Of a stretch of 63,882 nucleotides of DNA, positions 1 to 63,882 are shown in pieces. The notes below the pieces were generated by a model. It did not search any database, was not told where the DNA came from, and saw nothing but the letters and a program-made list of their open reading frames with translations. Every line of letters begins with the position of its first letter. Positions within the stretch are counted from its first letter, which is position 1. The position numbers were made by a program, and so were the translations under genes. The DNA is from Microbacterium sp. Marseille-Q6648. Lineage in GTDB: Bacteria > Actinomycetota > Actinomycetes > Actinomycetales > Microbacteriaceae. The stretch covers positions 1 to 63,882 of the forward strand of contig NZ_CALPBZ010000007.1 of assembly GCF_943181415.1 (NCBI RefSeq), in the 5' to 3' direction.

Positions 1-53
1 GCGACGACGCCCTGCTCGAAGGGGTGCGGCGCCTGCAGGAGCTCTTCTCCTGA
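1..53 (+). CDS. 3' end of an unidentified gene (partial)
   Basis: Only the last 16 codons are inside the window. Reading from base 3 they give an acidic/leucine helix that ends LQELFS and a TGA at 51-53. The codons are GC-rich at third positions and a hairpin follows at once, which fits a real gene end. The fragment is too short to identify a family. Confidence 0.4.
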   Translation, partial: DDALLEGVRRLQELFS

Positions 54-73
54 CAGACGCCGCTCGTCCGGCG

Positions 74-100
74 GACCGGGCTGCCACGTGCGGCCCGGTC
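74..100 (+). terminator. hairpin after the first partial gene
   Basis: GACCGGGC (74-81) pairs perfectly with GCCCGGTC (93-100) around an 11-nt loop. There is no T-run, as is common for GC-rich actinobacterial terminators. It lies between the plus-strand partial gene and the converging minus-strand gene at 162-617, so it could serve both. Confidence 0.4.
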
Positions 101-161
101 GTGCGGATCAGTCGGTGCGGGGCGGCGCTTGGGGGTGCGACCGCCTCGCATCGGGGGTACG

Positions 162-617
162 TCAGCGGGGTACGTCTCCGCGCCACGCGCCGGACTCGCC
201 GCCGCGCGATTCGATGTACTCCTTGAAGTTCTTCAGGTCCTTCTTCACCGCGTGCGATCCGGCACCGACGAGAGCGCCGACCTTCTCGACCAGGCCCTCG
301 GGCTCCCAGTCCAGCTGGACGGTGACGCGCGACGACGTGTCGCTCAGCTTGTGGAACGTGACCACGCCGGCGTGCTGCGTCTCGCCGCCCGTGCTCTTCC
401 AGGCCACGCGCTCGTCGGGGTGCTGCTCGGTGATCTCGGCGTCGAACTCGCGGTCCGCACCGCCCACGTTGACCTTCCAGTGCGTGTGGGTGTCGTCCAG
501 CTGCGTGATCGACTCGACCTCGTCGAGGAAGTGCGGGAAGCTCTCGAACTGGGTCCACTGGTTGTAGGCGACGGTGACGGGAACGTCGACGTCGATGCTC
601 TCGGTGATCGAGGTCAT
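162..617 (-). CDS. SRPBCC (polyketide cyclase/START-like) family protein, 151 aa
   Basis: Small single-domain protein of the START/Bet v1-like SRPBCC superfamily. It opens with the typical first strand (TSITESIDVDVPVTVAYNQW) and continues through the FPHFLDEVESI region to the long C-terminal helix around KKDLKNFKEYIE. Members bind hydrophobic ligands in a helix-grip fold, but the ligand cannot be told from sequence. The start is chosen at an ATG preceded by GGAAGGACC. The last 15 or so residues are polar and probably disordered. The gene is monocistronic and converges on the partial gene at the left edge. Related actinobacterial genes are often annotated as cyclase/dehydrase; an enzymatic role is not shown. 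Confidence 0.8.
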   Translation of the reverse strand: MTSITESIDVDVPVTVAYNQWTQFESFPHFLDEVESITQLDDTHTHWKVNVGGADREFDAEITEQHPDERVAWKSTGGETQHAGVVTFHKLSDTSSRVTVQLDWEPEGLVEKVGALVGAGSHAVKKDLKNFKEYIESRGGESGAWRGDVPR

Positions 618-761
618 ATCGGTCCTTCCGTTGGGCCGGGATGTATCGCCCGGCGATCGGTGGGTGCTGACGACGCTAGATCAGGACATCGCTTCAGGCG
701 CGGGGTTGATCGGGTGACGCCGCGGTGGTACAAGTGCGCGGCGACCCCGCGCGGCGGTGCA

Positions 762-1391
762 TCAGCGGCGCCTCCACCACCGTCGACGCGGCTCGTCATG
801 CGCCGCTGCCGAGGCGGCGGACCGGGCGCGTGCCGCCCGGCGCTCCGCCCATCCCTGCACCTCGGCCTCGACGTCGCGCAGCGGTGTGACCACCGGCGGA
901 CCGCCGAGCAGCTGCATCCGGGCGAGCTTCACACGGCGGTTGAAGTCGTCCACCGCCTCGCGCACGTCGTCCTCGCCCGGAAGCTCGTCGAGGCGGGCGT
1001 CCAGCTCGGCATCCTCGACCCGCAGCGTCAGGGCGGGAGGCCCCAGCCCGGTGAGCTTCTCGCTCTCGATCTTGCGTCGGATCCACCAGTCCGGGTCGTG
1101 TCCCCGGCCGAGGCCCGGGATCGGCTTGCCCGCGCCCGGCAGATCATCGAAGTCGCCGCGGCGGATCGCCTGCTGGATGACCGTCTCGACGTAGGCCGCA
1201 CGCTCAGCCGAGGTCGGACGGCGAGCGGGATCGTCCGAGGCGTCGGACGCGGGTCCACCGCGAGATGCGGCATCCGCTCGCGTCTCGGCCGTCTCGGCCG
1301 GCTCGGCGGGACCCTCCCCGGCCGCGCCCTCCTCCTCCGCAAGGCGCTCCATGCGGTATCTCGCGGCGGACAGGCGCGGGTCCTCGGTCAT
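762..1391 (-). CDS. DUF1992 (DnaJ-homologue C28-like) domain protein, 209 aa
   Basis: The central part, from about residue 60 (AAYVETVIQQAIRRGDFDDL, then PGAGKPIPG and DPDWWIRRKI), is the conserved DUF1992 domain also found in DNAJC28-like proteins. The biochemical role of this domain is unknown. The N-terminal 55 residues are Ala/Glu-rich and the C-terminus ends in an Arg/Trp-rich tail (RRRWWRRR); both look disordered. The neighbouring epimerase gene ends upstream at 1402, so the two are probably co-transcribed with about a 10-nt gap. Confidence 0.8.
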   Translation of the reverse strand: MTEDPRLSAARYRMERLAEEEGAAGEGPAEPAETAETRADAASRGGPASDASDDPARRPTSAERAAYVETVIQQAIRRGDFDDLPGAGKPIPGLGRGHDPDWWIRRKIESEKLTGLGPPALTLRVEDAELDARLDELPGEDDVREAVDDFNRRVKLARMQLLGGPPVVTPLRDVEAEVQGWAERRAARARSAASAAAHDEPRRRWWRRR

Positions 1392-1401
1392 GCGGGGCGG
1401 A

Positions 1402-2247
1402 TCACTCCACGTGGTCTCGCCAGCTGTGGCGGGGGTCGAAGCCGAGCACGCGACGCGCCTTGTCGATGCCGAGCAGCGTCTCGTGCTCGCCGACCTCGCG
1501 GGTCACGGGGGTGTCGGGGAACACCTCGGCGATGAGCTCGGCGTTCGGTCGCGACATGACGGTGTCGGCGGCGGCGATGATGTACGGCTCGAACCCGATG
1601 GGGGCGACCTCGAGGGCCCGCTCGATCGCCTGGGCGCCGTCGCGGGCGTCGATGTAGCCCCACAGGTTCCACTTGCGGGCGCGCGCGTCGGCGTCGTACG
1701 ACGGGAACGCCGCGTAGTCCTCGGGGTTCATGACGTTCGAGAAGCGCAGGCCCGTGATCGACAGGTCGGGGTGCCAGCGCACCAGTTCGCGGGCGAGCTG
1801 CTCTTCGAGCGTCTTCACGATCGAGTACACCGATTCGGGGCGCGCGGCGTACTCCTCGTCGACGGGGATGTAGGGCGGGGGGACGTCGAAGGGCAACCCC
1901 AGCACCGTCTCGCTGGAGGCGTACACGATACGGCGGATGCCGAGCCGGACCGCCGCCCAGAAGACGTTGAAGGTCGCGGCCATGTTGTTGTGGAAGGTCG
2001 CCACGTCGGTGCGGAGGCCGGACGCGGGGATCGCGGCCAGATGGACGACCGCGTCGAACCCGGCGGCGCGGTCCACGCCTGCCAGGGCGTCGGCGACCTG
2101 TCCGTAGTCCGTCAGGTCGATCTGCACGAAGCCGGGCTCGCGCGGCCCGACGACGTCGAAGGCCACGACGTCGTGGCCGTGGTCGCGGAGCTCGCGAAGC
2201 ACCACGGTGCCGAGCTTTCCGGTGGAACCGGTGAGGGCGATACGCAT
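1402..2247 (-). CDS. NAD-dependent epimerase/dehydratase (extended SDR), 281 aa
   Basis: The N-terminal Rossmann motif is MRIALTGSTGKLGTVV. An acidic cofactor-selecting residue follows at the end of beta-2 (VVAFDVVG), indicating NAD. The active-site strand YASSETVLG is followed by YSIVKTLEEQ, which carries the YxxxK catalytic pair. Length and layout match UDP-glucose 4-epimerase-like extended SDRs that act on nucleotide sugars or small carbonyl substrates; the substrate is unknown. The frame is open further upstream, but the glycine-rich motif fixes the start at this ATG. The next gene upstream is the MFS gene, 74 bp away. Confidence 0.85.
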   Translation of the reverse strand: MRIALTGSTGKLGTVVLRELRDHGHDVVAFDVVGPREPGFVQIDLTDYGQVADALAGVDRAAGFDAVVHLAAIPASGLRTDVATFHNNMAATFNVFWAAVRLGIRRIVYASSETVLGLPFDVPPPYIPVDEEYAARPESVYSIVKTLEEQLARELVRWHPDLSITGLRFSNVMNPEDYAAFPSYDADARARKWNLWGYIDARDGAQAIERALEVAPIGFEPYIIAAADTVMSRPNAELIAEVFPDTPVTREVGEHETLLGIDKARRVLGFDPRHSWRDHVE

Positions 2248-2321
2248 GGATCTACCCTGCCACGGGGTGGCCCCGCGTGGGCGGCGGATCCAGCCCGGTG
2301 TGGGCGGGCGGGGAGGGCTCC

Positions 2322-3542
2322 TCAGCCGCGACGGGAGACCACGGCGTGCGCGACGGCCGCGCCGAGGACGACGGATGCGGCCACCATGGGCGCGAACATC
2401 GCCACGGTCGTGCCGGCCTCCTCGGCCACGAGACCCACGAGAGCGGATGCCGCGGACTGACCCACCACGACGCCCGAGCCGAGCATCGTCATGACGGTCG
2501 ACGAGCGGCCGACCGGGCTCGCCTCGGCGGCCAGGCTGTACTGCGTCACCAGGGTCGGGCCGATGCCCATCCCGACGATGAGCAGGCACGCCGCCATACC
2601 GGCCACGTCCTGGGCGAGCGGAACTGCGGCTGCTCCCGCGACCAGGACGCCGCCGAAGACCAGCCAGCGCGCCGTCAGCGAGAACCGGGCGGGGAACGCG
2701 GCGACGCTCAGGGCGAGGGCCGCCGACCCGATGCCCATGGCGCCGTACACGAGACCCGCCTGCTCGGGCACCCCGCGATCTGCCATGAAGGCGGTCAGCG
2801 AGGTCAGCATGGCGCCGAAGAAGAGCCCCATGCCCAGGGCTCCGACGACCGGGATGAGCACCCGCGCGCGCAGAAGCTCGATTGCCGGCGCCTGCTCGAT
2901 CGTCTCGCCGTCACCCGCCTCGACGCGCGCGGTGGGATGCAGGGCGAACGCGGTGACGAACACCAGTGCGAGCACCGCCGCGCCGATCACCGGCGCGACC
3001 GGCCCCTGGGTGGTGGCGAGCAGTCCCACCACGACGGGCCCGAACACGAAGACGACCTCGTCGGCGGCGGACTCGTAGGCCATCGTGCCGTTGAGCACGC
3101 GGCTGCGACGCTCGCCGCGGAACGAGCGCCCGATGATGCCGACCAGGCGGCTGCGGGAGAGGGGAGCCACCTGCGGCATCGTCGCGCCGATGCCGAACGC
3201 GATGGCCAGGATGACGGCATCCCTCGTCGGGGCGAAGGCCAGCCACGCGATCGCGATCAGCAGCAGGCTGTTCGACACGCCCGCCCACAGCAGCACGCGA
3301 CGCTGCCCGTACCGGTCGGCCAGCGCGCCGAGTGCCGGGCCGAACAGCGCCGTGCCGAGGCCCGTCATCGCCGACGTGAGTCCGCCGAGGGCGAGCGATC
3401 CGCGCGCCGAGACCACGAGGGTGAGGATGCCGACGACCATCATGGCGAACGGCAGCCGCGCCATCAGAGCCACGGGGAAGTAGGCCGGTCCGGCCTCGCG
3501 GAGAAGACTCGGACGGGACGTGGTGGTGAGAGCGGTGTGCAT
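2322..3542 (-). CDS. MFS transporter, 406 aa
   Basis: About twelve hydrophobic segments in two halves make this a major facilitator. The loop LADRYGQRRVLLW (about residue 75) is the conserved MFS motif A between helices 2 and 3. The best start is the ATG at 3542, which has AGAGGAATCG directly upstream; the frame upstream of it is not protein-like. The substrate is unknown; the protein resembles small DHA-type drug/metabolite exporters. It is divergent from the LacI-type gene at 3705, leaving about 160 bp that must hold both promoters. Confidence 0.85.
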   Translation of the reverse strand: MHTALTTTSRPSLLREAGPAYFPVALMARLPFAMMVVGILTLVVSARGSLALGGLTSAMTGLGTALFGPALGALADRYGQRRVLLWAGVSNSLLLIAIAWLAFAPTRDAVILAIAFGIGATMPQVAPLSRSRLVGIIGRSFRGERRSRVLNGTMAYESAADEVVFVFGPVVVGLLATTQGPVAPVIGAAVLALVFVTAFALHPTARVEAGDGETIEQAPAIELLRARVLIPVVGALGMGLFFGAMLTSLTAFMADRGVPEQAGLVYGAMGIGSAALALSVAAFPARFSLTARWLVFGGVLVAGAAAVPLAQDVAGMAACLLIVGMGIGPTLVTQYSLAAEASPVGRSSTVMTMLGSGVVVGQSAASALVGLVAEEAGTTVAMFAPMVAASVVLGAAVAHAVVSRRG

Positions 3543-3704
3543 CGATTCCTCTATGCGTCGGCCGCACGCTGCGGCGCGTGTGCCGCCTTCTTCCGCCGAG
3601 CGGACGAGGTAGATGCACTTTCTGTTCAGGTCAGCGGCCCATTCTAGCCACCGGCGGCTGGCCGGCGCCTGGGTATCGCGTCCACCGCCGATACTGTGGG
3701 GCCC

Positions 3705-4712
3705 ATGAGCGGGGGTGAACGTATGACAGCGGATGCCGGGGCGCGCCGATTCGGGGTGCGCGACGTCGCACGCCTGGCCGGTGTGTCGACTCAGACCGTC
3801 TCGCGCGTCATCAACGACCACCCGCACATCCGCCCCGAGACGCGCCAGCGCGTCGTCGAGGCGATGGCGGAGCTCGACTACCGCGTGAACAACGCCGCCC
3901 GCGCGCTCGGAACCCGCACCACGCGCACCCTGGGCGTCATCGCCTCGGACGCCACCCTCTACGGGCCGGCGGTCGGCATCGCGGCCCTCGAGACCGCCGC
4001 GCAGGAGGCCGGACGCTGGATCGCCACGGCGTACGCGGATGCGGCCGACGCGGCATCCGTCATCGGCGCCGCGCGCCGCCTGCTGGCCCAGGGGGTCGAC
4101 GGCCTCGTGGTCCTGGCGCCGCACGTGCGCACCTTCGAGGCGCTCGCCGCCTCGAAGCCGGGCGTGCGCCTCGTCGCCCTGCACGCCGATGACGCGGCCT
4201 CGGCGCAGCGGGACGGAGCTGCGCTGGCCGTGCACCATCTCGTGGAGCTCGGCCACCGACGGATCGCGCGCATCGCGGGGCCGGCCGACTGGCGCGAAGC
4301 TGCGGAGCGCGACGCGGGGGTGCGAGATGCCCTCGACGCGGCGGCTCTCTCGGCCGAGCTTCGGTGGGAGGGCGACTGGAGCGCGGCATCCGCGGCCGCC
4401 CTCGCGCCCGCCGTCGCGCAGACGCTGGCCGGGGGCGTGACCGCGGTCGTCGTCGCGAACGACCAGATGGCGCTCGGACTGATCTCGGGTCTGCGGGCGC
4501 TCGGAGTGGACGTTCCCGGACAGGTGAGTGTGACGGGGTTCGACGACAACCCGGACGCGGCGTTCTACCGGCCGGCCCTCACAACGGTCCGGCTCGATCT
4601 GGTGGGGGAGGCCCGGCGCGCGGTCAGCGCCGTGCTGGGTCAGACGCCGCCGCCGTCGTCGGCGCCGCCGGAGCTGGTGGTACGCGCCTCGACGGCGCCG
4701 CCGCGCGGCTGA
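3705..4712 (+). CDS. LacI-family regulator, probable arabinose operon repressor
   Basis: The N-terminal LacI helix-turn-helix reads VRDVARLAGVSTQTVSRVIN, followed by the hinge helix and a periplasmic-binding-protein-like sensor domain with the usual C-terminal ISVTGFDD-type signature (VSVTGFDDN). It lies immediately upstream of araD-araB-araA in the same direction, and the gap holds a perfect palindrome (4769-4782). Repression relieved by arabinose or a derivative is therefore inferred. Start choice: ATG 3705 sits 7 nt after TACTGT, suggesting a leaderless mRNA. ATG 3723, behind GGGGGTGAACGT, is the alternative and would give 329 aa. Confidence 0.85.
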   Translation: MSGGERMTADAGARRFGVRDVARLAGVSTQTVSRVINDHPHIRPETRQRVVEAMAELDYRVNNAARALGTRTTRTLGVIASDATLYGPAVGIAALETAAQEAGRWIATAYADAADAASVIGAARRLLAQGVDGLVVLAPHVRTFEALAASKPGVRLVALHADDAASAQRDGAALAVHHLVELGHRRIARIAGPADWREAAERDAGVRDALDAAALSAELRWEGDWSAASAAALAPAVAQTLAGGVTAVVVANDQMALGLISGLRALGVDVPGQVSVTGFDDNPDAAFYRPALTTVRLDLVGEARRAVSAVLGQTPPPSSAPPELVVRASTAPPRG

Positions 4713-4768
4713 CGTCGACGACCGGCGCTCGCTGCTCGTGCTCGGCGGACGGGCTCGTCAAACGGCTC

Positions 4769-4782
4769 TGTTACCGGTAACA
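4769..4782. promoter_or_regulatory. operator palindrome upstream of araD
   Basis: TGTTACCGGTAACA is a perfect 14-bp palindrome centred on CG, the layout expected of a LacI-family operator. It lies 40 bp before the araD start and downstream of the LacI-type gene, so that regulator is the likely binder. Binding is inferred, not shown. Confidence 0.7.
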
Positions 4783-4822
4783 TCGGGGCGAGCATCACAC
4801 ACACGACCCGACGGAGGACCGC

Positions 4823-5548
4823 GTGACGACTTTCAGCCCCGACATCGAGGCGGCGATCGCCGACACGCGCGCCGACGTCGCCCGTCTGCACGGCGAGCTC
4901 GTCCGCTACGGCCTGGTGGTGTGGACCGGCGGCAACGTCTCGGGGCGCGTGCCGGGCGCCGACCTGTTCGTCATCAAGCCGTCCGGGGTGTCGTACGACG
5001 ACCTCGCGCCGGACAACATGATCCTGTGCGACCTCGAGGGCGCCGTCATTCCGGGCACCGCGGGCAGCGACCGCAGCCCGTCCAGCGACACGGCGGCCCA
5101 CGCGTACGTCTACCGCAACATGCCCGACGTCGGCGGGGTCGTCCACACCCACTCCACCTACGCCGTCGCATGGGCCGCTCGCGGCGAAGAGATCCCGTGC
5201 GTGATCACGGGCATGGCCGACGAGTTCGGCGGGCCCATCCCCATCGGCCCGTTCGCGATCATCGGCGACGACTCGATCGGCCGCGGCATCGTCGAGACCC
5301 TGCGCGGCCACCGTTCGCGAGCCGTGCTGATGCAGAACCACGGCCCCTTCACCATCGGCGTCAACGCGAAGGATGCCGTCAAGGCCGCCGTCATGTGCGA
5401 GGACGCCGCCCGCACCGTGCACCTCGCCCGCGAGGCCGGCCCGCTCATCCCGATCCCCCAGGACCGCATCGACGCGCTGTACAACCGCTATCAGAACGTC
5501 TACGGCCAGGCCGGGGATGAGCGCCGCGACGGCGAGGAATCCCGGTGA
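4823..5548 (+). CDS. araD: L-ribulose-5-phosphate 4-epimerase
   Basis: Class II aldolase/adducin fold enzyme of 241 aa that converts L-ribulose 5-phosphate to D-xylulose 5-phosphate, the last step of bacterial arabinose catabolism. Family motifs in order are GGNVSGR (phosphate binding, about residue 34), KPSGV, SSDTAAH, VVHTHS (zinc-binding histidines, about residue 110) and MQNHGPF. Start GTG at 4823 has GGAGGACCGC just upstream. The stop overlaps the GTG of araB by 4 bp, so the two genes are translationally coupled. Confidence 0.93.
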   Translation: MTTFSPDIEAAIADTRADVARLHGELVRYGLVVWTGGNVSGRVPGADLFVIKPSGVSYDDLAPDNMILCDLEGAVIPGTAGSDRSPSSDTAAHAYVYRNMPDVGGVVHTHSTYAVAWAARGEEIPCVITGMADEFGGPIPIGPFAIIGDDSIGRGIVETLRGHRSRAVLMQNHGPFTIGVNAKDAVKAAVMCEDAARTVHLAREAGPLIPIPQDRIDALYNRYQNVYGQAGDERRDGEESR

Positions 5549-7131
5549 GCGCCGACGCCATCCGCGACGGGCGCACGGCGCTCGGCATCGAGTTCGGCTC
5601 GACGCGCATCAAGGCGTGCCTCGTGGACGCCGACGACCCGGCGACGGTGCTCGCCGTCGGCGGCCACGCGTGGGAGAACAGCTTCGCGGACCGCACGTGG
5701 ACGTACCCGCTCGACGAGGTGTGGACCGGACTGCAGTCCGCGTTCGCCGCTCTCGTCGCGGACGCCGAGGCCCGGTACGGCGCGCGTCCGGACACGTTCG
5801 GCGCGATCGGGGTGTCGGCCATGATGCACGGCTACCTCGCCTTCGACGAGGACGACCGGCTGCTCGTGCCGTTCCGCACGTGGCGCAACACCACGACCGG
5901 CCGCGCCTCCGCCGCCCTCACCGAGGCATTCGGCGTCAACATCCCGCTGCGGTGGTCTATCGCGCACCTGCACCAGGCGATCCTCGATGAGGAGCCGCAC
6001 GTACCCGAGGTGCGCTCCCTCACGACGCTCGCCGGCTACGTCCACGCGGCGTTGACGGGTCGCAAGGTGCTGGGCGTCGGCGACGCGTCGGGGATGTTCC
6101 CGATCGACTCATCGACCGGCGACTACGACGCCGATCTCGTCGACCGCTATCACGCGCTGGTGGCCGACCGGGTGCCGGCGCTGGATCTGCGGATGCTGCT
6201 GCCGGAGGTCCTCGCCGCCGGTGAGCCCGCGGGCGAGTTGACCGTTTCGGGTGCCGCGCTGCTCGACCCCACCGGGGCGCTGCGTCCCGGCATCCCGTTC
6301 TGCCCGCCGGAGGGGGACGCGGGGACCGGCATGGTGGCCACCGCCGCGGTCGCGCCCCGGACGGGCAACGTCAGCGCGGGCACGAGCATCTTCGCGATGG
6401 TGGTGCTGGAGCGGCCGCTGTCGCGGGTGCACCACGAACTCGACCTCGTCACCACTCCCGCCGGTGACCCGGTGGCGATGGTGCACTGCAACAACGGCGC
6501 CAGCGAACTGGCCGCGTGGGCCGGCATGTTCGGCCGGTTCGCCCAGGCCTCGGGCACCCCGGTCGACGACGACGCCGTCTTCGAGGTCCTCTTCCGAGAG
6601 GCGCTCGACGGTGACGCCGATGCCGGCGGTCTGCTCGCGTACAACCATCTCGCCGGCGAGCCGATCGCGGGGCTCGCGGAGGGACGCCCCCTCTTCGTCC
6701 GCACGCCCGACAGCCGGTTCACCCTGGCGAACGCGATGCGCGCTCAGCTGTACGGGGTGTTCGGCACACTCGCGCTGGGGATGCGCGTGCTCGACGACGA
6801 GGGCGTGGCGCTGGACCGCATGTTCGCCCACGGGGGGATGTTCCGCACCGCCGGGGTCGCCCAGCGCTTCCTGGCAGGCGCGCTCGATGCGCCCGTCGCC
6901 GTCGGCGAGACGGCATCCGAGGGGGGAGCGTGGGGAATCGCGGTGCTCGCCGCCTTCCTCTCCCGCGCAGACGACACCGACCTGTCGGCCTACCTGGATG
7001 ATCATGTCTTCGCCGGCGCCCGGATCGATGTTGTCGACCCCGACCCGGCCGACGTCGCCGGATTCGCCGACTACCTCGACCGCTACCGCGCGGGCCTGGT
7101 CGTCGAGGCCGCCGCCGTCGCCGCGCTCTGA
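5545..7131 (+). CDS. araB: ribulokinase, FGGY carbohydrate kinase family, 528 aa
   Basis: FGGY kinase with the N-terminal phosphate-1 loop [14 protein letters not shown] and the SMMHGYL motif. [10 protein letters not shown] phosphate-2 segment lies in the middle and the C-terminal half is ATP-binding. The place between araD and araA makes L-ribulose the expected substrate, giving L-ribulose 5-phosphate. The sequence is not the classical E. coli AraB type, so the specificity rests on context; xylulose kinase-like activity is the alternative. GTG start overlapping the araD stop. Confidence 0.85.
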
Positions 7132-7180
7132 CCCGCCCATCGCGCTTCTTTCGACCGACCCCGAAACCGAGGAATCCGAC

Positions 7181-8692
7181 ATGACCCGCACGCCCCTGAA
7201 CACTTCTCTCGACGAGTACGAGGTCTGGTTCGTCACCGGCAGCCAGAACCTGTACGGCGAGGAGACGCTCCGCCAGGTGGCCGAGCAGTCGGGCGCGGTG
7301 GCCGAGGGGCTGTCGGGGCTTCCGGTGCGGGTGGTCTGGAAGCCCGTGCTGAAGGACTCCGACAGCATCCGCCGCCTGGCCCTCGAGGTCAACGCGCGCG
7401 ACGACGTCATCGGGGTGATCGCGTGGATGCACACGTTCAGTCCGGCGAAGATGTGGATCTCAGGGCTGGACGCGCTCCGCAAGCCGCTGCTGCATCTGCA
7501 CACGCAGGCAAACGTCGAACTGCCGTGGGCCGAGATCGACTTCGACTTCATGAACCTGAACCAGGCCGCCCACGGCGACCGCGAGTTCGGTTACATCCAG
7601 ACCCGGCTCGGGGTGGCGCGCAAGACGGTGGTCGGTCACGTGTCGAACCCGGCCGTGCGCGATCAGGTGGAGCAGTGGCAGCGCGCGGCGGCGGGGTGGG
7701 CGGCAGCCCGCACGCTCAAGCTGGCGCGGTTCGGCGACAACATGCGATACGTCGCGGTGACCGAAGGTGACAAGACCGAAGCCGAGCTGCGGTTCGGCGT
7801 GCAGGTGAACACGTGGGGTGTGAACGAGCTCGTCGAGGCGGTGGATGCCGCCACCGACGCCGACGTGGACGCGCTGGTGCAGGTGTACCTGGACTCGTAC
7901 GACGTCGCGGCGGAGCTGCGTCCGGGTGGGGAGCGCCACCAGTCGCTGCGCGACGGCGCGGCGATCGAAGTGGGCCTGCGGTCGTTCCTCGAAGAGGGCG
8001 GCTTCGGCGCGTTCACCACGAGCTTCGAAGACCTCGGCGGGCTGAGGCAGCTGCCGGGTCTGGCGGTGCAGCGGCTCATGGCCGAGGGTTACGGGTTCGG
8101 CGCCGAGGGCGACTGGAAGACGGCGATCCTCGTGCGGGTGGCCAACGTGATGGGCGCGGGCCTTCCGGGCGGCGCGAGCCTGATGGAGGACTACACCTAC
8201 GACCTGGTACCCGGGAACGAGCGCATCCTCGGAGCCCACATGCTCGAGGTGTCGCCGTCGCTGACCACCGCGAAGCCGCGTCTGGAGGTCCACGCGCTCG
8301 GCATCGGCGGCAAGGACGACCCCGTGCGACTGGTGTTCACCGCCGACCCGGGGCCGGCGGTCGTAGTCGCGATGAGCGACATGCGCGATCGGTTCCGGCT
8401 CGTGGCGAACGTCGTCGAGAACGTCGACGCACCGGATCTGCCGAAGCTGCCCGTGGGCCGGGCGGTGTGGAAGCCGGCTCCGGACTTCGCCACCAGCGCC
8501 GCGTGCTGGCTCGCAGCCGGCGCCGCACACCATACTGTGATGACGACCGCCGTCGGCATCGAGGTGTTCCGCGACTTCGCGGACATCGCCGGAACCGAAC
8601 TCGTCGTCATCGACGAAGACACCACCGTTCGCGACTTCCAGCGCGAACTGAGGTGGAACCAGGCGTACTACCGACTCGCACAGGGGATCTGA
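7181..8692 (+). CDS. araA: L-arabinose isomerase, 503 aa
   Basis: Converts L-arabinose to L-ribulose using Mn2+. The sequence is typical from the first strand ([12 protein letters not shown]) through [26 protein letters not shown] and [11 protein letters not shown] to MLEVSP, and it has the usual family length of about 500 residues. The metal-binding Glu/His set falls in those blocks. The ATG at 7181 follows GAGGAATCCGAC, which positions a ribosome-binding site. It is 49 bp after araB and 2 bp before the epimerase gene, within one operon. Confidence 0.96.
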
Positions 8693-8694
8693 TC

Positions 8695-9636
8695 ATGGCC
8701 CGCACTCCGATCTCCGGCACGCAGCACTGCCTGCGCGCCGGCGACTACGAAGCCGTCATCGCCAGCGTCGGGGCGACGCTGCGCACACTCACCTACGGTG
8801 GGCGCGATCTCGTCGTTCCGTTCGAGGCCGACGAGGTGCGCCCGGCGCACCGCGGTGTCACGCTCGCTCCCTGGCCGAACCGCGTGGTCGACGGTCGCTA
8901 CTCGTTCGGGGGAGCGCAGCGCCAGCTCGCGCTCAGCGAGCCCGCACGTGGCCACGCCCTGCACGGCCTGGCCGTGTGGCTGGACTACGACGCCGTGGAC
9001 AAAGGACCCGACCACGTCACCCTCGAGGCCACGATCCCCGCGCAGACGGCGTACCCGTGGCGCATCGTCGTGCGGACCACGTTCTCGCTCGGCCCCGACG
9101 GCCTCACGCAGACCGTCACCGCCACCAACGACAGCGACTCGCCTGCGCCGTGGGGCACCGGCCCGCACCCGTACCTCGTGGCGGGAGATGGCCGTGTGGA
9201 TGGATGGACGCTCGAGCTCCCGGCATCCGAGGTCCTCGCCGTCACGGACGATCGCCTGATCCCGACGGGCCTGCGGCCGGTCGACGCCGACGATGCGGAG
9301 CGGTTCGACTTCCGGGCACCGCGCACGATCGGCTCGGCGGAGATCGACCACGCGTATACCGGCCTGGCGCGGGATGCTGCGGGCGAGGCCGTGGTGCGTG
9401 TGACGGATGCCTCGGGCACCGGTGTCGCCATGTCGTGGGGCGCGGCGTGCCCCTGGGTGCAGGTCCACACCGCCGACAAGCCCGACCCGGCTGTGAGCCG
9501 ACTGGGTTTGGCCGTCGAGCCGATGACGTGCGCGCCGGATGCGTTCAACGCCGACGCATACGACTACGACGCCGGTCTCATCGTCATCGAGCCGGGCGCC
9601 TCCGCCGACGCGTCATGGCGGATCACCGCGATCTGA
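8695..9636 (+). CDS. galM: aldose 1-epimerase, 313 aa
   Basis: Beta-sandwich mutarotase of the GalM superfamily. WPNRVVDGRYSF carries the substrate-binding Asn-Arg pair, RGHALHG the first catalytic-site histidine, and GTGPHPYLV the second. EIDHAYTG carries the conserved Asp, and a late Glu (AVEPMT) is the expected general base. It begins 2 bp after the araA stop. In this operon it would interconvert anomers of L-arabinose to feed the isomerase. A GC-rich weak hairpin (9642-9671) separates it from the converging gene. Confidence 0.88.
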   Translation: MARTPISGTQHCLRAGDYEAVIASVGATLRTLTYGGRDLVVPFEADEVRPAHRGVTLAPWPNRVVDGRYSFGGAQRQLALSEPARGHALHGLAVWLDYDAVDKGPDHVTLEATIPAQTAYPWRIVVRTTFSLGPDGLTQTVTATNDSDSPAPWGTGPHPYLVAGDGRVDGWTLELPASEVLAVTDDRLIPTGLRPVDADDAERFDFRAPRTIGSAEIDHAYTGLARDAAGEAVVRVTDASGTGVAMSWGAACPWVQVHTADKPDPAVSRLGLAVEPMTCAPDAFNADAYDYDAGLIVIEPGASADASWRITAI

Positions 9637-9688
9637 CCCAGCGCCGCTGAGCGCGACAGCTCACCGCGGCGGGGCTCACCGCGACGGC

Positions 9689-10273
9689 TCAGTGGTGGCC
9701 GGGGTCGACCAGCACGGCGTGATCGCTGTGGTCGGGCGCCATCAGACCCGCCTCCGTGGCCCCCAGCGCGGGCGTCACGATGCCGGCGACGACGAAGGCC
9801 GCCACCAGCAGCACCGACACGCGCGGCGTGGTCGGCTCGGCGGCATCCGATCCGGCATGGGTACGCATCGTGCGACCGCAGGCGGCGGCGACGGCGAGCA
9901 GAAGAACGGATGCCGCGGCCACGGCGATCACGCTGACGCGGCCGGGATCCACCAAGAGCGCTGTCGCCGACGCGGCGATGCCGACGACGGTTCCGACGAC
10001 ACCCGCCCGCGGGACGACGACGCGTCCGCGGGCGAGTGTCGCCGCTCCCCACCCGAGCGCCGCGGCACCGAGTGCGACCAGCAGGACGCCGATCCCCCGA
10101 ACGGCGAGTCCTCCCTCAGAACCGGTCACAGCTCCCGCGCCGAGCGCGATCTCGAGCAGACCCGCACCCCACGCGGCGACCGCGGACCAGGCCGGGGTCG
10201 CCGCGTGGGTGGTGGAGGAGCGGCCGGCAGGCTCCCTCAGCGTCCCGGCCGATCCCTCACGTGCGGTGGTCAT
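9689..10273 (-). CDS. integral membrane protein with a His-rich tail, 194 aa
   Basis: I recognise no family. The protein has about five hydrophobic segments, at roughly residues 27-50, 55-80, 88-107, 113-130 and 150-170. The C-terminus is short and contains several histidines and aspartates (APDHSDHAVL, then PGHH), possibly metal-binding or simply an exposed tail. It lies 11 bp downstream of the DUF4383 gene and is probably co-transcribed with it. A GAGG stands about 10 nt before the ATG. DUF4383 partners are usually small stress-associated membrane proteins, but no function can be assigned. Confidence 0.65.
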   Translation of the reverse strand: MTTAREGSAGTLREPAGRSSTTHAATPAWSAVAAWGAGLLEIALGAGAVTGSEGGLAVRGIGVLLVALGAAALGWGAATLARGRVVVPRAGVVGTVVGIAASATALLVDPGRVSVIAVAAASVLLLAVAAACGRTMRTHAGSDAAEPTTPRVSVLLVAAFVVAGIVTPALGATEAGLMAPDHSDHAVLVDPGHH

Positions 10274-10284
10274 GGCAGCAGACC

Positions 10285-10698
10285 TCAGACGGTCCGTGCG
10301 TTGTTGCGGACGTTGCGCTCGGCACCGAGTCCGACGCCCAGCAGCACGATGGCGCTCGCCAGGTGCAGGAAGTGGTCGAACGTGTTCAGCGCGAGGATGT
10401 TCAGCGCGGTGCCGACGAGGAAGAACCCGACGATGCCGAGCAGCAGGTAGACCGCGCCGACGGCGGTGTTGACCGACTTGGCCGCGGGGACGCTCTTGAG
10501 CCCGGCGATGAGCAGCGCGGCGCCGATCAGCAGGTGGGCGATGTTGTGGAGCGGGTTGACCTCGAAGATGCCGAGGAGCAGGCCGCCGTCGGTGGCGATG
10601 AAGCCCACACCGCTGGTGACGGTGAAGCCGAGCAGGCCGACGAGCAGGTAGACGGCGCCGAAGATGGTGGCGACGAGGCGATTCGGTGACGAGCCCAT
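10285..10698 (-). CDS. DUF4383 four-helix membrane protein, 137 aa
   Basis: Four predicted transmembrane helices. The DUF4383 hallmarks are present: an N-terminal AxIFGAVYLLVG-type helix, the NPLHNIAHLLIGAALL segment with conserved Asn/His, and a second FDHFLHLASAIVLLGVG segment repeating the pattern, as if by internal duplication. The family is common in actinobacteria and uncharacterised. Strong ribosome-binding site AGGAGG before the ATG. First gene of a probable two-gene minus-strand operon. Confidence 0.85.
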   Translation of the reverse strand: MGSSPNRLVATIFGAVYLLVGLLGFTVTSGVGFIATDGGLLLGIFEVNPLHNIAHLLIGAALLIAGLKSVPAAKSVNTAVGAVYLLLGIVGFFLVGTALNILALNTFDHFLHLASAIVLLGVGLGAERNVRNNARTV

Positions 10699-10815
10699 GG
10701 GGATCCTCCTGGTGGTTGTGGCGGCCGGTGCCGCGTCTATCGATGTGTTCGTACTGCTGTGCGTATCGGTTTGGTCGTGCTCGGCATCCGCACCTGCCGT
10801 GACCTGGGTGTGACA

Positions 10816-10845
10816 GAGGGCCCCCGAGTACTCTCCGAGGCCCTC
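10816..10845 (-). terminator. hairpin downstream of the 71-aa gene
   Basis: GAGGGCC (10816-10822) pairs with GGCCCTC (10839-10845) across a 16-nt loop. It sits 28 bp beyond the stop of the minus-strand gene at 10874-11089, where a terminator is expected. There is no T-run. Confidence 0.4.
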
Positions 10846-10873
10846 CGTTATGCGCCGCGTCCGCGGCGGGTCT

Positions 10874-11089
10874 TCAGTCGCGCAAGTCCTCGCGGAAGTC
10901 GTTGCGCCGGTGCACCGAGTCGCGCTCGGCTTCGGCGCGCTTGACGTCTGCCTCGGCCTTCTTCACCTCGGCCTCGGCCTGGACCTCGTCGCTCTTGTCG
11001 CTCATGCGGTCGGTTGCGTCGTCCCACGTGTCCTTGATCTTCTCGCCGACGGCCTCGGCCGTCTTCTTCGCGTCGTCCAGGAATCCCAT
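10874..11089 (-). CDS. small charged helical protein, 71 aa
   Basis: Highly charged and Lys/Glu/Asp-rich. It begins MGFLDDAKKTAEAVGEKIKD and continues as one long amphipathic helix with heptad-like AEADVKRAEAERD repeats. The composition is like CsbD/LEA-type stress proteins, but I cannot place it in a defined family. Ribosome-binding site GGAAGGAAG before the ATG and its own hairpin terminator suggest a separate, perhaps strongly expressed, unit. Confidence 0.65.
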   Translation of the reverse strand: MGFLDDAKKTAEAVGEKIKDTWDDATDRMSDKSDEVQAEAEVKKAEADVKRAEAERDSVHRRNDFREDLRD

Positions 11090-11286
11090 GGTCTTCTTCC
11101 TTCCGCGCTCCCGTCGCTCTGGTGGCGACGTCGTGCCTTGACGCTACGGCCCGGCGAGCTGGGCGAAGAGGGCTTGCGCGCGAATCGGCCGGGCTGGTAT
11201 GCGCCGCGCCCGGTCGGCTCGCGAGTCGGTGGGCGGGCGTCGGAAGCCGGGGCACCCGGTAGCCTCTTTCCAGGAGGTGGAGGCGG

Positions 11287-11931
11287 ATGGGCAAGACCGC
11301 GGATGCCATCGCCGAGGGCGTCTCGATCGCATCGGCCGCGGCACGGCTGGCGGTTCGCAACCGCATCCTCGTCGAGACCATCGCCCGCGACGCGCACTTC
11401 GACGCCGAAGCGTTCGCGACGCTCGCCCGCGAGATCCTCATCGCGCTGGCCGACGAGCAGGCCGCGGCGGCGGATCTCGCGCGCCGCCAGCGCAAGAAGG
11501 CGTGGGGGAAGTTCAGCGACCCCGACGGCACGCACGATTATCGCGACCGCGACATGCGCAACCTCCGGAAGCGCCATCGGCTCTACCGCGGCGTGGCCAA
11601 AGAACTGCGGCGGCGGGCCGACGACCCCGAGGCGATCCGGCAGCTGATCGAGTCCTCGCGCGAGTCCGCATGGGGTGATGTCGAGGCCAACCTGCAGAGG
11701 CGACTGTCGGTCGAGGGGATGCGTCCCGACCTCGACCCGGACTACGACCGCATGCGCGCGGCGCGCATGCAATCGCTGCGCCTGGTCGATCTTCCCCGCC
11801 TCGCCGCGCACCGGCGCGGCGCGCGCTCGGGAGCCGACGGAGAGCCTCGCGCCGGAGCAGAGGAGATCGCCCTCGACCCCTCGCCCGCGCCGCGCGCGGG
11901 GGGCATCGACCTCACCGAGCTGGACGCCTGA
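11287..11931 (+). CDS. conserved hypothetical protein, 214 aa
   Basis: Mostly helical and charged. The N-terminal half (AIAEGVSIASAAARLAV to EILIALADEQAAAADLA) looks like a helical bundle. It is followed by KKAWGKFSDPDGTHDYRDRD and RLYRGVAKELRRRADD, and the last 45 residues are Ala/Pro/Gly-rich and probably disordered. I do not recognise the family. CAGGAGGTGGAGGCGG directly precedes the ATG, a strong Shine-Dalgarno region. It is the gene just before the tRNA-Arg. Confidence 0.65.
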   Translation: MGKTADAIAEGVSIASAAARLAVRNRILVETIARDAHFDAEAFATLAREILIALADEQAAAADLARRQRKKAWGKFSDPDGTHDYRDRDMRNLRKRHRLYRGVAKELRRRADDPEAIRQLIESSRESAWGDVEANLQRRLSVEGMRPDLDPDYDRMRAARMQSLRLVDLPRLAAHRRGARSGADGEPRAGAEEIALDPSPAPRAGGIDLTELDA

Positions 11932-12019
11932 GAGGGCACGCCCGGGATTCGGGCCCGATTCGCGCGGATGCCGGACGTCGGCTATTCTGGACGCTGGTGT
12001 GCGCGAGAGCGAACACCGC

Positions 12020-12092
12020 GCGCCTCTAGCTCAATGGATAGAGCATCTGACTACGGATCAGAAGGTTGGGGGTTCGAGTCCCTCGAGGCGCA
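12020..12092 (+). tRNA. tRNA-Arg (anticodon ACG)
   Basis: 73 nt fold into a full cloverleaf. The acceptor stem is GCGCCTC/GAGGCGC with discriminator A, the D-arm TAGCTCAATGGATAGAGCA, the anticodon arm CTGACTACGGATCAG with ACG, and the T-arm GGGGGTTCGAGTCCCTC. The CCA end is not encoded. A34 would be edited to inosine to read CGN codons. A strong terminator follows at 12112. Confidence 0.97.
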
Positions 12093-12111
12093 CACTGTGT
12101 TGAGACAGTGA

Positions 12112-12145
12112 AGAACGGCCCGCTTCGGCGGGCCGTTCTGCTGTT
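12112..12145 (+). terminator. strong terminator after tRNA-Arg
   Basis: A 12-bp perfect stem, AGAACGGCCCGC (12112-12123) with GCGGGCCGTTCT (12128-12139), is closed by a stable TTCG tetraloop and followed by a T-containing tail. It lies 19 bp beyond the tRNA. It may also stop transcription coming from the opposite side, since the minus-strand amylosucrase gene ends at 12176. Confidence 0.85.
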
Positions 12146-12175
12146 CGGCGGCGTGTCGCGCTGCCGCTGCCGGTC

Positions 12176-14080
12176 TCACCAGAGCGGGTCGACGCGCAGC
12201 CAGGTGAACCGGTGAGCGCCGAGGAAGACGCCGTCGTCGAGGTCCACCGCGGCCCCGCTGAGGATGTCGACCGCGTGACGCTCGAATCCCGAGAGCGTCA
12301 GCGGGTCGATGAACACCGGGTCGTCTCCGACGTTGGCGAGCACGAGAACGCGCTCCTCCCACGGCTCGGCGCCCGGACGCTGATAACCCAGGACCCCCGG
12401 GTGAGGGCAGTGGAAGGGGATGAGCGCATTGCCGCCGAATTCCGGGGTCGCCTTCCGTGCGGCGATGAGCTTCGTCAGCCGCGCGTAGAGGCGTCCGGCC
12501 GGTGTCGACGGATCGTTGCGCTGCGCGTACAGCCCATCGGGTCGATGAGGCCGATGGACCCAGCGGCTGTCACCCGCCTCGGACTGGTTCTGGCGGTAGG
12601 TGTAGTCGTTGAGCTGACCGACCTCGTCGCCGAGGTAGAGCAGCGGCATCCCGCCCGTCGACATCGCGATGGCGTGGGCGAGGACGACTCGATCCTCGCC
12701 CCCGGCGTCGCCGGATTCGATCCCGGCGAGCGACGCGGTGGTGCCGGTGACGCGGGCGTCGCCGGTCTTCGGGTTCTCCTGGAAGGGCACGCCGCGCGCG
12801 AACGAGCCGGCGGCGCCCTTGACGAAGAAGTCGTTCAGGAAGCGGCGGTGCGCGAAGCCGTCGACACCGTGCTGGGCGGCATCCTCATCGGCGAACGTCC
12901 ACCCGATGTCGTCGTGGCTGCGCACGTAGTTGACCCACGAGGTGCCGTCGGGCAGCGCGTGGCGGGTGTCGAGAGCCTGCTGCAGCAGCGTCGCGTCACG
13001 GGTGGCGAGGGCCTCCCACGTGAGCGCCATCTGCAGCGGGTTGTACGACAGCTGGCACTCCTCGGGAGAGATGTACTGGATCACCTCGTCGGGGTGGACG
13101 ATCGCCTCGGACTTGAACAGCAGCGACGGCGCGGCCATGCGAAGGACCGCGTTGAACGCCTGCAGCAGCAGATGCGCCTCGGGGAGCGACTCGCACGTGG
13201 TGCCCAGGCGCTTCCAGATGAACGCCACGGCGTCCATGCGCAGCACCTCGACGCCCTGGTTCGCCAGGAAGAGCATCTCGCCCGCCATGCCCCGGAACAC
13301 CGCGGGATTGGCATAGTTCAGGTCCCATTGGAAGTGATAGAACGTCGACCAGATCCAGCGGCCGTCCGGCAGCTGGATGAACGAGCCGGCGTGGTCGTCG
13401 GGGAAGATCTCGCGCGTGGTCTGCTCGTACGCGTCGGGCATCTCACGGTCGGGGAAGATGAGGTAGAAGTCCTCGTAGCCGGGCTCGCCCGCCACCGCCT
13501 TGCGTGCCCACTCGTGCTCGTCGCTGGTGTGGTTGAAGATGAAGTCGACCACGAGTGAGATGCCCGCCAGCCGCAGGTCGGCGGCGAGTGCGGCGAGGTC
13601 GGCCATCGTGCCCAGTCGCTCGTCGACCTTGCGGTAGCTCGAGACCGCGTAGCCGCCGTCGTTGTTGCCCTCGGGGCTGTCGAACAGCGGCATGAGGTGC
13701 AGGTAGGTGAGGCCGAGCTCCTGGAAGTAGGGGATCTGCTCCCGCACCCCCTGCAGGGTGCCGGCGTAGCGGTCGACGTAGCAGACGCCGCCCAGCATCC
13801 GCTCGGACAGGAACCACCTCGGGTCCTCGTCCCGCAGGCGGTCGCGTGCGCGCAGCTCAAGCGACCGGGCGCGCCAGGACGCCGCCGCCTCGGCGATCAC
13901 CGCGGCCAGCTGCTCGGCGGCGTCGGGACGGTCGCCGTAGAGCCTGCCGAACAGTGCATGAAGGCGGGGGAAGTGCTTCTCGACGCGGCGAGCGAACTCC
14001 TCGTCGACCCCGTGTTCGGTCTCGATCCGGTTCAGGATGCGCGCGGCTTCGGCCGCGGCATCCGTGTCGAGCCTCGTCAT
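12176..14080 (-). CDS. amylosucrase, GH13, 634 aa
   Basis: Makes alpha-1,4-glucan from sucrose with release of fructose. The length matches known amylosucrases (about 636). The N-terminal helical domain (about residues 1-90) precedes a (beta/alpha)8 barrel. The catalytic blocks are VEVLRMDAVAFIW (nucleophile Asp), LLFKSEAIVHPDE (acid/base Glu) and YVRSHDDIGWTF (third Asp). The last is characteristic of amylosucrase rather than ordinary amylases. Ribosome-binding site GGAGG before the ATG. No glycogen genes are adjacent. Sucrose hydrolase or isomerase activity is a lesser possibility. Confidence 0.88.
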   Translation of the reverse strand: MTRLDTDAAAEAARILNRIETEHGVDEEFARRVEKHFPRLHALFGRLYGDRPDAAEQLAAVIAEAAASWRARSLELRARDRLRDEDPRWFLSERMLGGVCYVDRYAGTLQGVREQIPYFQELGLTYLHLMPLFDSPEGNNDGGYAVSSYRKVDERLGTMADLAALAADLRLAGISLVVDFIFNHTSDEHEWARKAVAGEPGYEDFYLIFPDREMPDAYEQTTREIFPDDHAGSFIQLPDGRWIWSTFYHFQWDLNYANPAVFRGMAGEMLFLANQGVEVLRMDAVAFIWKRLGTTCESLPEAHLLLQAFNAVLRMAAPSLLFKSEAIVHPDEVIQYISPEECQLSYNPLQMALTWEALATRDATLLQQALDTRHALPDGTSWVNYVRSHDDIGWTFADEDAAQHGVDGFAHRRFLNDFFVKGAAGSFARGVPFQENPKTGDARVTGTTASLAGIESGDAGGEDRVVLAHAIAMSTGGMPLLYLGDEVGQLNDYTYRQNQSEAGDSRWVHRPHRPDGLYAQRNDPSTPAGRLYARLTKLIAARKATPEFGGNALIPFHCPHPGVLGYQRPGAEPWEERVLVLANVGDDPVFIDPLTLSGFERHAVDILSGAAVDLDDGVFLGAHRFTWLRVDPLW

Positions 14081-14240
14081 CGATCGCCTCCGATTGCGAT
14101 GCTAGCGCGGTGGTCGCACGCGCGGGCGGGCGCGTCCGCACTCCCGCAGTGTGAGGGTGGAGGCGGCGTGGGATGCGGCATCCTGCCCTCGCTTGGACGT
14201 GATGGCTGTGCAGATTGACGCGGGGGCGTAGCCTGGAGCG

Positions 14241-16130
14241 GTGAGCGCATACGTTTCGGCGTTCGAGCTGTTCTCCATCGGAGTAGGACCCTCGAGCTCC
14301 CACACCGTCGGCCCGATGCGGGCGGCACGGGACTTCGCCGTGCGCCTGCGCGAAGGCGGTCTGCTGTCCCGCGTGGCGCGGGTGGAGTGCACGCTGTTCG
14401 GTTCGCTCGGTGCGACCGGTCTCGGCCACGGCACCCCCGATGCCGTCGTGGCGGGTCTGCAAGGGCTCGAGCCCGAGACCGTGGACCCCGCCGCGGTGCG
14501 CGCGGCGTGGAGCGACTGGCCCGCGGGGGCCGACCTGATGCTCGCGGGGGAGCAGGCCGTGCCGTTCGCGAAGGACGACATCGCCTTCGCGCCGCGTACC
14601 CGGCTGCCTGGGCACCCGAATGCCCTGACCCTGATCGCCCGCGATGCGGACGGCGTCGTGGTCGCGGAAGAGACCTACTACTCGGTGGGCGGCGGGTTCA
14701 TCCGGCGCGACGGCGCGGCGGCGCAGGTAGCCTCGCATCGCTTCCCGCTGACGTTCGCCTCGGCCGAGGAGCTCCTCGCCGAGTGCGACGAGCGCGGCAT
14801 CACCTTCGCGGAGGCTGCGCGGCTCAACGAGGAGGCGCTGCGGACCGAGGCCGAGGTCGCCTCGGGGCTCGACGCGATCTGGGACGCCATGGCCGCGTGC
14901 GTGAACGCGGGGCTTCGCACCGGCGGCGAGCTGCCCGGGATGCTGCGGGTGAAGCGCCGGGCGTCGGCGATACGCGAGCAGCTCGAAGCCGCCGAGGCGT
15001 CGGGGCACCGCGAGCTTCCCGGCGAGTGGCTCGGCGCGTTCGCCCTCGCGGTCAATGAGGAGAACGCCGCCGGTGGACGGGTCGTCACCGCCCCCACCAA
15101 CGGCGCCGCGGGGATCGTGCCGGCCGTGGCGATGTACTGGTGGCGCTTCCTGGCCGACTCCGGCCTGGGCGCCGGCAACGCCGTCACCCCCTACGGCGAG
15201 CTCGTCGGCAGTGCGCTGCTCGGCTTCGGCGGCGCGGGTCGGTCGCCCGGCGGGCCGGCGGGCGGGCCGGGAGGCGCGCCCGGGTCGCTGGGTGAGCCTG
15301 GTCCTGCGCCCGGGTCGTTGGGTGAGCCGGGTTCTGCGCCCGGGTCGCTGGGCGAGCCCGGTTCTGCGCCCGGGTCGTTGGGCGAGCCCGGTTCTGCGCC
15401 CGGGTCGCTGGGCGAGCCCGGTTCTGCGCCCGGGTCGCTGGGCGAGCCCGGTTCTGCGCCCGGGTCGCTGGGGGAGCCTGGTTCTTCCCCCCGGTCGCTG
15501 AGCGAGCGCGGTTCTGCACCCGGGTCGTTGGGCGAGCGCGGTTCTTCCCCCCGGTCGCTGAGCGAGCGCGGTTCTTCCCCCCGGTCGTTGGGCGAGCGCG
15601 GTTCTTCCCCCCCGTCGCTGAGCGAGCCCGGAGGGCGAGACGAAGCGCCCGAGTCGATCTCCGACGAAGCGGTCGCCGAGGCGAACCGCCGTCGCGGCAT
15701 CCGTCGTTTTCTGCTCACCGCGACCGCGCTGGGTTCGCTGTTCAAAGCGAATGCGTCGATCTCGGGAGCCGAGGGCGGCTGCCAGGCCGAGGTCGGATCC
15801 GCGTGCGCGATGGCCGCGGGCGGGCTGACGGCGGTGATGGGCGGGACCAACCGGCAGATCGAGAACGCCGCCGAGATCGCGATGGAGCACCACCTGGGCC
15901 TGACGTGCGATCCCGTGGGCGGGCTCGTGCAGATCCCGTGCATCGAGCGCAACGCGATCGCCGCCTCGACCGCCGTCACCGCGGCCCGGCTGGCTCTGCG
16001 CGGCGACGGCTCGCACTACGTCTCGCTCGACGCCGTGGTCGAGACGATGCGCCAGACCGGGATCGACATGTCGACCAAGTACAAGGAGACCAGCGAGGGC
16101 GGCCTCGCGGTGAACGTCATCGAGTGCTGA
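14241..16130 (+). CDS. sdaA: L-serine ammonia-lyase with a long repeat insertion, 629 aa
   Basis: Iron-sulfur L-serine dehydratase (serine to pyruvate and ammonia) of the single-chain type, normally about 460 residues. The beta domain (FSIGVGPSSSHTVGP) leads; the alpha domain holds VVTAPTNGAAGIVPAV and ISGAEGGCQAEVGSAC. The presumed [4Fe-4S] ligands are Cys514, Cys556 and Cys567. Their 42/11 spacing matches, as I recall, the Legionella enzyme, so the core is intact. Between residues about 330 and 480 lies an extra segment built from twelve decapeptides (residues 344-463). The GTG start is 6 nt after TAGCCT, indicating a leaderless mRNA. Confidence 0.9.
   Translation: MSAYVSAFELFSIGVGPSSSHTVGPMRAARDFAVRLREGGLLSRVARVECTLFGSLGATGLGHGTPDAVVAGLQGLEPETVDPAAVRAAWSDWPAGADLMLAGEQAVPFAKDDIAFAPRTRLPGHPNALTLIARDADGVVVAEETYYSVGGGFIRRDGAAAQVASHRFPLTFASAEELLAECDERGITFAEAARLNEEALRTEAEVASGLDAIWDAMAACVNAGLRTGGELPGMLRVKRRASAIREQLEAAEASGHRELPGEWLGAFALAVNEENAAGGRVVTAPTNGAAGIVPAVAMYWWRFLADSGLGAGNAVTPYGELVGSALLGFGGAGRSPGGPAGGPGGAPGSLGEPGPAPGSLGEPGSAPGSLGEPGSAPGSLGEPGSAPGSLGEPGSAPGSLGEPGSAPGSLGEPGSSPRSLSERGSAPGSLGERGSSPRSLSERGSSPRSLGERGSSPPSLSEPGGRDEAPESISDEAVAEANRRRGIRRFLLTATALGSLFKANASISGAEGGCQAEVGSACAMAAGGLTAVMGGTNRQIENAAEIAMEHHLGLTCDPVGGLVQIPCIERNAIAASTAVTAARLALRGDGSHYVSLDAVVETMRQTGIDMSTKYKETSEGGLAVNVIEC
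15271..15630 (+). repeat. twelve 30-bp tandem repeats inside sdaA
   Basis: Twelve units with an exact 30-bp period encode G-(S/P)-(A/S)-P-(G/R)-S-L-(G/S)-E-(P/R). The central units (15331-15450) are nearly identical, differing only at a ctg/ttg position, while the outer ones diverge, as expected of slippage or unequal exchange. The last five units alternate GGTCGCTGAGCGAGCGCG variants. The array runs into 15631-15653, which reads GAGGGCGAGACGAAGCGCCC and resembles the intergenic element at 24260-24292. Confidence 0.95.
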
Positions 16131-16200
16131 CGTCGCGGCCTGGGTTGCGGTGGGGCGGGGGACGAGTGCTGACCGCGCGGCATGGCTTGCGGGGTGGTCG
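16122..16200 (+). repeat. imperfect 42-bp direct repeat over the sdaA stop codon
   Basis: CGAGTGCTGAC at 16122 and again at 16164, each followed by similar GC-rich sequence, form a two-copy repeat with a period of 42 bp. The first copy contains the sdaA stop codon. Nothing else is evident in the 262-bp gap to 16393 except degenerate GGCGACATGTGCG-type sequence near 16301, related to the repeats at 17715-18026. Confidence 0.6.
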
Positions 16201-16392
16201 CGTCGGGGGTCGGCGCGATCGACGTGACGCTATCTGCGGCCATCGCCCGCGATCATCGCCGATTGCGCCAGGTCCCCGCGGCGTCGCTCGCTGAGCTTGG
16301 CGACATGTGCGATTCCGCGCGCGTGATGCAGCATGCGGCGCCCATCGACCGGCGCGGCATCGACCGGCGCGGACTGGCGTCTGCGAGGCATC

Positions 16393-17442
16393 TCACCCGC
16401 GCCATCCTGTCCGGCGGAGGCCGTCGCGGATGAGGCCGACTGCCGTGCCGGCATCCGGATAGAGATCTCGCGCCGCGAGGCGCAGCACCGTCCAGCCCAA
16501 CTCCGCGTACGTCCGGTGCTTCTCGATGTCGCGATGCCACTGTGCCCGGTCGATCCGATGGTGGCCTCCCTCGTACTCCACCAGCAATCGCCACTGTTCG
16601 AAGGCGAGTTCCGTGACGCCGACCAGCTCGCGAGTCGGAGCGCGCACCTCGAAGTCGAGCGTCGGGTCGGGAAGGCCGGCGCGCGCCACCGCCAACCGCA
16701 GGCGGGTCTCGGCACTGGACGCGCAGCCGACCCTGACGAGGGGCAGCGCCGTGATCAGAGGGTCGAGTCCCGATATCCGCGGCGCGCGCACGGCGGCGCG
16801 AAGATCATCGAGGCTTGCGAGCGACGACGCAGGGTCTCCCCGCCGCCCGTCGGACGTGCGCGGAACGTGGACGAGCGCATCGCCCGCCGCGATCAGGTCA
16901 TCCATCGTGAGGATGCCGCCGAGCTGAGCCCACGTGGATGCCGGGCTGGAGACGACGAAGCCGTCGCGCTCGCGCCGCGGCGCGACGTCTTCGCGGCGCT
17001 GTCGCGCCGCCACCCCGGCGGTCCGTGGTGCGCGATGGGGTGGGGGAACGATGAGCTCGACCGGACGCGGCTCGTGCACGCGCTGGTCGGGGTTCCACCG
17101 GCCTCGCAGCGCGGATATCGGAAGGGGCAGACCCCAGATCGCGGCCGCGGTGACATTGGAGAACACGGCCGGCCCCGGCATGACCTTTGCGTAGGCGCGT
17201 GCTCGCAGGAGCAGGTCGAACCGACGAGTGTGCGCTTCGCGTGCGAGCGGAGACCGGTCGTCGTCAGGGTCGTCCGGCGTCTGGGCAGCCGAGCTCCGAA
17301 CGCGCACGCCGGGGAAAGGCACGAGCAGATCGGGGCTGCGAAGTCGTGCCAGGGTCGCGCCTGCGGCGATAGCCTCGCCCACTGTGAAGACGTCGCCCAG
17401 GATGTCCGGCAGTGGGCTGGGGCGACGGGGCATGCGGTCCAT
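16393..17442 (-). CDS. DUF559 endonuclease-like protein with AbiEi-type N-terminus, 349 aa
   Basis: The C-terminal 90 residues form a DUF559/Vsr-like PD-(D/E)XK fold: ELAFEQWRLLVEYEGGHHR, then WHRDIEKHRTYAELGWTVLRL. The N-terminus (DVFTVGEAIAAGATLARLRS) is the winged-helix type found in AbiEi-like antitoxins, and the middle has SSPASTWAQLG and AAIWGLPLP blocks. Actinobacteria carry many solitary copies of such proteins, of unknown function. The start is chosen at ATG 17442, behind CGGGGAC; the frame stays open upstream but runs into repeats. The gene is flanked on both sides by members of a repeat family. Confidence 0.75.
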   Translation of the reverse strand: MDRMPRRPSPLPDILGDVFTVGEAIAAGATLARLRSPDLLVPFPGVRVRSSAAQTPDDPDDDRSPLAREAHTRRFDLLLRARAYAKVMPGPAVFSNVTAAAIWGLPLPISALRGRWNPDQRVHEPRPVELIVPPPHRAPRTAGVAARQRREDVAPRRERDGFVVSSPASTWAQLGGILTMDDLIAAGDALVHVPRTSDGRRGDPASSLASLDDLRAAVRAPRISGLDPLITALPLVRVGCASSAETRLRLAVARAGLPDPTLDFEVRAPTRELVGVTELAFEQWRLLVEYEGGHHRIDRAQWHRDIEKHRTYAELGWTVLRLAARDLYPDAGTAVGLIRDGLRRTGWRG

Positions 17443-17493
17443 CGTCCCCGGCGGGCGCGGGCGGGTCTCGCGAAACCGGCGCAGGGGGAGAAA

Positions 17494-17563
17494 CCCGTTC
17501 GGAAGCGCCCCCGTGGAGAGCGCGGCGCACCCGTTCGGAAGCGCCCCTGTGGAGAGCGCGGCG
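17494..17563. repeat. two 36-bp direct repeats upstream of the DUF559 gene
   Basis: CCCGTTCGGAAGCGCCCC begins both copies (17494 and 17530), which differ by one base over 34 bp. They lie just upstream of the DUF559 start, in the region expected to hold its promoter. The surrounding 17564-17714 is very GC-rich with no credible gene. Confidence 0.75.
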
Positions 17564-17714
17564 GTGTGGCGGGCAAGGCGGTGGTGGCGGGGCGGCGGTG
17601 CGGCGGGGCGGTGGGGAGGGGCGGCGTGGTGGCATTGCAGGGGATTGGTCGCCATCTGCTGCTCGGTCCGTCCGTCGCCACATTCCCCGCCAACTCGGCC
17701 GACGAGCGTCGCCC

Positions 17715-18026
17715 CCATGTGGCGGAATGTGCGGTTTCCGTGCGCCGAGGGCGCAGACGCCGCCAAGTCGACGCCCCTGGGTGCGACGTGCGCACGCGCC
17801 CGCTCGCGCTGGCGCTGGGTGCGGCGTGCGCACGCGCCCCGCCCCTATGTGGCGACATGTGCGGTTAAGTGCGGCCGAAGGCGCAGACAGCGCCAGGTCG
17901 ACGGCGCAGGGTGCGACGTGCGCACGCGCCCCGCCCGCATGTGGCGACATGCGCGGTTTCGGGCGGCCCAGAGCGCGGATAGCGCCAGGTCGACGGGACA
18001 AGGTGCGGCGTGCGCACGCGCCCCCG
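17715..18026. repeat. three ~90-bp tandem repeats before the Hsp20 operators
   Basis: Copies start near 17715, 17845 and 17938. Each runs from (C)ATGTGGCG(A)CATG through GTGCGGTT-like, CAGCGCCAGGTCGACG-like and GGTGCGACGTGCGCACGCGCCC segments. An extra partial copy of the last segment (about 17801-17840) separates copies 1 and 2. Each copy contains the inverted repeat CATGTggcgACATG and the palindrome GTGCGCAC. No open frame here has protein character. Confidence 0.8.
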
Positions 18027-18055
18027 TTCGCCCTCGGCGAATCGGCCGAAGACCC

Positions 18056-18082
18056 TTAGCACTCCACCCCCGTGAGTGCTAA
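18056..18082. promoter_or_regulatory. CIRCE element (HrcA operator)
   Basis: TTAGCACTC, a 9-nt spacer, then GAGTGCTAA: a perfect match to the CIRCE consensus bound by HrcA. It lies about 60 bp before the hsp20 start. The TAACAT at its right edge could be the -10 box, so HrcA would block the promoter. Confidence 0.95.
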
Positions 18083-18093
18083 CATTTTCACAG

Positions 18094-18112
18094 TTGAGTC
18101 GAGGTGACTCAA
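18094..18112. promoter_or_regulatory. HAIR element (HspR operator)
   Basis: TTGAGT, a 7-nt spacer, then ACTCAA matches the HspR-associated inverted repeat (CTTGAGT-N7-ACTCAAG) except for the outermost base pair. It is 11 bp downstream of the CIRCE element and 30 bp before the hsp20 ATG. Confidence 0.9.
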
Positions 18113-18142
18113 CTTCGAGACCACCACACTGAAGGAGACGTC

Positions 18143-18601
18143 ATGGCAACCTATGACCCGTTCCGCGACCTCGACCGCCTGGCTTCGAGCTTCTTCGACG
18201 TGCGCCGCGGCCCCCGCCGCATGCCGATGGACCTCTACCGGGACGGCGACCACTACGTCCTCACCGCCGACCTGCCGGGCATCGACCCGGGCTCGGTCGA
18301 CATCGACGTCGACGGTCAGCTGCTGACCATCCGCGCCGAGCGCACCCTGCCCTCGGGCGAGGGAGTGAAGTGGATCACCCGCGAGCGCGAGGGGGCGAGC
18401 TTCCTGCGTCAGCTCAACCTCGGCCAGGGCATCGACACCGAGCGCATCTCAGCCCAGTACGCCAACGGCGTCCTGAGCGTCACCATCCCCGTGAGCGAGA
18501 AGGCCAAGCCGCGCAAGATCGCGGTCTCGACCGACGACAGCTCGCCGGTGCTGCAGGCGCACGAGTCGCACGCCGACGGCCCCCAGCCGGTCGAGCAGTA
18601 A
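18143..18601 (+). CDS. Hsp20/alpha-crystallin small heat-shock protein, 152 aa
   Basis: ATP-independent holdase chaperone. The alpha-crystallin domain starts at about residue 24 (MPMDLYRDGDHYVLTADLPG) and ends with the A-x-x-x-N-G-V-L motif (AQYANGVLSVTIPV), followed by the KPRKIAV tail that carries an I/V-x-I/V-like element for oligomerisation. The last 25 residues are polar. Ribosome-binding site GAAGGAG. Two stacked heat-shock operators, CIRCE and HAIR, stand upstream. A 14-bp terminator stem follows. Confidence 0.95.
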   Translation: MATYDPFRDLDRLASSFFDVRRGPRRMPMDLYRDGDHYVLTADLPGIDPGSVDIDVDGQLLTIRAERTLPSGEGVKWITREREGASFLRQLNLGQGIDTERISAQYANGVLSVTIPVSEKAKPRKIAVSTDDSSPVLQAHESHADGPQPVEQ

Positions 18602-18618
18602 GACCGACACCCGTCAGC

Positions 18619-18652
18619 GGATGCCGCGCCCCCACGCCGGGGCGCGGCATCC
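18619..18652 (+). terminator. terminator hairpin after hsp20
   Basis: GGATGCCGCGCCCC (18619-18632) pairs perfectly over 14 bp with GGGGCGCGGCATCC (18639-18652) around a CACGCC loop. It starts 17 bp after the hsp20 stop. Its right arm is repeated downstream (see 18633-18749). Confidence 0.85.
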
Positions 18653-18749
18653 GTGCGTCTGTGGAACCCCGCACGCCGGGGCGCGGCATCCGTGCGTGTG
18701 TGAAACCTCGCACGCCGGGGCGCGGCATCCGTGCGTGTGTGAAACCCCG
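18633..18749. repeat. three 39-bp tandem repeats carrying the terminator's right arm
   Basis: Units 18633-18671, 18672-18710 and 18711-18749 each begin CACGCCGGGGCGCGGCATCC and continue GTGCGTSTGTGRAACC. A fourth, decayed unit follows to about 18788. The left arm of the hairpin exists once, but three identical right arms are present, so alternative pairings are possible. Confidence 0.9.
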
Positions 18750-18788
18750 CAGCCCGGCCGCGCGGCAACCGTGCGTCCACGGCGGAGC

Positions 18789-19235
18789 TCAGCAGCCCGG
18801 CGCGCGGCGCCGCAGCTTGGCCGTCAGGTCGCGCAGCTGCTGCAGTTCGTCGTCGCTGAGGGTCGACATGCGCTCGGCGATCGAGCGTCCGTGCTGCGAC
18901 GCGATCCGGCGGAAGGCCGTGGCACCGGCATCCGTGGCGCGCACGATCGAGCCGCGGCCGTCCTGCGGGTCCGGGCACTTCGACAGCAGTCCGCGCGCGA
19001 CCATGCGGTCGACCAGGCGCGAGACGCTGGGCTGGCTGATCAGCATGTTGGCGGTGACGTCGCGCAGGCGGGCGGCCATGTCGTCGCCGCGGGTGACGGT
19101 CAGCAGCACGTCGTACTCCGCCTGCGACAGCACGGAGTCGTCGAAATCGCAGCTGATCTCGGCGAACACCTCGTACTGCGCGCGGAAGAGGCTCTCCCAG
19201 GCGTCCACGGCGAGGCGGCGGTCGGTCATACGCAT
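18789..19235 (-). CDS. MarR-family transcriptional regulator, 148 aa
   Basis: Winged-helix MarR protein. The recognition region is VTANMLISQPSVSRLVDRMV, and the wing contains DPQDGRGSIVRATDAG, the family's D-x-R-G signature. The N- and C-terminal helices form the dimer interface (LFRAQYEVFAEI; LSDDELQQLRDL). The target is unknown. Possible starts are ATG 19235 and 19229, with GAGG about 9 nt upstream of the first. It is divergent from the DUF2207 gene, with 35 bp between them. Confidence 0.88.
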   Translation of the reverse strand: MRMTDRRLAVDAWESLFRAQYEVFAEISCDFDDSVLSQAEYDVLLTVTRGDDMAARLRDVTANMLISQPSVSRLVDRMVARGLLSKCPDPQDGRGSIVRATDAGATAFRRIASQHGRSIAERMSTLSDDELQQLRDLTAKLRRRAPGC

Positions 19236-19270
19236 AAGAGTAAGCCTCGGCGCACCCCTATGCTGTGGCC

Positions 19271-21103
19271 ATGGGGGAGCGATTCTCGACGTCCCGACCC
19301 GCCCGCGCACGGGCGTCCGGCCAGCGGATGCCGCGCCCGGCGGCCCTCGTCGTCCTGATGGTCGCGGCGATCCTGACCCTCGTCGCGTTCGGGGCGCCGG
19401 CCCACGCGGACGTCGACGACTTCACGTTCGAGAGCATGAACGTCGAGTACACCCTCGGCCGCGATGACGACGGCACGAGCACGCTCACCGTCGTCGAGAC
19501 GTTCGTGGCGGTCTTCCCCGACATCGATCAGAACCGGGGCATGCGCCGGAGCATCCCCGTCTCCTACCTCGGGGCGCCGCTGCACCCGGACCTCGTGTCG
19601 ATCACCGACGGCGACGGCGAGCCGCGCCCCGCGGAGACCGACAGCGAGGACGGCTACTACTCGATGACCTCACGCGCCGACGACTTCGTGCGCGGCGCGC
19701 AGACGTACGTCTTCACCTACACGCTCCGCAACGTCACCCGCTTCTTCGCCGACACCGGCGTGGACGAGTTCTACTGGGATGTCAACGGCGACCAGTGGCG
19801 GCAGCCGTTCGGGCGCGTGACGGCCCGGCTCGTGGTGCCGGCCGATCTCGCGGCATCCCTCACCGGGGCTCAGGCCTGCTACGCCGGGTCCACCGGTTCG
19901 ACCGACACCTGCGAGATCCAGGCGGATGCCGCACCCGACGGCGGGGTCGTCCTCACGGCCGGGGCGGCAGACCTGCAGCCGTTCGAGACCGTCACGATCG
20001 CCGTCGGCTTCGAGGAGGGCACGTTCACGCCGTTCGACTCGTCGTACTTCGCCTCGGTGTGGGGCTGGCTGCAGGCGGCGATGGCGGTGGTGCTCGCAGG
20101 GGTGGTCGGGGTGGCCCTCGCGGTGCGGCGGCGGTGGCTGCGCGACGCGCCGGGGCGCCCGACGATCATCGCGGAGTACACCCCGCCGCCGGGCATCGAC
20201 GCGCTCGAGAGCGCCGTGCTGCTGGGCAAGACCACGAAGGCGATTCCGGCCGAGGTGCTCGAGCAGGCGGTGGTGGGCAGCATCCGGATCGTCGAGGGCG
20301 CACCCCGCTGGTTCGGAAGCGCGAAGCTCACCGCCGTGCTCGTCGACCCCTCCCGGGCCGACGGCGACGGGCGGATGCTGCTGAACGGACTGTTCCCCCT
20401 GGGCGTTCCGGGTGAGGAGTTCGAGTTCGGTCGCAGCGACACCCGGTTCTCGACCGCCGCGCAGAAGATCCTGAAGGCCGCAAACCGGCAGCTGAAGACC
20501 TCGGGCCTGCGCCGGGAGGTGCCCGCCGGGCCTCGGGTGTGGCCGATCCTCGCGGCCGTCGGCGCGGCGGCTCTGGTGACGGTGTTCGGCTTCGTCGCCA
20601 TGGACCAGGGCGTGTCGGGTCCGGTGCCCTTCCTGCTGTTCATCGGCGCGGGTGTCGCGGTGTTCGTCGTCGCCACGATGCTGGCGCGCAAGCCGCTCAC
20701 CGCCCGGGGCAGCGAGGTGCGCGACCACCTCGCAGGGCTCAAGGTCTTCATCGAATGGGCCGAGGCGGACCGCATCCGCATGCTGCAGTCCCCGACCGGA
20801 GCCGAACGCGTCACGGTGAACCCGGGGGACCCGCGCCAGATGCTGAAGCTGTACGAGACACTGCTGCCGTACGCCGTGGTGTTCGGACAGGAGCGCGAGT
20901 GGGCCACGCAGCTCGCGGTGCTGTACGGCGAGGGCAACTCTCCCGGCTGGTACTCCGGCACCCACGGGTTCAACGCCGCGGCGTTCTCGGCGGGCATCTC
21001 GAACCTCTCGGCGAGCACGTCGTCGAGCTCGTCCACATCGGGCGGCTCCAGCGGCGGCGGGTCCGCCGGGGGCGGCGGGGCGGCGGGCGGCGGCGGCGTC
21101 TGA
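19271..21103 (+). CDS. DUF2207 family membrane protein, 610 aa
   Basis: An N-terminal signal peptide (hydrophobic PAALVVLMVAAILTLVAFGA, cleavage likely after AHA) leads to an extracytoplasmic beta-rich domain with the DUF2207 features: ESMNVEYTLGRDDDGTSTL, NRGMRRSIPVSY and DEFYWDVNGDQW. One transmembrane helix follows (about residues 262-285), then a cytoplasmic part, two more helices (about 420-465) and a Gly/Ser-rich tail. The family is widespread and its function unknown. The ATG lies 6 nt after TATGCT, giving a leaderless mRNA; an in-frame GTG at 19265 is the alternative. Confidence 0.85.
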   Translation: MGERFSTSRPARARASGQRMPRPAALVVLMVAAILTLVAFGAPAHADVDDFTFESMNVEYTLGRDDDGTSTLTVVETFVAVFPDIDQNRGMRRSIPVSYLGAPLHPDLVSITDGDGEPRPAETDSEDGYYSMTSRADDFVRGAQTYVFTYTLRNVTRFFADTGVDEFYWDVNGDQWRQPFGRVTARLVVPADLAASLTGAQACYAGSTGSTDTCEIQADAAPDGGVVLTAGAADLQPFETVTIAVGFEEGTFTPFDSSYFASVWGWLQAAMAVVLAGVVGVALAVRRRWLRDAPGRPTIIAEYTPPPGIDALESAVLLGKTTKAIPAEVLEQAVVGSIRIVEGAPRWFGSAKLTAVLVDPSRADGDGRMLLNGLFPLGVPGEEFEFGRSDTRFSTAAQKILKAANRQLKTSGLRREVPAGPRVWPILAAVGAAALVTVFGFVAMDQGVSGPVPFLLFIGAGVAVFVVATMLARKPLTARGSEVRDHLAGLKVFIEWAEADRIRMLQSPTGAERVTVNPGDPRQMLKLYETLLPYAVVFGQEREWATQLAVLYGEGNSPGWYSGTHGFNAAAFSAGISNLSASTSSSSSTSGGSSGGGSAGGGGAAGGGGV

Positions 21104-21212
21104 CCGCCGCACGGTGAGCGGTCGGGCGCTCGAGATCCGGCATCCGGTCGTGTATCTGTGATCGACCTTCGTGCTCCTCCCTATGGGGGAGTCCGACGAA
21201 GGGGAAATCACC

Positions 21213-23471
21213 ATGGGTTGCAACCAGGACGCCGGCGACGCCGGCGACGTGCTCGAATTCGATCAGGACGGCGAAGTCCTCATCCCGTTCGAGCCTTATC
21301 GGCCGGGCCGGTTCACCTCGCTCACCCGGCCGTGCGCGCTGAGCGCGCTCGACGGGTCGTGGCTGATCGAGGTCGAGCGGCGCACGATCATCCAGCCGCT
21401 CGTGCGCGGGCCGATGCGCATCGAGGTCGGTGCATCGTCGCTGCGGGTCTCGGGCGACATCTACAGTCAGCGCATCTTCGGGCCGATCGAGCCCGAGCTC
21501 GTGCGGCCGCCGTTCGAGCCGTTCCCGCCCATCCCGCCGCTGCAGCCGCGCATTCCGGGCCTGGGCGACGAGGGCGAAGGCGCGGATGCCGCGGACGAGG
21601 CCGACGAGGACTTCGGCGTGCTGTTCCCGCTACCGCTGCCGTGGTACCCGAGCTTCCCGCAGGGCCAGTACTCCTGGTACTTCCGCTCCAACGGCGCGAC
21701 GTACGCCGACGGGGTGCTGACGGTGCAGATCGTCCGGCACCTCTGGAACAGGTCCACGCAGGAGTTCACCACGACCGACACCGGCACGCTCACCCTGACG
21801 TGCCGACGCAGTCTCATCACCGCACGGCATGCGCCGCAGGTGATGACGGGGACGCTGCGCATCGGCGGCACCACCTCGCAGGTGAAGGCGACGAAGACCT
21901 CGTCGATGTACCGCGGGTGCCGCATCGAGGTCGATGCGATGGTCAACCGCAACTTCCCGGCATCCGCTGTCGCGGGCTCGGGGGCGACGGTGACGCTGCG
22001 GTCGGTCTACGCCACCGCGGGGTGGGACGTCTCGGTCGTGCAGGACCAGGTCAACGTCCCGAGCGACGCGTCGCTCACGAACGCCGAGCTGCAGACCCTC
22101 CTCTCCAGCCACCGGCAGGCGGTCAGCGGCGAGCAGTGGCGATTGTGGCTGCTGGTCGGGTCGGCGCAGGGCGGGCTGTTCGGGATCATGTTCGACGACG
22201 ACACCGTCCCGCGCGAGGGTGCCGTGGGCTTCGCCGACGCGACGCTGGGCAACCAGACGTTCATCGAGGCGGGCGCGCGGAACCAGCCGCTGAACAACGT
22301 GCCGGCGGCGTTCCTGCGCACCCTCATCCACGAGGCCGGTCACGCGTTCAACCTCTTCCACCCGAAGCACGACGTGCATCTGCCGGGCATCGGAACCGAG
22401 ATCATGAACCAGACCGGCGACGTCATGGGATTCGCCTCGTCGTCCAACACGTACCCCGGCAACGCGACCTTCGCGTTCTCGGAGCACGACCGGCTCTCGC
22501 TCATCCACTCGCCGGACCCGCAGGTGCGGCCGGGCTGGAAGAACTTCGGCTGGGGCCACGGCAGTCTGTCGTCGGGGCTCCCGACGCCCGTCGACGTCTC
22601 GGGATTCAGCGGCGACAGCCTCGACACCGGACTGCGGCTGCAGCTCGTTGTCGCCCCGCAGGCGTTCGTGGGGGAGTACGTCACGGCCGAGGTCATCGTC
22701 ACCAACACCGGCGACGCACCACGGCAGGTCACGAGCCTGCTCACCCTCGCCGAGGGCGACCTGGTGTTCGAGCGCACGCGGCCGGACGGGTCGGTCGACC
22801 ACGTGCTCGACATCGTCATCGGCTGCGGTCCTCGTCCGATGGTGACCTTGCAGCCCGGGGAGTCGGTGAGCAACCATGTGCAGGTGTTCTTCACGAACCA
22901 GGGTGTGACCTTCACCGAGCCGGGGCGGCACACCATCGCCGCGATCCTGGCCGCCGACGCGCTGACGACGCTGACATCGGACCCGGTGACGATCGATGTG
23001 CGCACGCCCGCGAGCGACACGGAGGTCGCCATCAGCGCCCAGACGCTCGACCACGGCGTCGGACGCGCCATGGCGCTCGGCGACTTCGGCGCCGACGTGC
23101 ACGCCAGGGAGGTGCTCACCGCCCTCGCCGAGGAGCACGCCGACACCGACACCGGCGCAGCCGGCGCGCTCGTGATGGCCAATGCGCTGTCGCGGGAGTT
23201 CGCCGACATCGCCGGCGACTCGGTCCGCCCGGTGGCCGCGGACGAGGCGCAGCACTTCCTCGATCTCGCCCTGCAGGGCCGGTCGGCCAAGCGCGCCGCC
23301 GAGCTGGCGGTCACTGTCGCCAGCCCGACGGAGAAGGACGCGCCCGTGGTCGCCGACGTGGCCGAGCGCATCCGGAAGGACGCCAAGGGGGGAGCGCGAT
23401 CGGCTTCCGGCCGGGCCGCCGCCGAGGCGGAGCGCATCGTGGCCGACTTCATCGAGCCGCAGGCGCGATGA
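21213..23471 (+). CDS. predicted zinc metalloprotease (metzincin-like), 752 aa
   Basis: I do not recognise a named family. The clear feature is HEAGHAFNLFH at residues 373-383, the HExxHxxxxxH zinc site of metzincin-type peptidases, preceded by AAFLRTLI. Further on, EIMNQTGDVMGF could supply the Met-turn. Residues 1-330 are beta-rich with a Pro-rich linker (FEPFPPIPPLQP); after the protease part come an Ig-like beta domain (VAPQAFVGEYVTAEVIVTNTG) and a helical C-terminus. No signal peptide or membrane helix is visible, so the protein looks cytoplasmic. The start is ATG 21213, behind GAAGGGG. The stop overlaps the next gene by 4 bp. Confidence 0.75.
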   Translation: MGCNQDAGDAGDVLEFDQDGEVLIPFEPYRPGRFTSLTRPCALSALDGSWLIEVERRTIIQPLVRGPMRIEVGASSLRVSGDIYSQRIFGPIEPELVRPPFEPFPPIPPLQPRIPGLGDEGEGADAADEADEDFGVLFPLPLPWYPSFPQGQYSWYFRSNGATYADGVLTVQIVRHLWNRSTQEFTTTDTGTLTLTCRRSLITARHAPQVMTGTLRIGGTTSQVKATKTSSMYRGCRIEVDAMVNRNFPASAVAGSGATVTLRSVYATAGWDVSVVQDQVNVPSDASLTNAELQTLLSSHRQAVSGEQWRLWLLVGSAQGGLFGIMFDDDTVPREGAVGFADATLGNQTFIEAGARNQPLNNVPAAFLRTLIHEAGHAFNLFHPKHDVHLPGIGTEIMNQTGDVMGFASSSNTYPGNATFAFSEHDRLSLIHSPDPQVRPGWKNFGWGHGSLSSGLPTPVDVSGFSGDSLDTGLRLQLVVAPQAFVGEYVTAEVIVTNTGDAPRQVTSLLTLAEGDLVFERTRPDGSVDHVLDIVIGCGPRPMVTLQPGESVSNHVQVFFTNQGVTFTEPGRHTIAAILAADALTTLTSDPVTIDVRTPASDTEVAISAQTLDHGVGRAMALGDFGADVHAREVLTALAEEHADTDTGAAGALVMANALSREFADIAGDSVRPVAADEAQHFLDLALQGRSAKRAAELAVTVASPTEKDAPVVADVAERIRKDAKGGARSASGRAAAEAERIVADFIEPQAR

Positions 23472-24193
23472 GCGACGCGACACGAGGCCCCGTCGGGCAG
23501 CTGACGCTTCGGCTGACGCTGCCCGGCGGGGCCGCGCCCGCGCTCGGGTACTGCCTGATCGGCGTGATCGAGCTCGAGGCGGTCGACGGTCCCGCCGAGG
23601 CGAACGCCCGACTGAACCTCGTCGAAGGCGACCTGTGGATCGACGTCGAGGGCCCGGCCGGACGGGCGCGCATCGGGTGGCCCTGGCCGGTGGACTCCGG
23701 CGCCCGGCGAGTGACGCTCGCACCGGGCGAGCGCCTGGTCGCCGCCGTCCCGCTCTTCGCGACCGATACGAGTGCGCCGGCCCTGCCCGTACCCGGGCGC
23801 TACCGGCTGATCGCGCAGTACCACTCCGGTCCGTCGGGCGTGCTCACCGGCGCCCCCGTCGCCGTGACCTGCGCGCCGGGGGATGCTGCGGCCTCCCGTG
23901 CTCTGGGGCACCGTGACGTGCTGCAGAGCCTGCTGTCGGCCGGGACGCTGGGGGCGGCATCCGACGGTCTGGCCGTGCTGAGCCGCAGTGACGACGACGC
24001 GACCCGGGCGCTGGCGTTCCTCGCGCTCGGGCAGGCGGTCGAAACGTCCGAGGGTGCGGTGCGCGCGCTCGCCGCGGTGCTGCCGCCGCACGCTTCGCCG
24101 GACGACCCGCGGCGTGCGGCTGCGCTCGCCGCGGCGGACGATCCGCAGCTGCGCGCGATGCTCACGGGCGAGGTGATCGACGCCCGGGGCTGA
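23468..24193 (+). CDS. uncharacterised partner of the metalloprotease, 241 aa
   Basis: No family recognised. The first 145 residues look like an Ig-like beta sandwich (LTLRLTLPGGAAPALGYCLI; LVEGDLWIDVEGPAG; PGRYRLIAQYHS). The rest is alpha-helical and Ala/Leu/Asp-rich (ALGHRDVLQSLLSAGTLG; ALAFLALGQAVETSEGAV). The protease's own C-terminus has the same order of an Ig-like domain followed by helices, so the two may interact or be paralogous. The ATG overlaps the protease stop by 4 bp, indicating obligate co-expression. No signal peptide is seen. Confidence 0.7.
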   Translation: MSDATRGPVGQLTLRLTLPGGAAPALGYCLIGVIELEAVDGPAEANARLNLVEGDLWIDVEGPAGRARIGWPWPVDSGARRVTLAPGERLVAAVPLFATDTSAPALPVPGRYRLIAQYHSGPSGVLTGAPVAVTCAPGDAAASRALGHRDVLQSLLSAGTLGAASDGLAVLSRSDDDATRALAFLALGQAVETSEGAVRALAAVLPPHASPDDPRRAAALAAADDPQLRAMLTGEVIDARG

Positions 24194-24292
24194 GCGCCCT
24201 TCGTCTCGTCGCTGCGCTCCTCGCTCAGGGTCCGAGCCGGTGCGCGTGCGCGTTCCCGGCCGCTGAGCGAGCGCAGCGAGACGAAGCGCCCT
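24194..24292. repeat. inverted pair of an interspersed palindromic repeat
   Basis: The left arm (24194-24230) reads GCGCCCTTCGTCTCG, then TCGCTGCGCTCCTCGCTCA. The right arm (24260-24292) is its near-reverse-complement, GCTGAGCGAGCGCAGCGAGA plus CGAAGCGCCC. The same sequence occurs at 33585-33618 and, degenerate, in sdaA near 15614-15650. The pair can fold into one large stem, so it could also act as a terminator between the protease operon and the ATPase gene. Confidence 0.85.
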
Positions 24293-24327
24293 CCCGCCGC
24301 GACACCCGCACCCCCTACGATGCAGGC

Positions 24328-25410
24328 ATGGCAGAGTCCTTCGCGATCGGCGCCCTGGCCGACGGAGCAGGCGAGGCCCGCCTGCTGGCGCCCAAGTTCA
24401 ACCGCCACACCTTCTGGTGCGGACAGAGCGGGTCGGGCAAGACCTACGCGCTCGGCGTCGTGCTCGAGCAGCTGCTGCTGCACACGCGACTGCCGATGGT
24501 GATCCTCGATCCCAACTCCGACTTCGTCCGCCTCGGGGAGACCCGACCCGGGGCTGCTGCGGAGGCCGCGACCGCGCTCGCGGCCCGCGACATCCGGGTG
24601 CGCCGCTCGGGCCCGGGCAGTGCGGAGCCGCTCAAAGCGCGCTTCGTCCGGATGCCGGTGCGATCACGCGCCGCGATCCTGCAGATGGACCCCGTGATCG
24701 ACGCAGAGGAGTTCAACGCCCTGCTGCGCTTGGAGCCCCTCCTGCAGGCGGGACTGCGGGGGCACCTGGTGGATTGGTTGCGGGAGCAGCCGAACCCCGC
24801 CGCGATGCGGATGGCGCAACGATTGGAGAATCTCGGGGTCGCGGACTGGGACCTGTGGGCGTGGGGCGACCGGAGCATCACCGACGACATCGACGATCGG
24901 CCGGACGCCGTCGTCGCCGATCTCGGGGGGTTCGCCGAGCCCGGGGAATCGAGGGCGGCGGCCCTCGCCGTGCTCGACCACCTGTGGGAGCGGCGCGAGG
25001 AGCGGCTGGGCCGACTCATCGTCATCGACGAGGCGCACAATCTGTGCTCGCCCGACCCCCTCACCCCGGTGGACCGACTGCTCACCGAGCGCATCGTGCA
25101 GATCGCCGCCGAGGGGCGGAAGTACGGGCTGTGGCTGCTGCTGTCGACGCAGCGACCGTCGAAGGTGCACCCCAACGCGCTGTCGCAGTGCGACAATCTC
25201 GCCCTCATGAAGATGAGCTCGCGACGCGACCTCGCCGAGCTCGCGTCGGTCTTCGGCTACGCCCCCGACGCGCTCGTCGACCGATCACCGTCTTTCCGAC
25301 AGGGGCAGGCGCTGTTCGCCGGGGGCTTCGTCGAGGCGGCCGAGATCGTCCAGATGGGTGAGCGGCTCACCCATGAGGGTGGCTCGGACGTGCGCGTGCC
25401 GCTTCGGTGA
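24328..25410 (+). CDS. HerA/FtsK-superfamily ATPase, 360 aa
   Basis: P-loop ATPase of the HerA/VirB4 type. The Walker A is WCGQSGSGKTYALG (about residues 30-43), the strand VILDPNSDFV follows, the Walker B is LIVIDEAHNLC (about 230), and the sensor is LLSTQRPSKVHPNALSQCDN with an arginine finger candidate in KMSSRRDL. Such proteins form hexamers that move DNA or act in defence and secretion complexes. No nuclease, sirtuin or membrane domain is fused or adjacent. TACGAT stands exactly 6 nt before the ATG, so the mRNA is probably leaderless, and the gene has its own promoter despite following the protease pair. Confidence 0.85.
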   Translation: MAESFAIGALADGAGEARLLAPKFNRHTFWCGQSGSGKTYALGVVLEQLLLHTRLPMVILDPNSDFVRLGETRPGAAAEAATALAARDIRVRRSGPGSAEPLKARFVRMPVRSRAAILQMDPVIDAEEFNALLRLEPLLQAGLRGHLVDWLREQPNPAAMRMAQRLENLGVADWDLWAWGDRSITDDIDDRPDAVVADLGGFAEPGESRAAALAVLDHLWERREERLGRLIVIDEAHNLCSPDPLTPVDRLLTERIVQIAAEGRKYGLWLLLSTQRPSKVHPNALSQCDNLALMKMSSRRDLAELASVFGYAPDALVDRSPSFRQGQALFAGGFVEAAEIVQMGERLTHEGGSDVRVPLR

Positions 25411-25469
25411 CGACCGTCTGACCGTCTGACCGTCGGAGCGGACAGCGGACAGCGGACGGCGGACAGAGT

Positions 25470-25507
25470 AAGGGCCGGTCGGAGAGGCCTCCGGCCGGCC
25501 CTTTTCC
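25470..25507 (+). terminator. Rho-independent terminator after the ATPase gene
   Basis: AAGGGCCGG (25470-25478) pairs with CCGGCCCTT (25495-25503), and a TTTT run follows. Just before it, short tandem repeats occupy 25412-25467 (GACCGTCT three times, then GCGGACA-like units four times). Confidence 0.85.
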
Positions 25508-25538
25508 CTTGCACCAAGAGTGTCCTGCAATCACATGT

Positions 25539-25623
25539 CGGTAGCTGCCACAGCAAAACAACTACCGCTCTAGAACTGTATAACGGCAAGGTAACGACGA
25601 CAAGGGTTTGCCGTTATCTTTTT
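25539..25623 (+). other. AT-rich structured stretch: two hairpins and a T-run
   Basis: Within the 309-bp gap 25411-25719 this patch is strikingly AT-rich for the window. CGGTAG (25539-25544) pairs with CTACCG (25562-25567). ATAACGGCAA (25580-25589) pairs perfectly with TTGCCGTTAT (25608-25617) and is followed by CTTTTT. This looks like the 3' end of a short RNA or a second terminator. A weak TTGCAC lies at 25509, but I see no convincing -10 box. Confidence 0.5.
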
Positions 25624-25719
25624 GTGATTCTTTTCCGGCCCATAGCCCGCACCCAGGTTTCCGCCACCCGACTCGGTCGGACGCCTACGCTGAACGAACC
25701 CGACGCGAAGGAGACGCGC

Positions 25720-27438
25720 ATGACGAACGACCAGGCCGAGGAGGCCGCGCCGCTGCAGGGCAGGCCGTGGCTGAACGCGTACGCCGACGGCGTCCCGCCC
25801 GTCATCGAGCCGGTCACCGAGACGCTGGTCGACCTGTTGGCGGCGTCGGTGCAGCGGTACGGCGACCACGTGGCGTGCGAGTTCTTCGGCGCCGAGACCA
25901 CCTACGCCGAGCTCGGCGAACAGGTCTCGCGTGCCGCGAACGCCCTTCGCCGTCTCGGGGTCGAAGCCGGCGACCGGGTCGCGCTGATTCTGCCGAACTG
26001 TCCCCAGCACGTCGTCGCGTTCTACGCGGCGCTGCGGCTCGGGGCGATCGTCGTCGAGCACAACCCGCTCTACACGGCGCGCGAGCTGCGCCACCAGTTC
26101 GAGGTCCACGAGGCGGTGGTCGCGATCGTGTGGGACAAGGTCGCCGACGTCGTCGCAGGCTTCCCGCGCGACGTCGCCCCCGCGGCGATCGTGTCGGTGA
26201 GCCTGCCCGACGCCCTGCCCTGGACCAAGCGCCTCGCGCTGCGGCTGCCGATCCCGGCGGCGCGGCGCTCCCGCGAGGCGATGACGGCCACGCCGTCGGC
26301 CCGCGGCCTGATCTCGTGGGCGCAGCTGGTGAAGGGCCGCAGGCTCCCGCGGAAGTGGCCCGCACCGGCGCTCGACGACATCGCGCTGCTGCAGCTGACG
26401 AGCGGAACCACGGGCACGCCCAAGGCCGCCGTCCTCTCGCACCGCAACCTGCGATCCAATGCCGCACAGGGGCGCGCGTGGGTGCCGGGCCTGCGCGAAG
26501 GCGACGAGGTCTTCTACGCGGTGCTGCCGATGTTCCACGCGTACGGACTGACGCTGTGCCTGACCTTCGCGGTTTCGATCGGGGCGCGGATCGTGCTGTT
26601 CCCCAAGTTCGACGTCGACATGGTCCTCACGGCCGCCCGCACCTCGCCACCCACGTTCCTGCCGGGCGTCCCGCCGATCTACGACGCTCTCGCCCGTGCC
26701 GCCACGACCCGCAAGGGAGTGGACCTCACCAGCATCCGCTTCGCCATCTCGGGGGCCATGAGCCTGCCCGTGGCCACCGTGGCCCGGTGGGAGGAGGTCA
26801 CCGGCGGCTTGCTCGTCGAGGGGTACGGCATGACCGAGACCTCTCCGGTCGCCCTCGGCAACCCGATCGGTCCGTCGCGCCGTCCGGGCACCGTGGGTGT
26901 GCCATTCCCGAGCACCGAGATCCGCGTCGTCGACCCCGACGAGCCGACCCGCGATGTGCCGGTGGGCGAGCCCGGCGAGCTGCTCATCCGCGGACCGCAG
27001 GTCTTCCAGGGGTACTGGCACCGGCCGGACGAGACCGCTGCCGTCCTGCTCGCCGACGGGTGGCTGCGCACCGGCGACATCGTCACCGTGTCGGAGGACG
27101 GCTTCGTCACCGTCATCGACCGCGTGAAGGAGATCATCATCACGGGTGGTTTCAACGTGAGTCCGACCGAGGTCGAGCTGGTGCTGATGCAGCATCCGGA
27201 CGTCGAGGCCGCCGCCGTGGTGGGCCTTCCCCGGTCATCCGGCGGCGAGGACGTCGTTGCGGCCGTCGTGATGCGTGAGGGTGCGCGCTTCGACGGCGGC
27301 GCCCTTCGCGAGTTCGCCCGTGCGCACGTCACCGCGTACAAGGTGCCCAAGCGCATCGTCGAGCTCGACGAGCTGCCCCGCTCGCAGATCGGCAAGGTGC
27401 TGCGCAAGACGGTGCGCGACCGCCTGCTCGAAGCCTGA
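25720..27438 (+). CDS. long-chain fatty-acid-CoA ligase-like AMP-binding enzyme, 572 aa
   Basis: ANL-superfamily adenylating enzyme. The phosphate loop is LQLTSGTTGTPKAAVLSH (about residues 225-242); YGMTETSPV is the aromatic/Thr-Glu block, GWLRTGDIV holds the conserved Asp, and the hinge DRVKEIIITGGFNVSP and C-terminal lysine region SQIGKVLRKTVRD complete it. It activates a carboxylic acid, probably a fatty acid, to its acyl-CoA via acyl-AMP. The exact chain length is unknown. Ribosome-binding site GAAGGAGA. Long AT-rich leader upstream. Confidence 0.88.
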   Translation: MTNDQAEEAAPLQGRPWLNAYADGVPPVIEPVTETLVDLLAASVQRYGDHVACEFFGAETTYAELGEQVSRAANALRRLGVEAGDRVALILPNCPQHVVAFYAALRLGAIVVEHNPLYTARELRHQFEVHEAVVAIVWDKVADVVAGFPRDVAPAAIVSVSLPDALPWTKRLALRLPIPAARRSREAMTATPSARGLISWAQLVKGRRLPRKWPAPALDDIALLQLTSGTTGTPKAAVLSHRNLRSNAAQGRAWVPGLREGDEVFYAVLPMFHAYGLTLCLTFAVSIGARIVLFPKFDVDMVLTAARTSPPTFLPGVPPIYDALARAATTRKGVDLTSIRFAISGAMSLPVATVARWEEVTGGLLVEGYGMTETSPVALGNPIGPSRRPGTVGVPFPSTEIRVVDPDEPTRDVPVGEPGELLIRGPQVFQGYWHRPDETAAVLLADGWLRTGDIVTVSEDGFVTVIDRVKEIIITGGFNVSPTEVELVLMQHPDVEAAAVVGLPRSSGGEDVVAAVVMREGARFDGGALREFARAHVTAYKVPKRIVELDELPRSQIGKVLRKTVRDRLLEA

Positions 27439-27561
27439 CCGCGCAGGACGGCACACCGAGGGGCATTGCCGGTGTCGGCGAGGGTGGGTACCGTTCCACA
27501 CGGATGCCGCCTCTCACGCCGAGCGGTGCGGCCGACGCTCCGCGACGTCAGGAGGACGCCC

Positions 27562-28266
27562 GTGACTGCCGAGACCACTGCTCTGCCCCCGGTCGTGAGC
27601 GCGGATGAGTGGCGGCGCGAGCTGGACGCGCTGCGGGTTCGCGAAAAGGCCGCGACCCGCGAGCTCGACGCCATCGCCGCCCAGCGGCGTCGACTGCCGA
27701 TGGTGGAGCTGCCGCCCTACCGCCTGACGGGTCCCGAGGGCGAGGTGTCGCTGGCCGATGTCTTCCAGGGCCGCTCGCAGCTGATCACGTATCACCACAT
27801 GTGGAATCCGGGCGCCGAATGGCAGTGCCCCGGATGCACCGGATTCACGGCGCAGTTCACCCGCACCGAGTTCCTCGAGCCCTACGACGCGCGTTTCGTG
27901 ATCGTGGCAAACGCGCCGCTCGACGAGGCGATGGCGTACCGCGAGAAGGTCGGCAATCGCATGGACTGGTATTCCGCGGCCGGGTCGACCTTCGGCCCCG
28001 ACATGGATGCCGCCCCGGGCGAGGGATTCGCCGTCAACGTCTTCCTGCGAGACGGCGATCGGGTGTTCCGCACGTGGCACACCAGCGGCCGGGGCACCGA
28101 GCAGCTCACCCACACGTTCGCGCTCATCGACCTGCTGCCCTGGGGTCGGCAGGAGGCGTGGCAGGACTCGCCCGAGGGGTGGCCGCAGCAGCCCACGTAT
28201 GAGCGGTGGACGTCGTCCGAAGACATCGCCGCAGCCTACGGGGCCGGCTCGGGTCATCGGGACTGA
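27562..28266 (+). CDS. DUF899 thioredoxin-like protein, 234 aa
   Basis: Member of the DUF899 group, a thioredoxin-fold family. The conserved blocks are YHHMWNPGAEWQCPGCTGF with a CPGC pair, the FLEPYDARFVIVANAPL strand, YSAAGSTFG, FAVNVFLRDGDRVFRTWHT, and the C-terminal LLPWGRQEAWQDSPEGWPQ. Activity is not established for the family; the CxxC-like pair suggests redox chemistry. GTG start with AGGAGG. The next gene follows after 4 bp. Confidence 0.85.
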   Translation: MTAETTALPPVVSADEWRRELDALRVREKAATRELDAIAAQRRRLPMVELPPYRLTGPEGEVSLADVFQGRSQLITYHHMWNPGAEWQCPGCTGFTAQFTRTEFLEPYDARFVIVANAPLDEAMAYREKVGNRMDWYSAAGSTFGPDMDAAPGEGFAVNVFLRDGDRVFRTWHTSGRGTEQLTHTFALIDLLPWGRQEAWQDSPEGWPQQPTYERWTSSEDIAAAYGAGSGHRD

Positions 28267-28270
28267 GGCC

Positions 28271-28819
28271 GTGGCGCGCATCGTCTGCGGCATGCTCGTC
28301 TCGCTCGACGGGTACGTCGCCGACCCCGACGGCGTGATCACCCTTCCCGTCCCCGGGCCCGAACTGCACCGCCACTTCAACGAGGTGCAGCGCCGCACCG
28401 CCATGAGCGTCTACGGGCGGCGCATGTGGAAGATGATGCGGTACTGGGGTGAGCCCGACCCCGACCGGGATGCCGTGGGCGAGGAGTTCGCGCAGCTGTG
28501 GGCGGCGACACCCAAGGCCGTCGTCTCGCGCACCCTGCGTGAGGTGCCCGACGGCGTGCGCCTGATCGCCGACGACGCGGTGGACACGGTGCGGGCGCTG
28601 AAGGCGGAGATCGAGGGGGAGATCGACGTCTCCGGGCCAGATCTTGCCGCATCCCTCGGCGAAGCCGGCCTGATCGACGAGTACCGTCTCTACACCCAGC
28701 CGGTCGTGCTCGGCGAGGGGGTCCCGTTCTTCGCCCGCGGCTGCCGCCCCTCGCTGCGGCTGCTCGGGGCCGAGCGGTTGCCCGAGGACGTGGTGCTCAC
28801 CCGCTACGCTCCTGCGTGA
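28271..28819 (+). CDS. dihydrofolate reductase-family (RibD C-terminal-like) protein, 182 aa
   Basis: Resembles the RibD C-terminal/DHFR-like fold. It opens VCGMLVSLDGYVADPDG, with YGRRMWKMM, the conserved strand AVVSRTLREVPDG, a GEIDVSGPDLAASLGEAGLIDEY nucleotide-binding block and PVVLGEGVPFF. Such stand-alone proteins are NADPH-binding reductases of mostly unknown substrate and are not the essential folate enzyme. GTG start 4 bp after the DUF899 stop. Confidence 0.85.
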   Translation: MARIVCGMLVSLDGYVADPDGVITLPVPGPELHRHFNEVQRRTAMSVYGRRMWKMMRYWGEPDPDRDAVGEEFAQLWAATPKAVVSRTLREVPDGVRLIADDAVDTVRALKAEIEGEIDVSGPDLAASLGEAGLIDEYRLYTQPVVLGEGVPFFARGCRPSLRLLGAERLPEDVVLTRYAPA

Positions 28820-28876
28820 TACCGCGCGGGCGGGTGCGCACGCTGAGGTCCGTAGGCTGGACGGCGGAGGTCCCGC

Positions 28877-29686
28877 ATGACATTTCCCGCCGCCGACCTG
28901 AGGCTCATCGCCGTCGACATGGACGGCACGCTCCTCGACGGTGACGGCAACGTGCCGGCCGCGCTGTGGCCGCTCCTCGACCGGCTCGCCGCGCGCGGCA
29001 TCCGATTCGCCCCGGCCAGCGGGCGACAGCTCGCCACCCTCCAGCGCTCCTTCGCCGACCACCTCGACGACATGGTGTTCATCGCCGAGAACGGCGCACA
29101 CGTGGTCAGCGGTGCCGACGAAGTCAGTTCGGACGCGCTCGAACCGCAGTTCGCGGCATCCGTCGTCGAACGCGTGCGCGCGCTCGCGGCAGGCGGATCG
29201 GACGTCGGCCTGGTGGTGTGCGGCAAGCGGTCGGCGTACATCGAGAGGGCGGATGCCGCATTCCGCGCCGAGGCCGACCGCTACTACGCCCGCCTCGACG
29301 TCGTCGAGGACCTGCTGGCCGTCGACGACCAGATCTTGAAGCTCGCCGTCTACGACTTCACCGATGCCGCCAGGGCCGCGCCCGCCCTGGAGGACCTGCG
29401 GGCCACCCACCAGGTGGTGGTGTCGGGGCATCACTGGATCGATGTGATGAACGCGGGTGTCAACAAGGGGGTGGCGCTCGAGCGGCTGCAGGCGGCCCTC
29501 GGCGTGACGCGGGCGCAGACTGCGGCGTTCGGCGACTATCTGAACGACCTCGAGCTGCTCGACGCCGCGGACCTGTCGTTCGCGATGGCGAACGCGCACC
29601 CCGACATCCTCGCGCGCGCCCGCCACCGCGCCCCCTCGAACCTGGAGTACGGCGTCATCACGACGATCGAGCGGCTTCTCGGCTAG
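28877..29686 (+). CDS. HAD hydrolase, Cof-like (class IIB) phosphatase, 269 aa
   Basis: Haloacid dehalogenase superfamily. Motif I is IAVDMDGTLLD (nucleophile and acid Asp), motif II PASGR, motif III VNKGVALERL and motif IV FGDYLNDLELL. The cap domain sits between motifs II and III, as in Cof/YidA sugar-phosphate phosphatases. Substrate unknown, probably a phosphorylated metabolite. GGCGGAGG precedes the ATG. Confidence 0.9.
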   Translation: MTFPAADLRLIAVDMDGTLLDGDGNVPAALWPLLDRLAARGIRFAPASGRQLATLQRSFADHLDDMVFIAENGAHVVSGADEVSSDALEPQFAASVVERVRALAAGGSDVGLVVCGKRSAYIERADAAFRAEADRYYARLDVVEDLLAVDDQILKLAVYDFTDAARAAPALEDLRATHQVVVSGHHWIDVMNAGVNKGVALERLQAALGVTRAQTAAFGDYLNDLELLDAADLSFAMANAHPDILARARHRAPSNLEYGVITTIERLLG

Positions 29687-29711
29687 CCCAGGACGCCCCG
29701 GCGTCTCGGGC

Positions 29712-31832
29712 TCAGCGGCCGATGACGGCCTCGGGCCTCAGATCGAGGCGGCGCAGCAGCTGAGCATTCAGCGCGACCACGATCGTCGACAGCGACATCA
29801 GCAGGGCGCCGATCGACATCGGCATCACGAAGCCGATCGGTGCAAGGATTCCGGCTGCCAGGGGCACGGAGATGAGGTTGTATCCGGCCGCCCACCACAG
29901 GTTCTGCAGCATCTTGCGGTACGACGCGTGCGACAGCTCGATCACCGACATCACCGCGCGCGGGTCCGAGCCGGCGAGGATCACGCCGGCCGAGCCGATC
30001 GCCACATCCGTGCCCGCGCCGATCGCGAGTCCCACATCCGCCTGCGCGAGTGCGGGGGCGTCGTTCACGCCGTCACCGACCATGGCGACCTTGCGCCCTT
30101 CCGACTGCAGCTGCGCGACATTGGCGGCCTTGTCCTCGGGGCGGACGCCCGCGAAGTAGCGGTCGATCCCGAGTTGCGCCGCGACCGAGGCGGCCACAGC
30201 GTCGGCGTCGCCCGTGATCATCACGACCTGCACGCCGCGTGCGTGAAGCGCGTCCACCGCCTGCCGCGACTCCGTGCGGATCTCGTCCGCCAGACGCAGG
30301 GCGCCGGCGACCTGTCCGTCGATGACCACGTGCAGGATGATCGCACCCTCGTCGCGCCACGTGCCCACGGCGGCGAGCTCGCTGCGGCTCTCGTCCTCGA
30401 GCATCGCGGGTCCGCCCACCCGGACGACGCGGCCGCCGACGACGGCGCGCACGCCGACGGCCGGCGACGACGAGAACTCGCTCGCGGGCGCCACGTCGAC
30501 GCCGCGATCGCGGGCGGCGGCGACGATCGCGCGCGCCAGCGGGTGCTCCGAGTCCGCCTCGGCGGCCGCGGCGGCCGCGAGGACGTCGTCCTCGGTGAAG
30601 CCGTCCGCCGGCTCGATCGCGGTCACGGCGGGGGCGCCCTTGGTCAGCGTGCCGGTCTTGTCGAACAGCACGGTGTCGACGTGGCGCATGCTCTCGAGCG
30701 CGAGACGATCCTTCACGAGTACGCCCGCGCGAGCCGCGCGCTCGGTCGCGATCGACACCACCAGCGGGATCGCCAGACCCAGCGCGTGGGGGCAGGCGAT
30801 GACCAGCACGGTGATGGTGCGCACCACCGCCTCATCCGGCATCCCGAGCGTCGTCCAGACGACGGCCGTCACGGCGGCGGCACCGAGGGCGAACCAGAAC
30901 AGCCACGCCGCGGCTCTGTCGGCGAGGCGCTGCGCGCGTGACGACGACGCCTGCGCATCGCTGACCAGGCGACGGATGCCGGCCAGCGCCGTGTCATCGC
31001 CGATGGCGGTCACGCGCACCCGAAGTCCGGAATCCGTCGCGATCGTGCCGGCCACGACAGGGTCGCCCTCGCCGCGCCGGACGGGGCGGGACTCTCCGGT
31101 GATCATGGACTCGTCGACGCTCGCCGAGCCCTGGGTCACCTCGCCGTCCGCGGGCACCCGCCCGCCGGGGCGGACCACCACGAGATCGCCGACGACGAGC
31201 TCGGACGGTGCGACGGTGACCACCGTCTCGCCGTCGAGGCGCTCGGCCTCGTCGGGAAGGAGCGCCGCGAGGGAGTCGAGCGCCGAGGTGGTCTGCGCGA
31301 GCGAGCGCATCTCGAGCCAGTGGCCCAGCAGCATGATCACGATGAGGAGCGCGAGCTCCCACCAGAACTCGAGGGCGTGATCGAGGATGCCGAGACTGGC
31401 GCCCCACGAAGCGATGAACGCCACGGTGATGGCCAGACCGATCAGGAGCATCATCCCCGGTGCGCGAGCCTTCAGCTCGGCGACGGCGCCGGTGAGGAAG
31501 GGGCTGCCGCCCCACACGTACATGACCGTGCCGAGGAGGGGAGGGATCCACGCGGTCGGCGCGGGAAGGGTGTAGCCCAGCAGCATCCCGAACATGGGCG
31601 AGAACGCCACCACCGGCACCGCCAGGATGAGCATGATCCAGAACAGGCGCCGGAAGCGCGCGACATGGTCGCCGTGCCCGGCGTGGCCGCCGTGGCCGCC
31701 GTGGCCGCCGGGCTGCGCGTGCTCGGCGTGCTCGTCGTGCGAACTCTGCTCCGGGTGTTCGGGCGGGCCGTCCCCTGCGGCGTTCGGGTGACGTGCCGGC
31801 GCGGGGGTCCCGTGGTCGTGGTGACTGTCCAT
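29712..31832 (-). CDS. copB: copper P1B-type ATPase, CopB-like, 706 aa
   Basis: Heavy-metal-transporting P-type ATPase. The His-rich N-terminus (HGGHGGHAGHGDH) replaces CxxC metal domains, and the transmembrane motif is CPH at about residue 347, as in P1B-3 (CopB) pumps. DKTGTLTKG holds the phosphorylated Asp391; further blocks are TGES (actuator), HPLARAI and VGDGVNDAPAL. It exports copper from the cytoplasm. Start MDSHHD at 31832; an upstream ATG at 31847 lies inside a CsoR-like operator. Confidence 0.92.
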   Translation of the reverse strand: MDSHHDHGTPAPARHPNAAGDGPPEHPEQSSHDEHAEHAQPGGHGGHGGHAGHGDHVARFRRLFWIMLILAVPVVAFSPMFGMLLGYTLPAPTAWIPPLLGTVMYVWGGSPFLTGAVAELKARAPGMMLLIGLAITVAFIASWGASLGILDHALEFWWELALLIVIMLLGHWLEMRSLAQTTSALDSLAALLPDEAERLDGETVVTVAPSELVVGDLVVVRPGGRVPADGEVTQGSASVDESMITGESRPVRRGEGDPVVAGTIATDSGLRVRVTAIGDDTALAGIRRLVSDAQASSSRAQRLADRAAAWLFWFALGAAAVTAVVWTTLGMPDEAVVRTITVLVIACPHALGLAIPLVVSIATERAARAGVLVKDRLALESMRHVDTVLFDKTGTLTKGAPAVTAIEPADGFTEDDVLAAAAAAEADSEHPLARAIVAAARDRGVDVAPASEFSSSPAVGVRAVVGGRVVRVGGPAMLEDESRSELAAVGTWRDEGAIILHVVIDGQVAGALRLADEIRTESRQAVDALHARGVQVVMITGDADAVAASVAAQLGIDRYFAGVRPEDKAANVAQLQSEGRKVAMVGDGVNDAPALAQADVGLAIGAGTDVAIGSAGVILAGSDPRAVMSVIELSHASYRKMLQNLWWAAGYNLISVPLAAGILAPIGFVMPMSIGALLMSLSTIVVALNAQLLRRLDLRPEAVIGR

Positions 31833-31845
31833 GATGTGCACCAAC

Positions 31846-31862
31846 ATACCCCTATGGGGTAT
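31846..31862. promoter_or_regulatory. CsoR-like copper operator
   Basis: ATACCCC-TAT-GGGGTAT is a 7-bp inverted repeat with a 3-nt spacer. It closely resembles known actinobacterial CsoR operators of the ATACCCC...GGGGTAT form. It sits 13 bp before the copB start, so Cu(I) binding to CsoR would relieve repression. No csoR gene is in the window. Confidence 0.75.
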
Positions 31863-31876
31863 CTATTCCCAGGGGG

Positions 31877-33583
31877 TCAAGCCAACTCGGGCGTCCGCGG
31901 TGGAGACGTGCGTCGCGGGCGCAGGGATTCGAAGCCCGTCGCCCAGCGCAGCAGGTCGCGATCGGAATACGCCGCGCCCGCGAACGTCAGCCCCACCGGC
32001 ATGCCGATGTCGTCCATCGTGCCCATCGGCACCGTGACCGTCGGGATCCCCATGTGCCGGATCGCCAGGTTGCCGTTCGCAACCCAGACGCCGTTGCGCC
32101 ATGCGAGGTCGGCCGACCGGGGATTCACATCGGCGTCGGCCGGGCCCACGTCGGCCATGGCGGGGAAGACGACGGCATCGAGGCCGAGCGCCAGCATCCA
32201 CTCTTCGAGGTCGAGCCGCCTCGTGGCCTCGAGACCGCGCAGGCCCTCGGCGAGCTCGGGGATCTCGGCGAGCGAGCCGTACGGATGCTGCTGCACGTGC
32301 GCGGGGTACGCGGCGATGTCGTCGTCGAAGCCGGTGTAGCGGTCGGGCAGCGCCCCGGGTGGCGCCGGGAAGATCCGCTCGCCGTCCACCTGCTCGAGGC
32401 GGTTCAACGCGGGGTCGCCGTTGGCCCGCAGGAAGTCGTCCCATGCCCACGCGGACAGGTCCTCGATCTCGTACCGAAGGAACTCGGGGCGAACCAGCCC
32501 GCGCGTCGCGAGCGTCGGGGCTCCCGCGCGGTCGCCTTCGTAGTTGGACACCACGGGGAAGTCGACCTCGATCACCTCCGCGCCGGCCGCTTCGAGGTCG
32601 CGGCGCGCGGCCTCCCACAACGCCAGGACGGCGGGGCGGGGCACGATGCGCTCGCCCAGCGGACCCCCCATCCCGGTGCCGGTGCCCGCGTCGGGGTCGC
32701 CGCCGAGGAACATGCGGGGTACCCCGAATCTCCTTCCCGCCAGCGACGCGGATGCCGCGGCGCCGAGTTCGGCGTAGGCCGCCCCCCGCAGGGTGGACGC
32801 CGCCGGCAGCGGCAGCCACGGCTGTGCCCGCCAGAAGTCGCCGCGGGTCTCGGGGTCGTCCGCCACGAGCACGTCGAGGATCTCGAGCATGTCGGCCATC
32901 GTGCGGGTGTGGGGGACGACGACGTCCATGGTGGGCACGAGGGGCCAGTTGCCGCGGACCGAGATCACACCGCGCGAGGGCGTGTAGGCGCAGAGCGCGT
33001 TGCACGAGGCCGGGGCGCGCCCGCTCGACCACGTCTCTTCGCCGAGACCGAAGGCGGCGAACGATGCGGCTGTCGCGGTACCCGACCCGTTGGACGATCC
33101 CGAGGCGAAGGCGGACGTGAGGTAGTCGGCGTTGTACGGGCTCTCGGCGCGTCCGTAGAGTCCCCGCTGCATGCCGCCGTTGGCCATCGGCGGCATGTTG
33201 GTGAGTCCGAGCAGGATGCAGCCGGCCGCCCGCAGCCGCTCGATCGAGAACGCGTCACGCTGCGCGACCAGGTCGGCGAACGCGGGGGAGCCCGCCGCGA
33301 CCGTGAGACCGCGGACCATGAAGCTGTCCTTGGCGGTGTACGGGATGCCGTCCAGGGGTCCGAGTGCGAGGCCGGCGGCCCGTCGCGCGTCCGAGGCCGC
33401 CGCCTCGGAACGGGCGTCGGGGTTGCGGACGACCACCGAGTTCAACGCGGTCGGGCTGCCCGGCTCGTCGTAGGCGGCCAGACGCGCGAGGTAGGAGTCG
33501 ACCAGTTCGACCGCGGTGGTGCGGCCGCTCTCGAGCGCGGCGCGCAGGTCGGCGATGGACGCCTCGACGACGCGGATGGTCAT
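31877..33583 (-). CDS. amidase (amidase-signature family), 568 aa
   Basis: Amidase-signature enzyme with the Ser-cisSer-Lys triad. The catalytic Lys lies in GIPYTAKDSF, and the Ser pair in SAFASGSSNGSGTATAASFA, followed by GEETWSSGRAPAS. Substrate unknown. The ATG overlaps the stop of the agmatine deiminase gene by 4 bp, so the two are translationally coupled. The product of that enzyme, N-carbamoylputrescine, is one plausible substrate class, but the usual enzyme for that step is a nitrilase-type amidase, so this is speculative. Confidence 0.85.
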   Translation of the reverse strand: MTIRVVEASIADLRAALESGRTTAVELVDSYLARLAAYDEPGSPTALNSVVVRNPDARSEAAASDARRAAGLALGPLDGIPYTAKDSFMVRGLTVAAGSPAFADLVAQRDAFSIERLRAAGCILLGLTNMPPMANGGMQRGLYGRAESPYNADYLTSAFASGSSNGSGTATAASFAAFGLGEETWSSGRAPASCNALCAYTPSRGVISVRGNWPLVPTMDVVVPHTRTMADMLEILDVLVADDPETRGDFWRAQPWLPLPAASTLRGAAYAELGAAASASLAGRRFGVPRMFLGGDPDAGTGTGMGGPLGERIVPRPAVLALWEAARRDLEAAGAEVIEVDFPVVSNYEGDRAGAPTLATRGLVRPEFLRYEIEDLSAWAWDDFLRANGDPALNRLEQVDGERIFPAPPGALPDRYTGFDDDIAAYPAHVQQHPYGSLAEIPELAEGLRGLEATRRLDLEEWMLALGLDAVVFPAMADVGPADADVNPRSADLAWRNGVWVANGNLAIRHMGIPTVTVPMGTMDDIGMPVGLTFAGAAYSDRDLLRWATGFESLRPRRTSPPRTPELA

Positions 33584-34713
33584 CGCGCTTCGTCTCGCTG
33601 CGCTCGCTCAGCGACCGGGGGGATGCCGGCTTGCTCGGCGACCGGGGGGATGCCGGCTTGCTCGGCGACCGGGGGGATGCCGGCTCGCTCGGCGGAGGTG
33701 CGGGGCTGCTGCTGGGTGATGCAGTGGATGCCCCCGCCGCGCGCGAGGATCGGGCGGGCGTCGATCGTCACGACGTCCCGGCCGTACGCCTCGCGCAGGA
33801 TGTCCGCCGCCCGTGCGTCCGCTGCGGGCTCGCCGTAGCCGCACGCGATGACCCCGCCGTTGACGACCACGTGGTTGACGTAGCTGTAGTCGACGAAGCC
33901 GTCCTCGTCGCGCAGCGTCTCGGGGGCGGGCAGTTCGATCACCTCGAGGCTGCGGCCCGCGGCATCCGTCGCCTCCTGCAGCACGGCCCGCAGTTCGCGA
34001 GAGACCGCGTAGTCGGGGTGGGCCGGGTCGTCCTGCCAGTGGAGGAGGACCGTGCCGGGCCGCGCGAACGTCGCGACCATGTCGACGTGGCCGCGCGTGC
34101 CCCAGCCGGAGTAGTCGCGCGTGAGGCCCCGCGGCAGCCAGATCGGGTGGGTGGCGCCGAGCGTGCGGGCCAGTTCCCCCTCGACGCGCTCCTTCGTCGC
34201 ATACGGGTTGCGGCGCGGGTCGAGCTGGACGGTCTCGGTGACCAGCACGGTGCCTTCTCCGTCGACGTGGATGCCGCCGCCCTCGTTGACGAGCATCGAC
34301 GGCAGGTGGACGGCGCCGGCCCGGGCGGCGACGAAGCGGGCGACACGGTCGTCGCGCTCCCACGTGGCCCAGGCATTGGCGCCCCACCCGTTGAAGATCC
34401 AGTCCACAGCCCCGAGCCGCCCCGACTCGTCCACGACGAAGGTCGGCCCGATGTCGCGCATCCAGAAGTCGTCGAGCGGCGCCTCGACGATCTCGACCTC
34501 GCCCGACAGCCGCCGCCGCGCGTCGCCGACGGCGGACGGGTCGACCACCATCGTGACCGGCTCGAACGACACGGCGGCGTTGGCCACGGCGGCCCACGTG
34601 TCGCGCGCCTCGTCGGCCGACGAGGCGTCGTCGCCGAGAGTGTTGCCGACCCGGGGGAAGGCCATCCACAGTCGCTCGTGCGGAGCCCACTCGGCCGGCA
34701 TCGTCCAGGTCAT
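33580..34713 (-). CDS. aguA: agmatine deiminase family protein with a repeat extension, 377 aa
   Basis: Pentein-fold agmatine deiminase (agmatine to N-carbamoylputrescine). The motifs are DFWMRDIGPTF, VNEGGGIHVDGEGT, RGHVDMVATF and the catalytic cysteine in GGGIHCITQQQP. Normally the protein ends close to this cysteine. Here about 40 residues follow, containing three copies of AGIPPVAEQ/R and ending QRDEAR. They are encoded by 27-bp repeats and an interspersed element. Start at ATG 34713, behind AAGGAG. Confidence 0.88.
   Translation of the reverse strand: MTWTMPAEWAPHERLWMAFPRVGNTLGDDASSADEARDTWAAVANAAVSFEPVTMVVDPSAVGDARRRLSGEVEIVEAPLDDFWMRDIGPTFVVDESGRLGAVDWIFNGWGANAWATWERDDRVARFVAARAGAVHLPSMLVNEGGGIHVDGEGTVLVTETVQLDPRRNPYATKERVEGELARTLGATHPIWLPRGLTRDYSGWGTRGHVDMVATFARPGTVLLHWQDDPAHPDYAVSRELRAVLQEATDAAGRSLEVIELPAPETLRDEDGFVDYSYVNHVVVNGGVIACGYGEPAADARAADILREAYGRDVVTIDARPILARGGGIHCITQQQPRTSAERAGIPPVAEQAGIPPVAEQAGIPPVAERAQRDEAR
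33585..33618. repeat. interspersed palindromic element at the 3' end of the deiminase gene
   Basis: GCGCTTCGTCTCGCTGCGCT, then CGCTCAGCGACCGG, is the same element as the arms at 24194-24292. Here it is coding on the minus strand as the last residues of the agmatine deiminase, without breaking the 4-bp overlap with the amidase start. Confidence 0.85.
33611..33691. repeat. three 27-bp coding tandem repeats
   Basis: Units of 27 bp, each GCGACCGGGGGGATGCCGGC plus YTGCTCG or a one-base variant, start at 33611, 33638 and 33665. Read on the minus strand they encode AGIPPVAEQ repeats. The first unit shares its GCGACCGG with the interspersed element. Confidence 0.95.
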
Positions 34714-34845
34714 CCTCGCTCCTTCGTCGGGTGTTCTCATCCTGTCCGATCCGCCTCGCTAACGAAACGGCGGCCTCGGCGCAACCCCCTACGAAACCGC
34801 TCGGGACCGGACGTAGCGTCTGAACACCGGCGAAAGGAGCGCACC

Positions 34846-35034
34846 ATGTCCATGAATCCTCCCCTTCTCCCCGTGCCTGACGGCGAAGACGGCCGCGAAC
34901 CCGAACGGGTCGGAGCCGACGACGTCGAGCGGCCGCTCGATCCCGACCTCGACGACGACCGTCTCGACAGCGCCGCCGCTGACGAGCAGGCGGCCGCCGA
35001 GGGCACGATGGACGGCGACGTCGAGAACGTCTGA
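34846..35034 (+). CDS. small acidic disordered protein, 62 aa
   Basis: Rich in Asp, Glu, Pro and Ala (PLDPDLDDDRLDSAAADEQA), without predicted secondary structure or membrane helix. Ribosome-binding site GAAAGGAG and a strong terminator of its own support a real, separately expressed gene. It resembles the 73-aa protein at 50479 in composition (Asp/Glu runs, DPDL motif). Function unknown. Confidence 0.65.
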   Translation: MSMNPPLLPVPDGEDGREPERVGADDVERPLDPDLDDDRLDSAAADEQAAAEGTMDGDVENV

Positions 35035-35042
35035 CAGGACCG

Positions 35043-35078
35043 AACGGGATGCCGCGGGGGGCGGCATCCCGTTCTTGC
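35043..35078 (+). terminator. terminator after the 62-aa gene
   Basis: A 13-bp perfect stem, AACGGGATGCCGC (35043-35055) with GCGGCATCCCGTT (35061-35073), has a GGGGG loop and is followed by CTTGC. It stands 8 bp after the stop and just before the next gene's own start region. Confidence 0.85.
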
Positions 35079-35092
35079 ACGAGGATGGGCTC

Positions 35093-35923
35093 ATGCTGAA
35101 CATTCCCACGGTCACTCTGAACGACGGTGCCGCGTTCCCCGAAGTGGGACTCGGCACCTACAACCTGCGCGGCGAAGCCGGTGTGGAAGCGATGGTCGCG
35201 GCGGTGCAGTCCGGCTATCGCCTGCTCGACACGGCGGTCAACTACGAGAACGAGACGGAGGTCGGCGAGGCGATCCGTCGCAGCGGCGTCGACCGCGACG
35301 AACTGGTCATCACGTCGAAGATCCCCGGGCGCCAGCACGGACGCAAGGAGGCCGTGGACAGCATCCGCGGATCGCTGGATCGCATGCGGCTGGACCGCAT
35401 CGATCTGCACCTCATCCATTGGCCCAACCCGAGCGTCGACCGCTACCTCGACACCTGGCGCGGAATGATCGACGCCCGCGAGGAGGGTCTGGTCCGCTCC
35501 ATCGGGGTGTCGAACTTCACCGAGGCGATGCTCACCCGTCTGATCGACGAGACCGGCGTCACCCCTGCGGTCAATCAGATCGAGCTGCACCCGTACTACC
35601 CGCAGTCGGCGTTGCGCGCCTTCCACGCCGAGCACGGCATCCGCACCGAGAGCTGGAGCCCGCTCGCACGGCGCGAGCTCATGCTCGAGAAGCTCATCGC
35701 CGAGCTCGCCGTGGTCTACGCCGTCACCCCCACGCAGATCGTCGTCCGCTGGCACGTGCAGCTGGGCAGCACTCCCATCCCCAAGTCCGCCGACGCGGAC
35801 CGACAGCGCGAGAACGCCGACGTGTTCGGCTTCACCCTCGCCGATGACCATGTCGAGGCGCTGTCGCGGCTCGAGCGCGGTCGGCTGTGGGACGGCGACC
35901 CCGATACCCACGAGGAGATGTGA
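35093..35923 (+). CDS. aldo/keto reductase (2,5-diketo-gluconate reductase type), 276 aa
   Basis: NADPH-dependent AKR barrel with the full tetrad: Asp and Tyr in LLDTAVNYENE, Lys in VITSKIPG, His in LHLIHWPNP. Further markers are VRSIGVSNF, NQIELHPYYPQ and IPKSADADRQREN, which binds the cofactor phosphate. Length and motifs fit the DkgA/DkgB-like group, which reduces diverse carbonyls. The ATG lies 6 nt after GAGGAT, compatible with a leaderless mRNA. Confidence 0.9.
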   Translation: MLNIPTVTLNDGAAFPEVGLGTYNLRGEAGVEAMVAAVQSGYRLLDTAVNYENETEVGEAIRRSGVDRDELVITSKIPGRQHGRKEAVDSIRGSLDRMRLDRIDLHLIHWPNPSVDRYLDTWRGMIDAREEGLVRSIGVSNFTEAMLTRLIDETGVTPAVNQIELHPYYPQSALRAFHAEHGIRTESWSPLARRELMLEKLIAELAVVYAVTPTQIVVRWHVQLGSTPIPKSADADRQRENADVFGFTLADDHVEALSRLERGRLWDGDPDTHEEM

Positions 35924-35965
35924 CCGGCCGCTGCGCCTACGCGATCATCGGGGCTCGGCCCCCGG

Positions 35966-36745
35966 TCAGTGCGGCGCGTGGTACTCCGTCTCACCGCGCT
36001 TCCAGTAGCCCTTCACGGTGACCCCGGCGGCGTCGAGGTTCCAGCGATCCAGGAGCAGCGCACGCCCCGGTCGCACGATCGCCTGCTCGGCGGCGATGAA
36101 GCCCAGCACGTCGCCCGCCGGGCGATCCGGTGTCCCGAGGGACTCGAGCCGCGCGGTCAGCGCCGACGCCGGCGCGCCCCCGCCGCGATGCACGTGCTCG
36201 ACGGCCACTCCCGCCGGTGCGTCGATCGCCGGTTCATGGTCGGCGTCGGCGTCGGCGACTTCGATGACGATGCGCCCGACCGCTGCGTCGTCCATCGCGC
36301 GGACGTAGCGTCGTATCGCCGGCAGGGCGGTCTCATCCCCGGCGAGGAACCATGCGTCGGGGCGCCCCACCAGGACCTTCGACCCTCGGGGACCCCCGAC
36401 TCCGGCGACGGACCCCAGCGGAGCCGTGGCCGCCCACGGGGCCGCGACGCCGTCGTCGCCGTGCACCGCGAACTCCAGCTCGAGCCAGTCGTCGCCCCAC
36501 GCGAACGGCGTGTACTCGCGGTTCGGCGCGGCACGGAGCTCCTCCACCGACTCGGGGTCGCCGTCGGGGAAGAAGATGCGGATGTGGTCGTCATCTCCGA
36601 GCGAGGTGAAGCCGCGAAGCTCGTCTCCGCGCAGGCGGACGCGCACGTACGAGGGGGTCAGCCAGACGCGCTCGGCGAGCGCCGCTCTGCGGAACCGCAT
36701 CTCGATGCCCTGACGTTCGAAGGTGAAGGCGGGTGAGGTCGTCAT
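35966..36745 (-). CDS. siderophore-interacting protein (FAD-binding ferric reductase), 259 aa
   Basis: SIP/ViuB family flavoprotein that reduces iron in siderophores. The FAD-binding beta-barrel reads LTPSYVRVRLRGDELRGF and DDHIRIFFPDG with REYTPFAW. The NAD(P)H-binding half has WFLAGDETALPAIRRYVRAM, the family hallmark, and ends VTVKGYWKRGETEYH. It is translationally coupled to the small membrane protein gene (TGATG overlap). Confidence 0.92.
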   Translation of the reverse strand: MTTSPAFTFERQGIEMRFRRAALAERVWLTPSYVRVRLRGDELRGFTSLGDDDHIRIFFPDGDPESVEELRAAPNREYTPFAWGDDWLELEFAVHGDDGVAAPWAATAPLGSVAGVGGPRGSKVLVGRPDAWFLAGDETALPAIRRYVRAMDDAAVGRIVIEVADADADHEPAIDAPAGVAVEHVHRGGGAPASALTARLESLGTPDRPAGDVLGFIAAEQAIVRPGRALLLDRWNLDAAGVTVKGYWKRGETEYHAPH

Positions 36746-36969
36746 CAGAGCTGTGCGCCGTCGTCGTCGCGGTCGTAGATGCCGACGTTGCGTCCGCGGG
36801 ACGATTCGTACGCGATGAGCCACCCGATCGAGATCGCCGCGGCCAGGATGATCCCGAGCCACACGTTCCCCCAGATCAGTCCGAACAGGATGCCCGCCGC
36901 GAACAGCAGCACGGTGCCGCCCGCCCATCCGGAGTGTCCTCGCGTCCAGCCCTTCGCTCTCTCACTCAT
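36745..36969 (-). CDS. small two-helix membrane protein, 74 aa
   Basis: Two hydrophobic helices (GGTVLLFAAGILFGLIWG and VWLGIILAAAISIGWLIAY) sit between charged ends; the tail is NVGIYDRDDDG. Family not recognised. The ATG is exactly 6 nt after TAGGGT on the minus strand, so the mRNA is leaderless. It overlaps the siderophore-interacting gene by 1 nt. Divergent from the aldo/keto reductase at 37041. Confidence 0.7.
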   Translation of the reverse strand: MSERAKGWTRGHSGWAGGTVLLFAAGILFGLIWGNVWLGIILAAAISIGWLIAYESSRGRNVGIYDRDDDGAQL

Positions 36970-37040
36970 GGCCCCACCCTACGGTTGCGCACCGTCGATA
37001 GGGTGGGTAAACGTCTTCCGGTCCTGCTCGAGAGGAAACC

Positions 37041-37958
37041 ATGTCGATCGCCCTCAGCCCCCTCACCCTCGGCACATCCGGTCTGGGCCGCGGCACCGCG
37101 CCCGGGTCGCCCGAGGAGGCCGCCGCGGTCGCCACGGCTATCGCCCTCTTCGACAGCGGGCACGCCTTCCTCGACACGTCCAACAACTACGCCGGCGGAC
37201 GCTCCGAAGCCGTGATCGGCCGGGCGATCGCCGAGCGCGGCGGAGATTCGGCGGACCGGGTCATCACGAAGGTCGACAGCGACGGCGAGACCGGAGCGTT
37301 CGACCGCGACCGCGTGCTGCGCTCGTACGAGGAGAGCCTGTCGCGCCTGGGCGTCGACCGGGTCGCACTCCTGCACCTGCATGACCCGTTCACGATCTCG
37401 TTCGACGAGGCGGCCGCTCCCGGCGGAGCGATCGAGGGGATGCGGGAGCTCAAGGAGTCCGGCGCCGTGGACGTGATCGGCGTGGCCGCCGGACCGGTGC
37501 CGCTCATGCAGCGCTACGTCGACACCGGAGTCTTCGACGCCGTGCTGTGCCACAACCGCCTCACCCTCGTCGACCGCTCGGCGCAGTCGCTCTTCGAGAG
37601 TGCCCGGGCGCGCGGCATGACCGTCTTCAACGCCGCTCCCTACGGCGCCGGCCTGCTGGCTTCCGGCCCGAAGCCCGGTGCCTCCTACGGCTATCGTCCG
37701 GCCAGCGCCGCGCTGCTCGAGTGGACTGCGGCAGCCGAGGCGCTGTGTCAGGAGCACGGCGTCTCGCTCGGCGACGCCGCGCTGCACTTCTCGCTGCGAT
37801 CGCCGCTCGTGGATTCCACCGTGGTGGGCGTCTCGTCGGCCGGGCGGCTCGCCGAACTCGACCGGCGTGTCGCCGTTCAGGTGCCTGCGGAGCTGTGGGC
37901 TGCGATCGACGCGCTCGGACCGGCGCCGTCGACGATCGACGACAGCGAATACGTCTGA
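37041..37958 (+). CDS. aldo/keto reductase, sugar dehydrogenase-like, 305 aa
   Basis: AKR barrel of the D-threo-aldose/L-fucose 1-dehydrogenase type. It begins LTLGTSGLGRG, with FLDTSNNYAGGRSE (Asp, Tyr), VITKVDSD (Lys), LLHLHDPFTI (His in HLHDP) and late HFSLRSPLVDSTVVGV. It would oxidise or reduce a sugar or aldehyde with NAD(P). The substrate is not predictable. GAGAGGAAACC precedes the ATG. Confidence 0.87.
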   Translation: MSIALSPLTLGTSGLGRGTAPGSPEEAAAVATAIALFDSGHAFLDTSNNYAGGRSEAVIGRAIAERGGDSADRVITKVDSDGETGAFDRDRVLRSYEESLSRLGVDRVALLHLHDPFTISFDEAAAPGGAIEGMRELKESGAVDVIGVAAGPVPLMQRYVDTGVFDAVLCHNRLTLVDRSAQSLFESARARGMTVFNAAPYGAGLLASGPKPGASYGYRPASAALLEWTAAAEALCQEHGVSLGDAALHFSLRSPLVDSTVVGVSSAGRLAELDRRVAVQVPAELWAAIDALGPAPSTIDDSEYV

Positions 37959-38002
37959 GAGCGGTGACCCGCCCCGCCACGCCGTCGCCGCGCGTCTGAC
38001 CC

Positions 38003-38995
38003 TCACCTCGCGCGGTGGTCCTCCGGGTGGAGCCGGGGGCCCCGCCGCGGTTCGTGGACGCCGCTGGCCCCGATGAGTCGGATCACCCGCTGACGGTGGC
38101 CGGACCAGGGTGCGAGCAGTTCCAGCATCCCGTCGTCATCGGCGCGATGGCCCGTCAGCGCATGGCCGACCTCGTGCGCGACGTGGTAGTCCCCGACGCT
38201 GACGGCGTCGGGGTCGCCGAGGGCCTTGATGACGGTCTCGGCGACGGTCCACGGACCGACACCGCGCATGCTCAGCAGCACGCGGTCGCGCTGCTCGGCG
38301 TCCGTGGCGGTCTCGACGGCGCGCGCCACGGAATCGCCGCGACGGGCCGCCTCGACCACCGCGCGTGACTGCGGGGGCTCCAGACCGGCGCGGTGCCAGG
38401 CCCACGACGGCACCCGGCGCCACTCGTCGACCGAGGGCGGTGCGAACATGGGGCGCGGTGTCGGGCCCGGTGCGGGTTCGCCGTGCCACGTGACGATGCG
38501 ACGCCATGCGCCGAAGGCCTGCACCCCGGTGACCTTCTGCTCGAAGATCGCCCCGGCGAGAGCATCGAACACCAGGTCGGTGCGGCTGAGCCGCAGCCCG
38601 GGATTGCGGTGGTGGGCGTCGGCGATGAGGGGGTGATGGGAGGGATCGAACCCGCTGGGGTCGTCACGGGCTCCGCACAGTGCGGGCAGCTGATCGAGCG
38701 CCCACTCCGCCCCTGGTCCCCACGCCGCGGCCCTGACGATGCCGGGGGCCGTCTCGCGAAGGGCGAGGGTGGCCACTCCCGCAGGGGTGCGGCTGGCCCG
38801 CCAGATGACGGCTCCGTCGACGGTGAGGGTGGGGTCGCCGGCGCCGCGGCGCTGGAAGAGCACCGTGCGCCTGAGGTCGAGCGGCAGGCGCGGACGGTAC
38901 TCCGTCTCGAGCGGCCGCGCCTGTCCCGTCGCCTGGCCGACGCGCTCCGCGGGCATGCGCCGCGGACGTGCGGACGCGGTGCGCGGCGGAGTCAT
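38003..38995 (-). CDS. DNA-3-methyladenine glycosylase, AlkA-like, 330 aa
   Basis: HhH-GPD base-excision glycosylase. The hairpin-helix-hairpin is LLSMRGVGPWTVAETVIKAL, and the catalytic Asp follows in AVSVGDYHVAHEVG. The upstream LVFDALAGAIFEQKVTGVQA is the typical helix of this group. It removes alkylated bases from DNA. The N-terminal 40 residues are basic. TAGGGT lies 6 nt before the ATG on the minus strand, giving a leaderless mRNA. Confidence 0.88.
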   Translation of the reverse strand: MTPPRTASARPRRMPAERVGQATGQARPLETEYRPRLPLDLRRTVLFQRRGAGDPTLTVDGAVIWRASRTPAGVATLALRETAPGIVRAAAWGPGAEWALDQLPALCGARDDPSGFDPSHHPLIADAHHRNPGLRLSRTDLVFDALAGAIFEQKVTGVQAFGAWRRIVTWHGEPAPGPTPRPMFAPPSVDEWRRVPSWAWHRAGLEPPQSRAVVEAARRGDSVARAVETATDAEQRDRVLLSMRGVGPWTVAETVIKALGDPDAVSVGDYHVAHEVGHALTGHRADDDGMLELLAPWSGHRQRVIRLIGASGVHEPRRGPRLHPEDHRAR

Positions 38996-39057
38996 ACGCA
39001 CACCCTACGTCGCGCGTCCGACGCTCGGTGTCGCCGGTGCGTCCCGGGTGCTCGCGA

Positions 39058-39633
39058 TCAGAAGCGGTCGGGCGAAGGGGTCCCGTGGCCGTAGCGGATG
39101 ACGACGTCGGCGTGCCGATCGAAGCGGTAGCCCACCCCGCGAACGGTGCGCACGATGTCTTCGTAGCGGCCGAGCTTGGACCGCAGTCGTCGCACGTGCA
39201 CGTCGATGGTGCGCTCGCCGGGCGTCTCGTCGTCGGTGGATCCCTGCCACAGCGACGACACCAGCTCGGTGCGCTCGATCGTGCGCCCCTCGCGCAGCAC
39301 GAGGTACTGCAGCAGCTCGAACTCCTTGAAGGTCAGCGCCGCCGACTCGCTGTCGATGAGCACCCGCTTGCGCGAGATGTCGACGATGACGCCGCGCGCG
39401 GCGCGCTCCTCCTCGGACGGCTCGTCCTGCTTGCTGCGGGCGATGGCCGACGGCTCGTGCAGCGCCCGTCGCACGACGTCGACATCCCGTCCGCCCGCGC
39501 CCGCCGGGGCGAGTGCGACGGTGGCGTACGTCTCGGCCTCGGGGGCCAGTTCGGCGAGGGTGCGACGCAGGGCGTCGACCAGGACACCGAGCGAGACGCC
39601 TGCCGCGGCGGCCTTGGCCTCGTCGAGGCCCAC
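39058..39633 (-). CDS. winged-helix (OmpR/PhoB-type) regulator, probably frameshifted at the 5' end
   Basis: The C-terminal 100 residues form an OmpR-type wHTH: LTFKEFELLQYLVLREGRTI, DVHVRRLRSKLGRYEDIVR and TVRGVGYRFDRHAD. A conserved N-terminal part (DEAKAAAAGVSLGVLVDALR) precedes it, and there is no receiver domain. The open frame begins only at GTG 39633, with no ribosome-binding site. A better start, ATG 39826 behind AAGGACC (SNTALLERPTHLRAVTPPLR), is one frame off. Removing one base near 39760-39778 would join both into about 256 aa. A stop at 39778-39780 blocks the 39633 frame. Confidence 0.75.
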   Translation of the reverse strand: MGLDEAKAAAAGVSLGVLVDALRRTLAELAPEAETYATVALAPAGAGGRDVDVVRRALHEPSAIARSKQDEPSEEERAARGVIVDISRKRVLIDSESAALTFKEFELLQYLVLREGRTIERTELVSSLWQGSTDDETPGERTIDVHVRRLRSKLGRYEDIVRTVRGVGYRFDRHADVVIRYGHGTPSPDRF

Positions 39634-40036
39634 GTACAGGGCGAAGCCGCGCGGCGCGGTCCCCGGGGGAAGGCTGTTGGCGGCCGGGGCCGGTGCCGGC
39701 TGGGCAGGGGCGGGCCGTTCGTGAGTCGCCGGGGCGGGCGCGGTCTCGGAGACGGCGCGGAGGGCGGAGCGGAGGGGTCACGGCGCGGAGGTGGGTGGGG
39801 CGCTCGAGCAGTGCGGTGTTCGACATGATGATGGTCCTTGGAGGAAGTGAACCCCGGCCACGCGTCGGGCCCGGAGCGGGTTCGAGAGGTGTTGCGGTCT
39901 GCCCCGGCGAGAGGGCGGGAGCGAAGCATCCGGTCGTGCGTGATCGACGCAGGACTCCGGCGCTTCGGGGGACTCGCTGTTCACGCGACGGGGCGGCATT
40001 CAGCCCGTGGGTGCAAGTCCGGCAGAGGTCACCGTG

Positions 40037-40138
40037 CTAGTGGCACATTCGACAACACAGAGCAACGCGGCCGGCCATCATCATGCCGGCAGTCCCGTTC
40101 GCCTCCCAGGCGGACAGAGAACGCGCGTTGTCAGTCAT
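40037..40138 (-). CDS. cysteine-containing leader peptide candidate, 33 aa
   Basis: A 33-codon ORF (MTDNARSLSAWE... ending MMMAGRVALCCRMCH) whose ATG lies exactly 6 nt after a near-consensus -10 box, with a -35 box 18 bp further up, so it should be translated from a leaderless mRNA. It is followed by about 210 nt without a gene and then the wHTH regulator on the same strand. Leaderless uORFs with clustered Cys codons act as cysteine-responsive attenuators in some actinobacteria; that role here is inference. Confidence 0.5.
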   Translation of the reverse strand: MTDNARSLSAWEANGTAGMMMAGRVALCCRMCH

Positions 40139-40144
40139 GACGCG

Positions 40145-40174
40145 ATTATGACGGAGTGCGTCGCAATGCGTCAA
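40145..40174 (-). promoter_or_regulatory. sigma-70-type promoter on the minus strand
   Basis: Read on the minus strand: -35 TTGACG (40174-40169), an 18-bp spacer, and -10 CATAAT (40150-40145). It is the best consensus promoter I see in the window. The expected start site coincides with the ATG at 40138. TGACG also recurs as a direct repeat on the plus strand at 40138 and 40149. Confidence 0.7.
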
Positions 40175-40285
40175 ATCGCTAGGATGCCGCTGCCCCCGGT
40201 CCGGGGAATGTTCCATTATGCTCAACGTCCCGCTCTGCGACCCCGTCTCACACCCCCTGCGCCGCAGTTCCAGCATCCTCACGTC

Positions 40286-40314
40286 TTGTGGCGGCGATGC
40301 GGAGGGTGTATTTT
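40286..40314 (+). promoter_or_regulatory. possible promoter of the SGNH hydrolase gene
   Basis: TTGTGG (40286-40291), a 17-bp spacer and TATTTT (40309-40314) stand about 100 bp before the SGNH gene. The -10 box is unusually AT-rich for the region. The rest of the 587-bp gap 39827-40413 holds the minus-strand promoter and leader ORF and no further gene that I can support. Confidence 0.4.
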
Positions 40315-40413
40315 TCGCGCACCGGGGCACCCGACACCCGCCGCCACGCCGCCACTTCGCGACGTCGTCCTCTGCCGAGCCTCGCCTCACCACGCCGTGA
40401 ATCGGAGGACGTC

Positions 40414-41256
40414 ATGCATGCAGGGAAGAAGGTCGGCCGCGCGCTCGTCGCGCTGCTGGCAGGAGCCGCGCTGGCCGCGGGATCGATCGCCGGTGCAAGC
40501 GCGGCGGCTGCTGCCGCCGCCGGGAAAGGGCGGCGGCGGGGAGGGGGAGGCGGGGGAACGAGCCTCCCCAACAGCGTCGCAGCGCTCGGCGATTCGATCA
40601 CGCAGGCCTCGATGACCTGTTTCACCCTGTACACGTGTCCGGTGAACAGCTGGTCGACGGGTTCGGATTCTCTCGTGCAGTCGCACGTCACGCGGCTCAA
40701 GGCGCTGGGTGCGAAGATCCGCTCCACCGGCAACTACGCCGTCCCCGGCGCCGAGTCGGCCGACCTGCCGGGCCAGGCGTCGCGCGCGGTGTCACAGGGC
40801 GCGAAGTACGTCACCGTGCTCATCGGCGCCAACGACGCCTGTGCCGACTCCGTCGGCTCGATGACGCCCGTGGCGTCGTTCCGATCGAGCATCGACAGTG
40901 CCCTGTCCGCGCTCGCGAGCAGCAAGGCCCAGCCGGTGGTCTTCGTCGCCAGCATCCCGAATCTGCAGCGTCTGTGGGACATCAACGTCGGCTATCCGTC
41001 GTCTCTCTCCTCCATCACCAGCCGGTGCCCCGCGCTCGCGCAGGATCAGGCGGCGGTCCAGGCGCAGGTCGATGCGTACAACGCCGAACTCGCCGCCGCG
41101 TGCTCCGCGACGGCACGGTGCATGTGGGACGGCGGCGCTGTCGCGAACACGGACTTCACCCGTGCCGACCTGGCCTCGGACTCTTTCCACCCCTCGCGGT
41201 CCGGCCAGGCCAAGCTCGCCTCGGTCACATGGGAGGCAGGGCCCTGGACGCCGTGA
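40414..41256 (+). CDS. secreted SGNH/GDSL hydrolase, 280 aa
   Basis: A signal peptide (KKVGRALVALLAGAALAAG, cleavage near ASA) precedes a Gly/Arg-rich linker and an SGNH esterase domain. Block I is VAALGDSITQ (nucleophile Ser), block III LIGANDAC (oxyanion Asn), and block V ASDSFHPSRSGQ (catalytic Asp and His). Cysteine pairs suggest disulfides in the exported protein. It likely hydrolyses lipid or carbohydrate esters outside the cell. Ribosome-binding site GGAGGA. Confidence 0.9.
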   Translation: MHAGKKVGRALVALLAGAALAAGSIAGASAAAAAAAGKGRRRGGGGGGTSLPNSVAALGDSITQASMTCFTLYTCPVNSWSTGSDSLVQSHVTRLKALGAKIRSTGNYAVPGAESADLPGQASRAVSQGAKYVTVLIGANDACADSVGSMTPVASFRSSIDSALSALASSKAQPVVFVASIPNLQRLWDINVGYPSSLSSITSRCPALAQDQAAVQAQVDAYNAELAAACSATARCMWDGGAVANTDFTRADLASDSFHPSRSGQAKLASVTWEAGPWTP

Positions 41257-41304
41257 TGACGGAGCGCAGGCGCGTCCCGAGACCCCGGCCGCGCCGTCGG
41301 GATC

Positions 41305-43323
41305 TCACGCCTCCAGAGCCCACCCCTGGCCGGCCTCGCGGATGACGGCGACGGCTCCCGCGTCGATCTCGATCCGATCCCGTTGCCCGCTGACCAGATC
41401 GACGCCGTCGCCCGCGATGCGCACGGCGGCCTCGGAGTGATTCAGGATGAAGAGGTAGTCCGCCTCGGCGCCGCGGCGACGGACCGCCTCGATGCCGGCA
41501 TCCGCCGCACCCGCGAGGGTGGGCTCGATGCCGGCGTCGACCGCCGCCTCGGCGAGGAACGCGTCGAGCGAGTGCTGAGTCAGCTTGGTGGAGACGTAGG
41601 TCGCCGACCCCGAGCCGACCGATCGCCTCGTCACGGCGGGGCAGCCCCGGAGGGGACCGGACGCGTACTCGGCGACCACGGACGCCGTCTCGACACGGAG
41701 GAGCTCGGACCACACACCCGCCTGCGAGCCGTCGCTGAGTTCGATCGTCTCGCCGGGCGGAAGCGGGAACATCTGCTCGCCGCGGATCCCGAGGAGACCG
41801 CGCAGCATGCCGGGATACCCGCCGCCGACGACGCGCTGATCCATATCGGCGAGACCGGATGCGAAGGTGACGACGAGTCGGCCGCCTGACTCGGCGAAGT
41901 CCTCGAGCCAGCGCGCGGTGGTCGCTGTCATCGCGTAGAGCGCAGGGACGACGATGACCTTGTACCGATCGGCGGCACCGCCGGGACGGATGAAGTCGAC
42001 CGGATAGCCGCTGCGCCAGAACGCCCGGTGGGTGGAGCGCACCTCGTCGGAGTACGACACCGCGTCGGAGGGGAGGTGCGGAGTCTCCAGCGACCACCAG
42101 CCCTCGGCATCCCAGACGATGGCGATCTCGGCGTCGCCGAGCACCCCGTCCGCCGGGGCGGTGGCGACCTCTGCGATGCGATCGAGGGTGTCGCCGAGGC
42201 GGACGATCCCGTCGAACGCGCGCGTGTCGGGACCGGCGTGCGGAACCATCGCGCCGTGCCAGAGCTCCGAGCCGGCCGCGGATGCACGCCACTGGAAGAA
42301 GAGTGCGCTCTGCGAGCCGCGCGCGATGTAGCCCAGCGAATTGCGGATCATGCGGTCCACGCCCTTGGTGACGACGTGATCGCCCGTGCGGATCCCGGTG
42401 GCGTTCTGCTCCATGAGCAGCCAGGGGCCGCCCGCCCACGACCGGGTCAGATCCGCTCCGTAGGCGACGTGCGCCTCGCCGTCGGCGCTCGTCGTGTCGA
42501 GGTAGTGATCGATCGAGACCACATCCTGCTCATCGCTCCAGGTCCACTGATCGAGGTGATTCCACGTGGGCAGCATGAAGTTGGTGGTGATGGGAGCACG
42601 GGACCCGGATGCCCGGACCTCGTCGCGCTGCTCGCGATACGCCTCGAGCATCTCGTCCGAGCAGAAACGCTTGAAGTCCACCACGTGGGCGGGGTTGTGC
42701 AGGTACTGCGTCTGGACCGGGGGAAGGATCTCATCCCACGCCCCGTAGCGCTGCGACCAGAAGGCCGTGTACCAGACGCGGTTGAGCTCGTCGACGGTGC
42801 CGTAGCGGCGCTCGAGCCAGCGGCGGAAGGCGCGAGCGGCGTGAGGGCCGTGGTCGATGGTGCCGTACTCGTTGTGGATGTGCCACCCGCGGAGCATGTC
42901 GTGGTGCCCGTAGCGGTCGGCGAGATACCGAGCAATCCGCCGGGCGGCGGCGCGGTACGCGGGGGCGCTCACGGCGTAGGTGTCGCGAGAGCCGTGGAGC
43001 ACCCGCGTGCCGTCGGGACGGACGGGGAGGGCGTCGGGGTGCGCGACGGTGAACCAGGGTGGCGGCGACGCGGTCGGAGTGGCCAGGATGAATCCGATGC
43101 CGTCGGACGCCAGGCGGTCGATGACCTCGTCCAACCACGCCGGGTCGAATTCCCCCTCTCGGGGTTCGAGCATCGCCCACGAGAACACGCCGATCGTCGC
43201 GGTGTTGACCTTCGCGCGCTTCATGAGCTCGATGTCTTCTCGCCAGACCTCGCGCGGCCACTGCTCGGGGCTGTAGTCGCCGCCGAAGAGGAATCGCGCG
43301 GGGGAGTACGGTGCGGGGGTCAT
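41305..43323 (-). CDS. beta-galactosidase, GH42, 672 aa
   Basis: Family 42 enzyme. It begins FLFGGDYSPEQWP; the acid/base is Glu152 in WHIHNEYGT and the nucleophile Glu305 in WLLMEQNATG. FQWRASAAGSE and the trimerisation and beta-sandwich domains follow. No signal peptide, so it acts on imported oligosaccharides in the cytoplasm, releasing terminal beta-galactose (possibly alpha-L-arabinopyranose). Last gene of the SBP-permease-permease-GH42 transcript, 4 bp after the permease. Confidence 0.92.
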   Translation of the reverse strand: MTPAPYSPARFLFGGDYSPEQWPREVWREDIELMKRAKVNTATIGVFSWAMLEPREGEFDPAWLDEVIDRLASDGIGFILATPTASPPPWFTVAHPDALPVRPDGTRVLHGSRDTYAVSAPAYRAAARRIARYLADRYGHHDMLRGWHIHNEYGTIDHGPHAARAFRRWLERRYGTVDELNRVWYTAFWSQRYGAWDEILPPVQTQYLHNPAHVVDFKRFCSDEMLEAYREQRDEVRASGSRAPITTNFMLPTWNHLDQWTWSDEQDVVSIDHYLDTTSADGEAHVAYGADLTRSWAGGPWLLMEQNATGIRTGDHVVTKGVDRMIRNSLGYIARGSQSALFFQWRASAAGSELWHGAMVPHAGPDTRAFDGIVRLGDTLDRIAEVATAPADGVLGDAEIAIVWDAEGWWSLETPHLPSDAVSYSDEVRSTHRAFWRSGYPVDFIRPGGAADRYKVIVVPALYAMTATTARWLEDFAESGGRLVVTFASGLADMDQRVVGGGYPGMLRGLLGIRGEQMFPLPPGETIELSDGSQAGVWSELLRVETASVVAEYASGPLRGCPAVTRRSVGSGSATYVSTKLTQHSLDAFLAEAAVDAGIEPTLAGAADAGIEAVRRRGAEADYLFILNHSEAAVRIAGDGVDLVSGQRDRIEIDAGAVAVIREAGQGWALEA

Positions 43324-43327
43324 GGAT

Positions 43328-44227
43328 TCATCCCTTCAGTCCGCCGCTCACGAGGTCGAGCCGCCAGTATCGCTGGAGGACGAGCATCATCACGATGAGC
43401 GGGATGATCGAGATCGCGGCGCCGATGATGGCGAGGCTGTAGAGCGACGGCGTGCCCGAGCCTTTCGAGAGCAGCGTGTAGAGGCCGACCGTCAACGGAT
43501 ACATCCGCTCTTCGGACAGCATGATGAACGGCAGCAGGAAGTTGTTCCAGATCCCGACGAACTGCAGCAGGAAGACCGTGACCATCCCGGGAACCATCAT
43601 CGGCAGCACGATCGACGTGAAGATCCGGAACTCGCTCGCGCCGTCGATCCGTGCCGCCTCCAGGGTGTCGGAGGGGACGGCCGACGCGGCATAGACGCGC
43701 GCGAGGAAGATGCCGAACGGCGAGATCAGCACCGGCAGGAGGACGGACCAGTACGTTCCGGCCAGACCCATCTGCGACATCAGGAGGTACTGCGGGATGG
43801 CGAGGGTGATCCCGGGGAGCAGAACGCCGGCCAGGATCGCGTAGAACCAGATCTGCCGCCCGGGGAAGTCGTACTTGGCCAGGGCGAACCCCGCCATCGT
43901 CGAGATGAGGGTGGACAGGGCTGCTCCGACGCCGGCGTAGATGAAGCTGTTCCAAGCCCACAGCGGGAACTGGCCGCCGCCGTAGGCGAAGAGATCGGCC
44001 ACGTTGTCCAGGAGGCCCGTCCCCGGAAGGAATGTGAAGGTGGTGAACAGCTCCGAGTTGGACTTCGTGGACGCCGTGACGACCCACAGGACCGGGACGA
44101 GGCAGTACACGGCGCCGAGGATCAGCACCGCGGAAGCCACGAGGGGGCGACGGGGGCGGCGTTCGGGCGCTGTGCTGGACTGCGGTCTCACGCGCGCGGT
44201 CGGACGCTCCGGCAGGACGGCGGTCAT
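43328..44227 (-). CDS. carbohydrate ABC transporter permease (MalG type), 299 aa
   Basis: Six transmembrane helices, with the EAA loop DTLEAARIDGASEFRIFTSI that docks the ATPase. Typical start of CUT1 inner-membrane subunits (LILGAVYCLVPVLWVVTAS). ATG 44227 overlaps the stop of the partner permease (TGATG), with GGAGGGGA upstream. No ATPase gene is in the cluster; as in other actinobacteria, a shared MsiK-like ATPase probably serves. Confidence 0.92.
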   Translation of the reverse strand: MTAVLPERPTARVRPQSSTAPERRPRRPLVASAVLILGAVYCLVPVLWVVTASTKSNSELFTTFTFLPGTGLLDNVADLFAYGGGQFPLWAWNSFIYAGVGAALSTLISTMAGFALAKYDFPGRQIWFYAILAGVLLPGITLAIPQYLLMSQMGLAGTYWSVLLPVLISPFGIFLARVYAASAVPSDTLEAARIDGASEFRIFTSIVLPMMVPGMVTVFLLQFVGIWNNFLLPFIMLSEERMYPLTVGLYTLLSKGSGTPSLYSLAIIGAAISIIPLIVMMLVLQRYWRLDLVSGGLKG

Positions 44228-45162
44228 CATTCCCCTCCCAGGGCGCGCTTCTGCGTCGCCCGCAACAGCAGCACCGACACCACGAGCGTCCCGATCGCCA
44301 GGACCACCGATGACGCGGCCGCCAGCGACAGGTCGTCGCGCACGAAGGCGTCGCGGTAGATCTTCATCAGCGGTACCCAGGTCTGGGATATCTCGTTGGT
44401 CATGGGTCTCAGAGTGGTCGGCTCGCCGTAGACCTGGAGCGTCCCGATGAGGGCGAACAACCCGGTCAGCACGAGCGCAGGGGCGACGAGCGGGATCTTG
44501 ATGCGCCACGCGATGCTCCACTCCCCGGCTCCGTCGATGCGTGCGGCCTCGTAGATCTCGCTGGGGATGCCGCGCAGGGAGGTGTAGATGATGATCATGT
44601 TGAATCCGACCGCGCCCCAGATCGCGATGTTGGCCACCGCGGGGAAGAGGGAGGTGCCCGTGAGCACGATGACATCCGGAAGCCCGAGCTGGTTGAGCAC
44701 CCAGTTCAGCGGGCTCGTGGACGGCAGATACAGGAAGCCCCACAGAAGAGATGCGATGACGCCGGGAACGGCGTAGGGGATGAAGATCGCCGTGCGCGAG
44801 AACCTCGCCGCGCGGACGCCGGGCAGGTCGAGCAGCAGCGCGAAGAGCAGACCCAGCCCGAGCGTGACGGGGACGGCGATGGCGCCGTACACGGCCAGGC
44901 GTGCGAAGCCGGCGAGGAACTCGGCGTCGGTGAAGGTGCGGACGTAGTTCTCCAGCCCGACCCAGGTCTCCTCGCGGACGCCGAACGGCCCGGCACCGCT
45001 CACGCGGAGTCCGCGGAAGCTCAGGAAGATCGCGTAGCCGATCGGGATGGCGAGGAAGGCCACGAAGAGCACGCCGGCGGGAAGGAGGAACGCGTAGGGA
45101 GCGACCCAGGTGCGCCGGCGGCGGCGTTGCCGGATCGGCAGCTGAAGAGCGGCATCGGTCAT
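44227..45162 (-). CDS. carbohydrate ABC transporter permease (MalF type), 311 aa
   Basis: CUT1 permease with six helices. The N-terminus is Arg-rich (QRRRRRTWVAPYAFLLPAG), the EAA loop is SEIYEAARIDGAGEWSIAWRI, and the C-terminal helix is ASSVVLAIGTLVVSVLLL. It pairs with the gene at 43328 and the lipoprotein at 45239. The 76-bp gap to the lipoprotein gene holds a strong stem-loop. Confidence 0.92.
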   Translation of the reverse strand: MTDAALQLPIRQRRRRRTWVAPYAFLLPAGVLFVAFLAIPIGYAIFLSFRGLRVSGAGPFGVREETWVGLENYVRTFTDAEFLAGFARLAVYGAIAVPVTLGLGLLFALLLDLPGVRAARFSRTAIFIPYAVPGVIASLLWGFLYLPSTSPLNWVLNQLGLPDVIVLTGTSLFPAVANIAIWGAVGFNMIIIYTSLRGIPSEIYEAARIDGAGEWSIAWRIKIPLVAPALVLTGLFALIGTLQVYGEPTTLRPMTNEISQTWVPLMKIYRDAFVRDDLSLAAASSVVLAIGTLVVSVLLLRATQKRALGGE

Positions 45163-45205
45163 GAGGGGGCTTCTTTCGGCGAGCGACCGCGGGTGTGAGG
45201 AGGAC

Positions 45206-45233
45206 GTGGGTGCCGGGAGGCCCCGGCACCCAC
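45206..45233 (-). terminator. stem-loop between binding-protein and permease genes
   Basis: GTGGGTGCCGGG (45206-45217) pairs perfectly over 12 bp with CCCGGCACCCAC (45222-45233) around a 4-nt loop. It lies between the binding-protein stop and the permease start without a T-run. Such intra-operon stems usually stabilise the binding-protein mRNA or partly terminate, making the lipoprotein more abundant than the permeases. Confidence 0.65.
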
Positions 45234-45238
45234 GCATG

Positions 45239-46534
45239 TCACCGTCGGGTGACGGTGAATCCCGAGGTTTCCATGTCGTCGAACACGACGTCCTCGGTGG
45301 CCGTCAGGGCGTCGCGAAGCGGCGTGCCCGCGGTGACCGCGGCGGACATGGCGTCCTGGAAGGCGCTCGATGCGACGTTGACGTTCGGTCCCCAGCTCAG
45401 GTCGGGGATGGTGTCGGCGGCGATCTCGGCGGCTACCGACCAGTAGTCGGTCTGCTGCGGCATGAGGGCGGGCGGGTCGCTTTCGAGCGTGAGCTCCTGG
45501 CCGAGCAGAGAGGCCGGATACTGCCCTTCCTGGATCTGGATGCGGGCGGCCTCCTCCGACGCGGCCAACCATGCCGCGAACTCGGCGGCAGCCTCGGGGT
45601 GCTGGCTGGAGGTGGTGACCACGACGGCCGATCCGCCCTGGAATGCCACGGCGGAGTCGCCCTCGTCCCACTGCGGGAGAGGTGCCATCGCCCACTGGCC
45701 GGCCATGTCCGCGGCGACGCCGTTGATCACGCCTGCCGCCCAGAGCCCGGCCGGCCACGACAGGATCTTGCCGTCGTTGAGCTGAGCGTTCCACTCCGGG
45801 GTGAGGAGCGGTTCGGCCCGCACGAGGTCCCGGTCGATGAGGTCCTGCCAGTAGTCGGCGACGGCGACGGATGCTTCATCGTCGAACCCGACGGTCCACT
45901 CCCCGTCCTCGACGGTCCACCATTCGGCGCCGGCCTGCTGGGCGAACGCCGCGAAGCCGCCGAACTCCGCCGGCGCGAAGGTCGTGATGTACGCGTCCGG
46001 GTCCGCCTCGCGGACCGCGGCGGCAGCCTCGGCGAACTCCGCCCACGTCGTGGGGACGTCGATCCCGAGTTCGTCGAACCGCGCCTGGTTGTACGTCAGA
46101 GCCTGCGGGCCGGCATCCTGCGGCACGCCGTAGCTCGCACCGTCGAACGTCGACTGGCTCCAGATTCCCGGTGCGAAGTCGGCTTCGATGTCGGCGACGT
46201 GCTCGCTGATGTCGGCGGCGACGCCGGCCACGATCATCGCGGGCAGCGTGTTGTATTCGACGAGCGCGACGTCGGGCGCGCTGTCCGCACGTGCTGCGGT
46301 GACGAGCTTGGCGGAGGAGTCCGACCCGCCGCCGGCGTCGGTGTGGTTGACCTGGATGTCGGGGTGCGTCCGGTTCCACTCGTCGACGAGCGGCTTCTGC
46401 GCCGTGCCCCAGGCCCAGTAGTCGAGCGTCACGGTCTCGCCTTCCGTGCCGCCTCCCCCCGTGGTCGTGGCTGCACAGCCGGTCACCGCCAGGGCGGCTG
46501 CTGCCGTCGCTGCGATCAGCGTCATCCTCTTCAT
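45239..46534 (-). CDS. sugar-binding lipoprotein of an ABC importer, 431 aa
   Basis: Signal peptide with lipobox LAVTGC (lipidated Cys20), a Gly/Thr linker and a family-1 solute-binding fold: VTLDYWAWGTAQKPLVDEWN, DVALVEYNTLPAMI, YGVPQDAGPQALTYN and GKILSWPAGLW. It captures an oligosaccharide for the two permeases downstream. Aromatic residues in the cleft suit sugar stacking. Ribosome-binding site AGGGAGA. Its promoter region faces the LacI gene and holds the TCGAAGCGCTTCGA-type operators. Confidence 0.92.
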   Translation of the reverse strand: MKRMTLIAATAAAALAVTGCAATTTGGGGTEGETVTLDYWAWGTAQKPLVDEWNRTHPDIQVNHTDAGGGSDSSAKLVTAARADSAPDVALVEYNTLPAMIVAGVAADISEHVADIEADFAPGIWSQSTFDGASYGVPQDAGPQALTYNQARFDELGIDVPTTWAEFAEAAAAVREADPDAYITTFAPAEFGGFAAFAQQAGAEWWTVEDGEWTVGFDDEASVAVADYWQDLIDRDLVRAEPLLTPEWNAQLNDGKILSWPAGLWAAGVINGVAADMAGQWAMAPLPQWDEGDSAVAFQGGSAVVVTTSSQHPEAAAEFAAWLAASEEAARIQIQEGQYPASLLGQELTLESDPPALMPQQTDYWSVAAEIAADTIPDLSWGPNVNVASSAFQDAMSAAVTAGTPLRDALTATEDVVFDDMETSGFTVTRR

Positions 46535-46598
46535 TGCACATCTCCCTCGACATGTTGTCAGTGCGACCATCGTCAGCCACGGTATCGAAGCGTTTACG

Positions 46599-46610
46599 CG
46601 AAGCGCTTCG
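46599..46610. promoter_or_regulatory. LacI-type operator, binding-protein side
   Basis: CGAAGCGCTTCG, a 12-bp palindrome, stands 65 bp before the binding-protein start. A related half-matched sequence (CGAAGCGTTTACG) lies next to it at 46586. It has the same core as the operator at 46709. Confidence 0.75.
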
Positions 46611-46708
46611 ACATGCACAGTACGCGGGGTGCCGGGGGATGGCAACCCTCGCAATCCGACGCGAATCGCGATGGGTTGCCCAGACGGCGGTGGCCGCGTA
46701 GGTTCTAG

Positions 46709-46722
46709 TCGAAGCGCTTCGA
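46709..46722. promoter_or_regulatory. LacI-type operator, regulator side
   Basis: TCGAAGCGCTTCGA is a perfect 14-bp palindrome centred on CG, 27 bp before the LacI-family gene. Two such sites about 110 bp apart in one divergent promoter region suggest autoregulation together with control of the importer, perhaps by looping. Confidence 0.8.
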
Positions 46723-46748
46723 GCGCGGTCACCGACAACGGAAGTTCC

Positions 46749-47771
46749 ATGGCAAAGATCCACGAGGTCGCGAAGGCGGCCGGGGTATCCATCAGCACGG
46801 TCTCTTACGCCCTGAGCGGCAAGCGCCCCGTCGCTGCCGAGACGCGACGGCGCATCGAGGCGGCCGTGGCCGAGCTGGACTATCGGCCCAACGCCGGCGC
46901 ACGGATGCTCGCGGGGAACCGGACGCACATCCTCGCCGTCACCGAGCCCCTTCGTGCCGACACGCATGCGCCCACCCACATGGCCTTCGTCCTCGCGACG
47001 GCGATCGCCGCTCGCCGCTCGGATTACGACGTCCTCCTCCTGACGGACGAGCAGGCGTCGGCGGGAATGCATCGGGTCGCCGCGAGCGGGCTCGTGGACG
47101 GGATCATCGTCCTCGACGTCGCGCCGACGGACGAGCGGGTGGCACTGTCACGCGAGATCCCGACGCCGACGGTCTTCGTCGGAGTTCCCCGCGATCACGA
47201 GGGCCTGCTGTGCGTCGACCTTGACTTCGAACGGGCGGCCGACATGGCGGTCGAGCAGCTGGTCGCGGCGGGTCACCGCCGGATCGGGCTGATCGGCCAC
47301 GCACCCCCGGCCTACGAGCTGTCCAACTTCCCGCCGAGGGTGCGGGACGGATTCCTCGCCGCTGCCGAGGCACGCGGAGCCCGCGGCGAGTTCGCCATGC
47401 TCGCCGGCGAGGGGCGGTCGGACCTCCGCGCGCGCCGCGCCGCCTCCGGTCTCCTGGACTCCGGGGTCACCGCCCTCGTCCTTCACTGCAACGACGAGGC
47501 GCACAACGGCGTCCTCGAAGAGATCGCCGCCAGGGGCATGGACATCCCGGGCGATGTCTCGGTCATCTCCGTGGGCTCCAGCTTCGACACCGGCGGTTTC
47601 GCCACCGCTCTCAGTTCCGTCCCGCTGGTGCCGCAGGAGTCGTGCGACATCGCCGTCGAACTGGCTCTGCAGCGCATCGACGGCGACGATCCCGCACCCG
47701 GCGTGCGGCTGATCGATCCGCATTTCATCGACCGCGGATCCGTCGCGCCGCCGCGGTCGGTCTCCGAATGA
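46749..47771 (+). CDS. LacI-family regulator of the oligosaccharide locus, 340 aa
   Basis: Helix-turn-helix IHEVAKAAGVSISTVSYALSG, hinge VAELDYRPNAGARMLAG, and a sugar-sensing core with FVGVPRDHEGLLCVDLDFE and HRRIGLIGHAPP. Divergent from the importer genes and followed 31 bp later, on its own strand, by the alpha-xylosidase gene. It therefore probably controls both directions through the palindromes at 46599 and 46709. The inducer is unknown, likely a xylose- or galactose-containing oligosaccharide. Confidence 0.92.
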   Translation: MAKIHEVAKAAGVSISTVSYALSGKRPVAAETRRRIEAAVAELDYRPNAGARMLAGNRTHILAVTEPLRADTHAPTHMAFVLATAIAARRSDYDVLLLTDEQASAGMHRVAASGLVDGIIVLDVAPTDERVALSREIPTPTVFVGVPRDHEGLLCVDLDFERAADMAVEQLVAAGHRRIGLIGHAPPAYELSNFPPRVRDGFLAAAEARGARGEFAMLAGEGRSDLRARRAASGLLDSGVTALVLHCNDEAHNGVLEEIAARGMDIPGDVSVISVGSSFDTGGFATALSSVPLVPQESCDIAVELALQRIDGDDPAPGVRLIDPHFIDRGSVAPPRSVSE

Positions 47772-47802
47772 CTTTCCGCGCACGATCTGGAGCAGGCACA
47801 CG

Positions 47803-50037
47803 ATGAAGTTCACCGACGGGTTCTGGCAGCTGCGACCCGGCGTCACCGCCCTCTACGCCCAAGAGGCGTACGACATCCAAGAGACGGATGCCGCGCCCGA
47901 CGGCCGGGGAATCACCATCACCGCTCCCACGAAGGTCATCGCCGGTCGGGGCGACACGCTCAATCGCGCGGTGCTGACGACGACCGTGTCCTCCCCGGCC
48001 GAGGGCGTCGTCCGCGTGCGCATCGTCCACCACGAGGGCCGGGCGTGGCACGGCGGGTTCTCCATCGCCGGCGACGAGCAGCCGCAGGTCGCGGCATCCG
48101 TCACCGAGGCCGGTGCCACCGTCTCCGCCGGCGCGCTCACCGCGCGCGTGGCAGCCGGAGCACCATGGGACCTCTCGTTCGACGTCGACGGCCGGCGGGT
48201 CACCGGCAGCGGCGCGAAGTCGCAGGGATACATCCAGGTCGACCCCGACGCTCAGGTCGACCCGGGGATCGTCGGCAACGCCCGCGGCGGGACCACGCGC
48301 GCGCTCGCTCCGGCGTACGTCCACGAACAGCTCGAGCTCGGGGTGGGGGAGCGGATCTACGGCCTCGGCGAGCGCTTCGGCCCGCTCGTGAAGAACGGCC
48401 AGATGGTCGACATCTGGAACGCCGACGGCGGGACCTCCAGCGAGCAGGCATACAAGAACGTCCCGTTCTACCTCTCCAGCGAGGGCTACGGCGTCCTCGT
48501 CAACGACCCGGGCCACGTCTCGTTCGAGGTCGGCTCCGAGGCGGTCGAGCGCGTGCAGTTCTCGGTCCCCGGCGAGGCGCTCGAGTACTTCGTCATCGCC
48601 GGCCCCAGCCCGAAGGACGTCCTGCGGCGCTATACCGCGCTCACCGGTCGGCCACCGGTCGTGCCGGCGTGGTCGTACGGGCTGTGGCTGTCGACATCGT
48701 TCACCACCGACTACGACGAGGGCACGGTTACGTCGTTCCTCAACGAGATGTCGCGGCGCGAGCTGCCCGTGTCGGTGTTCCACTTCGACTGCTTCTGGAT
48801 GCGCGAGTTCAACTGGTGCGACTTCGAGTGGGACGCGCGGGTCTTCCCCGATCCCGACGGTATGCTCGCGCGCCTGCACGACAAGGACCTGAGGGTGAGC
48901 GTCTGGCTCAACCCCTACATCGGCCAGCGCTCGAAGCTCTTCGCCGAGGCCGCCGAGCGGGGCTATCTCGTGCGCCGGGCCGACGGCTCGGTGTGGCAGT
49001 GGGACCTGTGGCAGGCGGGTATGGGGCTCGTCGACTTCACCAACCCCGACGCGACCGAGTGGTACCAGTCGAAGCTGCGTGCGCTCGTCGATCAGGGCGT
49101 GGACTGCTTCAAGACGGACTTCGGCGAGCGCATCCCCACCGACGTGGTGTGGGCGGACGGATCCGACCCGCAGCGCATGCACAACCTCTACACGCACCTG
49201 TACAACCAGGCGGTGTACGACGTGCTCGTGGACGCGCGCGGCGCCGGCGATGCGGTGCTGTTCGCGCGGTCGGCCACCGCCGGCGGACAGACCATGCCGG
49301 TGCACTGGGGAGGCGACTCGACATCGACGTTCACGTCCATGGCCGAGACCCTCCGCGGCGGGCTCTCGCTCGCCCTGAGCGGCTTCGCGTACTGGAGTCA
49401 TGACATCGGCGGCTTCGAGGGCACGCCGGATGCCGGGGTCTTCAAGCGCTGGACCGCGTTCGGTCTGCTGGGGAGCCACTCGCGGTTCCACGGCTCGCAG
49501 TCCTATCGGGTGCCGTGGCAGTTCGACGACGAGGCGGTGGACGTCACACGCCGGTTCACCCGGCTCAAGATGCGGCTGATGCCGTATCTGTTCGGGCTCG
49601 GCGTCGAGGCCGCGCAGACGGGGCTGCCCGTGATGCGCGCCATGCAGCTGGAGTTCCCCGACGACCCGGCGGTGGCCTACCTCGACCGGCAGTACATGCT
49701 CGGACCGGATCTTCTGGTCGCCCCCGTGTTCTCCGCGAGCGGCGACGTGGAGTTCTACCTGCCGGCCGGCACCTGGACGAGCCTGCTGACCGGGGAGCAG
49801 GTCGCCGGCGGCGGCTGGCGACGCGAGAGGCACGGCTTCGACAGCCTGCCGCTGTACGTCCGCCCCGGTGCCGTGCTGCCGTGGGGAGCGCGCGAGGACC
49901 GGCCGGATTACGACTATCTCGATGGGCTGGCCCTGCGGGTGTTCGGCGGGGGATCGGGGGAGGCGGCCGTGCGGGTGACCACGCCGGACGGCCGCTCGGA
50001 GACCTTCACGGTCGACCGCGCAGACGTGACCGGCTGA
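47803..50037 (+). CDS. yicI: alpha-xylosidase, GH31 (YicI-like), 744 aa
   Basis: Family 31 hydrolase. Nucleophile Asp439 lies in CFKTDFGERIP and acid/base Asp505 in HWGGDSTSTF, both of the YicI alpha-xylosidase form rather than the alpha-glucosidase form. The N-terminal beta domain has IYGLGERFGPLVKNGQ, and FHFDCFWMREFNWCDFEWD follows the barrel entry. Length is close to E. coli YicI (772). It would cleave terminal alpha-xylose from xyloglucan fragments or isoprimeverose in the cytoplasm. No signal peptide. Confidence 0.9.
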   Translation: MKFTDGFWQLRPGVTALYAQEAYDIQETDAAPDGRGITITAPTKVIAGRGDTLNRAVLTTTVSSPAEGVVRVRIVHHEGRAWHGGFSIAGDEQPQVAASVTEAGATVSAGALTARVAAGAPWDLSFDVDGRRVTGSGAKSQGYIQVDPDAQVDPGIVGNARGGTTRALAPAYVHEQLELGVGERIYGLGERFGPLVKNGQMVDIWNADGGTSSEQAYKNVPFYLSSEGYGVLVNDPGHVSFEVGSEAVERVQFSVPGEALEYFVIAGPSPKDVLRRYTALTGRPPVVPAWSYGLWLSTSFTTDYDEGTVTSFLNEMSRRELPVSVFHFDCFWMREFNWCDFEWDARVFPDPDGMLARLHDKDLRVSVWLNPYIGQRSKLFAEAAERGYLVRRADGSVWQWDLWQAGMGLVDFTNPDATEWYQSKLRALVDQGVDCFKTDFGERIPTDVVWADGSDPQRMHNLYTHLYNQAVYDVLVDARGAGDAVLFARSATAGGQTMPVHWGGDSTSTFTSMAETLRGGLSLALSGFAYWSHDIGGFEGTPDAGVFKRWTAFGLLGSHSRFHGSQSYRVPWQFDDEAVDVTRRFTRLKMRLMPYLFGLGVEAAQTGLPVMRAMQLEFPDDPAVAYLDRQYMLGPDLLVAPVFSASGDVEFYLPAGTWTSLLTGEQVAGGGWRRERHGFDSLPLYVRPGAVLPWGAREDRPDYDYLDGLALRVFGGGSGEAAVRVTTPDGRSETFTVDRADVTG

Positions 50038-50100
50038 GCCGCCGAGTCTCGCGGGGGAGAGCGCGAGCCGCACCCCCGCGGACGGAGTTACCCTGTCGGG

Positions 50101-50394
50101 ATGAACGACCTGACCTTCACTCACGAGCCGGATGCCTCGCGGTACACGCTGCTGCGCGGTGACGACCTGGTCAGCGTGCTGGACTACCGCGACGACGGAC
50201 GCACGGTGGCGATGACCCGCGCCTACACGATCCCCTCGTTCCGCGGCCACGGCTACGCCGCCGAGCTCGTCGACCGCGCCGTCACGGAGCTCGAGCGCGC
50301 GGGCGACCGCGCCGTCATCCCCGTCTGCTGGTACGTCGCGGACTGGTTCGCCGACCACCCCGACCGGCGCGGAGTGCTTGCGCGCAGCGCGTGA
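50101..50394 (+). CDS. small GNAT-family N-acetyltransferase, 97 aa
   Basis: Short YjdJ-like GNAT domain. VAMTRAYTIPSFRGHGYAAELVDRAV contains the acetyl-CoA loop (R-G-H-G-Y-A), and VIPVCWYVADWFADHP is the conserved late strand and helix of this subgroup. Substrate unknown. TACCCT lies exactly 6 nt before the ATG, so the mRNA is leaderless. Confidence 0.85.
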   Translation: MNDLTFTHEPDASRYTLLRGDDLVSVLDYRDDGRTVAMTRAYTIPSFRGHGYAAELVDRAVTELERAGDRAVIPVCWYVADWFADHPDRRGVLARSA

Positions 50395-50478
50395 ACCTCG
50401 CCCTGCCCGCTCTTGTCAAGACCCTCTTGTCGTCCGCGTTCAGGGGCGAAGGTGGAGGCTGGACGAGAGGAGCCCAGC

Positions 50479-50700
50479 ATGGAGCGAGAACTCCCCGAAG
50501 GTGTGATCAACGTGGCGCCGCCCGGCGGTTTCGACCCGGTCGGCGACGGCGAGACGGCGGAGCGGAACGACGCCGCGACCGGCTCGGAGCAGCTGGCGGC
50601 AGAGCACTCGCCGCCCGATGACCCGGCCGCCGGCGAGGCGGTGCGGCAGGGCGCCGACCCCGATCTCTCGACCGACGACGAGGAAGGCGACCGATCATGA
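50479..50700 (+). CDS. small acidic protein, 73 aa
   Basis: Polar, rich in Asp, Glu, Pro, Gly and Ala, and probably disordered. The only conserved-looking part is ELPEGVINVAPPGGFDPVGD at the start. GAGAGGAG ribosome-binding site. The ATG of the next gene overlaps its stop. Composition is like the 62-aa protein at 34846. Confidence 0.65.
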   Translation: MERELPEGVINVAPPGGFDPVGDGETAERNDAATGSEQLAAEHSPPDDPAAGEAVRQGADPDLSTDDEEGDRS

Positions 50701-51179
50701 GCGGTACGACCGAGAACGAGTTCGAGAATCCCGGTGGGAACTACCCCGACAGCGGGAAGGAGACTGCTCAGCGCGACGACGACGCGCGCCGCGACGAGGA
50801 GCCCGCCACCCCCGCGGCGCCCGAGCCCACGCACGAGGCGGTCGGGATCGGCGTCGTGCCGAGCCCGGACCACCACGGGCAGGACGGCGGTCGCGACACC
50901 CTGACGGTGAGCGAGGCGCAGCGTACCGAGGGCGGTCTGGGCACCGAGCAGGAGCAGAGGCTCCCCGCCATGTCGCAGAACGACGCCTCCGACGTGGACA
51001 AGGTGGCGGGGATCGTCGCCCAGACCCGTTCGGATGTCGGGGACCAGTCGCTCGACCGCATCGCCGACGTGCTGCGTCAGAGGCTCGTGCAGGCCGGCGT
51101 CGAGCTGCCCGACGATGAGGTGCGGGAACTGGCCCGCCAGGTCTCGACGGGCGACGACGGAGACGAATCCGCGCGCTGA
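50697..51179 (+). CDS. acidic protein with a helical C-terminus, 160 aa
   Basis: The first 95 residues are polar and disordered. The last 60 (DVDKVAGIVAQTRSDVGDQS, then LDRIADVLRQRLVQAGVELP and DEVRELARQVS) look like a compact helical domain. Family not recognised. Coupled to the 73-aa gene by an ATGA overlap and followed by a strong terminator, so the two form a unit. Confidence 0.65.
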   Translation: MSGTTENEFENPGGNYPDSGKETAQRDDDARRDEEPATPAAPEPTHEAVGIGVVPSPDHHGQDGGRDTLTVSEAQRTEGGLGTEQEQRLPAMSQNDASDVDKVAGIVAQTRSDVGDQSLDRIADVLRQRLVQAGVELPDDEVRELARQVSTGDDGDESAR

Positions 51180-51198
51180 CCCTCGACGCGACATCGGA

Positions 51199-51234
51199 AG
51201 CGCCGTCCGCCCTCCCGGGGCGGGCGGCGCTCTG
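51199..51234 (+). terminator. terminator after the acidic-protein pair
   Basis: AGCGCCGTCCGCCC (51199-51212) pairs with GGGCGGGCGGCGCT (51218-51231), a 14-bp stem with one G-T pair. It stands between converging genes and may work in both directions. Confidence 0.75.
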
Positions 51235-51261
51235 CAGAAATCGACCGCACGTGGCAGTCGA

Positions 51262-52035
51262 TCAGGTGCGGTCGAGGAAGCCCAGGATCCGGTGGGCGGC
51301 GGGGCCGGCATCCTTGATCATCGTCTCGTGCCGATGCCCCGGGATCTCGGTCAGTTCGGCGCTCGGGATCATGCGCGCGACGTCCACGCACCACTCGCGC
51401 GGGGCCACCGGGTCCTTCTGGCCGCGCATCACCAGCGCGGGCACCGTCACGCGTGGATACGTGTCCTCGGGCCGATGGGCCAGGACCGCCTTCAGCTCGC
51501 GCCGGAAGTTCGGCCACGACCGCAGGTACTCCCGGGCGCCGATGAACAGCACGCGGGGGTTCTCCCGGATCAGATCGCGCCCCAGACGGAGCGCCTGCTG
51601 GCGCCACGTCCGCGCCCGGGCATCGACCGTCGGGGCGATGAGGACGATGCTGCGCACGAGCTCGGGATGCCGCACGGCGACCTCCGCCGCGATCTGACTT
51701 CCCATGGAGTGGCCGACGATCACCGCAGGCGACGTGCCCCGTGCCCGCAGGAGCGCCGCGATGTGGTCGGCCGCGCGCTCCATCGACAGCGTCTTGGGCG
51801 GTTCGGGCGCCTCGCCGTATCCGGGCAGGTCGACGGCGAGCACGTGGCCCGCCGATGCCAGCCGCGCGGTAAGCCTGATGAACACAGAGCGTCCCATTCC
51901 CAGACCGTGCAGGAGGACGAACGTGTGCGGTCCCGAGGATCGCTCCTCTTCGACGATCATGGTCGCGCCGGCGTGGGTGAACTCGTAGGGCGCGGTCGCG
52001 CCCGGTCCGTCGGCGCCGAGTTCGTCGTCGGGCAT
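51262..52035 (-). CDS. alpha/beta hydrolase, 257 aa
   Basis: Alpha/beta-hydrolase fold. The oxyanion segment is LLHGLGMGRSVF, the nucleophile elbow GHSMGSQIA (Ser), the acid GQKDPVAP (Asp) and the base GHRHETM (His). DLPGYGEAPEPPKT is typical of small esterases and lipases. Substrate unknown. Divergent from sbcD with 72 bp between. TAACCT lies 7 nt before the ATG and GGAGGGC adjoins it, so both leaderless and led starts are possible. Confidence 0.9.
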   Translation of the reverse strand: MPDDELGADGPGATAPYEFTHAGATMIVEEERSSGPHTFVLLHGLGMGRSVFIRLTARLASAGHVLAVDLPGYGEAPEPPKTLSMERAADHIAALLRARGTSPAVIVGHSMGSQIAAEVAVRHPELVRSIVLIAPTVDARARTWRQQALRLGRDLIRENPRVLFIGAREYLRSWPNFRRELKAVLAHRPEDTYPRVTVPALVMRGQKDPVAPREWCVDVARMIPSAELTEIPGHRHETMIKDAGPAAHRILGFLDRT

Positions 52036-52107
52036 GCCCTCCAGGTTATCCGGCGAACCGCGACCGGCCTCACCGGCGATGTCGGACGGTCGGCTTACCG
52101 TGTGAGC

Positions 52108-53262
52108 ATGCGCATCCTGCACACCTCGGACTGGCACATCGGGCGGTCGTTCCACGGCCATTCCACGCTCGATGCGCTCGCCGGTGTGCTTCGTGCTCTC
52201 GTCGCGCAGGTGCGCGAGCACGACGTCGATCTCGTCATCGTCGCCGGCGACGTCTTCGACTCCGCCGCCCCCTCCGCTGCCTGCTATCCGCTGCTCACCT
52301 CGACCCTGCGCGACCTCGCCGACACGGGTGCGCGCGTCATCGTGACAAGCGGCAACCACGACTCGGCCGCCCGCCTGGGCTTCCAGTCCGGACTGCTGCG
52401 TGACGGCATCCATGTGGTGACCGACCCGGCATCCGTCGGCACTCCGGTCACGATCGAGGACTCACACGGCCCGGTCCACGTCTACGCGCTGCCGTTCCTC
52501 GAGCCCGCGCTCGTGCGGCACCTGTGGGACGACGTCGAGCTTCGCACGCAGCAGCAGACGATGGCGCACGCCATGGGGCTGGTGCGTGCGGACCTGGCCG
52601 GCCGCGGCGGTCGATCCGTGGTCGTGTCGCACTGCTTCGCGGCGGGCGTCGAGGCCACGCCGGGAGTGGAGCGAGAGATCCGCCAGGGCACGCTCGACGT
52701 CGTGCCGCTGTCGGTCTTCGACGGCCCCGACTACGTCGCGCTCGGCCACATCCACGGGCGGCAGCGGCTGTCCGACCGCGTGCGGTACGCCGGAGCGCCC
52801 CTGCACTACAGCTTCGGCGAGGCCGACAAGCCGCGCGGATCGTGGCTGGTCGACCTCGACGAGGCCGGCCTGGCGACGGTCGTGTGGCTCGACCTGCCGG
52901 TTCCGCGCCGCCTGCGGACCCTTCGGGGGACGCTCGAGGAGCTCCTCACCCACGACCGGTACGCGGACGCCGCCGAAGACTGGGTGTGCGTGCAGTACAC
53001 CGACCCCACGCCGCAGAGCGACCCGATGCGGCGTCTGCTGGCGCGCTTCCCCCACTGCGCGACGGTGATGCACCTTCCCGGCTCCGCCCGAGCGGATGAC
53101 GGCCTCAGCTACTCCCATCGGGTGCGTGCGGCGCGTTCGGACGCCGAACTCATCGACGCCTTCCTGACACATGTGCGCGAGGGCGAGGGCGCCGGCGCAC
53201 GCGAGGCCGAGATCATCCGGGACGTCATCGGCGAGCGGATCGTCGCCGAGGCGCGGACGTGA
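52108..53262 (+). CDS. sbcD: exonuclease SbcCD, nuclease subunit D, 384 aa
   Basis: Mre11-type phosphoesterase. The motifs are LHTSDWHIGR (metal-binding Asp/His), VIVAGDVFDS, VTSGNHDSAARL, SHCFAAG and ALGHIHGRQRL. It cuts DNA ends and hairpins with Mn2+ in complex with SbcC. TACCGT is 6 nt before the ATG, giving a leaderless mRNA. The stop overlaps the GTG of sbcC. Confidence 0.96.
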   Translation: MRILHTSDWHIGRSFHGHSTLDALAGVLRALVAQVREHDVDLVIVAGDVFDSAAPSAACYPLLTSTLRDLADTGARVIVTSGNHDSAARLGFQSGLLRDGIHVVTDPASVGTPVTIEDSHGPVHVYALPFLEPALVRHLWDDVELRTQQQTMAHAMGLVRADLAGRGGRSVVVSHCFAAGVEATPGVEREIRQGTLDVVPLSVFDGPDYVALGHIHGRQRLSDRVRYAGAPLHYSFGEADKPRGSWLVDLDEAGLATVVWLDLPVPRRLRTLRGTLEELLTHDRYADAAEDWVCVQYTDPTPQSDPMRRLLARFPHCATVMHLPGSARADDGLSYSHRVRAARSDAELIDAFLTHVREGEGAGAREAEIIRDVIGERIVAEART

Positions 53263-56200
53263 AACTCCACCGGCTTCGCCTGGAGGGGTTCGGGCCCTTC
53301 CGCGATCGGCAGGAGGTCGACTTCGACGCGTTCGCCGACGACGGCATCTTCCTGATCGCCGGGCGCACCGGTGCGGGCAAGTCCAGCGTGCTCGACGGCG
53401 TGTGCTTCGGCCTCTACGGCGGCGTACCGCGGTACGACGGCAGCGAGAAGCGCATCCGCAGCGACCACTGCGCGCCCGATGACCCGACGTCCGTCTCGAT
53501 CGAGTTCACGACGGGAGGCCGGCGGTGGCGGGTGACGAGGTCGCCCGAGTACGAGCGGGCCAAGAAGCGGGGGAGCGGCACCACCACGGTGGCGGCCGAG
53601 GCCCAGCTCGACGAGTACGTCGGAGGAGCCTGGATCGGCCGGGCGTCGGGCGCACGCTCGGTGGCACTCGAGCTCGACGACGTGCTCGGGCTCAGCCAGC
53701 AGCAGTTCCTGCAGGTCATCCTGCTGGCGCAGAACCGTTTCGCGCAGTTCCTGCTGGCCAAGAACGACGAGCGGCAGAAGCTGCTGCGCCGGCTCTTCGG
53801 CACCCGGACCTACGAGGATTACCAGGTCGCCCTCGAGGACCGGCGTCGGGAGTCGGAGCGCGCGCTGGCCACCGCGGGCGACGGGGTCGCGCTTCTGCTC
53901 GCCGAGGCGGATCGCGTCCTCGCCGCCGCGGGATTGGCGGCCGACGCCGGGAAGGACAGCGAGGAAGCCGGCGGTGACGGCAGCCCGGTGGCCTCACCGG
54001 GCTCGCGCCTCGAGGCGGCGGAGCGCGGCGTGCAGCGCGCGCGGTATCGCGCCGAGAGCCTGGGGCACGAGAGGGACGCCGCTGACGATGCGCACCGCCG
54101 CGCCGAGGCCGAGCACGCGCGCGCGACGACGCTTCACGAGCGGCAGCAGCAGCGCCTGAACTCGCGCGCGGCCCTCGCCGCGTTGGAGGCCCGCGACGAG
54201 CAGATCGCCCGTGACCGGCAGACGCTCGCGCACGCTCAGGTCGCCGAGGTGCTGCGCGCACCCATCGAGACAGCCGAGCGGGCCGAGGCGGCGACCCTCG
54301 CCGCTGCGCGGACCGCCGACGATGCGCAGCGTCGGCTGGCGGCCGCGGTCGACGGCTTCGACGAGCTGGACCTCTCCGTCTCGGACGACGACCGCGCTCT
54401 GCAGGATGTCGTGTCGGACCTGACCGGACGTATCGCGGTGTGGACGGCGGCGCTCGAGAGCGAGCGGATGCTCGAGGCGACGCTTCGTGCCATCGCTGAG
54501 CGCACGAGCACGCTCGCCGAGCTCGACGCGAGCGTGGCCGAGATCGCGGGTGCCGTCGCCGACGTGCCCGCGCGTCTCGAGGCCTTGGACGCTGAACTGG
54601 CGCGGGCGCAGGGTCCGGCGGACGCCGTCGACGAGCGGCGGGAGCGGCTGTCCGAGCTGGAGTCGATGCTGGCCGCAGCTCGGCAGGCGGTCGTGCACGC
54701 CGACGCCGCCCGCACGGCGGACGAGGCCTACCTCACCGCGAGCGCGACCCACGACGCCGCCCGTGCGGCGGTGACCGGGCTGCTGCAGCGCCGTCTCGCG
54801 GGCTTCGCCGGAGAGCTCGCGCACCGGCTGCAACCGGGTGAGCCGTGCGCGGTCTGCGGATCGGTCGAGCACCCCGCGCCCGCCGACCCGGCGGACGATC
54901 CCGTCACCGATGAGCAGATCGCCGCCGCCGAGGCCGCACGCGATGCCGCGGCCGAAGCCGAGACGGATGCCGCCGCCGCCGCGCGCGATGCCCGACAGGC
55001 GCTCGCCGATGCCCGAGCCCGTGCCGGTGGCGAAGACGTCGCCCGCCTCGTCGAGCGGCGCGATGCCGCCGCGGCGGACGCGGAGCGCGCCCTGCGCGCG
55101 GCCGAGACGGTGACGCGGCTGACGGGGGAGCGCGCCGAACTGCTCGCCCTCGATGAGGCCGCCCGGGCCGAACGCGACCGCCTGGTCGACGAGCAGGCGC
55201 AGGTCCGCGAACAGCTGGCCGGCGCCCGTGCCCGGGCCGATCAGGATCGCCGCATCGTGGACGAGGCGCGCGGCGCTCACGCCAGCGTCGCCGACCGGAT
55301 CGCCGCGGCCACGCGCGTGCGCGATGCCGCCCGCACGGCAGCCGAGTCGCTGGCGGCACAGCGGACGACCGTGGCCGCCGCGATCCGCGCCCGTGAAGAG
55401 CGTGACGAACTGGTCGACGCGAGCGACTTCGACGACGTCGCCGCAGCGACGGCGGCGCTGCGCGACGCCGACGCGCGCGCGGCGCTGGACGCCGGCATCC
55501 GGGATCACGACGCATCGCTGCGCGCGGAGCGCGACCGCCTGCGCGATCTCGAACTCGCCCTCGCCGGCGAGCCGGACGAGCCGATCGACCTCGCGGTGCC
55601 GCGCGCTGCTCTCGCAGCGGCGCGGGACGAGTGGAGCCGCGCTGTCGACGCGGCCGCCGAGGCGGCGCAGGCGGCGCGCACGGTGAGCGACCTCGTGGAC
55701 CGCGCCCGCCGCGAACAGGAGGAGCTCGCCGGGCTCGCCGAGGATCACGAGATCATCGCCCGCCTGGCCAACACGGTGGCCGGACGCGCGCCCAACACGC
55801 ATCGGATGACGCTCGAGTCGTTCGTCCTCGCAGCTGAGCTGGAGGAGATCGTCGAGGCCGCGAACGTGCGCCTGGCGGACATGTCGGCGGGTCGATACCG
55901 CATCCAGCACACCGACGCGCTCGCCGCTCGCGGTGCCGCGTCGGGGCTCGGACTCGAGATCATGGACGCCCACACCGGAGCGGCACGCCCCGCGCAGTCG
56001 CTCTCGGGCGGCGAGACGTTCCTGGCCTCGCTCTCGCTGGCACTGGGACTCGCCGAGGTGGTCACCGCTCGCGCGGGCGGTGTGCGACTGGACACGCTGT
56101 TCATCGACGAGGGGTTCGGCTCGCTCGACGACGACACGCTCGACCTCGCCATGCGCACCCTCGACGAGCTGCGTTCGGGTGGGCGCACCGTCGGGCTCAT

Positions 56201-56306
56201 CAGCCACGTCGCCGCCATGAAGGAGCAGATTCCCGCGCAGCTGCGGGTCGAGGCGACGCCGCACGGGCCGAGCGTGATCCGTCAGGGTGCCGCCATCGTG
56301 GCGTGA
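53259..56306 (+). CDS. sbcC: exonuclease SbcCD, ATPase subunit C, 1015 aa
   Basis: Rad50/SMC-like protein. Walker A GRTGAGKSS (residues 35-43), Q-loop FLQVILLAQNRFAQFLLA, a long Ala-rich coiled coil, and the zinc hook CAVC at residues 530-533. The second coiled coil is followed by the signature LSGGETFLASLSLALG and Walker B DTLFIDEGFGSLD. Length is usual for the family. GTG start coupled to sbcD. Acts in repair of breaks and palindromes. Confidence 0.96.
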   Translation: MKLHRLRLEGFGPFRDRQEVDFDAFADDGIFLIAGRTGAGKSSVLDGVCFGLYGGVPRYDGSEKRIRSDHCAPDDPTSVSIEFTTGGRRWRVTRSPEYERAKKRGSGTTTVAAEAQLDEYVGGAWIGRASGARSVALELDDVLGLSQQQFLQVILLAQNRFAQFLLAKNDERQKLLRRLFGTRTYEDYQVALEDRRRESERALATAGDGVALLLAEADRVLAAAGLAADAGKDSEEAGGDGSPVASPGSRLEAAERGVQRARYRAESLGHERDAADDAHRRAEAEHARATTLHERQQQRLNSRAALAALEARDEQIARDRQTLAHAQVAEVLRAPIETAERAEAATLAAARTADDAQRRLAAAVDGFDELDLSVSDDDRALQDVVSDLTGRIAVWTAALESERMLEATLRAIAERTSTLAELDASVAEIAGAVADVPARLEALDAELARAQGPADAVDERRERLSELESMLAAARQAVVHADAARTADEAYLTASATHDAARAAVTGLLQRRLAGFAGELAHRLQPGEPCAVCGSVEHPAPADPADDPVTDEQIAAAEAARDAAAEAETDAAAAARDARQALADARARAGGEDVARLVERRDAAAADAERALRAAETVTRLTGERAELLALDEAARAERDRLVDEQAQVREQLAGARARADQDRRIVDEARGAHASVADRIAAATRVRDAARTAAESLAAQRTTVAAAIRAREERDELVDASDFDDVAAATAALRDADARAALDAGIRDHDASLRAERDRLRDLELALAGEPDEPIDLAVPRAALAAARDEWSRAVDAAAEAAQAARTVSDLVDRARREQEELAGLAEDHEIIARLANTVAGRAPNTHRMTLESFVLAAELEEIVEAANVRLADMSAGRYRIQHTDALAARGAASGLGLEIMDAHTGAARPAQSLSGGETFLASLSLALGLAEVVTARAGGVRLDTLFIDEGFGSLDDDTLDLAMRTLDELRSGGRTVGLISHVAAMKEQIPAQLRVEATPHGPSVIRQGAAIVA

Positions 56307-56327
56307 GCGGGCTCGTATGCTGAGGGG

Positions 56328-56507
56328 ATGAACAAGGGCACCTTCTGGACCATCCTGGCCGTCGTACTGGCGATCGTGATCGCCTGGGTACTGGTCGAGG
56401 TGGTGTTCTCGGTGCTGTGGTTCGTCGTCAAGCTCCTGATCGTCCTCGCCGTCGCCGGCGTGGTGTTCCTGCTGATCCGAGGCGCGTTCGCCCGCTCCGG
56501 ACGCTGA
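56328..56507 (+). CDS. very small membrane protein, 59 aa
   Basis: One or two hydrophobic helices (TILAVVLAIVIAWVLVEVVF and LWFVVKLLIVLAVAGVVFLL) with a basic tail RGAFARSGR. TATGCT stands exactly 6 nt before the ATG, the same leaderless layout as several neighbours, which supports it as a real gene. It lies 21 bp after sbcC. Function unknown. Confidence 0.65.
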   Translation: MNKGTFWTILAVVLAIVIAWVLVEVVFSVLWFVVKLLIVLAVAGVVFLLIRGAFARSGR

Positions 56508-56531
56508 ACCGTCGGAAGACCGGAGGGGTGG

Positions 56532-57089
56532 TCAGACGCCGTAGTCGCGACGGATCCTGTCGCGAAGCTGAGCACTGCACGCCGCCACGGTCTCCTGCCA
56601 GCTCAGGTGCGCGTCGTCCTGGGCGCGGTCCGACACCGACTTGAGGATGCGGATGGGCACGCCGAACCTGCCCGCCACCCACGCGTAGGCGTAGGCCTCC
56701 ATGTCCACCAGGCCCGCGCCCAGCGGCCGGATGACCTGCACCGCTTCGGCGTCGTCGACGAAATGGTCGCCGGTGGCGATGGCGACCTCCCCGTCGCCGA
56801 TCTCCACCCGCTGCGGCAGTGAGACGTGCTGGCCCACGATGCCGTCGATGTCCGTCACATCGTGCTGGATCGCCGTTCCCACCTCGTACACGTCGTGGGT
56901 CAGCCGCGGGTCGATCGCCCCGGCCGTCCCCACCACGACGATCTCTTCGTACTCCCCGGCGTCCAGCGCCCGCGTCAGCGCGTACGTGGCCTGCAGCTTG
57001 CCGGGCCCGGTGACCAGACGGTCGAATCCGGGAAGATCAGCGGGAAAGGCGACGAGTTCGGATTCGAGGGCGGCGACGAGGAGTCTCAT
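56532..57089 (-). CDS. nucleosidase of the PNP/MTAN superfamily, 185 aa
   Basis: The phosphorylase-like fold shows EIVVVGTAGAIDPRLTHDVY (the GTAG loop), then GLVDMEAYAYAWVAGRFGVP with the purine-site Glu and ribose-site Met-Glu of nucleosidases, and ILKSVSDRAQDDAHLSW with the catalytic Asp. It is shorter than MTAN (about 230) because the middle is compact. Likely splits a purine nucleoside or futalosine-type compound. The ATG overlaps the upstream gene's stop by 4 bp. Confidence 0.85.
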   Translation of the reverse strand: MRLLVAALESELVAFPADLPGFDRLVTGPGKLQATYALTRALDAGEYEEIVVVGTAGAIDPRLTHDVYEVGTAIQHDVTDIDGIVGQHVSLPQRVEIGDGEVAIATGDHFVDDAEAVQVIRPLGAGLVDMEAYAYAWVAGRFGVPIRILKSVSDRAQDDAHLSWQETVAACSAQLRDRIRRDYGV

Positions 57090-58588
57090 CGTTCCATTCT
57101 CGCCGCACCGGTGCCGCGCAGCGCCGGCACCACGGTCCGCCGCCGGTCACGGACCCACCGGATGCCGTCCCGACGGTGCTCGTCCCGGGTGGCGAAGCGG
57201 TACCGGTACGACAGCGCCCGCACGAAAGCGGGCTTCTCTCCGGCGAACGGGTCGTAGGCGAGCAGCCGGAGCACGGCCGGGTCGGCGTCGAGCAGTCGGC
57301 CGAGGAACGCGGCGAACCAGTCTTCGTAGGTGCGTCCGAGCGGAAGGAACCACATCAGCCAGTCCAGGCGCAGGTGGTAGGGGGCGAACTGCCGCGGGAT
57401 ACGCCTCACGTCGCCGGGCTTGCCCTTGAATCCGTACTCGTGCCACACGGCGGTGTCGGGGTCGGGATCGCGGGTGCCCTCCACGACGATCTCGACCCGC
57501 TGGCGCGTCACCGTGCCGAACGCGCCGTACGCGTTGGCCAGCTGCCAGCGGTTGAAGCTCGCGTTCATCAGCTGTCGGTGGGCGAACAGGTTCCGCATGG
57601 ACGGAATGCTGATCCCCACGTAGAGCAGCGCGACGCCCGACGTCACCACGACCCACCACAGCGGCATCCCGTCGATCAGCCACGGCGGGTCGGAGGGGGC
57701 CGGCCCCGCCGGAGCGCCGATGCCGGGAAGCCCCACGGCCGCGAAGGCGATCACGATGGTCGCCCAGTTCAGCCACGCGAAGTTGCCGGTGATGACCAGC
57801 CACGTCTGCGTCGCGATGACCGCCGCCGCCGCGCCCGCTCCGATGATCGCGGGAACGGGCCCCGGCACCCACAACCCCAGCAGCGGCGCGAACAGCAGCC
57901 AGGGCACCGCCAGCTGGGCGATGTGATTGCCGATCACTTCGCCCCGGTGGAACCATGCCGGGAGCAGATGCGCCTGGCGGCTGAGCGGACCGGGCATCGG
58001 CTGGGTCTCGTGGTGATACATCAGCGCGGTCAGGTCGCGCCATTCCCGGCCGCCGCGGATCTTGATCATCCCGGCTCCGAACTCGAGGCGGAACAGCAGC
58101 CACCAGAACAGCACGATGACGGCAGTCGCCGGCGGCTGATCGTCCGACCCGAGGAAGGCCGCCAGGAACCCTGCTTCCAGGAGCAGCATCTCCCACCCGA
58201 AGCCGTAGAAGGTCTGACCGATCGACACGATCGACATGTAGCCGAACCACACGAGCAGGAAGGCGACCATCGGCACCCAGGGCGGTCCGAGCTGGGGGAT
58301 GCCGCACACCAGACTCGCCGACACGACGATGCCGCCCGCGCACAGGGCCACGAGTCGGCGATCGGTGTAGCGCACCCGGCGGAAGAGGGTCGGTCGCAGC
58401 ATCCGCCCCGCCCGTGGGGAGGATCGCGCCCACGCCAGGAGTTCGGTCGCCGGCAGCAGGCCGCGCTCGCCCAGGAGGGGACGGAACTGATTCAGAGACG
58501 AGACGAACGCCACCAGGAACAGCGCCGCGACGCCGCGCTGGAGCACCTGTCGCGCGAACGCGAAGTCGACCGCTGCGAAGCCGTCCAT
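57086..58588 (-). CDS. lipase maturation factor (LMF1)-family membrane protein, 500 aa
   Basis: About eight to nine helices, with family signatures GWEMLLLEAGFLAAFLG, RLEFGAGMIKIRGG, WRDLTALMYHHETQPMP and the soluble C-terminal region YEDWFAAFLGRLLDADPAVL. The eukaryotic homologue helps lipases fold in the ER; in bacteria the role is unknown. Co-transcribed with the upstream FAD oxidoreductase (3-bp gap) and the downstream nucleosidase (4-bp overlap). Confidence 0.9.
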   Translation of the reverse strand: MDGFAAVDFAFARQVLQRGVAALFLVAFVSSLNQFRPLLGERGLLPATELLAWARSSPRAGRMLRPTLFRRVRYTDRRLVALCAGGIVVSASLVCGIPQLGPPWVPMVAFLLVWFGYMSIVSIGQTFYGFGWEMLLLEAGFLAAFLGSDDQPPATAVIVLFWWLLFRLEFGAGMIKIRGGREWRDLTALMYHHETQPMPGPLSRQAHLLPAWFHRGEVIGNHIAQLAVPWLLFAPLLGLWVPGPVPAIIGAGAAAAVIATQTWLVITGNFAWLNWATIVIAFAAVGLPGIGAPAGPAPSDPPWLIDGMPLWWVVVTSGVALLYVGISIPSMRNLFAHRQLMNASFNRWQLANAYGAFGTVTRQRVEIVVEGTRDPDPDTAVWHEYGFKGKPGDVRRIPRQFAPYHLRLDWLMWFLPLGRTYEDWFAAFLGRLLDADPAVLRLLAYDPFAGEKPAFVRALSYRYRFATRDEHRRDGIRWVRDRRRTVVPALRGTGAARMER

Positions 58589-58591
58589 GGC

Positions 58592-60055
58592 TCACCCGGG
58601 GAAGAGGTCCTCGAGTTCGACGTGCACGCCCGAGAGGTCGGCGAGGGCCTGGCGCGCCGCGTACCACCCGGGCATCCCGGTCACGCCCGGCCCCGGAGGC
58701 GTGGACGCCGAAGCCAGGTAGACCCCACGCAGCGGCGTGCGCCATGGCGTGCGCGAGAGCACCGGCCGCACGACCGCCTGGCGGATCGTGAACGCCCCGC
58801 CCAGGATGTCACCGCCGATGTCCGCCGGATTGAACTGCGGTCGCTCGGCCGCGGTCATCGCCGACGACGCGACGATGCGGTCGCGGAAACCGGGGGCGAA
58901 ACGCTCGAGCTGGCGCGTGACGACATCGGTCGGGTCCAGCGTCGAGCCCGACGGCACGTGGATGTACGCCCACAGCGTCTGTCCGTCTCCCGGCGCTCGC
59001 GAGTCGTCGAGCACACCGGGCTGCACGACGAGCGCGTACGGGCGCTCGGCCAGGCGCCCGGCTGCGACGGCGTTCTCGGCGGCCTCGATCTCGGCCCTGG
59101 TGCCGCCGATGTGCACGGTGGGCGAGCGTGCGAGGTCCGCGTGGGCCCAGGGCACCGGGCCGTCGAGGGCGAAGTCCACCTTCGCGGCCGCGGCCCCGTA
59201 CCGGTAGCGCCCGATCGCGCGCGCGTATGAGCCCGGCAGGTCGGGGTGGGTCAGCAGCAGCCGGGGGGTGGTGTCGAGCATCAGCAGGTCGCCGGCGTCG
59301 GGGTCGCCCCAGTCGAGGTCGCCGAGCCGCCGCACCCGGCGTCCGGTCTCGATGCGTCCGCCGTGGGCGTGCAGGTCGGCCACGAGCGCGTCGGCGATCC
59401 GCTGCGCCCCGCCGCGGGGGTAGGCCCAGCCGTCGCCGGAGTGGGCGTGAGCGGCCAGGAACAGCCCGGATCCGGCCGCGGCCAGCGACGGCAGCGCCGT
59501 GTTCGCGTGCGCCAGGACGCCGGTCAGCAGCGCGGCGGCCCCCTCCCCGTGGAACGTGCGTCGACCCAGCGACGAGCCGCTGCGCAGCACACGAAGTCCG
59601 AATCGGGCGGCGACGACCGGATGCCGCGGCATACGCAGCAGCTGACTGCCGGTGAACTCCACCACGGCGTCGAGGTGGCGGCTCGGATGCCCCACCAGTC
59701 GTCGCCACGCGGCGCCGTCGCGCCCGAGTCCCGCCGTCGTCCGGTCGAGGTCCCGCCACGCGATCGCTGCGCGACCCCCGTCGAGCGGGTGCGCGTAGGC
59801 GATGTCGGGCACGATCCACTCGATGCGCTCGCGCAGGCCGAAAGCGCGGAAGAAGGGCGAGCTGAGCGCGGCGGGGTGAACCGCCGAGCCCACGTCGTGG
59901 TGGTACCCGGGAACGGTGAGCTCGCCGGTGCGCACGCCGCCGCCGACACTCTCGGCTGCCTCGAGCACCTCGACGCGGTAGCCCGCGCGCGCCAGGGTCA
60001 CGGCCGCGGCAAGCCCGTTGGGGCCGCTGCCGACGATGGTCGCGCGCCGAACCAT
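58592..60055 (-). CDS. FAD-dependent oxidoreductase (phytoene desaturase-like), 487 aa
   Basis: N-terminal FAD-binding motif ATIVGSGPNGLAAAVTLARAG, then VLEAAESVGGGVRT and the GWAYPRGGAQRIADALVADL block. The C-terminus, with LASASTPPGPGVTGMPGWYAARQAL, is the FAD-anchoring end of carotenoid-desaturase relatives. It probably oxidises a lipid-like or carbonyl substrate. Start at ATG 60055, with AGGATGAG 8 nt upstream; ATG 60064 is an alternative. First gene of the oxidoreductase-LMF-nucleosidase operon. Confidence 0.88.
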   Translation of the reverse strand: MVRRATIVGSGPNGLAAAVTLARAGYRVEVLEAAESVGGGVRTGELTVPGYHHDVGSAVHPAALSSPFFRAFGLRERIEWIVPDIAYAHPLDGGRAAIAWRDLDRTTAGLGRDGAAWRRLVGHPSRHLDAVVEFTGSQLLRMPRHPVVAARFGLRVLRSGSSLGRRTFHGEGAAALLTGVLAHANTALPSLAAAGSGLFLAAHAHSGDGWAYPRGGAQRIADALVADLHAHGGRIETGRRVRRLGDLDWGDPDAGDLLMLDTTPRLLLTHPDLPGSYARAIGRYRYGAAAAKVDFALDGPVPWAHADLARSPTVHIGGTRAEIEAAENAVAAGRLAERPYALVVQPGVLDDSRAPGDGQTLWAYIHVPSGSTLDPTDVVTRQLERFAPGFRDRIVASSAMTAAERPQFNPADIGGDILGGAFTIRQAVVRPVLSRTPWRTPLRGVYLASASTPPGPGVTGMPGWYAARQALADLSGVHVELEDLFPG

Positions 60056-60123
60056 GGCACTCATCCTGCCACTGCCGCGCGCCTGTGTCCCCGGTGCCGC
60101 CGGCGCTGCCCCGGACGCCGTCG

Positions 60124-60780
60124 TCAGGTCAGGCGGTACCCCACGCCGCGGACCGTCTCGATCCGACCGGATCCCAGCTTCTGACGCAGATAGCCGATGT
60201 ACACATCGGCGACGTTCGATCCCGGGTCGAAGTCGTACCCCCAGACGCGGCTCAGCAGCTGCTCGCGGCTGAGCACCTGTCCGGCATGACGAACGAGCTC
60301 CTCGGCGAGCGCGAACTCCCGCGCCGAGAGCTCGACGGCGTCGTCGCCGATCTGGGCGCGCCGGGTGCGGACGTCGAGCACCAGGTCGCGGTGGCGCAGC
60401 TCGGTGCCGGCGGCGGTCTCGTCGCGGCGCATGCGCAGGCGGATGCGCGCGACCAGCTCGTCGAAGCGGAACGGCTTGCCGAGATAGTCGTCGGCTCCGC
60501 CTTCCAGCCCGGCGACGGTGTCGTGCAGCTCCACACGCGCGGTCAGCATGATGACCGGCATCCGCGAACCCGACCCGCGCAGGTTCTCGAGCACGGCGAA
60601 GCCGTCCATGCCGGGGAGGTTCACATCCAGCACGAGCAGGTCGAACTCGTCGCTCAGCGCCAGTTCGAGGGCCTCGGGACCCGTGGGGGCCACGCGCGTG
60701 GCGAATCCCGCCGCGCGCAGCCCCTTGTCGATGAAGCCCGAGATGCGCGCCTCGTCGTCGGCGATCAGGATCGATGCCAT
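60124..60780 (-). CDS. OmpR/PhoB-family response regulator, 218 aa
   Basis: Receiver domain with acidic pocket IADDEARI, phosphorylated Asp52 in LLVLDVNLPGMDG, Thr in PVIMLTAR and Lys in YLGKPF. Winged-helix effector: VELSAREFALAEELVRHAGQ, SRVWGYDFDPGSNVADVYIG and IETVRGVGYRLT. The start lies inside the 3' end of the kinase gene (16-bp overlap). A motif shared at 62261 and 63489 is a candidate binding site. Confidence 0.94.
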   Translation of the reverse strand: MASILIADDEARISGFIDKGLRAAGFATRVAPTGPEALELALSDEFDLLVLDVNLPGMDGFAVLENLRGSGSRMPVIMLTARVELHDTVAGLEGGADDYLGKPFRFDELVARIRLRMRRDETAAGTELRHRDLVLDVRTRRAQIGDDAVELSAREFALAEELVRHAGQVLSREQLLSRVWGYDFDPGSNVADVYIGYLRQKLGSGRIETVRGVGYRLT

Positions 60781-62219
60781 GGCTGGTCTCCTTGTCCGGT
60801 GACGAGGGGCACGGCGATCACGAACTCCGCGCCACCGCCGGGGGCGTCCACCACACGGGCCTGACCGCCGTGGGCGCGGGCGATGAGCTGCACGATGTTC
60901 AGCCCGAGACCGGTTCCGCCCTGCTCCTCGCTGCGCGGTCCACGCGTGAACCGGTCGAAGACCGACGGCTTCAGCTCGTCCGGAACACCGGGGCCGAAAT
61001 CCCGCACCGACAGCTCGAGGGCCCCGTCGCGCACGGCGCTCGAGATGACCATGCGGCCGTCGCCGTGGGTGACCGCGTTCTGCGCGAGCTGCAGCATCGC
61101 CTGGGTGATGCGAGCCGGGTCGACCGCGACGACGCGCTCGACCAGGTCGCCGGTCGAGGCATCCGCCCCATCGATGCCCTGAGCCTTGCGCACGATCTGG
61201 CGCACGAGGTCGGCGACGTCGATCAGCTCGGGCTTCACCGGGGAAGGGCCGTGGAGGGCGGCGGCGCCGGCGAGCTCCTGCACCAGCACCGCCATGCGCT
61301 CGAGCTCGTCGACGGCCAGCTCGCGGGTCTCGCGCACGTCGGCGGGGTCGTCGGGGTCGACGACCTCGAGGTAGCCGCGCACGATCGTCAGGGGCGTCTT
61401 CAGCTCGTGCCCGACGTCGCTGAGCAGCCGTCGCTGGGAGTCGAGCGCGCCGTCGAGGCGGTCGAGCATGTCGTTCATGGTCTGTGCGAGTTCCGACACG
61501 TCGTCGCGGCCGTGCACCGGGAGGCGGTCCGACAGCGACTGCGCCGAGACCCGCTCCGCAGTCTCGCGCATCTCTCGCAGGGGTCGCAGCAGGCGGGTGG
61601 TCACCAGCGCCGCCGCGGCCGCGGTCACCAGGATGGTCACCGCCGAGGCGATGGCGAACACGCGGGCGGCGGTGTCGATCTCGGCGAGCTCGGCTTCGAT
61701 GTCGTACGCGATCACGAAGACGGCACGACTGCCGGGCGCTGCGGCCACCGAGATCGGCGTCGCGAGGTACCGCCACGTCACGTCGTCCCCGGCGTAGGTG
61801 GCGATGATCGGCGCGTCGGAGTCGGTCTGCTCCACGACGTGGGCGACGAAGCCGGGGGCGGACTGCAGGTCGACGTCCAGCGGCACTCCGGGCACGAGGG
61901 CGGCGTCCCCGTCGACGAGGCCGATGACGCCGGTGTTGTCGTCGGGGGCGGCGCGCTGCACGACCGCCGCGAGCGCCTGCTCGGGGTCCTCCCACCTCCC
62001 GGTGTCGGGCGAGCCCTGCTCCACGAGGAAGCGGGCCGAATCGAGATTCGCCTCGAGCAGGGAGTCGACCTGTCGCAGGATGCGCCCGCGCTCCTCCAGG
62101 TAGACCACGAACCCGACCGCCAGCATCCCGATCGCCGAGACCACCGTGATCACCGCGATCAGCCGCGTGCGCACCGACAGCGGGCGCGGCCGCAGGCGGC
62201 GTGGAGTCGGGTCGGTCAC
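60765..62219 (-). CDS. sensor histidine kinase, 484 aa
   Basis: Transmembrane helix 1 (LIAVITVVSAIGMLAVGFVVYL), an extracytoplasmic sensor of about 135 residues, transmembrane helix 2 (VFAIASAVTILVTAAAAALV), a HAMP domain, then the phosphorylated His near residue 270 in LLSDVGHELKTP. ATP-binding boxes follow: LAQNAVTHGDG, VRDFGPGVPDEL and GGTGLGLNIVQLIARAHGG. The signal is unknown. GTG start, 6 nt after CATACT, points to a leaderless mRNA. Transcribed before its regulator. Confidence 0.94.
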   Translation of the reverse strand: MTDPTPRRLRPRPLSVRTRLIAVITVVSAIGMLAVGFVVYLEERGRILRQVDSLLEANLDSARFLVEQGSPDTGRWEDPEQALAAVVQRAAPDDNTGVIGLVDGDAALVPGVPLDVDLQSAPGFVAHVVEQTDSDAPIIATYAGDDVTWRYLATPISVAAAPGSRAVFVIAYDIEAELAEIDTAARVFAIASAVTILVTAAAAALVTTRLLRPLREMRETAERVSAQSLSDRLPVHGRDDVSELAQTMNDMLDRLDGALDSQRRLLSDVGHELKTPLTIVRGYLEVVDPDDPADVRETRELAVDELERMAVLVQELAGAAALHGPSPVKPELIDVADLVRQIVRKAQGIDGADASTGDLVERVVAVDPARITQAMLQLAQNAVTHGDGRMVISSAVRDGALELSVRDFGPGVPDELKPSVFDRFTRGPRSEEQGGTGLGLNIVQLIARAHGGQARVVDAPGGGAEFVIAVPLVTGQGDQPWHRS

Positions 62220-62260
62220 GTTCTCAGTATGTCCGCGGCGGCGGGTTCCGCGACGCGACC

Positions 62261-62279
62261 CTAAGAGAGGTCTCATCAG
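62261..62279. promoter_or_regulatory. candidate response-regulator box 1
   Basis: CTAAGAGAGGTCTCATCAG contains the inverted repeat GAGA-GG-TCTC and closely resembles 63489-63507. It lies in the 91-bp divergent gap between the kinase gene and the gene at 62311. Confidence 0.45.
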
Positions 62280-62310
62280 TCCCGGCTCCGGGTCGTGGTG
62301 TGATCGGAGG

Positions 62311-63492
62311 ATGCGTGCCGATACCCGCTCTCGTGAAGAGCTCCTGCTGCGCGAGGTGCTGGAACTCGGCGACGAGGCTCCGGTCACCATGATCTCGCGG
62401 GAGCCGTCCGGCGAAGGGTCGGTCGCCGGGTTCACGCTGGCCGAGTCGGGCGAGGAGCTGACGTACTTCGTCGACACGTCCGGGCGCGCGGTGGCCAGAG
62501 AGACCGGCCTCGTGCTGGGCGAGCTCACCGCCCCCGAAGCGCGCGTGTGGCTGCACCCGGCCGACCCCCACCTGCCCGCACTCGCGCCGGTGGCATTCTC
62601 GGATGCCGCGGCCACACTCCTCGCGCGACTGGGCGTGACCGCCACCGGTGCGCCGCGCCTCGTCGCCTACCGTGCGGGCCGGCGCGCCGTGCTCAGCGTC
62701 GACGCCGAAGGCGGGCGGCAGTGGGTGAAGGTGGTGCGGCCCGATCGTGTGGAACGGATCGTCGATGCCCATCGTGCGCTCGCCGCGGCCGGGGTGCCGC
62801 AGCCCGGGCTGCGGGGGTGGTCGGACGACGGGCTCGTCGTCATCGATCAGGCCGAGGGCGTTCCGGCGGCCGACGCCCTCGGCGCCGCCGGCGGGTCGAT
62901 CGATCCGGATGCTCTGCTCGACGAGGTGGACGGGCTGCGGCGACGCATCGCGGGTGCCGCGCTGCGGTCGCCCGCCCGGACCGACATGACCCGGCGACTC
63001 GCGTGGTACGCCGACCGGCTGTCGGTCGTGCTCCCGGGGGAGCTGGCCGCCGGGGTGGCCCGCACCGTCGCGGCGGTCGACGGGGACTGGGAGTCGGGGG
63101 ATCCGGTCGTGATCCACGGCGATCTGCACTTCGGACAGCTCTTCCTGGACGACGCGGCGGCCATCGCCGCCGTCATCGACGTCGACACCGCCGGCGTCGG
63201 GGCGGCATCCGACGACACGGGGGCTTTCCTCGCGCACGCGATCGCCAGCGCGATCCTGACGCCGCCGCCCCGCGACGAGCGCGTGTGGGAGCTGGCCCGC
63301 GCCGCCGCGCGGCGGTGGGATGCGGCATCCGCACCGGGCACGCGCACCCGCGCCGTGGCCCACCTTCTCGGTCATGCCCTCGGGGCGTGGGAGGCAGGGT
63401 CGCTTGCGCGCGCCGCCCGCATCCTGGCCGCTGCGCACACCGTCGCGGCGGAAGAGGCAGACGCGCTCGGGCGCTCCGCAGCGTTCGGCTAA
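62311..63492 (+). CDS. APH/choline-kinase-like phosphotransferase-fold protein, 393 aa
   Basis: The C-terminal half carries the kinase signature VVIHGDLHFGQLFLDD (catalytic loop, H-G-D-x-H) and VIDVDTAGVGAASDD (metal-binding Asp). The N-terminal part is atypical: ELLLREVLELGDEAPVTMIS, then a nucleotide-lobe-like segment with QWVKVVRPDRVERI. It probably phosphorylates a small molecule. Divergent from the kinase gene. CGGAGG abuts the ATG, and TGTGAT is 6 nt upstream, so the initiation mode is unclear. Confidence 0.8.
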   Translation: MRADTRSREELLLREVLELGDEAPVTMISREPSGEGSVAGFTLAESGEELTYFVDTSGRAVARETGLVLGELTAPEARVWLHPADPHLPALAPVAFSDAAATLLARLGVTATGAPRLVAYRAGRRAVLSVDAEGGRQWVKVVRPDRVERIVDAHRALAAAGVPQPGLRGWSDDGLVVIDQAEGVPAADALGAAGGSIDPDALLDEVDGLRRRIAGAALRSPARTDMTRRLAWYADRLSVVLPGELAAGVARTVAAVDGDWESGDPVVIHGDLHFGQLFLDDAAAIAAVIDVDTAGVGAASDDTGAFLAHAIASAILTPPPRDERVWELARAAARRWDAASAPGTRTRAVAHLLGHALGAWEAGSLARAARILAAAHTVAAEEADALGRSAAFG

Positions 63493-63507
63493 GAGGGCTC
63501 TCACATC
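63489..63507. promoter_or_regulatory. candidate response-regulator box 2
   Basis: CTAAGAGGGCTCTCACATC shares CTAAGAGnG and TCTCA with the box at 62261 and contains AGAG-GG-CTCT. It overlaps the stop codon of the preceding gene and stands about 100 bp before the membrane protein gene at 63606. Confidence 0.45.
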
Positions 63508-63605
63508 CGGCTTGGATGCGTCTTACCGGCCGTCGGCACAGTGGAAGCATCCCGCCGGGGCCGATCATCCCCCCGGAGCCCCGGCGGAGTCGGAAGGAGA
63601 AGCTC

Positions 63606-63882
63606 ATGAACGGTACGAAGCGGAAGTGGGTCGCCTACGGAGTCGCCGGCGCGGTGGGCCTCGTGGTGATCGGCGGAGGCGCCGCCGCCACGGCGGCCAA
63701 CATGAACCTGCGCTCCACGGACGGCCAGGTGGTCCCCGGCGGCGCGGTGACCGGCCCATCGGGCAACGTGCTCGACCGCGCGGGCGTCACGATGACGACG
63801 ACCGACACCTCGGCATCCGTCGTCTCGTCGGCCTCGCCGACCCCGACGCCGTCGGCCCCGTCGCCCGCGAGCCCGGCCACCC
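63606..63882 (+). CDS. exported or membrane-anchored protein (partial)
   Basis: Truncated by the window end. One N-terminal hydrophobic segment (VAYGVAGAVGLVVIGGGAAA) after a basic KRK, then a Thr/Ser/Pro-rich extracytoplasmic stretch (TDTSASVVSSASPTPTPSAP). GGAAGGAGAAGCTC precedes the ATG. Its place beyond the two-component genes and the shared upstream motif suggest it is a target of that system. Function unknown. Confidence 0.7.
   Translation, partial: MNGTKRKWVAYGVAGAVGLVVIGGGAAATAANMNLRSTDGQVVPGGAVTGPSGNVLDRAGVTMTTTDTSASVVSSASPTPTPSAPSPASPAT

Follow-up and report, generated by a model that had tools for sequence, protein, structure and literature searches.

A 30-bp in-frame array in the sdaA gene of a Microbacterium, probably grown from one arm of a dispersed palindrome

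Rickettsia palindromic elements (RPE) are reportedly the subject of work by Ogata et al. in 2000. Mycobacterial interspersed repetitive units (MIRU) are actinobacterial tandem repeats of dispersed origin, which touch gene ends, have longer units and are mainly intergenic. In the available text of PMC2229807, RPE are described as dispersed elements of 105-146 bp lying in frame in conserved genes, and activity is reported for a guanylate kinase that carries an RPE. The available text of Di Nocera et al. (2013, PMC3733652) describes intragenic GTAG- and CGTC-tagged REPs as short dispersed palindromes, often clustered and lying in frame in genes including DnaE2, with the recB genes of two Xanthomonas struck at nearly the same position and some REP clusters encoding 43-82 aa. 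In the same text head-to-tail dimers are given as negligible for the CGTC elements, Actinobacteria do not occur by that word, and M. tuberculosis is named with untagged REP-like repeats.

Here we describe an array of 30-bp units within the L-serine ammonia-lyase gene sdaA of a Microbacterium and a palindrome of its genome, REP1. Like the RPE of that account, REP1 is palindromic, dispersed and in frame in conserved protein genes, but it is about 36 bp long instead of 105-146 bp, appears to grow by tandem multiplication of one arm and has Microbacterium as its host instead of Rickettsia. The REPs as presented by Di Nocera et al. are likewise short, dispersed, in-frame palindromes, DnaE2 included, and REP1 carries a CGTC tag on its minus strand; unlike in the CGTC elements described there, one arm is here tandemly multiplied and encodes about 120 aa. 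Neither a report on Microbacterium REPs nor one on repeats in serine dehydratase was found in searches of an open-licence library. Intragenic REPs were already known from Rickettsia and Proteobacteria; half-palindromes amplified in frame at recurring positions, here in a genus of Actinobacteria, add a new variant to them.

The sdaA gene, its array and the surrounding loop

The window, i.e. the whole stretch of DNA that was analysed, is an entire contig of 63,882 bases from a genome of 3.49 Mb in 8 contigs. The following features were assigned to the sdaA locus:

14241..16130, plus strand: sdaA, single-chain [4Fe-4S] L-serine ammonia-lyase, 629 aa (TIGR00720, Pfam, invariant residues)
15276..15635, plus strand: 12 in-frame 30-bp units, each with one REP1 5' arm GGTCGCTGAGCGAGC (TRF, reading frame, arm count)
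15635..15648, plus strand: single REP1 3' arm GCGAGACGAAGCGC, exact at 14/14 positions, closing the array (match to dispersed copies)

The sdaA product scored 580.9 bits against the TIGR00720 model for single-chain L-serine ammonia-lyase, above its curated cut-off of 345.1, and Pfam returned SDH_beta together with an SDH_alpha domain split over two stretches. In an alignment of 24 sequences C514, C556 and C567 (spacing 42 and 11) and H63 were invariant, thus bearing out the family motifs and cysteine spacing pointed out in an earlier sequence-only reading of this DNA; the final residue of the protein is also a cysteine, C629. The roles of the cluster cysteines, the C-terminal cysteine and the catalytic histidine were taken from the available text of PMC12647591. 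The Legionella pneumophila type 2 L-serine dehydratase (PDB 4rqo) could be aligned with the sdaA product on both sides of the array and, as far as that text describes it, shares the three cluster cysteines, the C-terminal cysteine (Cys458, 629 here) and the catalytic histidine (His61, 63 here), whereas it has 9 residues (chain 323-331) in place of the 184 found in the window protein (301-484).

Outside the loop, comparison with the relative L318 gave a dN/dS of 0.146, comparisons with six others gave 0.133-0.175 and that with the shorter sequence L319 gave 0.241; between pairs of relatives the ratio ranged from 0.126 to 0.262. These values point to purifying selection on sdaA outside the loop, and a ratio of about 0.14 fits an active gene. 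A search of the own genome returned no second sdaA, and SdaA with the array is presumably still an active enzyme.

TRF returned a single array at 15276-15631 with a period of 30, 11.9 copies, 89% matches, 0% indels and a score of 488, the highest among the 23 TRF rows of the window. The unit starts fall in the sdaA frame (15276, 15306 ... 15606), and the array is translated into 12 ten-residue units, from APGSLGEPGP and APGSLGEPGS to SPRSLSERGS and SPPSLSEPGG, using A, P, G, S, L, E and R only. Units 3, 5 and 6 are identical, as are units 8 and 10; divergence is greatest in the last unit. The 15-base 5' arm was recognised in all 12 units with 0-3 mismatches, being exact in units 8 and 10 and carrying 1-3 mismatches in the others. 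The 12 in-frame repeats, the near identity of the central units and a unit length divisible by three, all noted from the sequence alone, were therefore recovered by TRF and the reading frame. The start then proposed, 15271, lies 5 bp too early, and the 3' arm of the founding element reaches 15648. The suggestion of a phase-like serine deaminase does not fit the array, since a 30-bp in-frame unit cannot turn the gene off. Three further tandem arrays occur around or between genes near sdaA, at 17811-18024 (92 bp x 2.3), 18629-18777 (39 bp x 3.8) and 17493-17563 (36 bp x 2.0).

A DNA search of 277 congeners, in which sdaA was matched in 240, returned no match crossing the array among the matches listed. 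The contig L122 from another MAG was rejected as a comparator for the array because it begins after the loop; its protein is 100% identical over residues 499-629, and its DNA is identical at 347 of 393 bases.

In the window protein 210 aa separate the TNGAAGxxPA block from the first cluster-cysteine block, compared with 35 aa in 39 of 96 loci and 73-104 aa in those Microbacterium that carry a genus insert; 13 loci with absent flanking patterns were left out. The extra length appears to consist of two layers, an old Microbacterium insert of about 44 aa (gap of 79 versus 35) and then the array. The excess of about 150 residues claimed earlier is real, and its figure lies between about 130 aa over congeners and 175 aa over the common form. 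A survey of the loop parsed 188 sequences, 136 of them with the insert, and gave 125 distinct loops, whose hypervariable part measured 154 aa in the window protein and 17-48 aa in the other 124; eleven further distinct loops measured 23-47 aa, bringing the total to 136. The loop length thus differs among species (17-48 aa in the 135 others, one genome per species), with none near 154 aa. Three short loops with altered flanking motifs (L215, L254, L322) were left out.

The palindrome REP1 and arrays with one arm multiplied

When the array was compared with its own genome, 59 places were matched at E <= 10. Among the non-self matches the lowest E values were 1.5e-15, 3.2e-11 and 3.7e-7, and the top nine were all located at the 3' end of the query, within positions 283-408. 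The dispersed element has a consensus of about CCGGTCGYTGAGCGAGCGCAGCGAGACGAARCGCC, some 36 bp long. A strict REP1 pattern found 23 copies in the own genome (15 forward, 8 reverse) and none with the reversed-pattern control, while a half-site pattern allowing 3 mismatches found 125 against 53 in the control, which is weak evidence. The strict pattern missed the 3' element of the sdaA array, which is no longer an intact REP1. Facing positions of the two arms co-varied, with C-G in 16 and T-A in 6 copies of the own genome and T-A in 30 and C-G in 4 of the relatives' loci, none of these being mixed; a mixed pair was seen in one copy of the genome listing and in 3 with a looser pattern. Arm changes that keep the pairing could also come from two inherited subfamilies.

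By inspection, the minus strand of REP1 reads TTCGTC followed by TCGCTG(CGCTCGCT)CAGCGA, so that a CGTC tag adjoins the palindrome. On the plus strand the C form of REP1 folds into a 6-bp stem with an 8-base loop and a C-G second pair, whereas the CGTC families, according to the available text of PMC3733652, have a stem of 8-9 bp with A-T pairs in first and second position and a loop of 4-5. REP1 would accordingly work like an intragenic REP, and it was kept out of the CGTC families because the published stem and loop lengths are not matched. Unlike the RAYT-mobilised GTAG REPs, it is not accompanied by a recognised Y1 tyrosine transposase (PF01797), which was found in none of 23 genomes of the genus, the own one included, and in 5 of 14 named genomes used as a positive control.

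Reading of the consensus showed 5 of the 6 frames of REP1 to be open. As judged from open frames and GC3 only, 3 of the 23 strict copies lie inside two genes, 3 in the C-terminal tails of two genes, 1 at an N-terminus, 1 possibly in a gene (L190, C2:461531) and 15 in intergenic or unassigned positions. L190 has an open frame and a sub-threshold Pfam hit and was not counted as coding. REP1 copies of either orientation cluster at C5:76485-77407 of the same genome (G000, L151), where they show a higher-order period of 117 bp and are probably intergenic. Two further features of the window carry REP1:

24261..24288, plus strand: lone REP1 without a multiplied arm, intergenic, upstream of a HerA-like ATPase (Pfam DUF87/HerA; strict pattern)
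33580..34740, minus strand: agmatine-deiminase-type protein, 386 aa, Pfam PAD_porph, whose C-terminal tail is a 27-bp REP1 array

The product of the latter gene, which we take to be of the agmatine-deiminase type, belongs by its Pfam name to the Porphyromonas-type peptidyl-arginine deiminases. Its Pfam domain ends at residue 346, and the tail (about 33585-33694) combines four 5' arms with a single exact 3' arm. The stop codon overlaps the ATG of the next gene (31877-33583, minus strand) at window positions 33580-33583, the REP1 tail thus forming the junction of two genes. In the same genome, three 5' arms and one 3' arm were found at the N-terminus of a Gfo/Idh-type oxidoreductase (C2:465733), where the array is probably translated, because no ATG, GTG or TTG occurs from the upstream ATG to the Rossmann strand. 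The own dnaE2 holds two in-frame REP1 copies, the own ABC transporter one between its membrane and ATPase domains, and an ATP-grasp protein a REP1 pair in its tail.

A second family, REP2, has the consensus GGGTCCCTGAGCTTGTCGAAGGGCC and shares with REP1 the frame GGTC-N-YTGAGC ... CGAAR-N'-GCC, in which N-N' is G-C in REP1 and C-G in REP2. The two look related, as sister families, and the GGTC side seems to be the multiplied arm in both. The sdaA array is built of twelve 5' arms and one exact 3' arm, and the agmatine-deiminase-type tail (4 + 1) and the oxidoreductase N-terminus (3 + 1) have the same build. REP2 arrays from three other Microbacterium genomes have a lone CTTCGACA arm before their repeated GGCTCAGGGACC arms; they lie in dnaE2 of G019 (TRF 18 bp, 9.4 copies), in the G005 ABC transporter (18 bp, 2.7 copies) and in sdaA of G234 (36 bp, 2.4 copies, the single arm with one mismatch). 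In total, there are six coding arrays, three of REP1 and three of REP2, in which one arm is multiplied and its partner occurs once. Each of the six periods is divisible by three, which is to be expected of open coding arrays and was in part the way in which they were found. Upstream of dnaE2 in G019, REP2-like half-site arrays were also observed (L310, 1-157 and 180-317; 18 bp x 8.7 and 21 bp x 6.6).

The same protein sites in other species

REP consensus sequences were aligned to the 125 sdaA loops, giving scores of 31 for L079, 25 for L020 (REP2), 24 for L019, 20 for the window, 19 for L236 and 14 for L230 (antisense), the rest scoring 11 or less; in the second batch of loops L341 reached 16 with REP2. 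Seven of the 136 distinct loops were thus taken as REP-derived. L103, REP2-like by eye, scored 10, while L235, L164 and L002 scored 11, and none of these was counted. L079, L230 and L236 form one clade; REP1 in L230 (G122) has the orientation opposite to that in its sister species, which suggests a rearrangement or an inverted pair at the same sdaA site. On trees that exclude the loop columns, and into which L103 and L319 entered in part only, the REP label required 4 changes with 127 rows and 5 with 138 rows. In the 138-row tree all 5 changes were forced by supported branches (bootstrap 5-5), and some of them may be losses.

Of 23 dnaE2 linkers, 17 were parsed and 6 were unparseable. High scores were obtained for the own linker (29; 109 aa), G012 (27, REP1; 91 aa) and G019 (18, REP2; 121 aa), and the other 14 scored 10 or less with 55-97 aa. 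All 22 ABC-transporter linkers could be parsed, and here the own one (31; 50 aa) and that of G005 (20, REP2; 44 aa) stood out, the other 20 scoring 8 or less with 21-79 aa. Several relatives' dnaE2 and ABC sequences match in one piece, and linker lengths vary widely. A REP origin would not be told from linker length alone, since some linkers are long without a REP signal; G010 has low-complexity linkers with no REP1 or REP2 signal in both the ABC transporter (79 aa, L315) and dnaE2 (97 aa, L365), perhaps owing to another element family or to plain slippage. A REP1 pair also lies within the open frame of a family-95 glycoside hydrolase in G028.

The sdaA loop, dnaE2 and the ABC linker appear from these alignments to have each been hit by REP DNA in more than one species, and at all three sites an intragenic palindromic element was found that differs in, or is absent from, relatives. 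REP1 occurred in 14 and REP2 in 17 of 58 genomes, all of them among the 35 of the genus and in 0 of the 23 others, with controls at 0. The REP1/REP2 counts were 23/0 in the own genome, 24/1 in G022, 2/24 in G030, 18/2 in G012, 0/60 in G019 and 27/63 in G005. As a raw count, the site held the more abundant family of its genome in 8 of the 8 site-by-genome cases in which both families were counted, namely sdaA in G000, G022 and G030, dnaE2 in G000, G012 and G019, and the ABC transporter in G000 and G005. Copy number varied strongly among the 35 genus genomes (G005, G008, G028 and others), from 0 to 183 for REP1 and from 0 to 63 for REP2.

Origin of the array and its meaning

We consider it very probable that the sdaA array is the multiplied half of the dispersed palindrome REP1, which landed in the variable loop. 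The match to a dispersed family, the build common to six arrays, the recurrence in separate lineages and the purifying selection outside the loop can be read from the sequences, and the insertion of REP1 into sdaA itself is what we infer from the loops of other species. A REP1 copy would have entered, in frame, an SdaA loop that already tolerated variation, an easy step since 5 of the 6 REP1 frames are open. The 5' arm and the 12-15 bp beside it would then have been multiplied 30 bp at a time, replication slippage or unequal recombination being the most likely mechanism, with a hairpin perhaps stalling replication at one arm, and the single 3' arm would have been left at the end. Selection on the reading frame would have retained steps of three, and the product may be a disordered, nearly neutral linker looped out of a presumably still active enzyme.

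Not all the evidence favours a REP1 origin. In its 5' units the array departs considerably from REP1, with up to 3 mismatches in 15, the half-site pattern exceeds its control by only 125 to 53, an intact REP1 is no longer present at the 3' end, neither an empty site within the species nor a second strain was encountered, and no Y1 transposase was seen in the 23 genus genomes. The long linkers of G010 indicate that slippage of local sequence alone can also lengthen linkers, as they carry no REP signal. Their existence, together with units that are in frame and partly identical and a loop length that differs among species, would suit an ordinary coding minisatellite, arisen from local GC-rich sequence and tuning the loop length between strains, whose likeness to REP is coincidental. 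Such an origin is improbable, as a 14-base 3' arm and 15-base 5' arms that match a dispersed element exactly are present in the array, the same build recurs in five other coding arrays, and the abundant family of the genome occupies the site in every one of the eight cases.

The array might also be kept for a function, either as a flexible spacer of SdaA or through the effect of an mRNA or DNA hairpin on expression. Its length and its open frame agree with this, as does a placement test in which 17 of 29 single-base differences between adjacent units were synonymous when taken singly, against 9.8 expected, the differences not being independent. However, when codon differences were counted as synonymous/other, the coding frame gave 12/12 and two other frames 14/10 and 15/9, i.e. 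more synonymous changes than the frame in use; moreover, 17-48 aa suffice in other species and the same units are present in unrelated proteins, so that we regard a retained function as unlikely. A false or miscounted array is a very remote prospect: a short-read count might be off by one or two units, because units 3, 5 and 6 are identical over 30 bp, but most units differ from each other, the frame stays open, and arrays of the same build exist elsewhere in the own genome and in three other assemblies.

With REP1 as the probable source of the sdaA array, palindromes that form protein, mainly described from Rickettsia and Proteobacteria, are met in a GC-rich actinobacterial genus. Since many Microbacterium species have been sequenced, one and the same protein site can be compared in its filled and its empty form over more than 100 species, and the one-arm build makes it testable how coding minisatellites start and how elements spread without a recognised transposase. 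It also cautions against taking a tandem repeat of a bacterial enzyme for an adaptive length switch, since such a repeat can instead be left over from a dispersed DNA element. It is quite possible, and we propose it tentatively, that a general and still active process operates in Microbacterium, by which palindromes enter tolerant loops, linkers and tails in frame and grow by one arm, with the single arm marking the founder and with SdaA, DnaE2 and the ABC linker recording the abundant family of each genome. If this is true, the history of each new protein segment would be readable from its sequence, since the single remaining arm marks the founding element.
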